Part shown: positions 1 to 30,643 of the stretch, piece after piece
Position numbering within the stretch: the stretch's first letter is position 1
How the letters are laid out: the number at the start of each line of letters is the position of its first letter
Source: a virus
Strand: one strand, 5' to 3'
Length of the DNA stretch: 30,643 nucleotides
Virus record (IMG/VR): IMGVR_UViG_3300045902_000205
Location: 1 to 30,643 of that record
Program-made: the position numbers and the translations under genes
The notes under the pieces: generated by a model
Databases searched by the model: none
What the model saw: the letters and a program-made list of their open reading frames with translations, nothing else
Told to the model about the DNA's origin: nothing

Positions 1-120
1 AAAATAATATCGGGTGGGACGCTCGATAACACTGATGGAGACACAAGTAAGACTTCTGTAAAGAAGCATAAGTCTGTGAAGTCAGAAGCCCAACCCATCG
101 CCTCTGGCGTGGGTGGGTAG
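1..120 (+). CDS. tnpB: TnpB RNA-guided nuclease, C-terminal end only (window edge)
   Basis: The first 120 bases read in frame 1 as the last 39 codons of a TnpB protein, ending in TAG at 118-120. The stretch matches the end of the complete tnpB at 6368-7561 almost word for word: both carry NTDGDT, KTSVKK and KSVK before the end. At DNA level there are long identical blocks with scattered differences, so the two copies are related but not identical. The RuvC core and zinc finger lie outside the window. The last codons also form the right-end hairpin of the transposon, as in the complete copy. Seen directly: the similarity. Known: TnpB proteins of IS200/IS605 elements are RNA-guided DNA nucleases. 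Whether this copy is whole cannot be told. Confidence 0.85.
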   Translation, partial: KIISGGTLDNTDGDTSKTSVKKHKSVKSEAQPIASGVGG

Positions 121-125
121 TTCAC
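1..125 (+). mobile_element. IS200/IS605-family element, right end (copy 1, partial)
   Basis: The right part of an IS200/IS605-type element enters from outside the window. The terminal hairpin has arms at 94-102 (CCCA, unpaired T, CGCC) and 106-113 (GGCGTGGG) with loop TCT. It is followed by GGGTAGTTCAC, which ends at 125. The same GGGTAGTTCAC closes the right end of the complete copy (reverse complement of 6363-6373). Beyond 125 the two copies have nothing in common, which fixes the boundary to within a few bases. The element lies against the 5' end of a homing endonuclease gene. Confidence 0.8.
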
Positions 126-194
126 AAGAACGAACCAACAAATAAATATTTATGTAGAGAGTGTGGAGAGGAGCATGGGGTTAAAGGATTTCCA

Positions 195-929
195 TTGCAT
201 TTGAAAAAGCATAATATCACATTCAAAGACTACGTTAAGATTCACATTGAAGATTTTAAACCACTTTGGAAAATATGCCCAGTATGTAATGAAAATGTAA
301 CAAATAAAAATACTTGTTCAAAAAAGTGTGGATATATATTGAGAAGTCAGGTAAACGAAGGGGTTAATGTTTGGGAAAGAATGAGTGAGGATACCAGAAA
401 GAAGGCATCGAAGAAATTATCAGAAAAGGCATTTGTAAATGGTCAAGGTAGGAATATTTGGAGCGAGATGAGTGAAACTACTAAAAAAATAGCCAAAGAT
501 AAGTTATCAAAAAGAGCAAAAGAAAAAATTGGGAAGTTAAATCCTATGTACGGGAATATGTGGACAGAGGAAATGATAAAGAAGATGATTAGAAGGAGAA
601 AGGTAAATAATCTGGAAAAGATGATGGAAAATTTCTTGATAGAGTATAAGATTTCTTATATAAAACAATACTATCAAAAGTGGAATGATAGGAGATATTT
701 TTATGATTTCTGTATCACAGATACAAATATCCTCATAGAAACAGATGGAGATTATTGGCATGGAGGACCCGGAGTAACGAAATACCATAAAAGTTTAGAT
801 GATAATAAAAAAACTGATGCTCATAAAAATCAAATAGCAAAAGAAAGAGGCTTCACCCTATTAAGATTTTGGGAGAGCGAGATAAAATCTGACTTTGAGT
901 TGGTAAAAGAGAAAATACTACGAAATTAG
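195..929 (+). CDS. Vsr-like (EDxHD-type) homing endonuclease, 5' end probably lost
   Basis: Counting from the TTG at 195 the protein has 244 residues. An N-terminal zinc-binding part (C28, C31, C41, C45) is followed by a NUMOD3-like stretch around residues 60-125 and a C-terminal Vsr/PD-(D/E)XK-like nuclease core: D171, then IETDGDYWHG at 181-190, D208/K211, and LLRFWESEI at 222-230. This order is typical of free-standing phage homing endonucleases. The frame stays open upstream of 195 to about 126 and encodes LCRECGEEHG followed by HLKKH, a plausible Cys2His2 finger running into the annotated start. The natural start therefore probably lay further upstream and was replaced by the transposon end at 125. 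TTG is only the first standard start left. Activity is uncertain. Confidence 0.7.
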   Translation: MHLKKHNITFKDYVKIHIEDFKPLWKICPVCNENVTNKNTCSKKCGYILRSQVNEGVNVWERMSEDTRKKASKKLSEKAFVNGQGRNIWSEMSETTKKIAKDKLSKRAKEKIGKLNPMYGNMWTEEMIKKMIRRRKVNNLEKMMENFLIEYKISYIKQYYQKWNDRRYFYDFCITDTNILIETDGDYWHGGPGVTKYHKSLDDNKKTDAHKNQIAKERGFTLLRFWESEIKSDFELVKEKILRN

Positions 930-938
930 GAAAAATAA

Positions 939-2549
939 ATGCCAATAACCATACAAGGAAACTGGACAGTAAGATTAATATCGCAGCCTATTGACCAACC
1001 ACAGAGGTTCGTGATAACAGGGGCGATAACAGGAAACGGAACATACCCGGATACCTATACTGCCCCTATATTTGTAAAAGGAACGAGTTGGGTAATAAAT
1101 GTTCAGGAATACGACGGAAGTAAATGGGTCAGCTCTAATAATATAATAAAAACTGATATCCAAATAGTAAATGGGCAGTATGTTTTTCTAGTACAATCAG
1201 ATGATTATAGAGGAGGAGTAAACTATGATGACTTGGTCTTGGAACTATCAGCACCAGCTCCGTTGCCTTCGCCAGACCCCCCTGTAATAACTCCACCTCC
1301 GGTAACCGTACCATCCCCACCTCCTGTGATAACTCCACCTCCGGTAACCATACCATCCCCTCCTCGTCCTCCTGTTGAGATAAGTTCTGGAAAGGTTTAC
1401 ACGAGGCTGACAATGGAGGATAGGCTCCCTACACAGGTAAGCAAAGTTTACTATGGAATTTGGCAAGATGTGACAGGCATCCCTGTTGCAAATATGTTAA
1501 CGTATTTTACGTGTAGTACAGAGGTAAGTTCAAGTTACCGAAGAACTATTTACCAGTCACCATGTGATTCTCACTGTAATCCAGTAAAACATTTTTCAAT
1601 TGCTTATGGTCATAATGACGGAAGTGGGAGCCGAGACTTAGGGGGGTATGATTGGATGTCACCAAGCAAAGCAATTTACGGCCAATATAGAGGTATTTGT
1701 TTAAACCCTAACGAACGTCAATTTAAAATAGGATCAAAAGTAATCAACCACTTCTATGCTATTGATGTAAATAGAGATAGATTTGGAGATAGGCTTGATG
1801 AAGGAAACCTTGAATTAAATCTTCACATCCTTTCAGGATCACAGTTCCTTGCAGGTAACGGAAATAGAAACGCACATACAGGTTCTAACGTAAAACTTGG
1901 AGCCGCTGGCAACATACTCAGGTTAATAGATGATTCAAGGTTGAATGTAGAGACAGAATTGTCTTCCGACGCTTATGCAGGTTTCTATCAAACCGTCAGC
2001 GAGTCTAAAACTCACCTTGTTGGAAGAGCAGGAGAAATATTTTACATTGTTTCTGGAACACTTGAAGATGGCGTATATAACAAGTCACATCCTCATGTCT
2101 ATGGTCTTTCATACCCAAGGTTAGGGGTTATAATACTTGATGCAGATTTGCTTGACATATCTGCAAGTTTTTTGACCGTTACAGGAAGCGATGTAGCAGG
2201 TGATAATGCTATGAAATTGTTTACTTCAATGTCTGGATCCGCTCTATATACAGATGCGAGTGGGGACTATCTCGGATTTAAGGCTCGAAAGGTTAAATAC
2301 GAGTACATAGAACAGTACTTCATAAGAGTAAAAAATGCTGAATACAACTTCACAAATAACCCAAGCTATCAAACTGGTAGCGAAGGACAGATAGTTGATG
2401 ATTTTTACGGAAACCCTACTACTTATATAACGCAGATAGGGTTATACAATGACAACAAAGATTTGCTGGCAGTAGCAAAACTCAGTAAACCTATTTTAAA
2501 AAATTACACGGAAGAAGCCCTTATTCAAATAGATTTAAAATTTGAATAA
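939..2549 (+). CDS. Putative virion/tail structural protein with Pro-rich hinge
   Basis: The product has 536 residues. The first 110 are beta-rich (MPITIQGNWTVRLIS). A proline-rich hinge at about 107-145 contains two copies of a 14-residue unit. A long beta-rich Ser/Gly/Asn-containing body follows. The C-terminus has QIGLYNDNKDLLAVAKLSKP, and nearly the same motif ends the 564-residue protein at 4043-5737. This suggests a shared C-terminal module in two virion proteins. No catalytic motif or signal peptide is visible. ATG at 939 follows an AGGA-containing A-rich leader 9 bp after the endonuclease gene. The fibre or baseplate-accessory role is inferred from composition and from its neighbours. 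Confidence 0.65.
   Translation: MPITIQGNWTVRLISQPIDQPQRFVITGAITGNGTYPDTYTAPIFVKGTSWVINVQEYDGSKWVSSNNIIKTDIQIVNGQYVFLVQSDDYRGGVNYDDLVLELSAPAPLPSPDPPVITPPPVTVPSPPPVITPPPVTIPSPPRPPVEISSGKVYTRLTMEDRLPTQVSKVYYGIWQDVTGIPVANMLTYFTCSTEVSSSYRRTIYQSPCDSHCNPVKHFSIAYGHNDGSGSRDLGGYDWMSPSKAIYGQYRGICLNPNERQFKIGSKVINHFYAIDVNRDRFGDRLDEGNLELNLHILSGSQFLAGNGNRNAHTGSNVKLGAAGNILRLIDDSRLNVETELSSDAYAGFYQTVSESKTHLVGRAGEIFYIVSGTLEDGVYNKSHPHVYGLSYPRLGVIILDADLLDISASFLTVTGSDVAGDNAMKLFTSMSGSALYTDASGDYLGFKARKVKYEYIEQYFIRVKNAEYNFTNNPSYQTGSEGQIVDDFYGNPTTYITQIGLYNDNKDLLAVAKLSKPILKNYTEEALIQIDLKFE
1281..1364 (+). repeat. Two tandem 42-bp repeats coding a proline-rich hinge
   Basis: Units 1281-1322 and 1323-1364 are nearly identical. 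Each encodes a 14-residue unit beginning PVITPPPVT and ending PSPP. The few base differences change at most one residue. The repeat lies between the N-terminal and central parts of the 939-2549 protein and probably forms an extended linker. Such repeats can change copy number by slippage. Confidence 0.9.
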
Positions 2550-2763
2550 TATTACACTAAGCGATCTTGTATAAAAGTACAAAAGAGCATAATAAACATA
2601 TTTTCCGCCAATCATATAAAAAAATGGGTACATCCCTATGCTTATTTAAAATAAAATTTATATAAAGTATGTTATATGGCATAGTTTGGATAGACTATTT
2701 TCAATATAATAAATATAAAAACAAATAAAGGACTTTTTAAAGTTTTGTAAATAGGTAATTAAT

Positions 2764-3147
2764 ATGAAAATAAAAAACATATACATGCAACTTTTTAAAG
2801 ATTATAAGACTGATAACCTATATAAAATAGGAACGGATTATTATGGGTTGCCAACTAAAAATGGTATGAGTATTATGAAAACACAGGTTCCTAAGTTAAT
2901 GCAAAAAAACGTTCAGGAAAATATTAAAAAAACAAGAAAACGTTCATTAAGTGAAGAAAATTCAATTAAAAATCATATAGATACTGTATTTGATAAATAT
3001 AAAGAGTATATTAGAGACTCAGATGGGGAATTTGAAGGATATTTCTTAGATGAGGAAGATTTTAAAAAAGCTGCATTGGAATTGATAGAAATTGTCCTTA
3101 AAGAATGTGGAAAAATTAAAAAAGAAAGTAAGGTATATTATAAATGA
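2764..3147 (+). CDS. Hypothetical protein, 127 aa, lysine-rich
   Basis: I do not recognise this protein. It is strongly charged (Lys/Glu) and probably helical in its second half (IKNHIDTVFDKYKEYI, then acidic GEFEGYFLDEEDF and KKAALELIEIVL). It has no Cys cluster, membrane segment or enzyme motif. It follows a 214-bp AT-rich gap (2550-2763) in which I find no gene and no clear promoter. Its TGA overlaps the next start as ATGA, so translation of the two is probably coupled. Its base composition is more AT-rich than the flanking virion genes, which may mean late acquisition. A role in head or tail assembly is possible from position only. Confidence 0.6.
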   Translation: MKIKNIYMQLFKDYKTDNLYKIGTDYYGLPTKNGMSIMKTQVPKLMQKNVQENIKKTRKRSLSEENSIKNHIDTVFDKYKEYIRDSDGEFEGYFLDEEDFKKAALELIEIVLKECGKIKKESKVYYK

Positions 3148-4034
3148 AAATAAGCGAAGTAATATCTAAAGGAGTCTTCATCAACATAAAGAAAAAAGAT
3201 GGAAAATATTGGTTCTACGTAGATACTGCCGATGGCTCAGAGTGTATTTCTAATGTTGGTTTCCCTACAAAGGAAGCAGCGGAACACGCAGCCCTAACCA
3301 AAGGGTTCAACGTTAAGAATGGCGGGAAAGCGGAAGACGAACTACCGGACACAGTAGAAGTGCCAAAACCTACAAAGAGAGAGAAGACTCCCGGCACTGA
3401 AAAACCTAAAGAAATTGATCTCGGAAAATTTAAAGAAATAAAACTCGAAGAAAGTATAAAGAGGATGATAAGGGCAGAGATAAGCAGATTAACTAAAAAT
3501 AAAATCCTCGTGGAGGCCGTTAAGTTAGATGAAAAAATAGAGAAATACCTTGCAGAGTTAAAGGAATTGCAAGACAAAATAGCCAGCGCAAAAGCCGAAA
3601 TAGATGAGATAGTGAAGAGGACTGGACTGAAAGACCTTGAAAAAAGATCTGATGAAATCTTGAGAGATGTATTATGGGATTTTTTTGAGGAATTAAAGAA
3701 AGATGAGGAAAGGATAGTGAGGTTCAAGAATATTGTTATGACGGTCAAAAGGTTCCAATCATCCCCAGCAACCTATGAGTATGAAAAGGTTCTTGATTTT
3801 GCAATGACGCAAGTCAACCAAGATGTTAAGGCTAAAATTTTGGCAGAGTTAAAGGCGACTGAGAAAATAGGAAGAACCAAAGGCCAAGTAGTATTTACAA
3901 CAGAAGGCGTGGGAGATATTTGGAACTCCATAAAACAAATGTTCGGCAGACTTTTACCTGTTCTTAAATCTAAGGGAAAGAAGATAGACGCTGGAATAAT
4001 CAGTGCAGAAAAAGCGCTCAAAAAAATACAGTAA
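3144..4034 (+). CDS. Hypothetical phage protein with central coiled coil, 296 aa
   Basis: The start ATG overlaps the previous stop as ATGA. Residues 1-60 form a small beta/alpha domain (DGKYWFYVDT, then FPTKEAAEHAA, like modules that read annotation-type short repeats). Residues 65-95 are a Pro/Lys/Glu linker. Residues about 100-225 are a long charged helical region with heptad-like spacing (KYLAELKELQDKIASAKAEI), and the tail is basic (LLPVLKSKGKKIDAG). This is consistent with a structural or scaffold-like protein, but I cannot name a family. It sits between two tail/virion proteins and is followed after 8 bp by the LamG protein gene. Confidence 0.65.
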   Translation: MKISEVISKGVFINIKKKDGKYWFYVDTADGSECISNVGFPTKEAAEHAALTKGFNVKNGGKAEDELPDTVEVPKPTKREKTPGTEKPKEIDLGKFKEIKLEESIKRMIRAEISRLTKNKILVEAVKLDEKIEKYLAELKELQDKIASAKAEIDEIVKRTGLKDLEKRSDEILRDVLWDFFEELKKDEERIVRFKNIVMTVKRFQSSPATYEYEKVLDFAMTQVNQDVKAKILAELKATEKIGRTKGQVVFTTEGVGDIWNSIKQMFGRLLPVLKSKGKKIDAGIISAEKALKKIQ

Positions 4035-4042
4035 GATGAACG

Positions 4043-5737
4043 ATGGCAATACCACACGTATATGGCACTGTTTACCCACAGGACTTCACATTAACACCCG
4101 TGAAAGTCCATAAGAAATTCTTGTTGCAACGTTCACAGTTATATTCAGGTTCTACCCCACAAACAGGTAGCGGGTATAAGTTGCTAGATGCAAGATACCC
4201 GATGGGAAAACTCAAACTTGGCACAGATTATCAGAAAATATACGAGACTAATTCTTTTGATGGTTCATATAAATCTCTTGTTTGGAAGAGCATAGACTCT
4301 CAATACTACCGATTCCCTTACGATAGATACAAGACATTAGAACATGCAAACCCAAGATTTACCTATAAAAACTTGGGTATAAGTGCTTCTATAATTTCAA
4401 TTCCATATTTAGACTATGGAGAGTCTATAAAGCCGGGATCGGTCGAGTTAACTGCATCAGGCCGATATTTTAATGATGATGGAAACGGAAATCTATATGA
4501 TAGATCAATAGATACTGGCAGTTATCCTTCAAATGATAACCTTGTAGCGTATTGGGGGTTCAACGATGTTTTTCGTTCTTTCAAAAATGGATTTATTAAC
4601 AAAATTATAGAAAAAGGAGAAATAGCATACAAATCTTATGTGTTTGAACCAGACGTAAAATCTGTTGTTAGGCAAGTATATTTCTCCAAAGGTTTTCCTA
4701 TTAACTTAACTTCATCAAATTTCTCGGCAGAGTTTTTAAACGGAAACGGTGCCGAAAATAAAGTAGCGTCTATATGGACACCAAATAGACCAGAGTTTAA
4801 CTTTGCAGGAAATTCTGACTTCTCTATAACCTTTTTTTACCGTGCTAATGTATACAACAACATTGACACAATCATCTCTAAGAATACTATAGTCACCAGA
4901 CAAATTTATGGAAATTTGCCAAAATACAATCAAAATGATTTAATTATAGATACTTTACATGTAAGTTCTAGTATAGATTATCTACCTACCAATGTGTACC
5001 CGTACAAATTTTACTTCGATGGGGTCTTACAGAAAGTTTTCTTTAAAAGATCAGACGGAATAAACACTTTTTCCTTATCAATGCCTTATTTAGGAGGGGA
5101 TTTTTACCACGTTGGAGTTGTTAAGTCTGGTTCTATGATAACTATGTATAAGAACGGACTACCTGTTATTTCAGGGTCGGATAATACAAACGATCCTATA
5201 AACAACCATGACCTTGTTTTTGGAAATGAAAGTATTTACAGCGATGTAAACGGAATGTGGGGAAATATTGATGAAATAAGGTTTTATGACAAGGGTTTAA
5301 CGCCCGATCAAATGGCAACTTTGGCAAAAACAACAGATCAGTCAGCGTATCAAACAGCAGTGTGCGGAAACGTGTTTTATAAATCTGGAAATATAGTAAT
5401 TACTGGCCATGATCCTATTTATAATGTTTTGTTGAATAGTGAGTGGACTTTAAAGTTTAGATCAACTCATGTAATCTACTCTTATGAGTGTCTTATTAGA
5501 ATACCTGCTGGAAGCTTTAACCTTTCGCAAAATCCAAGTACACTCAAAAACGCTTACACTGATTTAATTATTGATGAGATGACAGGGTCACTTGCAGAAG
5601 GTGCTTTATTTCCTTATGTGACGGCAATAGGTCTCTATAATGAAAAAAGAGAACTTGTTGCAGTAGGAAAATTAAGTCAGCCACTACAAATGAGAGATGA
5701 TGTAAATATTAATATATCGGTAAAGTGGGATGCTTAA
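4043..5737 (+). CDS. Virion protein with LamG/concanavalin A-like domain
   Basis: The product has 564 residues. The central part reads as a LamG/concanavalin A-like jelly roll: NLVAYWGFNDV near residue 165, FSITFFYRANVYNN near 260, FYHVGVVKSGSMITMYKNG near 355-375, and GNIDEIRFYDKGLTPDQM near 410-430. This order of strands and the closing DEIRFYDKGLT phrase are typical of LamG-like domains that bind glycans or decorate virions. The C-terminus carries AIGLYNEKRELVAVGKLSQP, matching the 939-2549 protein. An adhesin, fibre or capsid-decoration role is inferred. The start ATG at 4043 is 8 bp after the previous stop. Confidence 0.75.
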   Translation: MAIPHVYGTVYPQDFTLTPVKVHKKFLLQRSQLYSGSTPQTGSGYKLLDARYPMGKLKLGTDYQKIYETNSFDGSYKSLVWKSIDSQYYRFPYDRYKTLEHANPRFTYKNLGISASIISIPYLDYGESIKPGSVELTASGRYFNDDGNGNLYDRSIDTGSYPSNDNLVAYWGFNDVFRSFKNGFINKIIEKGEIAYKSYVFEPDVKSVVRQVYFSKGFPINLTSSNFSAEFLNGNGAENKVASIWTPNRPEFNFAGNSDFSITFFYRANVYNNIDTIISKNTIVTRQIYGNLPKYNQNDLIIDTLHVSSSIDYLPTNVYPYKFYFDGVLQKVFFKRSDGINTFSLSMPYLGGDFYHVGVVKSGSMITMYKNGLPVISGSDNTNDPINNHDLVFGNESIYSDVNGMWGNIDEIRFYDKGLTPDQMATLAKTTDQSAYQTAVCGNVFYKSGNIVITGHDPIYNVLLNSEWTLKFRSTHVIYSYECLIRIPAGSFNLSQNPSTLKNAYTDLIIDEMTGSLAEGALFPYVTAIGLYNEKRELVAVGKLSQPLQMRDDVNINISVKWDA

Positions 5738-5877
5738 ACTAAATGCTATAAAATAATAGAGTTAAAAAATCATTTGACAGTAAGATACCCGGAACCTTAA
5801 TAGTTCACACCATATTTATGTTAGGCTGTTTTTAACAGGATTTGCAGGAATCGCTTTACCAACATGAAAACACAAAA

Positions 5878-6332
5878 ATGAGCAATTGGACATACAAAGG
5901 AACAGAGAACTTTGAGATACCCTCTGACGCTTTCGGGTTCGTTTATAGGATAACCTCAAAATTAGACGGAAGAAAGTATATAGGAAGAAAGTACTTAAAA
6001 GCCTCTAAAATTACTTCTAATAGAGTTAAATTAAAAAACGGATCGAAGGTTATCAAAAAAAAAATCATGTGGAAAGCAACTGGCGCGATTACATTGGCAG
6101 TTGTAAACCTTTGATTGCAGACATAAACAAATTTGGCAGGGAAAACTATACTTTTGAGATATTGGCCTTTGCAGCAACAAAAGGACAAGTAAACTTTCTT
6201 GAGTGCTTCTTTCAAATGAGAGAAAATGTAATTGCAGATGAGAATTACTACAACGAAGCAATAGGTTCAGGACAGTTTAGAGGCGTAAAGTTTGACGATG
6301 CTTTTAAAGAACTTTTAAAGGGGTTGAATTAA
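5878..6332 (+). pseudogene. GIY-YIG endonuclease split by a frameshift at an A10 run
   Basis: Two overlapping reading frames together make one GIY-YIG endonuclease. From ATG 5878 the first gives FGFVYRITSKLDGRKYIGRK, a GIY-YIG strand pair, then runs into KKK at a run of ten A (6055-6064) and goes out of frame, stopping near 6114. The frame one base back continues with VESNWRDYIGSCKPL and KFGRENYTFEILAF to 6332, which is the rest of the domain. A -1 shift within the A run restores one protein of about 150 residues. This could be a real mutation, a homopolymer read error, or slippage on the A run. An upstream TTG at 5842 is also in frame but lies before the conserved part. Confidence 0.75.
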
Positions 6333-6362
6333 AGGATTGTATCTTAAAATACTGAAAAAGCA

Positions 6363-6393
6363 GTGAACTACCCATTTGCTAAAGACAAATGGG
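6363..6393 (-). repeat. Right-end hairpin of IS copy 2
   Basis: Arms 6371-6378 (CCCATTTG) and 6386-6393 (CAAATGGG) pair perfectly around loop CTAAAGA. The hairpin is inside the last codons of tnpB, whose TAG stop is at 6368-6370. By analogy with the family it is recognised by TnpA and forms the end of the guide RNA scaffold. Confidence 0.85.
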
Positions 6394-7561
6394 CTTCGGG
6401 TTTCACAGACTTGCGCTTCTTTACAGAAGTCTTATTTGTGTCTCCATCAGTGTTATTGCCAGTTCCTGACGATATTATTTTTAATCCTTCTTTGAAAATA
6501 TTCTTTGCGGCATTAAGGTCACGGTCTAAAACGTGTCCATTCTTGCAAGTCCATTCTCTTATTGAAAGATTTAAGTCTTGATTTATCCAACCACACTCAC
6601 AACAGGTTTTACTTGAAGGATAGAAGCGGTTGATTTTCACAATTTGTTTGTCATTCCAATCAGCTTTGTATTCAAGCAACCTTACAAAAGTCCCCCAACT
6701 TGCATCAGAAATATGTTTAGCAAGTTTATGGTTTTTAACCATTCCTTTTACATTCAAATCTTCAAGTGCAATTACATCATAGTCCGACACTAATTGGTGA
6801 GATACTTTGTGCAAGTTATCCATTCGTAAATTGGTTATCTTCTCGTAAATTTTAGCGACTTTGAGTTTTTGTTTTTCAAACCCATTACTACCTTTTTGTT
6901 TACGAGATAAGTGTTGCTGTGCTTTCTTTAATTGTTTTGCATATTTTTTTGTATATCTATTGTTCTTAAATTTTTTGTTGTCCGAAGTAATTACAAAGTC
7001 CTTCAAACCTAAATCTATCCCAACTTGTTTGTTGGTTTTAGGTAACTCTCGAATCTCTTGTTCTGTAAAAATCGAAACATAGTATTTACCAGTTGGTGTT
7101 TTGGTAATTACCATTTTACCAACCTTCCCTTTAACTTCTCTATGTAGTTTAACTTTTATACCATCTTTAAATTTTGGTATATTGATTTCACCATCTTCTA
7201 TTGTACCAAATTGCGGTATTGTAAAAGTGTTTTTGTGTTTGCGAGATTTAAACTTTGGGAATTGTGCATTACCCCTAAAAAAGTTTAAAAAAGCTGTGTC
7301 TAAAGAACGTAATGCAAATTGCAATGTTTGACTATTAACATCTTTCAACCACTTTGTATCTTCTTCTTTTTTAAGTTTTGTTAGTTTAGCAGCTTGTTTA
7401 TAATAGTTGTCAGACTTTTTATTTGCTTGGTATTGTTCTTTACGTTCATTTAAGAAATAATTATACACCCAACGAGAATGTCCAAAGTGCTGATTTAAAA
7501 GCACTTCTTGTTCTTTTGTAGGGAATAAACGAAATTTATATGTCTTGTTAATCATTTTCAT
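6368..7561 (-). CDS. tnpB: TnpB, RNA-guided transposon nuclease
   Basis: The product has 397 residues, a normal TnpB length. The N-terminus MINKTYKFRLFPTKEQ is characteristic; ATG at 7555 (second Met-Ile) is an equally good start. The RuvC-like catalytic residues are all present: D183 in VGIDLGLKDF, E267 in ALEDLNV, and the aspartates of DRDLNAA at 346-352. The zinc finger is C320/C321-x-C323 followed by C339-KNG-H343, so the second half is C-x3-H instead of the usual CxxC. Known for the family: TnpB uses an omega RNA made from the 3' end of its own gene and the right end to cut DNA that lacks the element, favouring its retention. Here the right-end hairpin overlaps the 3' end of the gene. 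It appears intact. Confidence 0.92.
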   Translation of the reverse strand: MKMINKTYKFRLFPTKEQEVLLNQHFGHSRWVYNYFLNERKEQYQANKKSDNYYKQAAKLTKLKKEEDTKWLKDVNSQTLQFALRSLDTAFLNFFRGNAQFPKFKSRKHKNTFTIPQFGTIEDGEINIPKFKDGIKVKLHREVKGKVGKMVITKTPTGKYYVSIFTEQEIRELPKTNKQVGIDLGLKDFVITSDNKKFKNNRYTKKYAKQLKKAQQHLSRKQKGSNGFEKQKLKVAKIYEKITNLRMDNLHKVSHQLVSDYDVIALEDLNVKGMVKNHKLAKHISDASWGTFVRLLEYKADWNDKQIVKINRFYPSSKTCCECGWINQDLNLSIREWTCKNGHVLDRDLNAAKNIFKEGLKIISSGTGNNTDGDTNKTSVKKRKSVKPEAHLSLANG

Positions 7562-7628
7562 ACTTATTATACATCAAAATTTATGCCAAAATATTGTTTT
7601 ATGTAAAATTGTCATACTATACCGTTCA

Positions 7629-7677
7629 ACATATTGTAAAAGTTTCCGTCTTCGGGTAAAAAACTTTCACAATATGT
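7629..7677 (+). promoter_or_regulatory. Stem-loop covering the tnpA start codon
   Basis: Arms 7629-7645 and 7661-7677 are complementary over 17 positions with one mismatch. The 15-base loop 7646-7660 can itself form CCG/CGG. The right arm contains the tnpA ATG at 7674-7676. In RNA this would hide the start codon and no unpaired ribosome site is left. This fits the known tight translational repression of tnpA in IS200-type elements, but here it is inferred from sequence alone. Confidence 0.7.
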
Positions 7678-8075
7678 CTCACTACATCAGTACAAATCGT
7701 TCAAAACACTATCTTAAATGTCATCTAATTTTAGTTACTAAGTATCGTAGAAATATATTAGTTGGTCAGTTAAATGATGATTTAAAATATATCTTCACAT
7801 CCATAGCAGATAATTCAGATTTTGAAATAGAAGTTATGGAGTCTGATATTAACCATATTCATTTTCTTATTCGTTACATACCAAGATTATCTATTTCACA
7901 ATTAGTTCGTAGATTAAAACAAGAATCTACTCGTCAGTTGTGGTTATTACACTCAAATACACTTCGTCAGTATTATTGGTATCGTAAAATCCTTTGGTCA
8001 GATGGCTTCTTCGTTTGCTCAATAGGTGAGGCTTCACCAGAAACAATACGTCAATATATCCTTTCACAAGGTTAA
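7674..8075 (+). CDS. tnpA: TnpA, Y1 HUH transposase of IS200/IS605 family
   Basis: The product has 133 residues, typical for the family. ATG 7674 gives MSHYISTNRSKHYLKCHLIL; a longer open frame from 7545 lacks similarity and overlaps the tnpB leader. The HUH metal site is H61-I-H63 (NHIHFLIRYIP). The nucleophile is very likely Y128 in ETIRQYILSQ. The LVTKYRR strand and LWSDGFFVCSIGEASPE before the tyrosine helix match the Y1 REP/IS200 group. It catalyses single-strand excision and insertion of the element as a dimer. The start codon is buried in a strong stem-loop, so expression is probably low. No frameshift or stop is seen, so the element may be mobile. Confidence 0.92.
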   Translation: MSHYISTNRSKHYLKCHLILVTKYRRNILVGQLNDDLKYIFTSIADNSDFEIEVMESDINHIHFLIRYIPRLSISQLVRRLKQESTRQLWLLHSNTLRQYYWYRKILWSDGFFVCSIGEASPETIRQYILSQG

Positions 8076-8088
8076 TGGTCGCTTACAT

Positions 8089-8123
8089 CCCACCCACATT
8101 CTGATGGGTGGGTTTTACGCTCC
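8089..8123. repeat. Left-end hairpin of IS copy 2
   Basis: Arms 8089-8096 (CCCACCCA) and 8105-8112 (TGGGTGGG) pair perfectly over 8 bp around an 8-base loop. They are followed by TTTTACGCTCC. The same flank (TTTCACGCTCC) follows the hairpin of the solo relic at 10122-10166, which marks this as the conserved left end. Confidence 0.82.
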
Positions 8124-8210
8124 GTCTAATAAAATTTAAAAAACCCCATCCCCCTATAAATAGATGAGCCAATATGCAATATAATTTCGCAAACGAAGTG
8201 TTAATTGGTT

Positions 8211-8240
8211 TTGATTATTCACCAACAATGGTTATTTTTG
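8211..8240 (+). promoter_or_regulatory. Bacteroidota-type promoter for the primase gene
   Basis: TTG at 8211-8213 (within GTTTTG), 19 bases, then TATTTTTG at 8233-8240 matches the Bacteroidota primary sigma pattern TTG-N19-TAnnTTTG. Transcription would begin about 10 bp before the primase ATG at 8257. It lies just outside the insertion element, so the element does not separate the promoter from its gene. Confidence 0.75.
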
Positions 8241-8256
8241 CGGGAAACTTCTTTTT

Positions 8257-9213
8257 ATGTCCGAAAAACTACGACTACTTGAATCCGTTTTTGGTGAAGG
8301 CCATAAAGCGAATAGAGACTATTATCAGTTTAATTGCCCTTTTTGTAACCACCACAAACCTAAACTTGGGGTAAGCCTTGGTACTGGTAAGTGGAAGTGC
8401 TGGGTATGCGGGGCGAACGGAAAAAAGGTCACTGTACTGCTCCACAAATTAGCAGCCAACCCTTCTTTGATAGCAAGGGCAAAAGCCTTATTTGTTGAGA
8501 CCTATCAATCAAAAAAAGAAGTCAACGACACTTTATCACTTCCACCAGAGTTTAAGCCCCTTTGGGAAAAAGGGACAGGGCTTTACTACAATAAAGCCTT
8601 AAAATATTTACTTGGAAGAGGTCTCACTACGTTAGACCTGTTCAAACATAGAATAGGCTACTGTGACAGCGGAAAGTACAGGGACATGGTGGTTTTTCCA
8701 TTTTATGACGAAATGGGAACCTTGGTTTATTTTACAGGCAGGAGTTATTTACAGAACCCAGTTTTCAAGTTCGCTGCTCCAACCGCCGTAGAAAAGGACA
8801 GAATATATGATGAGGATCAGATAAACTGGTCAGAGCCTATAATTTTGGTTGAGTCAAAACTTGACGCTATTGTAGTTAGAAGAAACGCTATTCCACTTAA
8901 CGGCAAACAAATTAGTAGATCGCTATTTAACAAAATATTAGAAGAAAATGTTAGTGTGATATACCTATGTCTTGATGGCGATGCTGTAAAGGACGCAATG
9001 AAGTACAGTAAGTGGTTTAACGAGCATGGTATAGAAGTTTACATAACAGAATTTCCAATAGATGAAGAAGCCACGAAAAGGGAAGGGCACACTGTTTACC
9101 ATGATCCAACCAGCCTCGGCCACGAAAAGGTTTGGGAATACATTGACAACGCAAAAAAAGTCACAGAGACCGAAAATCTTAGGTATATGTTACTACGAAA
9201 ATTAAACAAATGA
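8257..9213 (+). CDS. DNA primase, T4 gp61-like (zinc ribbon plus TOPRIM)
   Basis: The product has 318 residues, close to T4 gp61. An N-terminal zinc ribbon (C27, C30, C48, C51; CPFC and CWVC) precedes a linker and a TOPRIM fold with E199 in IILVESKLDAI and D240/D242 in YLCLDGDAV. The enzyme would make RNA primers for lagging-strand synthesis together with the phage helicase, which is not in this window. The start at ATG 8257 is supported by a promoter ending at 8240. Its TGA overlaps a downstream ATG as ATGA. It heads a replication/recombination run that continues with gp47 and gp46. No missing residue is evident. Confidence 0.9.
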   Translation: MSEKLRLLESVFGEGHKANRDYYQFNCPFCNHHKPKLGVSLGTGKWKCWVCGANGKKVTVLLHKLAANPSLIARAKALFVETYQSKKEVNDTLSLPPEFKPLWEKGTGLYYNKALKYLLGRGLTTLDLFKHRIGYCDSGKYRDMVVFPFYDEMGTLVYFTGRSYLQNPVFKFAAPTAVEKDRIYDEDQINWSEPIILVESKLDAIVVRRNAIPLNGKQISRSLFNKILEENVSVIYLCLDGDAVKDAMKYSKWFNEHGIEVYITEFPIDEEATKREGHTVYHDPTSLGHEKVWEYIDNAKKVTETENLRYMLLRKLNK

Positions 9214-9494
9214 CGAAACAGTTAATAGGATACATATAAGAAAAAACAAATAATCCGACTGTCGGTCACAAATATCATCTATCATGGGCAGATCACAAGT
9301 GTGTTTGGGTGTTAGAACAGGTTTGTCCAGATGGAGTATATTGCTTTTTAAAAACTCCAAAGAATAAGAAAATAATAAAGGCTAAAATAGAAGCAGGAGA
9401 AAATTACTGCACGGAACAAGGATATATTTACCAAATAATTTACCAAAAAGATAAACATGGCTTCCAAAATTTCGAAAATATTTCATTTGAGTGA
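9210..9494 (+). pseudogene. Small conserved-looking phage gene with in-frame TAA at codon 10
   Basis: ATG 9210 overlaps the primase stop (ATGA) and reads MTKQLIGYI, then TAA at 9237-9239. The same frame then stays open to 9494 and encodes EKTNNPTVGHKYHLSWADHK followed by CVWVLEQV and LKTPKNKKIIKAKIEAG. The motif block GHKYHLSWADHKCVWVLE looks like a genuine protein domain and lies upstream of the only standard restart (GTG 9309), so restarting there would lose it. The natural reading is one 94-codon gene with a nonsense mutation, or stop readthrough. Its 3' end overlaps the gp47 start by 38 bp. No function is recognised. Confidence 0.5.
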
Positions 9495-10125
9495 CATCCA
9501 TTTTAGGCTCTATCAAAGGCACAAGGAGTTTAACGCAGTACTTAGGAATTTCATCCAGTACGTTCAAAAAAACAAAGATGAAAACTCTATAATCTTCATA
9601 GGGGGTGACGTAGTTCACTCTAAAACAGAGATGTCGCCGGAACTGTTTCAGGTAGTGTCAAGGTTCTTAAAGGATTGTGCAGATACCTGTACAACAGTAT
9701 TAACTCCCGGCAACCACGATGGAAATCTATCCAATGCAAACAGACTTGATGCCCTTACACCAGTTGTAGATGCAATGAACCATCCAAACCTGCACTATTG
9801 GAAAGACAGTGGGGTTTACAGGCTCATGGGCACTACTTTCTCTTTGTTCGGCATATTTGATAGCCCTGAAAAATGGGTATATGCTAAGGACATCGAAGAT
9901 GACTTTAAAATAGCGCTGCACCACGGGCCTTTAATCGGTTCAAGGACAGACTTGATAACAATACAGCATGGGATACGCCCCTCTATTTTTGATGGATTTG
10001 ACGTGGTTATGTTAGGAGACATACATTACTCGCAAACTGTTCAAGAATATGAATACAATGAAATAAGTGTAAAAAATTCAGAGGTACAAAAATATCTTGA
10101 TGAAGGTTGGGAGGTTGTTAAGTAA
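9457..10125 (+). CDS. 47: gp47/SbcD-like nuclease subunit, metallophosphatase core only
   Basis: The product has 222 residues where T4 gp47 has about 340. All phosphoesterase motifs are present in order: D13-I-H15, GGD51, GNHD at 85-88, HHG at 155-157, and GDIH with D188/H190. The C-terminal capping domain is missing. It is found downstream, fused to gp46. The last codons (EVQKYLDEGWEVVK) run up to the TAA at 10123-10125, and that stop belongs to a transposon relic, so the gene was truncated by the insertion. Known: gp47 with gp46 resects DNA ends in recombination-dependent replication. Inferred: the separate core chain may still assemble with the cap-gp46 chain. The start ATG 9457 lies inside the upstream frame. 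Confidence 0.85.
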   Translation: MASKISKIFHLSDIHFRLYQRHKEFNAVLRNFIQYVQKNKDENSIIFIGGDVVHSKTEMSPELFQVVSRFLKDCADTCTTVLTPGNHDGNLSNANRLDALTPVVDAMNHPNLHYWKDSGVYRLMGTTFSLFGIFDSPEKWVYAKDIEDDFKIALHHGPLIGSRTDLITIQHGIRPSIFDGFDVVMLGDIHYSQTVQEYEYNEISVKNSEVQKYLDEGWEVVK

Positions 10126-10166
10126 ACTACCCACCCACACTTCGTGATGTGTGGGTTTCACGCTCC
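10122..10166. mobile_element. 45-bp solo relic of the IS200/IS605 element
   Basis: The left side (GTAAACTACCCA) matches the right end of the IS copies (GTGAACTACCCA at 6363). The right side (TTTCACGCTCC at 10156-10166) matches the left end of copy 2. Between them is a single 7-bp hairpin, arms 10134-10140 and 10149-10155 (CCCACAC/GTGTGGG). Both element ends are thus fused around one hairpin with no genes. It is either an internal-deletion product or a minimal non-autonomous element. It supplies the stop codon that truncates gp47. Confidence 0.8.
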
Positions 10167-10175
10167 AATATTATG

Positions 10176-10211
10176 AAAAACCCGCCCTACAATTAAGCAG
10201 AGCGGGCTTTT
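10176..10211. terminator. Bidirectional rho-independent terminator
   Basis: AAAAACCCGC (10176-10185) pairs with GCGGGCTTTT (10202-10211) at nine of ten positions around a 16-base loop. There is a T run on the + side and an A run (T run on the - strand) on the other. It sits between the truncated gp47 gene and the convergent reverse-strand gene and would stop transcription from both. Confidence 0.85.
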
Positions 10212-10257
10212 CATTAAAAATGAAATGCGTATAAGATGCGCATCCCCTGTTTCAAGC

Positions 10258-10593
10258 TTAATATTTCGCAAAAGATTTTACCCCGAAAATCTGTCCGGCC
10301 TCATCTCGGACAGATTGGTCAGGGGCGCTGTTTGGGCATACCAAGTCTTCTCTTGTTGGGTTTGCCTGAGCAACAACCATGCTTACTATGTAAATTGTGT
10401 TTTCGGCTGGATCAGGCAGCCCTTCTGTTTCGCCGTAAGTAGTTTTCAAAACAGGGACTTGATTGACGGTGCCTGTTGTTTGGTATGCCGTTTTTACACG
10501 GCAAGACCCTTGTGAAGGGTATTCGGCAATCACGTTTTTTTGGTCATCTACGATGCGTACTGTGTGTGGTGTTAAATTTACGATGTTTGTCAT
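10258..10593 (-). CDS. Conserved hypothetical protein (NLTPHTV family), cargo gene
   Basis: The product has 111 residues beginning MTNIVNLTPHTVRIVDD, then VPVLKTTYGETEGLPDP and TIYIVSMVVAQANPTREDL. I recognise this as a small protein found in many phages and bacterial genomes with the NLTPH start and the YIVS-VAQA core. Its function is not known to me. It is the only confident reverse-strand gene apart from tnpB. It has its own promoter (10653-10683, reverse) and shares a terminator with gp47. It sits inside the split gp47/gp46 unit, so it behaves like an independently expressed cargo (moron) gene. Intact by length and motifs. Confidence 0.8.
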   Translation of the reverse strand: MTNIVNLTPHTVRIVDDQKNVIAEYPSQGSCRVKTAYQTTGTVNQVPVLKTTYGETEGLPDPAENTIYIVSMVVAQANPTREDLVCPNSAPDQSVRDEAGQIFGVKSFAKY

Positions 10594-10652
10594 TTTTGAT
10601 ATGGTTGTGTAAGATTTAACTTACTTGTGAAACTTTCTTGTGAACTATGGTG

Positions 10653-10683
10653 CAAAGATAGGGGGTAATAAAATACTAAGCAA
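10653..10683 (-). promoter_or_regulatory. Bacteroidota-type promoter for the NLTPHTV gene
   Basis: On the reverse strand TTG (complement of 10681-10683), 20 bases, then TATCTTTG (complement of 10653-10660) match the Bacteroidota consensus. The leader to the ATG at 10593 is about 55 bases. It is back to back with the promoter at 10727-10756. Confidence 0.75.
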
Positions 10684-10726
10684 GCGCAATAACATTAACA
10701 ATTTATTTGCATTTAAAAAATAAATT

Positions 10727-10756
10727 TTGAAGTGTTTGAACAAAGTCGTATCTTTG
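10727..10756 (+). promoter_or_regulatory. Bacteroidota-type promoter for the gp47C-gp46 fusion
   Basis: TTG at 10727-10729 (in ATTTTG), exactly 19 bases, then TATCTTTG at 10749-10756 followed by C. This is a near-perfect Bacteroidota promoter. Transcription would start near 10762, about 30 bases before the fusion ATG at 10792. The longer open frame from GTG 10732 overlaps the promoter and is therefore unlikely to be used. Confidence 0.8.
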
Positions 10757-10791
10757 CGGTTTATGGAACAACACAAAAATATAATATATAT

Positions 10792-13362
10792 ATGATTAAA
10801 CTAAGAAAGAAAAAACCCATAATAAAATATTCGGGCAGCGCAATTCAGCAGGATCATGGAGAATCTATTGGCGGTCACGGATTTTTGGTTTGGGATGTAA
10901 AAAACAGGAAGTCTGAATTTGTCAAACTTGATAATGATTTCGGATACTACACGTTTCACCTTGTTAATGGAAAGTGTGAAATACCTGATAACCTTCCTAA
11001 AAATTTAAGGGTTCGCATAAAGCACGAAAATACTCAAATACACCAACTTGAAGAGTTCAAAAAATACCTATCTGAAAAATATAAGATAGTAGAGTTATCC
11101 TTACAGAAAGTATCAAACGCATTTAACTCCCTTGAGGCAAGGGAAGACTTGCTGGGGGATAGTCGCAGTGTTGACTACCAAAACGGAATAATTAGGAAGT
11201 TCTTGGCGGTGAATCCAGACGTAACTGAGGATGACATAGAAGAGTTGTGTAAGTTAAATTATGAACTGAATAAGAGAATACCCCTTCAAAATGCAGTGAG
11301 GAACATCACGTGGAAACCACTGAGACTTGAGTTTTCCAATATGTTCTCATACGGAGAGGGCAACTACATAGATTTCACAGACTTTAAAGGAATTTATGGG
11401 CTGTTTGCTAAGAATTATAGCGGAAAATCTTCGCTGTTTGATATACTTACTTTTGTAATATTTGACAAATCAACCCGTGCAACTAAAGCAGGGCATGTGT
11501 TGAATAACTCTAAGAAAAATTTCCGTGCCAAGTTTTCATTTGAAATTGCAGGTCAGGTCTACTTTATTGAGAGGGTAGGAACATTGAATGAAAAAACAGG
11601 TTCTGTAAAAGTTGATGTAAATTTCTGGACAGAAGAAGATGGCATAGAAGTAATGTTAAACAGGGAAGATAGGGACAAGACCAACTATGCCATCAGGGAT
11701 TTTCTTGGAACCTATGACGACTTTGTCATGGTGTCTATGTCAACGCAGTACGATAATAAAAATTTTGTAGACACGACCCAGAAAGACAGAAAAGAACTGT
11801 TATATAAGTTTTTGGACATATTCATCTATGATGACCTGTTCAGACTTGCCAAAGAAGAGTCGAAAGAGTACCAGACACTTATCAAAGAACTTGAGAAAGA
11901 CGATCTCACAAAGGTATCTTCTATGCTAACAAGTCTAATAGAGGTGCTAAAGGACGAGCTAAAGGATTTGGAAAAGTCCTTGGAAGAGGTTGAATCTGAC
12001 ATAAAGGAAAAGAATACCAGTATAATAACGCTAAGTAAAGAGTATAGGCAGACTGATATCGAACTCGACATTGCGCACATAAAAAGCCAAATAGAATATC
12101 TAACTATGGCGCGAGACGGCGCGGGAGCAGACTTGCAATCAATAATTGTTCAAGAAAATGAGTTAGTTTCACGTCGGAAAGAGCTGCAAAAAATTGTTAA
12201 AAGAGGAGGGGCTGCAAATAGTTACTCAGAACTCGTTGACAAGTACAGGGACATACAGACAAAGGTTGATCAAAGCAAGCGGAAGTATGAGGGGATATTG
12301 TCAGAGTACAAGAATGCTCAAGCAAAGAAAGAACACCTTGACAAACATGAGTATGATCCCAACTGCGAGTTTTGTACTAATAATGAGTTTGTTAAAGATG
12401 CACAGAAGGCCATAGAAAGTATGCCCCAGCTATTGGATGCCTACGCCAGCGAATTTGACACTTATAGAATCCTTATATCAGAACTCGAAAAAGTAGAAAG
12501 AGACCTTTCTGTTGCCAAATATTTTGACAAAGTCGTTAGGGAGTTAGAATCAGTAGAGTCTAAGTTGGCTGTGCTAAATACTCAAAAAGAAGCAACTCGA
12601 TACAAAGGTAAAACCTTGCAGGAAAATATAAAGGAGTGGAAAGAAAAAGAAGTCGAATATGCCAAAAATTCGGCAATAATTGAAAAAAATGCCAGAATAG
12701 AGGAAAATATAAAGAGCCTAAAAACAGAACTTTGTGCTCTTGAGCAGAGACAGTTGGAGTTGAAGAAGCAGATCAGAATCAAATACAGCGAGGTATATAG
12801 GAAAGAGCAGGAGTTAGATTTATGTAATTCCAAACTTGACAAATATTTATCTTACAAGAAGCGGTACAGAATATACGAATTGTATCTCCAAACTATGTCA
12901 AGAGAGGGGATACCCTACAAAATAGTAGAGACGGTACTGCCTGTTATAGAAAATGAAGTGAACCAGATATTAAATCAAATAGTTGATTTCACTGTTAGGC
13001 TGGAGGCGACCGGTGAGAAATATATCCACGGTTACATTGTTTACGATGAAAAAAGGTACTGGCCGATAGAGTTGACTTCCGGAATGGAAAGGTTCGTCCT
13101 TTCTCTTGCTTTTAGGGCTGCTTTAAGCGAGATAACAGCCCTTCCTAAGACAAACTTCTTAGCAATTGATGAAGGGTTTGGAGTACTTGACAAAGAGAAT
13201 ATGACTACTATGGAAAGTTTGTTTAGCTTATTTAAAGAACGCTACGATTTTATTGTCATTGTGTCTCATATAGACACGATGCGGGACTTTGTTGACAAAA
13301 CCATAGGCATAACAAAATTAAACGGATACAGTAAGTTGGAGGCAAGCAAGTGCTTGAGTTAA
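10792..13362 (+). CDS. 46: gp47 capping domain fused to gp46 (SbcC/Rad50-like ATPase)
   Basis: The product has 856 residues from ATG 10792. Residues 7-50 (KKPIIKYSGSAIQQDHGES, then GHGFLVWDV) are the back part of a gp47/SbcD protein, normally found just after the GDIH motif. A linker to about residue 180 leads to gp46: Walker A with K212 (AKNYSGKSSLF), a long coiled coil, zinc hook C525-EF-C528, descending coil, ABC signature LTSGMERFVLSLAFR, Walker B FLAIDEGFG with D793/E794, and an H-loop in VSHID. T4 gp46 is about 560 residues, so the length fits gp46 plus the extra domain. The ATPase with the zinc-hook arm bridges DNA ends. The gp47 core is encoded separately at 9457-10125. The 3' end overlaps the next gene by 13 bp. 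Confidence 0.85.
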   Translation: MIKLRKKKPIIKYSGSAIQQDHGESIGGHGFLVWDVKNRKSEFVKLDNDFGYYTFHLVNGKCEIPDNLPKNLRVRIKHENTQIHQLEEFKKYLSEKYKIVELSLQKVSNAFNSLEAREDLLGDSRSVDYQNGIIRKFLAVNPDVTEDDIEELCKLNYELNKRIPLQNAVRNITWKPLRLEFSNMFSYGEGNYIDFTDFKGIYGLFAKNYSGKSSLFDILTFVIFDKSTRATKAGHVLNNSKKNFRAKFSFEIAGQVYFIERVGTLNEKTGSVKVDVNFWTEEDGIEVMLNREDRDKTNYAIRDFLGTYDDFVMVSMSTQYDNKNFVDTTQKDRKELLYKFLDIFIYDDLFRLAKEESKEYQTLIKELEKDDLTKVSSMLTSLIEVLKDELKDLEKSLEEVESDIKEKNTSIITLSKEYRQTDIELDIAHIKSQIEYLTMARDGAGADLQSIIVQENELVSRRKELQKIVKRGGAANSYSELVDKYRDIQTKVDQSKRKYEGILSEYKNAQAKKEHLDKHEYDPNCEFCTNNEFVKDAQKAIESMPQLLDAYASEFDTYRILISELEKVERDLSVAKYFDKVVRELESVESKLAVLNTQKEATRYKGKTLQENIKEWKEKEVEYAKNSAIIEKNARIEENIKSLKTELCALEQRQLELKKQIRIKYSEVYRKEQELDLCNSKLDKYLSYKKRYRIYELYLQTMSREGIPYKIVETVLPVIENEVNQILNQIVDFTVRLEATGEKYIHGYIVYDEKRYWPIELTSGMERFVLSLAFRAALSEITALPKTNFLAIDEGFGVLDKENMTTMESLFSLFKERYDFIVIVSHIDTMRDFVDKTIGITKLNGYSKLEASKCLS

Positions 13363-16300
13363 AAAGACCGTTAAACGGACTAAAAAATAAAATATACGTA
13401 TTTCAAGACATATCCGCAAATGCAGATTATACCTTCAAGGTCACAGACCTTCCAGATAAGTTTTTACTTGGGAAAAACTCTTTTAAATTACACCTCAACG
13501 GTAATGTGCTTGTTCATAGATCAGAGGTGTTTATAGACATACTTGATAAATTTGGCAACCCAATATATTATACGATAATCAGAGATAATCTGCCCAACAA
13601 AGAGCGGATTGTCGTTGTTTATATTTATGACACTACCCCTATAGGCGAGTGCGAATTAATAATAGCAGGAAGGCTCGAAACAAACCCAAAGACAGGCTTA
13701 AAGATACCTTACTCAAATGATCCGAGTTCGCAGGACTTTCACGGAATACCAAATGTAGTTTGGAGAAAGGTACTTCAAATAAACCCGAAAGAAGTGGAAA
13801 GTCCTGTTTATTTTTCTATTCCACCGACAGTAACATATTCAGAGATCAGAAAGCCTCAGTATAGGTTAAACACTGATAACAGATTGGTAAATATATACTC
13901 TACTTCTTCTTCAACAGCCACAATGTATTCTAACAGAGGGCAACTAAACACCGTAAAAGAGATAGAAAGTAGGGGAGGGGCTACCTCTGGCCACATATTG
14001 AGCAATGGAACTTCTTCCGCAACATTTGTCCCTATCACTCCAATAGGAGATGGTAATGAGATAGCATCTGTTTATTTTACTAATTTCGACATCACTGCTT
14101 CTATGGAAGGGGGGAGGTTATATTTTAACAACATTCCTTACTCATATCCAGCCAATGCAGTCCTAACAGAGTCAAAGGTTCTTAATTACAGTGGGTCAAT
14201 AGTAAAGATAGTGAACAAGAGCACATGTTTTGTAACGCCTACTTTTTATCATATATTAAACTATACTGATAATACAGGAACAGCGAGAAAATTAGTATTG
14301 GATGGATTTAGAGAGGTTAGTAATTTTACAGCATCTTATCACATAGAGCCTAAATTAACTATTTCAACGGCAAGTTATGATTCTTATATAAAGTTACAAA
14401 TAGAAAATTCAGAGCCTGCAATAGGTTCTATAAAGGCTATAAATGTAAAAGCAAAAAGCATAAATAAACCCGGTCAATACATTGACCTTGGGACATACGA
14501 TGTTGGCAGAAAGAACATATTGACAGTAGGAACAGGGTCATACACTATGACATCCAAAGGTATAGAACCTTTAGGTCTAGGAGATTTCAGGAAACTCGGA
14601 AACCCTTTGACATATTGGACGGGTTCTAGTACGACAGGGAGTGCTATATCTTTCTCAAACAATGATGCCCTTTTGAATGGTGTACTGTTCCCTGACAGCA
14701 GTTCGTTTAGAACTTCTCTTGAGTACTCAGAGTTCTACTTGTTACATGATTACTTAATACCTGTTAAAAAAGGAACAGAGTATGAGTTGTCTTTTGATAT
14801 GGCATACCTTGGCAACACCCCCACCACAATAAGAAGACAGTTGGATGTTTACATATCTGGTTCAGAGATTGACAATGTAACGTCTAATCAGACGGCAACA
14901 TATTCTCCTATAAAGAACGCAAGGTTTGGGACTTACATAGGAAGTGTTGACGATAGCAAAACGTTAAAAAGTAGCCCAACATTCTACTTTGTGCCTAATA
15001 AGGACGGAAAGATTACGCCGAGGTTTGTAAACAGGACAACTGGTGCAGTGTATTCTAATATCACGCTTTCTGTTAGAAACAAGCCCGGATATTCTGCAAA
15101 TTACATTGACCTTGAAGTACCTCTACCAAAAGAGTTCGATGCCCGCTCAGAACTGGGCATATTCATTGAATATTTAAACTCAAAGAACGAAAAGGCTAAT
15201 ATCGGTACTTCTCTATATGGAGTAGTGTTTGATGGGAATACCGCAAGTTCTTCGGCTGCGGTCAGTACTACTATACCTTCCGGAACAGTATCTGGAAGTG
15301 ACCAGTTAACTTCAAGTTTTGATTGGAGATACGAAAGAAAAGGAACAGGTATAATATCAAGTTCTGCTCAAATAAGGTCTGATATAAGCGGGTCATTTAC
15401 CGACGTATCCAGTTCCATATCAAAAAGAATATACTCGCTTGAGCAAACAACTGGAAGTTTAAACATATTTACAGGTTCAGCAAATTCAAGATTAAACTCG
15501 CTTGAGACAAATACTGGGTCATACGCAACTACTGGTTCAAATACGTTTATTGGAAATCAGAAAATAACAGGTTCACTAGATGTAAGCGGGTCTATTTCCT
15601 TTGTATTTGCTACTGGTAGTTTCAGTGGCATTTTCCAAGGAATGCCATCAAGTTCTGCTCAAATAAAAGTATTACTACCAACAGGGGTATCTTCTGGATC
15701 GGAGCAGTTTACATCTTCTTATGATATAAGGTATGAACGAAAGGGAACGGGATTAGTCTCAAGTTCCGCTCAAATAGGGTCTGATATAAGTGGATCGTTT
15801 ACATACGTATCAAGTTCTTTATCGAAAAGGGTGTATTCGATAGAGCAGACTACTGGTTCGCTCAATACTTTTACAGGGAGCATCAATACAAGGGTAATCG
15901 GTATTGAAAATATAACAGGTTCGTATCTATACACGAGTTCTATAATTCCCTTAAACAACCACACAGGGTCTACAAACATAAGACTTAGCGCTATTGAGCT
16001 TACCACAGGCTCACTTAATACTTACACCAGTTCTAACGACACAAGACTTAACAACATAGAAATAAAAACAGGCTCATACGCCACAACAGGATCTAACCAG
16101 TTCAACGGGAACCAGTCAGTAAGCGGGAGCGTCACAATATCTTCTTTTTTGGTAGTTGCTCGTGCAACAGGCTCTTTCTCAGGGTCTTTTTCTGGACAGT
16201 ATAGTTCTTCTAAACAAGTAAATTATGACCAAATAACTAATAAACCAGTAATAAAAACCCCCGGCATATATAGAATTTTAACATCAGACGGTACAGTTTC

Positions 16301-16916
16301 AGGTTCAGTAGCAAATGAACCCTTAAAGTATATAAGCAGTTCTACTGATAATAGGGTAAGGATGGGGAGCGGTGTAAATATTGAAAGAGGGTATAGTTCA
16401 AGCTACTGGACTACGAGAGTAGATTTTATAACACAAAGCGTACATAGTGTAAACAATGCAAATTTTAACTTTAATGTATATATTCCAGTATTGTTAGGAA
16501 GTGATGATAATACGCCCATCACACCAACCATATATAATGCAACCCATTTGGTAGAAGTAGAAAATATGATATACGGGATAACCGGTAGTTTGGCCTCTCC
16601 GATAGATACGTATAATTGGGCATCAACGTGTCAATTCAGGATATTATATAACCCAAAAGACATATTAGGAACTTACATATCAGGTATATCATTAGTGTCA
16701 AGTTCTGCCAATAATAGTAGCTCTTTAGGGGGTTATGGTACTGTTTTTGGAAATAAAAAAGATTTGTCAAATTGGTATAAAATTTCAATTGTATCCGATG
16801 CGTTAAGTTCAGGTAATATAAAGATTAACATGAATTTAAGACCTACTTCTTCTTTTTTTTGGACTGCTTATGTCGCTACATCTGCCAAAATAATAAAACA
16901 TGAAATAAGAATATGA
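13350..16916 (+). CDS. Large fibre-like virion protein with SSSAQI/TGSLN repeats
   Basis: The product has 1188 residues starting at GTG 13350, eight bases after GGAGG and inside the end of gp46. The N-terminal 150 residues (LKRPLNGLKNKIYVFQDIS) look like an attachment or baseplate-binding part. The middle is beta-rich with many Ser/Thr/Gly. Residues about 645-960 hold two large repeats with phrases RYERKGTG, SSSAQI, DISGSF, TTGSLN and FTGS. The C-terminal 220 residues are a separate globular tip (IYRILTSDGTVSGS). This organisation fits a trimeric fibre or adhesin, by analogy with repeat-rich phage virion proteins. There is no enzyme motif. Its ATGA overlap with the next gene suggests coupled translation. 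Confidence 0.7.
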   Translation: MLELKRPLNGLKNKIYVFQDISANADYTFKVTDLPDKFLLGKNSFKLHLNGNVLVHRSEVFIDILDKFGNPIYYTIIRDNLPNKERIVVVYIYDTTPIGECELIIAGRLETNPKTGLKIPYSNDPSSQDFHGIPNVVWRKVLQINPKEVESPVYFSIPPTVTYSEIRKPQYRLNTDNRLVNIYSTSSSTATMYSNRGQLNTVKEIESRGGATSGHILSNGTSSATFVPITPIGDGNEIASVYFTNFDITASMEGGRLYFNNIPYSYPANAVLTESKVLNYSGSIVKIVNKSTCFVTPTFYHILNYTDNTGTARKLVLDGFREVSNFTASYHIEPKLTISTASYDSYIKLQIENSEPAIGSIKAINVKAKSINKPGQYIDLGTYDVGRKNILTVGTGSYTMTSKGIEPLGLGDFRKLGNPLTYWTGSSTTGSAISFSNNDALLNGVLFPDSSSFRTSLEYSEFYLLHDYLIPVKKGTEYELSFDMAYLGNTPTTIRRQLDVYISGSEIDNVTSNQTATYSPIKNARFGTYIGSVDDSKTLKSSPTFYFVPNKDGKITPRFVNRTTGAVYSNITLSVRNKPGYSANYIDLEVPLPKEFDARSELGIFIEYLNSKNEKANIGTSLYGVVFDGNTASSSAAVSTTIPSGTVSGSDQLTSSFDWRYERKGTGIISSSAQIRSDISGSFTDVSSSISKRIYSLEQTTGSLNIFTGSANSRLNSLETNTGSYATTGSNTFIGNQKITGSLDVSGSISFVFATGSFSGIFQGMPSSSAQIKVLLPTGVSSGSEQFTSSYDIRYERKGTGLVSSSAQIGSDISGSFTYVSSSLSKRVYSIEQTTGSLNTFTGSINTRVIGIENITGSYLYTSSIIPLNNHTGSTNIRLSAIELTTGSLNTYTSSNDTRLNNIEIKTGSYATTGSNQFNGNQSVSGSVTISSFLVVARATGSFSGSFSGQYSSSKQVNYDQITNKPVIKTPGIYRILTSDGTVSGSVANEPLKYISSSTDNRVRMGSGVNIERGYSSSYWTTRVDFITQSVHSVNNANFNFNVYIPVLLGSDDNTPITPTIYNATHLVEVENMIYGITGSLASPIDTYNWASTCQFRILYNPKDILGTYISGISLVSSSANNSSSLGGYGTVFGNKKDLSNWYKISIVSDALSSGNIKINMNLRPTSSFFWTAYVATSAKIIKHEIRI
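15279..16230 (+). repeat. Two diverged fibre repeats with TGSLN/SSSAQI phrases
   Basis: Repeat 1 (about 15279-15680) and repeat 2 (about 15681-16230) begin with (S/T)VSGS-x-Q and share RYERKGTG, SSSAQI, SDISGSF, SSSxSKR and TTGSLNxFTGS in the same order. Each ends with TGSYATTGSN and ATGSFSG. Repeat 2 has two extra internal TGS-NxRL units. This is a coding repeat, probably a beta-structured shaft with short coiled segments. DNA identity is lower than protein similarity, so it is old. Confidence 0.8.
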
Positions 16917-18919
16917 AAACGATAGTAATATATCCCGGAAGATTTCAGCCGTTTGGAAAACATCACTATCAAACCTATGAATGGGTGACAGAAAGGTTTG
17001 GTGCGGATAATGTATATATTTCAACGAGTAATGCAGTTGATGACAAAAGCCCCCTTAATTTTGAGGAAAAGTCTGCTGTAATTAGAAAATACGGAATACC
17101 CAAAAACAAGATAATAGAGGCAGAAAAGCCCTACATGCCAATAAATCTTTTGAGCAAATTTGATAAAAAAGTAGACAGGTTGATAGTAGTGTATGGACAA
17201 AAGGATTATGGCAGGATTGGGTTTAAGAAAAGGGATGGAAGCCCTTCATACTTTAAAAAATACATTGGGCAACACGTATTAGACCCTTTCAAGGACAGTG
17301 CGTATGTGGTTGTGGCTCCTCACGTTAGCATATTTCATAACGGAAATGAAATATGTGGAACATATCTAAGGGAGGTATTATCGGACTGTACAAGGAAAGA
17401 AATGCTTGACCTGATGGGATGGTTTGATGATAGTATTTACAGCACCTTTAGAAGGAAGTTTCAATCAAATAAAAGCCTTTCGTTCGTAAAAGAAGCGTTT
17501 GACTCTTTACAAGAGTCTCGTATAAGCAAAACAGAGTTGCATAGACTGGAGCAATATGCTGATGCACTGTTCTTTAGGTTTGGGATTGGTATAGACTTCA
17601 AGACCATGCTCAGGGACAGTCACTTTTATCAAAGGTTGAACGACCCAAGGAACAAGCCTGAGATTACTGCCGACGAAATAAAACAGTTGTTCAGGAAAGT
17701 TTCTCAGAAATACGGCGAAGCCCTGTCTAAGGCAAATTCAGGGGCAGAGGGCGTGTTAAAAGACATGAGCACCGACATAAACATACCTTTTATAATAAAG
17801 TGGGACAAGGATAAAAAAGAACTCGATCTCGTGCCCAAAACAGTAATGAGGAAGAAGAATTTTTACACCAGTGATCCAATATATAAGGTCGAACAGTTTA
17901 AAGAAGTTTTTGAGCCTGACACAACAAACCAAGGAAAATATAATAGGCACATATCCCATCCATACGAAACAGACATGACTTTTACTGAGTTGAAGAGGTT
18001 TGTCTTTGATGTCACTAAAAACGTACAGAGCATAGCCGATTGTACTTTAAAATTAGATGGATGGAATTTTCAGATGACTTATAGAGACGGAAGGTTCGCT
18101 TGCTCAAGGAACAAAAGTACTGTAGTAAGCCCTATGTCTTTTGAACAGTTGGCTATTAAATATGCGGACAAGCCAAAAGCGCGGGCTGTTTTTTGCGAGG
18201 CTTTTAAAGTAATTGAAGCAGCTCTGTCCGGCGCAGACAAAAACGCCCTAAACAGAGTGTTTGGGAATGGAACAGTGTTTCTTAACTTTGAGATTTTGCA
18301 TGAAGAGCCTTTAAATGTGTTAAAAACGGGCTACAAGGCACTATCCGTGCATGGCATGATAACGTATGACCAAATGGGCAACGAGTTGCACAGAACCTCG
18401 GTTTTGCCCGAAGTGGTGGATGTTGTCTTAGGAAGGACGTATGAAGGAGTGGCTATAATAGAAACCCCGAAGGTAAAATTGAGCGCATTGCCAAGCGCAG
18501 ACCTGCTCATAGCCCGACTGAACCTGCTCCAACATAAGTTTAAAATCCCAGAATCTGCTAACATAATTTCACTTCCTACTGAACAGCTTTTTGAAATCAA
18601 GTTATTTATACTTGATTTAGGCAATGCAGTCATTAAGCATAATTTTAGAATTCCTGACTTTGCTGGCAACGTTAACAGGGTTGTTTCTATCATTGATTAT
18701 GTTGGCAATTCTTTGACTAACGATTCCGATTTATCAACTTTTGAGGATTCTTTTTATTTGCTTGATCGTTTGGGGGGGTTTTCTGCTATTAACCCTATAG
18801 AAGGTATTGTTTTTCAGTGGGGTGGCCGAACTTTTAAACTCACAGGCTCTTTCGCTGCTTTGGTTCCTATTTTTAATATTTGGAAAAAATACGTTTTTAA
18901 CAATAATTTTAATACTTAG
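16913..18919 (+). CDS. Three-part fusion: adenylyltransferase-like, phage domain, KxDG ligase-like
   Basis: The product has 668 residues; the ATG overlaps the previous stop (ATGA). Residues 1-160 are a nucleotidyltransferase of the HxGH superfamily: IYPGRFQPFGKHH at 6-18, VYGQKDYG, and CGTYLREVL near 147-155 in place of the SGTxxR motif. Residues about 200-320 form a second domain (HFYQRLNDPRN, then INIPFIIKWDK and KTVMRKKNF) that recurs in phage proteins. Residues about 340-668 resemble a covalent nucleotidyltransferase (RNA/DNA ligase fold): motif I K380-LDG in TLKLDGWNF, a motif III-like VFLNFEIL, EGVAIIE or E630-GIVF for motif IV, and K642 in FKLTGS for motif V. It could act in NAD or nucleic-acid repair metabolism. 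The substrate is unknown and the fold calls are by motif only. Confidence 0.65.
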   Translation: MKTIVIYPGRFQPFGKHHYQTYEWVTERFGADNVYISTSNAVDDKSPLNFEEKSAVIRKYGIPKNKIIEAEKPYMPINLLSKFDKKVDRLIVVYGQKDYGRIGFKKRDGSPSYFKKYIGQHVLDPFKDSAYVVVAPHVSIFHNGNEICGTYLREVLSDCTRKEMLDLMGWFDDSIYSTFRRKFQSNKSLSFVKEAFDSLQESRISKTELHRLEQYADALFFRFGIGIDFKTMLRDSHFYQRLNDPRNKPEITADEIKQLFRKVSQKYGEALSKANSGAEGVLKDMSTDINIPFIIKWDKDKKELDLVPKTVMRKKNFYTSDPIYKVEQFKEVFEPDTTNQGKYNRHISHPYETDMTFTELKRFVFDVTKNVQSIADCTLKLDGWNFQMTYRDGRFACSRNKSTVVSPMSFEQLAIKYADKPKARAVFCEAFKVIEAALSGADKNALNRVFGNGTVFLNFEILHEEPLNVLKTGYKALSVHGMITYDQMGNELHRTSVLPEVVDVVLGRTYEGVAIIETPKVKLSALPSADLLIARLNLLQHKFKIPESANIISLPTEQLFEIKLFILDLGNAVIKHNFRIPDFAGNVNRVVSIIDYVGNSLTNDSDLSTFEDSFYLLDRLGGFSAINPIEGIVFQWGGRTFKLTGSFAALVPIFNIWKKYVFNNNFNT

Positions 18920-18929
18920 GAGAAAATAA

Positions 18930-19211
18930 ATGAAGTTAAAACCTTTATTAAACAGGCTTTTAGAGGATGTTGACCAAGATGCTATGTCCTCGGCCAATGC
19001 TTTGTTGCTCGTTGATAAGATAAAGTCTAACCCAGAAATTATGAAGTTGCTGTCTCAGTTACAGATGCCTACTGATAAATACAAAGCAATAGTTAGATTC
19101 GCTGGACTCCTTGGTGTACCAGAAGTTCGTTTTGATGATTTTATGAGCAACATTAAGGCACATGTACAAAATGGCGAGAATGGGCAATACCTAACAGGAG
19201 GAGAAGAGTAG
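18930..19211 (+). CDS. Hypothetical small helical protein, 93 aa
   Basis: The product begins MKLKPLLNRLLEDVDQDAMS and is largely helical (LLLVDKIKSNPEIMKLLSQL, then YKAIVRFAGLLGV), ending in an acidic Gly-rich tail. No family is recognised. AGGAGA five to ten bases before the ATG is one of the best ribosome sites in the window. It lies between the ligase-like fusion and the gene before terminase. Its small helical nature and position would suit a packaging accessory, but nothing in the sequence proves it. Confidence 0.65.
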   Translation: MKLKPLLNRLLEDVDQDAMSSANALLLVDKIKSNPEIMKLLSQLQMPTDKYKAIVRFAGLLGVPEVRFDDFMSNIKAHVQNGENGQYLTGGEE

Positions 19212-19301
19212 TAACACCAGATGCTTTCAAACCTGAGCTTAACACTGATAATAGTAACAGAAATGAATGTAATTTAGCACTTGAATTAAATAAACAGGAA
19301 A

Positions 19302-19952
19302 ATGAGCAAACTAAAAAACATAAAAGCAATCAACGAGATGCTTGCTGGAACTCACAGAACACAAACCAGAACTACTATCGGATTTTCTGATGTTGCTGCG
19401 ACCGCAGAGCGCAATAAAAAAAGGGAGGTTGGGGAGATATGGGAAGTCAAAGACATACACGGAAATAGTACATGGTATGAACAGTTTGAAGGTTACAGAG
19501 TAAAGACAAACGTACATCCGAGCGTAAATAAAATGATGCAAGATACGAGAACTTGGCTACGCTCTTTCCCTAATTGCCCAAAAGAACAATGTACTTGTCA
19601 TAATCCTACAAGACTTGATGAAAAATTTAGAATAATTGCAGGAATGTGTGAGGAGTGCCTTATTTCTTACGAAACTTCATTGAAAATTAAAGGAAAGTTC
19701 AACGAATATGCCTTAAATAAGATGAAGGCAAATGCGGAATCTTTCTTTAAACAAGCAGATGTAGAGGTGGAAGTACTAAAAAGAGAAATAATGAACATCA
19801 ACTTTGCAGGGGATGAAACTGACAATAATAATGTTGTTGAAAAGTGGAGTTTTCAAGACCCTGAGTCTTATAAAAAGATGATTGATGAACAATATGCAGA
19901 GTTTAAGAAGAGGACTCTTGAGCAATTTGAAACAAAGAGGAATGAGCTATAG
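19302..19952 (+). CDS. Conserved phage protein upstream of terminase, Cys-rich centre
   Basis: The product has 216 residues. An N-terminal helix (NIKAINEMLAGTHRTQ) precedes a small domain with WEVKDIHGNSTWYEQFEGYR and a metal-binding-like cysteine set (CPKEQCTC near residue 92 and CEECL near 115). The second half is a long charged helix with acidic and aromatic patches (WSFQDPESYKKMIDEQYAEF). It directly precedes and overlaps the large terminase frame, where the small terminase subunit is often found. That role is plausible from position, but I see no helix-turn-helix. Its TAG stop overlaps the apparent terminase start by four bases. Confidence 0.65.
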   Translation: MSKLKNIKAINEMLAGTHRTQTRTTIGFSDVAATAERNKKREVGEIWEVKDIHGNSTWYEQFEGYRVKTNVHPSVNKMMQDTRTWLRSFPNCPKEQCTCHNPTRLDEKFRIIAGMCEECLISYETSLKIKGKFNEYALNKMKANAESFFKQADVEVEVLKREIMNINFAGDETDNNNVVEKWSFQDPESYKKMIDEQYAEFKKRTLEQFETKRNEL

Positions 19953-22645
19953 AAGCCCCAGATAATTTAAGACAGATAGTAAAAGACGAGTTCTTAAAGT
20001 GCGGTACCGATCCAGTTTATTTCTTTAAGAAATACGCAAAGATTTCGCACCCTAAGAAAGGAAAGATATTATTTGACTTGTATCCTTTCCAAGAGGAAAC
20101 TTTATACCAACTTCAACGGAACAGGTATAACATAATTTTAAAGTCTCGACAGATGGGCATAAGCACATTAACAGCAGGGTATGCCCTACATGAGATGATG
20201 TTCAATGACGACTATAAAATATTGGTAATAGCAACCACACAAGAAGTAGCCAAGAGCCTTGTAGAAAAGGTTCAGTTGATGTTCGAGCTGCTTCCAAACT
20301 TTCTAAAGCAAGGAGGCTTGTCAATAGTAAACAAAAACAAGTTAAGTCTTGTGTTCAGCAACGGAAGTTCAATCAAAGCAGTATCAAGTTCACCTGATGC
20401 TGCACGTTCAGCGTCCTTGTCACTGTTAATTTGTGATGAGTTCGCGTTCGTAGAGTCTTCTGAAGCTATATGGACATCAGCGCAGATGACATTAGCAACA
20501 GGCGGTAAATGTATAATACTATCAACACCGAACGGAACAGGAAACACGTTCCACGACCTTTGGGTAAAAGCAGAAGAAGGTGTTGCTGATGGTATAGAAG
20601 CATTTAATCCAATAAAACTACCTTGGTATTTGCACCCAGAACGAGATCAGAAGTGGAGAGACGGTTATGACCATTTGTTAGGAAAGAGACAAGCAGCTCA
20701 GGAATGTTTTGATGGAGATACCAGAGTGCTGACTGAGACTGGATATAAGTGTATAAAGGACATAAGAATAGGCGAATTAGTGTTTACTCACAAAGGCAGA
20801 CTAAGACCTGTGGTAAGGGTTATGAGTCATATATCTAATAATTGTGTAGAATTATATAGTTCAAATAACAGGTTAAAAAAATCCTTTGTTACTAAAAATC
20901 ACCCGTTTTTAACTGATAATGGGTGGGTAAATGTTGGAGATTTTAATAATGAACATGTGTTGTGTAATTTGCCTGATTTTGAAATTAAAAGTTCTACGAG
21001 TATTTTGGATTTATACGATGTGTTAAGTCCTGTATTCTTTAAGAAAAAACTAACAGAAGATGCTAATAGATTTTACATAAATGACAGAAGGCATAAAAAA
21101 GAATATTTTAGATACATCCCAATAGATTGGGAATCCGGTCATTTGATTGGGCTATATTTGGCAAAAGGTTCTAAAACACGAACAAGATTGATAATTAGTT
21201 GCAATGCAGAACATGAACTAAACAAGTGGAAATTAGACCTGTTTGAAAAACTAAATAAACTATTTGGACAATCGCCGATTAACGATAGGGTTACGGGAAA
21301 AAACACAGGACAAATATCTATATCAAGCACAATAATATCAGGTTTTATTGACTTTTTTGTAGAAGGTACTTCATCCTCAACAAAGAAATTATCTAAAAAC
21401 ACATATATTTATGGAAATTATAATTTTTTTAAAGGGATATTAGAAGGGTATTTGCAAGGGGATGGGTGTCTGTTAGAGAAGTATAAAAAAACATCAACAA
21501 CAGTGTCCTTAGAACTATTGTACGATTTAAAGTCAATTTCAGATTTATTGAATATAAAAAACACATCAATAAGAAGGGTAAAGACAGCAGGTGTTGAAAC
21601 AATAGAAGGCAGGATAGTAAATATAAGAGAATCTTACTATTTATCTTATAAAAGGAATAAAAATATTCCCTATAGTTTTAAAAATTCATATTCTTGTGAT
21701 GTTAAAAACAGACTAATTATTAGTGAAGGTGTTGTAGAAGATGTCAAGGTATATAATTTAGAAGTATATGAGGATCACACTTATATAACAGAACATGGTG
21801 TTGTTCATAATTGTGATTGCGATTTTTTAACCTCTGGTCACACTGTAATAGAAGCGGACATACTTGCAGAGTATGACGCAAAGACCATAGAACCTTTAGA
21901 AAAAAGAGGGGTAGAAGGAGACCTTTGGATTTGGAAGTACCCAGACCCTATAAAAGACTACATTGTTGTACTTGACCCCGCTCGTGGAGATGGAGAAGAT
22001 AACTCAGGTATGCAGGTTATAGATGTAGAAACTTGTGAGCAAGTAGCAGAGTATAGAGGTAAGATTGATACGCAGTCTTTTGGAAGAATGGGGGTTGCGG
22101 TTGCTACTGAGTATGGTAATGCTTTGCTTGTTATAGACAACAAAAACGTTGGTTGGAGCACAGTTCAAGTAGCCTTAGATTTAGGGTATAAAAACCTGTA
22201 CTATTCTTACAAAAATGACCCTTATCTTGATGAAAATATACATTTAAGAAAGAACTATGATCTAAAGAACAAAGAGGATATGATACCCGGATTAACCACA
22301 ACTACAAGGTTGAGGCCAGTTTTTGTATCAAAATTAGAGATGTATTTTCGGGAAAGAACCCCTATAATATACTCAAAGAGATTTATGAACGAGTTGCGAG
22401 TTTTCGTATGGCATGATGGAAAACCGCAGGCACAGAGAGGAAAAACCGACGACTTGGTTATGTGCTGGGCTATGGGAATGTACATAAGAGACACTGCCCT
22501 AAGAATGAGGCAAATGGGCATAGAACTTATTAAAAATGCAATAAGAAATACACACAAATCAGTTTACAAACCACAACCTATTGGAGCAGACAAATGGCAA
22601 ATGGATGTGAGAGGACAAAAGGAGAATCTTAAATGGCTACTATAA
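19949..22645 (+). CDS. terL: Terminase large subunit (gp17-like) containing an intein
   Basis: The product has about 898 residues including a 369-residue intein; the spliced enzyme is about 529. The N-terminus before the first standard start (TTG 20078) is clearly coding (PDNLRQIVKDEF, DPVYFFKKYAKI), so the start must lie upstream. The frame opens after TGA 19943 and the best candidate is ATA 19949 in an ATAG overlap, with GAGG eight bases ahead. The ATPase Walker A is SRQMGIST (S66-T73) and Walker B is LLICDE (D163/E164). The nuclease domain has VLDPARGDGEDNS, LLVIDNKN and KTDDLVMCW. It packages DNA into proheads through the portal, which is encoded next. The gene overlaps the portal gene by 13 bp. 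Confidence 0.88.
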   Translation: MEAPDNLRQIVKDEFLKCGTDPVYFFKKYAKISHPKKGKILFDLYPFQEETLYQLQRNRYNIILKSRQMGISTLTAGYALHEMMFNDDYKILVIATTQEVAKSLVEKVQLMFELLPNFLKQGGLSIVNKNKLSLVFSNGSSIKAVSSSPDAARSASLSLLICDEFAFVESSEAIWTSAQMTLATGGKCIILSTPNGTGNTFHDLWVKAEEGVADGIEAFNPIKLPWYLHPERDQKWRDGYDHLLGKRQAAQECFDGDTRVLTETGYKCIKDIRIGELVFTHKGRLRPVVRVMSHISNNCVELYSSNNRLKKSFVTKNHPFLTDNGWVNVGDFNNEHVLCNLPDFEIKSSTSILDLYDVLSPVFFKKKLTEDANRFYINDRRHKKEYFRYIPIDWESGHLIGLYLAKGSKTRTRLIISCNAEHELNKWKLDLFEKLNKLFGQSPINDRVTGKNTGQISISSTIISGFIDFFVEGTSSSTKKLSKNTYIYGNYNFFKGILEGYLQGDGCLLEKYKKTSTTVSLELLYDLKSISDLLNIKNTSIRRVKTAGVETIEGRIVNIRESYYLSYKRNKNIPYSFKNSYSCDVKNRLIISEGVVEDVKVYNLEVYEDHTYITEHGVVHNCDCDFLTSGHTVIEADILAEYDAKTIEPLEKRGVEGDLWIWKYPDPIKDYIVVLDPARGDGEDNSGMQVIDVETCEQVAEYRGKIDTQSFGRMGVAVATEYGNALLVIDNKNVGWSTVQVALDLGYKNLYYSYKNDPYLDENIHLRKNYDLKNKEDMIPGLTTTTRLRPVFVSKLEMYFRERTPIIYSKRFMNELRVFVWHDGKPQAQRGKTDDLVMCWAMGMYIRDTALRMRQMGIELIKNAIRNTHKSVYKPQPIGADKWQMDVRGQKENLKWLL
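20705..21811 (+). mobile_element. Intein in terminase, LAGLIDADG endonuclease probably dead
   Basis: The intein begins CFDGDTRVLTETGYKCI (block A, Cys1), has KNHPFLTDNGW (block B) and ends TYITEHGVVHN (blocks F/G) before a +1 Cys. Joined exteins read QAAQE-CDCDFLTSG. It is 369 residues. The first endonuclease motif is LIGLYLAKG, where Lys replaces the catalytic acid. The second, LEGYLQGDG, keeps its Asp. Splicing residues Cys1, block B His, terminal His-Asn and +1 Cys are all present, so splicing is expected while homing is doubtful. Confidence 0.9.
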
Positions 22646-25587
22646 GAGACAGGTTAAAAACCATGTTCACCAAGAACGTGCTTATCAAGCATCTTCCCGG
22701 AGGGAGGCTTAAAGCGTACGATGTTAGCAAGAGTCAATCAGTCGGATCGCCGACAAAATACTCAAACAGGTCTAAATGGCGCAGCGGGAGAATGGGCGGC
22801 TATGGCCCCGGATTCGGTGGAAGTACCTCCAACGAAGAAATAGAGTCGCTTAGAAAGATGTTTTACATTGATTATGAACTTATGGATAGCGATGCTATTA
22901 TATCCTCTGCCCTTGATTTAATAGCAGAAGAAAGCACTACAGTAGATGTAGACGGTCAGTTGTTAAAAATAAGGACAGATAACGAGAAGATAAAGAAGAT
23001 ATTACATAATTTATTTTATGATGTGCTGAACATTGAGTTTAACTTGTGGTCTTGGATAAGGACAATGTGTAAATATGGAGACCACTTTTTATATCTTCAA
23101 ATTGACGAAGAGTTTGGCATAACTAATGTAATGCCTATACACCCTAGCCTAATCAGGAGGGAGGAAGGGCTTGACAAAGAAAACCCTGATATAGTTCAAT
23201 TTGTATATGACGGTGATGGAGGTTATTGGACTACACAAGAAAAATTTGAGGCATTTGAAATAGCCCATTTTAGGTTGCTAACCGATACAAACTACTTGCC
23301 ATACGGTCGCTGCCTGCCCAAAGATTCATATATTGATATGGAATTTGGAGTAAAAACAATTGATAACGTGGTAGTTGGAGACAAAGTTTGGACTTATAAC
23401 ATTAATACAGATAAATTAGAATTAAGTTATGTTGTAAATAAAGTTAGTAGTGGAGTAAAGAATTTAATAGAAATATGCACACAGAATAATTCAATTAAAT
23501 GTTCACAAGAACATCCAATACTGTGTTTTGACAAGGGATCGGAAAGTTTAAAATATAAGCCAGCAAATAAAATAGTTGTTGGGGATTTATTAGTTTTAAA
23601 TTCTAATAAAAATACATTATCCAGAGATGTTTTTATTGATAAAAATTTAGTGGATGGTGTCAATAAAAATGAATGTAAAAATAACATAGATAATGTTCCA
23701 GATATTGTAAATACTGAATTTGTTAGATTGTTTGGGTTTTTGCTTGGAGGCGGTCGGTTAACTATGGACAGAGTTGCTTTTGCATGTGGCGTTTATCCAG
23801 AAATTAACAACTATTATAAAAATTTAATTGAAAAGTTTAGTGGTAAAACTGCATATTTTAGCAAGTCAAAACATAACGGACTTCCAAATGCTTGTATTGT
23901 GTCAAGTAAGATGTTAACAACTGTTTTAAGCAACATGGAACTTAAAGGAGGTGCTAAAACAAAACGGGTTCCAAGTTGGGTATTTGAACTTTCACCAGAA
24001 TTAAAAGAATCTTTTATAAGGGGATTTATAGATGCAGACGGCTCTACTAATGTAGATAAATATGGGGTAAAGAGATATAAAATAGAATTGGTTAATAGAG
24101 AATTATGTCAAGATTTAAAGATATTAGCATCAACTATAAACATTAAAACATCCAATATAAAACATAGACACCGATTATCACGAAAAAGTAGAGAAAAATT
24201 TTTGCCAGAATCTGATTGCTACTATTTTTATATATATTTAGAGGGCAGTAAAATAAGACAAGAAAAAAAATACAGTAGAGTTACTTCTGATAATATAATC
24301 TTAAAACCAGTTAAGAGTATAAAACAATTAGAATCACAAGAAACTTTTGATATTCAAGTTGAATCAGACAATTCAAATTTCATTGCAAATGGAATAATAG
24401 TTCACAACTCCTTCATAGAGCCTGCTAAAAAGTCATACAAGATGCTTTCCTTACTTGAAGATGCTGTGCTTCTTCACAGAATAATGCGTGCGCCGGAGAG
24501 GCGTATAGTAAAAATTGATATAGGAAACATCGCACCAGAAGAGGTAGATGCTCACGTAGAGCAGATTGTGTCTGAGATGAAGAAAACTCCATACATAGAC
24601 CCTCAAACAGGCGAGTACAATTTAAGGTATAACCTTGAGAATGCGATAGAAGATTGGTTCCTTCCAGTAAGGGGCGGACAGAGCGGAAACTCGGTAGAGA
24701 CGTTGCCCGGCCTACAAAACCAGAACGCTATGGACGACGTGGAGTACGTCAGAAAAAAAATGATGGCTGCACTAAAGATACCAAAAGAATTTCTCGGATA
24801 CGGAGAAGATAGTGGAGGAAGTTCAAAGGCTGGGTTGGCATCTCTTGATGTAAGGTTCGCAAGGACGGTAGAAAGGGTACAGAAGATATTCGTTTCAGAA
24901 TTATATAAAATAGCAATAATTCACTTGTATACTCAAGGGTTTAGAGAGGATGATTTGCTTGGATTTGAAATATACTTGACTAATCCAAGTCTTGTGTTCG
25001 AGCGTCAAAAAACAGACGTTATGACAGCAAAGGTTGACTTGGCAAAGTCTATTAAAGAAGATAACGTGTTTTCTCAAAAATACATATATGAGAATATATT
25101 CGGTATGAGCGAAGACGAGTGGAAAGCAGATATAGACAGAAGGATAGAAGATGCAAAACTGACCTTTAGACTAAAGCAAATCACAGAAGAGGGCAATGAT
25201 CCACAGGTATCTGGGAAATCTTTTGGAACTCCTTGGGATATTGCATCCCTACAAGTAAGTAGTAGGATGTTTCCCGTATCACAGGAAGACATTGAGAAAT
25301 TATATACCCCGGACGGCAGAGAGGAAAATGAAGGAAAGCCGCCACAGTATAAGGGAAACTTTGAAACTAAAAGAGATCAGGATTTTGGAAGAGACCCCGT
25401 AGGTAGGAGGGAAAACGATAAGATAGAAATGCCGAGTGTTGCCAAAGAATCTTACGAAAAATTAATAAAAAGGTTGGAAAAAAGATACAATAAAGATAAT
25501 AAAAAGTCCCTTTTAGAAATAGATAAGAATATTGACTCGGTCAATATGCTGAATGAAGATAATATCCTCGATGATTTTCCTAATTAA
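22633..25587 (+). CDS. 20: Portal protein (gp20-like) containing an intein
   Basis: The product has 984 residues, 618 after removal of the intein; T4 gp20 is 524. Portal features include the glycine-rich N-terminus, DSDAIISSALDLIAEESTT near residue 85, the joined SFIEPAKKSYKMLSLLEDA with HRIMRAPERR just after the intein, KIPKEFLGYGEDSGGSSKA, and a long acidic C-terminal tail. Twelve portals form the DNA entry ring and terminase docking site. ATG 22633 lies within the terminase 3' end, after GGAG. The order terminase-portal-protease matches T4-like head modules, with gp18 and gp19 absent from between. Confidence 0.9.
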   Translation: MATIRDRLKTMFTKNVLIKHLPGGRLKAYDVSKSQSVGSPTKYSNRSKWRSGRMGGYGPGFGGSTSNEEIESLRKMFYIDYELMDSDAIISSALDLIAEESTTVDVDGQLLKIRTDNEKIKKILHNLFYDVLNIEFNLWSWIRTMCKYGDHFLYLQIDEEFGITNVMPIHPSLIRREEGLDKENPDIVQFVYDGDGGYWTTQEKFEAFEIAHFRLLTDTNYLPYGRCLPKDSYIDMEFGVKTIDNVVVGDKVWTYNINTDKLELSYVVNKVSSGVKNLIEICTQNNSIKCSQEHPILCFDKGSESLKYKPANKIVVGDLLVLNSNKNTLSRDVFIDKNLVDGVNKNECKNNIDNVPDIVNTEFVRLFGFLLGGGRLTMDRVAFACGVYPEINNYYKNLIEKFSGKTAYFSKSKHNGLPNACIVSSKMLTTVLSNMELKGGAKTKRVPSWVFELSPELKESFIRGFIDADGSTNVDKYGVKRYKIELVNRELCQDLKILASTINIKTSNIKHRHRLSRKSREKFLPESDCYYFYIYLEGSKIRQEKKYSRVTSDNIILKPVKSIKQLESQETFDIQVESDNSNFIANGIIVHNSFIEPAKKSYKMLSLLEDAVLLHRIMRAPERRIVKIDIGNIAPEEVDAHVEQIVSEMKKTPYIDPQTGEYNLRYNLENAIEDWFLPVRGGQSGNSVETLPGLQNQNAMDDVEYVRKKMMAALKIPKEFLGYGEDSGGSSKAGLASLDVRFARTVERVQKIFVSELYKIAIIHLYTQGFREDDLLGFEIYLTNPSLVFERQKTDVMTAKVDLAKSIKEDNVFSQKYIYENIFGMSEDEWKADIDRRIEDAKLTFRLKQITEEGNDPQVSGKSFGTPWDIASLQVSSRMFPVSQEDIEKLYTPDGREENEGKPPQYKGNFETKRDQDFGRDPVGRRENDKIEMPSVAKESYEKLIKRLEKRYNKDNKKSLLEIDKNIDSVNMLNEDNILDDFPN
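23311..24408 (+). mobile_element. Intein in portal gene, LAGLIDADG endonuclease probably dead
   Basis: The intein is 366 residues from CLPKDSYIDMEFGVKTI to FIANGIIVHN, with +1 Ser. Joined exteins read LPYGR-SFIEPAKK. Block B is CSQEHPILCF. The first endonuclease motif reads LFGFLLGGG, where the usual catalytic Asp is Gly. The second, IRGFIDADG, is intact. Splice residues (Cys1, His-Asn, Ser+1) are present. The AT content is higher than in the surrounding portal exteins, consistent with a separate origin. Confidence 0.9.
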
Positions 25588-25639
25588 CATATATTTATAA
25601 TAGTGTAACGGCAACTAACCATTTCGTGGAAAACAATAC

Positions 25640-26476
25640 ATGAAGAAATTACGTCATAATAAATTGAGAAATACGGGATTGCTATTCGAGATACTGTCGA
25701 AGACTGTTATGTATGAAGTTCTTAACGACAATCAAAAGCAAGTGGCCCTGTCTTTAATAAAGAAGCACTTCAATCCTAAATCGGAGATTTTGAAGGAGTT
25801 AATGCTATATCAATCACTGAGCAAAGAAACTAAAAACGATGGCGCTGAACTATTGTCTCTAACCCTTGAGTCCAGAAAATCCTTAAACCATTTAAAACTT
25901 GAGGCTGAGAAGTACGACCTTGTGAAAGACATTCGTAAGAAGTACGATATAAAGACTTTCTTCGAGACAAGAACGGCGAACTACAAACTATGTGCATCTA
26001 TTTTTAAGTTGTTTGAACACAGCCCATCAATGAACCCCGATGAGTATTTAACGGCAAAGAAGACGGTTCTTGAGACCATTACTGGCCAAAAGAGAGAAGA
26101 GGTATTAGAAGAACAGGTTGAGAGAGATTGGAGAGACCAAGACAAAGACACGAGAACTCTTGGGTTCAAGATTGTTGTACAGAAGTTCAACGAAAAATAC
26201 AGAACTCTATCTGACAGGCAGAAAACTTTATTAAGCCGGTACATAAACGAAGATACTTCTACACCAGAGTTTAAGAACTACGTTATGAAAGAAGTCGGGT
26301 ATGTAAATAGTAAATTACAGAGTCTTGCAGATTTTGTTAATGACCCAATAACAAAGATAAAATTGATGGAAACTCTTAAACTTACTCAAAATATAATATC
26401 TGCAAAGCAGGTTAAAGACGAACACTTGTCTTCTTTGTTGAAGTATTTTGAACTTATAGAGGAACTGCAATCATGA
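25640..26476 (+). CDS. Conserved head-region protein of unknown role, 278 aa
   Basis: The product has 278 residues, nearly all helical, beginning MKKLRHNKLRNTGLLFEILS, with a basic N-terminus and no Cys cluster or enzyme motif. Notable segments are KKYDIKTFFETRTANYKLCASIFKLFEH and FNEKYRTLSDRQKTLLSRYINED. I have seen this type of protein between portal and protease in environmental T4-like phages, but I know no function. Scaffold or portal-vertex assembly is a guess from position. It follows a 52-bp gap after portal and ends in an ATGA overlap with the next gene. Confidence 0.7.
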   Translation: MKKLRHNKLRNTGLLFEILSKTVMYEVLNDNQKQVALSLIKKHFNPKSEILKELMLYQSLSKETKNDGAELLSLTLESRKSLNHLKLEAEKYDLVKDIRKKYDIKTFFETRTANYKLCASIFKLFEHSPSMNPDEYLTAKKTVLETITGQKREEVLEEQVERDWRDQDKDTRTLGFKIVVQKFNEKYRTLSDRQKTLLSRYINEDTSTPEFKNYVMKEVGYVNSKLQSLADFVNDPITKIKLMETLKLTQNIISAKQVKDEHLSSLLKYFELIEELQS

Positions 26477-26967
26477 ACAGTAGCCTGAAATACATACTTG
26501 AAAATTTAGACTGCAATTATCAGTTCTCAATAGAAGAAAAAAACACTACTTCAAACTTGGACGGCGGGCAAGGGCAGTTCCAGACTCCGTATGCTTTCGC
26601 CAAAAAAGAAGAGGAACATGATGATGATGCGTACAGCGAACCAGTGGAAGAAACTGATAGGTTTTACAAAAAAATAGAAGATATTTATTATAGAATAAAT
26701 CATAGGTTAGAGTCTTTAAAAGAAGCAAGATACCGTGACTATGTTGCTGATGACACGCAGACTCATAGACAAAAAATCAACAATCACGTCCTTGAAATAA
26801 ACAAGAAGCTAAGAGAAGTTGAGCAGATGATAACACATGCCTCAAGGTTAAAGTCTGAAATTGGTAGCGACCAAAGCGTGTTTTGGAAAAAAACAATAGA
26901 ATCATTTGTAAAAATAAAAGAAAGATTAAACCGCATGTCTGCTAAGATTGTAGATATGGGAAGTTAA
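26473..26967 (+). CDS. Hypothetical head-region protein, coiled coil, 164 aa
   Basis: The ATG overlaps the previous stop (ATGA). The first 60 residues are flexible and acidic with GGQGQFQTPYAFAKKEEEHD. The TPYAFAK phrase recurs in proteins next to phage protease genes. Residues 62-160 are charged helices with heptad-like spacing (FYKKIEDIYYRINHRLESL). Size, charge and position between portal and protease suit a core or scaffold component, but this is inference. Confidence 0.65.
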   Translation: MNSSLKYILENLDCNYQFSIEEKNTTSNLDGGQGQFQTPYAFAKKEEEHDDDAYSEPVEETDRFYKKIEDIYYRINHRLESLKEARYRDYVADDTQTHRQKINNHVLEINKKLREVEQMITHASRLKSEIGSDQSVFWKKTIESFVKIKERLNRMSAKIVDMGS

Positions 26968-26977
26968 CAGGAAAAAT

Positions 26978-27382
26978 ATGCCAAGAAAAGTAACAGATTC
27001 CGTTGTAGCATCATTTCTCCAAGGAAAACCTAAGAGGGTCGGAAACAGCAGCACAGATGGTATTTATTACACTTTAAATGGTAACGATATTGCCCGCATA
27101 GAAGATGGCGACTTGTGGGTTTCTGACGCTGGGTGGGCATCCATCACAACCTACGAAAGGTTAAATAGACTTCCGGGGGTTAATGTGAGCGTAAAACAGG
27201 GTAAAACTTACTTAAATGGAGTTCCTTGGGACGGAAATTGGATAAACTTAGGTAAAATAAACACATTGGAATCAAGAATTATGAAAAAACCGTTCCTAAA
27301 AATAGAAGCAAGAAAACTCATAAGAAGGATAATAAAAGAAGAAGTCAAGAGGGCTTTAACTAAAAATACTTTTTTGAGATAA
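26978..27382 (+). CDS. Conserved hypothetical protein with NGNDIARI/AGWASITT motif
   Basis: The product has 134 residues. A beta-rich N-terminal domain (YYTLNGNDIARIEDGDLWVS, then AGWASITTYERLNRLPGVNV, YLNGVPWDGNW) is a small widespread phage/plasmid domain that I recognise by pattern but cannot assign a function. The last 40 residues are a basic helix (IEARKLIRRIIKEEVKRALT) resembling a helical tail on many proteins of this phage group. The ATG at 26978 follows AGGAAAA. The TAA overlaps the next apparent start as ATAA. Confidence 0.7.
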   Translation: MPRKVTDSVVASFLQGKPKRVGNSSTDGIYYTLNGNDIARIEDGDLWVSDAGWASITTYERLNRLPGVNVSVKQGKTYLNGVPWDGNWINLGKINTLESRIMKKPFLKIEARKLIRRIIKEEVKRALTKNTFLR

Positions 27383-27579
27383 GAAATAGCAGTAGATATA
27401 TAGGCACAGCCTTGTGGTATACTACGGATGATAAAGGCGGTAATATATATGATAACTACTCTATATATGATTTAAGGCCAGAAACTATAAAGAAGGCAAA
27501 AGCCTATTTAGGAAGTTTTGTGGCAGATGTAGAAAAAGAAGGACTCCTTGAGCTATATCTGCAAAACTTAGACCTATGA
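27379..27579 (+). CDS. Front half of a split conserved phage protein (apparent ATA start)
   Basis: The frame 27379-27579 encodes RYIGTALWYTTDD, NYSIYDLRPETIKKAKAY and LLELYLQNLDL. The ALW-DD-NYS-D pattern looks like a real conserved domain, yet the frame has no ATG, GTG or TTG before it. The only candidate is ATA at 27379, which overlaps the previous TAA as ATAA, the same geometry as the ATGA overlaps nearby. In related proteins as I recall them this part continues into the part encoded by the next frame (HDF-RN-HG-GFWDR). The two are probably one ancestral gene broken by a frameshift and now joined by an ATGA overlap at 27576. Confidence 0.5.
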   Translation: MRNSSRYIGTALWYTTDDKGGNIYDNYSIYDLRPETIKKAKAYLGSFVADVEKEGLLELYLQNLDL

Positions 27580-27707
27580 ATGACTTGGAACATGATTTTC
27601 GGATCAAAAGAAATCATCACGGTGTTGGATTTTGGGATAGGATTTATGACAATGACGATGAGGGGGATTTGATGGAAAAACTCACTAAAATAGTAGAAAA
27701 AATATGA
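27576..27707 (+). CDS. Back half of a split conserved phage protein, 43 aa
   Basis: ATG 27576 overlaps the previous TGA as ATGA. The product begins MNDLEHDFRIKRNHHGVGFW and continues DRIYDNDDEGDLMEKLTKIV. The HDF-x3-RN-x-HG-x-GFWDR block is a recognisable conserved segment that normally forms the C-terminal part of the protein started at 27379. It ends in another ATGA overlap with a 14-codon frame (27704-27748) of no clear meaning. Function is unknown. A termination-reinitiation arrangement could make both halves in equal amounts. Confidence 0.55.
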   Translation: MNDLEHDFRIKRNHHGVGFWDRIYDNDDEGDLMEKLTKIVEKI

Positions 27708-27771
27708 TTAAAATAAATAACAGGATTGGCACGTTTGAGATGACTTAAAAAATATATATAAAGGTTAGTGA

Positions 27772-29529
27772 ATGAAGCAATTACTAATAGAACATACCGC
27801 TTTAATAGGAGTAGAGAAACCCGCCCTCATAGAGTCAATCCAAAAGAATGACGGAAGGTTAATTATTAGGAACGTATTGTTGCAAAGGGCTGATTCTCCC
27901 AACAGGAATAAAAGGGTATATCCTAAACATATACTTGAGCGAGAGATAAGGTTATACGAGAATAAGATAAAAGAAAGAAGGGCGTTCGGAGAACTCGACC
28001 ATCCCGAATGCGAATTTTACTTAGCAGAAATTCTCACAGAATCAGGCTGGAAACTACTTAAAGATGTTGAAGTTGGAGAAAAGATACCAACACTAAACAC
28101 TAAGACAGGCGCATTAGAAATGCAGCCAGTTAAACGGGTTGTAAATGAACCTTATAAAGGTAAAATGATTCACATAAAGGGTCGTAATATTGATATGGTA
28201 GTTACACCAAACCATAGGTTCAATCTATTAGATAGGAATAATGAATTTGTAGAAAAGACTGCCCAAGAAATTTATGATATTAGTAAAATAAATAAAAATT
28301 CACATTTAAGAATACCTATAACCGCTGAAAAATGGATAGGTGATTTTTCTGATAAATACTACATAATTCCGGGTGTAGATATAGATATTACAAACAAGAA
28401 CTGGATTAGTAAATATTTAAGTCCGCTAACTCTTGATTCTAAGAGTTTTTTTGGATTTTTAGGATTCTATCTTGCAGAGGGTCATATAACTGATATAGAT
28501 AGTACAAAAGGCTACGGTATCTTTATAAGTCAGAATAAGGGGGAGAAAGCAGATAAGTTCTTAAACTTAATAAGTGGACTTTCAAGCGAATTAGAGTGGA
28601 CAATAACAGAGAGAAAAAATGGAAAAGGTTTAATATTTAAGTGTAGTGATGCGAGGTTGTGGACATATCTATCAAAACTAGGAGATAAGTACACTAAACA
28701 TATTCCAAAAGATGTTAAAAACGCATCATCAGAATTACTTCAAGAATTTGTTGATTGGTATTTACTTGGTGATGAGACTAAGCCAGTTTATAAGGGATAC
28801 GAGAGAAAATCTATATTTTCAGTATCAAAGAAGATGATAGAAGACTTTAATGAGATTTTGTTGAAGTTAGGGATAACTGGTGTAATAAAAGAGCAGACAC
28901 CTAAAGATAGGTTAATAGAAGGAAGATTGATAGAAGCAAAAAATTCAAAAACTCTATATAGGCTATGTTTTAAATCATCAAAAGCCATTCATTTGGATTT
29001 CAGATTCATTTGTATAGAAGAAGTTGACTATGATAATACTGTACATTGTGTAACAGTTGATAATGGGTCTTTTTATACTAGATATAATGGATTGCCTCAC
29101 TGGACTGGAAATTCAAACATAGTAAATTTAAAGAATGTATGTCACGCAATAGTTGACGTAAATTGGAAAGGCAATGAAGTTTACGGGGATGTAGAGATAC
29201 TGCCAACGCCATCGGGAAATATTGTAAGAAACATCTTACTTGCGGGGTTTAGAGTTGGGCAAAGTTCTCGTGGCCTTGGATCAGTAGAGCCTTTAAGAGA
29301 GGGGGGGGACTCAGAAGTGGTAGAGGTTCAGGACGACTTTGAATTGGTTACGCTATCTGACTGTGTTTCAGACGAATCAACGATAGGAGCTAATATGGTC
29401 GCTCCCGGCCTACACGAATCTTATTCTCCTAAAATAAGCACAAGATACCGAAACGCTAACTTAATAATGCAGGAGATATTGTGCGAACTTGGACAACAGT
29501 GTTGTTTAGATAAACCCGGTAAAATATGA
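27772..29529 (+). CDS. 21: Prohead protease (gp21-like) containing an intein
   Basis: The product has 585 residues, 217 after intein removal, which matches T4 gp21 (about 212). The catalytic His is H77 in FGELDHP. After the intein come SNIVNLKNVCHAIVDVNWKG and the catalytic Ser in VGQSSRGLGS. These are the marks of the S78/gp21 herpes-like assembly protease, which cleaves scaffold and capsid proteins during head maturation. The intein lies two residues after the catalytic His, so the protease is inactive until splicing. ATG 27772 follows a short AT-rich leader (TATATATAAAGG). Confidence 0.9.
   Translation: MKQLLIEHTALIGVEKPALIESIQKNDGRLIIRNVLLQRADSPNRNKRVYPKHILEREIRLYENKIKERRAFGELDHPECEFYLAEILTESGWKLLKDVEVGEKIPTLNTKTGALEMQPVKRVVNEPYKGKMIHIKGRNIDMVVTPNHRFNLLDRNNEFVEKTAQEIYDISKINKNSHLRIPITAEKWIGDFSDKYYIIPGVDIDITNKNWISKYLSPLTLDSKSFFGFLGFYLAEGHITDIDSTKGYGIFISQNKGEKADKFLNLISGLSSELEWTITERKNGKGLIFKCSDARLWTYLSKLGDKYTKHIPKDVKNASSELLQEFVDWYLLGDETKPVYKGYERKSIFSVSKKMIEDFNEILLKLGITGVIKEQTPKDRLIEGRLIEAKNSKTLYRLCFKSSKAIHLDFRFICIEEVDYDNTVHCVTVDNGSFYTRYNGLPHWTGNSNIVNLKNVCHAIVDVNWKGNEVYGDVEILPTPSGNIVRNILLAGFRVGQSSRGLGSVEPLREGGDSEVVEVQDDFELVTLSDCVSDESTIGANMVAPGLHESYSPKISTRYRNANLIMQEILCELGQQCCLDKPGKI
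28009..29112 (+). mobile_element. Intein in prohead protease, endonuclease acids intact
   Basis: The intein is 368 residues from CEFYLAEILTESGWKLL to YNGLPHWTGN with +1 Ser. Joined exteins read ELDHPE-SNIVNLK. Block B is VVTPNHRFNLL. Endonuclease motif 1 (FLGFYLAEG) has its Glu and motif 2 (VDWYLLGDE) has its Asp, so both catalytic acids are present. The C-terminus is His-Trp-Thr-Gly-Asn instead of the usual His-Asn, so the penultimate His is missing. Splicing probably uses another residue for assistance. Confidence 0.88.
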
Positions 29530-29830
29530 TTTAAAAAAGCATTATTTAGCATATAAAACAACAAATAATATAAACGGCAAGACGTACATCGGGTGTCATG
29601 CTACAAGCAATATATAAGATAATTACTTAGGAAATGGCGTATTTTTAAAACGCGAAATAAATAAGTACGGTAGAGAGTATTTTACAAAAGAAATAATAAA
29701 GGATTGTAAATCTCCTTATGAAATGTTGTTATTAGAAAAAACACTTTTTGATAGATGTTTTACAGAAAATTTAAATGAGAATTTAACAAAATTACGGACA
29801 ATAGTACACAAAAACAAGGTAAAACCGTGA
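29526..29830 (+). pseudogene. Decayed GIY-YIG homing endonuclease
   Basis: The frame ending at TGA 29828-29830 encodes KKHYLAYKTTN, NGKTYIGCHATSN, then TAA (29615-29617), then DNYLGNGVFLKREINKYGRE and FTKEIIKDCKSPYEM. These are successive blocks of a GIY-YIG nuclease (KTTN-GKTYIGCHAT, YLG-G-LKRAINKYG). The expected ATG at 29526 (ATGA overlap with the protease stop) is in a different frame. The gene thus has at least one in-frame stop and a lost or shifted start and should be inactive. Confidence 0.75.
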
Positions 29831-30183
29831 GAAAAAGAAGATATATTTTTGAACACGAGTTCTCCTACACCAAGGAAGAGAGGAAGGCGTTTATAGATTC
29901 TTTAAAGCAATTTTCCAAGTTTAAGAATGAGATATACAGGAGCAAAAGACTTGTGGAAATATCTGAACAACTTGGTCAGATGATAGAATCAGCAGAGGCT
30001 TTCACTCTAAAAGAAACTGAGGGGATGTTCGATGCGATATCCGTAGGTAGAGACATGAAGTCTATAAAAGACGATTACAAACTATTTAGTAAAACCTGTG
30101 CCGAATTGACCAAACTACAACAAAGGTTAGAAAGCCTTTACGAGAATATCGGTACTAAACTTGGGAGATATTATGACCTATAA
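29827..30183 (+). CDS. Conserved head-region protein of unknown role, 118 aa
   Basis: GTG 29827 overlaps the TGA of the upstream endonuclease relic (GTGA). The product is helical and charged: FEHEFSYTKEERKAFIDSL, LGQMIESAEAFTLKETEGMF, DAISVGRDMKSIKDDYK and LESLYENIGTKLGRYYDL. The LTLKE-FD-RxMK and LYExxGxxLxRYY patterns recur in proteins next to the protease gene of environmental T4-like phages, as I recall. No function is known. It sits where T4-like phages usually pass from protease to major capsid gene. Confidence 0.7.
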   Translation: MRKRRYIFEHEFSYTKEERKAFIDSLKQFSKFKNEIYRSKRLVEISEQLGQMIESAEAFTLKETEGMFDAISVGRDMKSIKDDYKLFSKTCAELTKLQQRLESLYENIGTKLGRYYDL

Positions 30184-30643
30184 AAGAACAAAAAAAAGAA
30201 CGCTTAAAGAAGGTGCGGAAGACAAAACTCTATTTTACAGCCCTCGATTGATCATAAAAAGGGAAAAAGGCACGCTAAATTTTGATTTTCATGCGCCCGG
30301 ATGGTGGCATGATACGGAAGACCCAGCAGCGGCCATGGCGATTGTAGCAGGTTCAGAGTATAAATCTGAACCGGAAATACAGCAGATAGAATTGACAAGT
30401 GCCGATAAGAATAATATAGTAATAGAGGATTTTCTTTATTGGCTTTCAGGAGGAAACAGACAATGGTCGCCCGGAGGAGATAACGATTTTAACGTTGGAT
30501 GGAAAGAAGTAGAACCAGAGCTAGTAGAGAGGTTCGGAGCAGATTTCCTTAAAGAACTAAAACGCTGTAATACTTTGGGGGACATTCTTGAATTCTATTT
30601 AAAAGAAAAAGACTTCTTCATTCAGGAAGTTTGGGAAGTAGCA
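30173..30643 (+). CDS. Hypothetical phage protein, 3' end beyond window
   Basis: ATG 30173 opens a frame that runs without a stop to the window end (157 codons), overlapping the previous gene by 11 bp. The product starts MTYKRTKKRTLKEGAEDKT, then IIKREKGTLNFDFHAPGWWH, EDPAAAMAIVAGSEY, and EDFLYWLSGGNRQWSPGGDN. It is rich in Trp and acidic residues and has no recognised motif. The basic N-terminus followed by KEGAE resembles short N-terminal tags of other head-region proteins. I cannot assign a function. Confidence 0.7.
   Translation, partial: MTYKRTKKRTLKEGAEDKTLFYSPRLIIKREKGTLNFDFHAPGWWHDTEDPAAAMAIVAGSEYKSEPEIQQIELTSADKNNIVIEDFLYWLSGGNRQWSPGGDNDFNVGWKEVEPELVERFGADFLKELKRCNTLGDILEFYLKEKDFFIQEVWEVA

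Follow-up and report, generated by a model that had tools for sequence, protein, structure and literature searches.

An ends-only IS200/IS605-family remnant supplies the stop codon of a split phage gp47 gene

The sequence GTAAACTACCCACCCACACTTCGTGATGTGTGGGTTTCACGCTCC occupies positions 10122-10166 of the window (the whole stretch of DNA analysed here, 30,643 nt, IMGVR_UViG_3300045902_000205) and is part of a 51-bp remnant in which both termini of an IS200/IS605-family element are fused around a single hairpin. Degenerate IS605 elements of this form are known, and the 51-mer is one carried by a phage; it provides the stop codon of the N-terminal part of a split gp47 gene. Its most probable history is the insertion of a TnpB-only element of the TTCAT-targeting lineage at the stop codon of that gene part, followed by deletion of the element core, which left a 51-bp terminal-only PATE.

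Anatomy and boundaries of the 51-bp unit

The initial annotation had described the 45 bases of 10122-10166 as the whole relic. The sequence is present, and its reading as two element ends fused around one hairpin, with no genes between them, was borne out by the match to full-length IS605 ends, but the right boundary given by full-length kin and their empty site lies at 10172 (Table 1). On the tnpB-sense (minus) strand the left end is at 10172 and the right end at 10122. Comparison with full-length elements from viral contigs identified 10122-10129 (GTAAACTA) as the right-end terminus and 10154-10166 (GGTTTCACGCTCC on the plus strand) as the left end; the left part of the unit resembles the tnpB-side end of IS605 elements and the right part the tnpA-side end. 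The hairpin has an 8-bp stem and an 8-nt loop, with a DNA fold of -8.2 kcal/mol (z -2.3). The unit codes for no genes and is too short for any transposase, and no second copy of the 45-base sequence was found in the window at up to 3 mismatches, nor in 100 shuffles. As had been claimed, the TAA that ends the upstream ORF belongs to the element, although to its second to fourth bases and not to the very first ones, and the ORF ended in this way is only the N-terminal part of gp47.

Table 1. Coordinates of the 51-bp unit, the gp47 locus and the other IS605-type copies in the window
Feature	Position	Strand	Basis or remark
Copy 1: third element truncated at the window edge, with its tnpB end and right end	1-125		
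Copy 2: full IS605-type element	6363-8128		tnpB 6368-7561 (minus), tnpA 7677-8075 (plus); guide TAAA, target TTTAT
Split gp47, N-terminal part: SbcD-like metallophosphoesterase of 222 aa	9457-10125	plus	Pfam PF00149, phrog_100
Ends-only (single-hairpin) IS200/IS605-family remnant, 51 bp	10122-10172	minus	full-length kin and kin's empty site
Right-end cleavage site TTTAC (GTAAA on plus strand)	10122-10126	minus	as in TnpB-only lineage (L086, L088, L093, L094) and L092
TAA stop codon of the upstream ORF	10123-10125	plus	element bases 2-4
Single subterminal hairpin	10133-10156	minus	stem 10133-10140 / 10149-10156
Left-end guide TGAA, which pairs with TTCA in the target	10157-10160	minus	guide-target covariation
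Target TTCAT (ATGAA on plus strand), retained in left-end flank	10173-10177	minus	contains the predicted original TGA stop
Passenger ORF between the gp47 halves, 111 aa	10258-10593	minus	phrog_30542, unknown function
gp47 C-terminal part fused to gp46 (SbcC-like), 856 aa	10792-13362	plus	phrog_77, AAA_23

The boundaries were read from TnpB-only kin for which both states of one site are available. The empty site, in contigs L104 and L105, reads CGAAGTTTATATGAAGATAG, while the occupied site in L086, L088 and L093 consists of CGAAGTTTAT, then GTAAAC...GCTCCAATACT, and then ATGAAGATAG. Comparison of the occupied site with the empty junction CGAAGTTTAT/ATGAAGATAG (slash, junction) demonstrates that the kin insertion is exact, lies 3' of TTCAT on the minus strand and involves zero duplication and zero loss. 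This fixes the boundaries of the kin to the base and hence those of the window's element at 10122-10172. Full elements that share the window's guide (TTTCAC on the plus strand) continue with GCTCC, then AATACT, AATATT, ATTATT or GTTAA, and then ATGAA. The unit thus has what defines a PATE, namely a near-terminal palindrome related to IS605-type ends without terminal inverted repeats. Neither of the marks of a classical MITE, terminal inverted repeats and a target duplication, is present; note that the absence of a duplication was seen in the full-length kin (L104 and L105 against L086), the window's own empty site being a prediction.

Lineage and guide-target pairing

Two lineages of elements could be told apart by their ends. 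Copy 2 and its kin have the right end GTGAAC, the left guide TAAA and the target TTTAT. The sister lineage, found in other phage contigs, has the right end GTAAAC, the left guide TGAA and the target TTCAT, and carries tnpB without tnpA (IS1341-type); in L086, L087, L088, L091, L093 and L094, tnpB is present, tnpA is absent and the right end is ...GGGTAGTTTAC. The 51-mer has GTAAAC, TGAA and TTCAT, and both of its termini are of the same make as those of full TTCAT-lineage elements. Judged by these motifs, it belongs to the TTCAT lineage and not to that of copy 2. Its descent from copy 2 is ruled out by the guide, the right-end bases and the target, all of which are those of another, TnpB-only lineage. 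Compared with IS1341-type TnpB-only elements, the window's copy has lost its core. In one contig (L092:2357-3178), TTCAT-lineage ends flank a LAGLIDADG-type endonuclease (PF00961, E 1e-5) where the kin have tnpB.

As predicted by the IS608 guide model (PMC5934647), guide and target change together. We searched for left ends with a variable guide base other than T, leaving the target base free. Left ends with a C guide were followed by ATGAA at every genuine site (6 independent sites); since all of them come from a single lineage, they amount to one evolutionary change in guide and target, observed at six insertion sites. Left ends with a T guide had ATAAA at 62 of 63 sites and ATCAA at the remaining one (L243), and the other exception was L089, with a G guide and ATGAA. 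Moreover, the right-end guides change in step, GAAG being found with TTCAC and AAAG with TTTAC. Reversed-pattern controls for the element-end searches gave 0 matches.

These elements are like IS608 and ISDra2, which insert 3' of a short site on one of the strands that pairs with a guide 5' of the left hairpin (PMC5934647) and in which changing the guide redirects the target (PMC5934647). The differences are that here the TTTAT/TAAA and TTCAT/TGAA pairs are natural lineages, and that the 51-mer is without a right guide. Natural lineages whose guide and target differ together thus display the outcome that IS608 guide engineering yields by design.

Origin of the unit at the split gp47 gene

The gp47 gene was already split when the unit arrived. 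A relative whose sequence is 89% identical to the window's N-terminal part carries one intact 1054-aa SbcD-SbcC ORF (L004:3998-7162), while in the window the break falls after about residue 200 of the protein, and the first piece has gained a tail ending in YLDEGWEVVK. A second relative, L006 (4001-4607), with 77% identity where the two sequences match, shares the truncated N-terminal part and its tail but has no unit, the gp47 tail running straight into the terminator. By this comparison the split came before the 51-bp unit and is independent of it. The L006 tail continues into AQKNLSHS, and because the sequence after the shared tail differs from that of the window, the gap between the gp47 halves may be a cargo slot. 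In the window this gap holds a terminator-like hairpin and the minus-strand passenger ORF. Just before its gp47 part, which matches from residue 80 in a relative, L006 contains an intein-like sequence (L006:3700-4025). In the window, the terminase, the portal and a third structural gene (20078-22645, 22633-25587 and 27772-29529) each have an apparent intein-like insertion; these were read from translations, and only the terminase was scanned against families.

We propose that a TTCAT-targeting, TnpB-only IS200/IS605 element entered the minus strand 3' of TTCAT, at a point at which ATGAA would have overlapped the TGA stop of the already split N-terminal ORF. The predicted site before insertion is ...GTTAA/ATGAA..., that is ...GTTGTTAA/ATGAAAAACCC...; it was not observed as such, the target region of L006 being too diverged to read TTCAT, and the original stop was presumably TGA. 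The incoming right end, reading G-TAA on the coding strand, would have turned AAA TGA into AAG TAA and kept the protein sequence. Subsequently, a deletion between the end palindromes, which are nearly identical, would have removed the core, made up of one palindrome and probably tnpB, and fused both termini around one hairpin. The deletion most likely occurred in place, rather than in an element that then transposed as a ready-made 51-mer. No phage was found carrying a full element at the same gp47 site, and the deletion step was not seen at this locus; searches of annotated phages with the 63-bp region, and with the gp47 region at the DNA level, gave no match.

Units of this kind recur. A search pattern that placed a right end and a left end on either side of a single hairpin matched 30 stretches of viral contigs; after two GC-rich chance matches and one ordinary left end were set aside and contigs sharing a site were merged, roughly 17-20 sites remained. 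Bacterial and archaeal assemblies gave 8 matches, seven real-looking units and one chance match. The initial annotation would have been refuted had the unit turned up nowhere else, and this is not so: besides that of the window there are about 20 of the same make, each 45-53 bp long with one hairpin, in contigs from phages, bacteria and archaea. The left-end hairpin is the one retained in L014, L019, L032 and L033, whereas in L030, L031 and L010 it is the right-end hairpin, joined to a left-end tail. These different fusion points point to repeated, separate core deletions, the simplest route to such units being deletion from one end palindrome to the other. In one Clostridia assembly (G006, L108-L116), nine TTTAT-lineage left ends were found, two of them ends-only with different right-end remnants. 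At one unit seen in L022, L025, L028, L035 and L036, the contigs differ only in the length of a C run in the stem, which suggests slippage.

The same path has been described in Haloquadratum walsbyi, in which the 52-bp forms of terminal-only PATEs (HqIRS46, ISHwa23) are attributed, in the passages that treat them, to repeat-mediated deletion of the core (PMC3119063). Those elements lie in an archaeal chromosome and the 51-mer in a phage, and an analysis of guide, target and stop codon, given here, does not figure in those passages on the PATEs (PMC3119063). The unit also resembles the free-standing IS605 stem loops of Borrelia plasmids, end hairpins without a transposase of which some lie at the 3' ends of genes (PMC2775950). 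However, the Borrelia stem loops are dispersed without adjacent flanking sequence (PMC2775950), whereas the 51-mer fuses both termini in one unit.

As the main alternative, the 51-mer would be a miniature element in its own right, mobilised in its present form by a TnpA supplied in trans by the host, a co-infecting phage or copy 2. It keeps both cleavage sites, the hairpin and a matching left guide; judging from the sequences, one G-T wobble would let this guide pair with the right cleavage site. Near-identical units occur at different sites (L013 and L020, L014 and L032, L033 and L077), and six strain-specific 52-bp copies in Haloquadratum hint that short units can move, a possibility that, in the part of that report dealing with them, its authors considered (PMC3119063). 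Against this, the right-end guide is absent by construction from every ends-only unit, and for this reason the 51-mer is presumably inert now. In addition, the guide that remains in T-guide units mismatches the right cleavage site, the fusion points vary between units, a Y1 transposase is present in only 2 of 17 phage records with a unit (many of these records are fragments), most of the records hold just one left-end motif, and a C-guide unit is known at one site only. We therefore consider movement of the finished unit unlikely. Copy 2 may have acted in trans, because TnpA recognises hairpins and it is the element's own DNA that determines the target, yet nothing supports this, and of the two readings first offered, deletion scar or mobile miniature, the former is the better one.

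In surveys of about 595 genomes of two phyla, the left-end motif was found in only two, and beyond G006 the host genomes gave no copy-number test of mobility. At the one multiply sampled unit site searched for alleles, all five contigs carry the unit, and neither an empty nor a full allele was seen.

A REP-type palindrome spread by a domesticated RAYT transposase is very improbable. REP-system RAYTs are related to Y1 transposases, and the unit is a short single hairpin flanked by tetranucleotides like GTAG and GGAG. However, its copy number is low (one in the window, few per record) where high-copy REPs with a RAYT gene would be looked for, its termini and target are those of canonical IS605/IS1341 elements, it lies 3' of a guide-matched pentanucleotide, and the Y1 gene of the window is an IS200-like TnpA beside tnpB. 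Finally, a non-transposon origin, as an ordinary hairpin or terminator after gp47 with a chance likeness to IS ends, would suit a single weak hairpin between a stop codon and a terminator-like hairpin, but it can be dismissed almost entirely: both ends agree with those of full elements, target and spacing included, the reversed-pattern controls were empty, L006 is without the unit, and GTAAAC...GCTCCAATATT/ATGAA is matched in independent full-length elements, which refutes it.

Exchange of stop codons at insertion

When the flanks of the unit are joined, they read GTT AAA TGA where the window has GTT AAG TAA, and the protein ends in EGWEVVK in both cases. The 51-bp insertion is thus predicted to be silent, one stop codon replacing another. 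The same pattern is seen at many other insertions of this group of elements: on the coding strand the targets read A-TGA-A or A-TAA-A and the right ends G-TAA-A or G-TGA-A, so that an element landing on a stop codon swaps stops, and the last codon changes only in its third base, from A to G. The ends of these elements therefore make insertions at stop codons silent, and in 7 of the 8 listed cases with a long ORF and a known lineage the final amino acid stays the same.

We then measured the open frame upstream of each independent right end in all three frames, with a threshold of at least 100 codons; the ORFs were not gene-called, the viral contigs are fragmentary, and sites with similar flanks were counted as one. 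Among the first 48 sites, the stop frame was open over this length 8 times and the other two frames together once. For all 166 sites, a part of which come from lineages of unknown target (the left-end target could not be located for most other GTGAAC elements), the counts were 20 and 7. Sites added after the idea was formed gave 12 against 5 (binomial p = 0.0019 for one third), and ordinary ATAAA sites in the same contigs, used as a control, gave 200 against 3427 (Fisher p about 1e-19 for all sites).

This excess does not prove a selected design, since purifying selection alone would remove insertions within genes and leave those at stops. That target and right terminus have been matched by selection, keeping the upstream protein (and, in overlaps, the downstream ATG) intact, is a tentative idea, which we regard as less probable than its absence. 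In the open literature searched, a partial set, no published report of stop exchange was found. TnpB-bearing elements are very common; if the idea is true, a built-in exchange of stops would explain how they can sit at gene ends and inside phage operons at no cost. It would also be a second route to harmlessness for IS605 elements, beside that of the IStrons (IS605 plus a group I intron; PMC4227781), whose insertion is likewise harmless to the host gene. IStrons splice out at the RNA level (PMC4227781), whereas the 51-mer exchanges one stop codon for another, and such exchange may help this group of transposons to sit in genomes without harm. For annotators, the consequence is that the stop codons of real genes can be transposon bases, as in the genes for a full-length PriA (L078), an ABC ATPase (L079) and an M1 peptidase (L081) that end on such a unit.

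Finally, two full TTCAT-lineage elements, L086 and L094, sit in ATGA stop/start overlaps, the overlap being seen in the empty site itself for L086 and obtained by joining the flanks for L094. The ORFs that start at the retained ATG have 132 and 345 codons, respectively. An ATG that opens a long ORF follows immediately 3' of these two elements and of L087, and the start of the next gene is kept.
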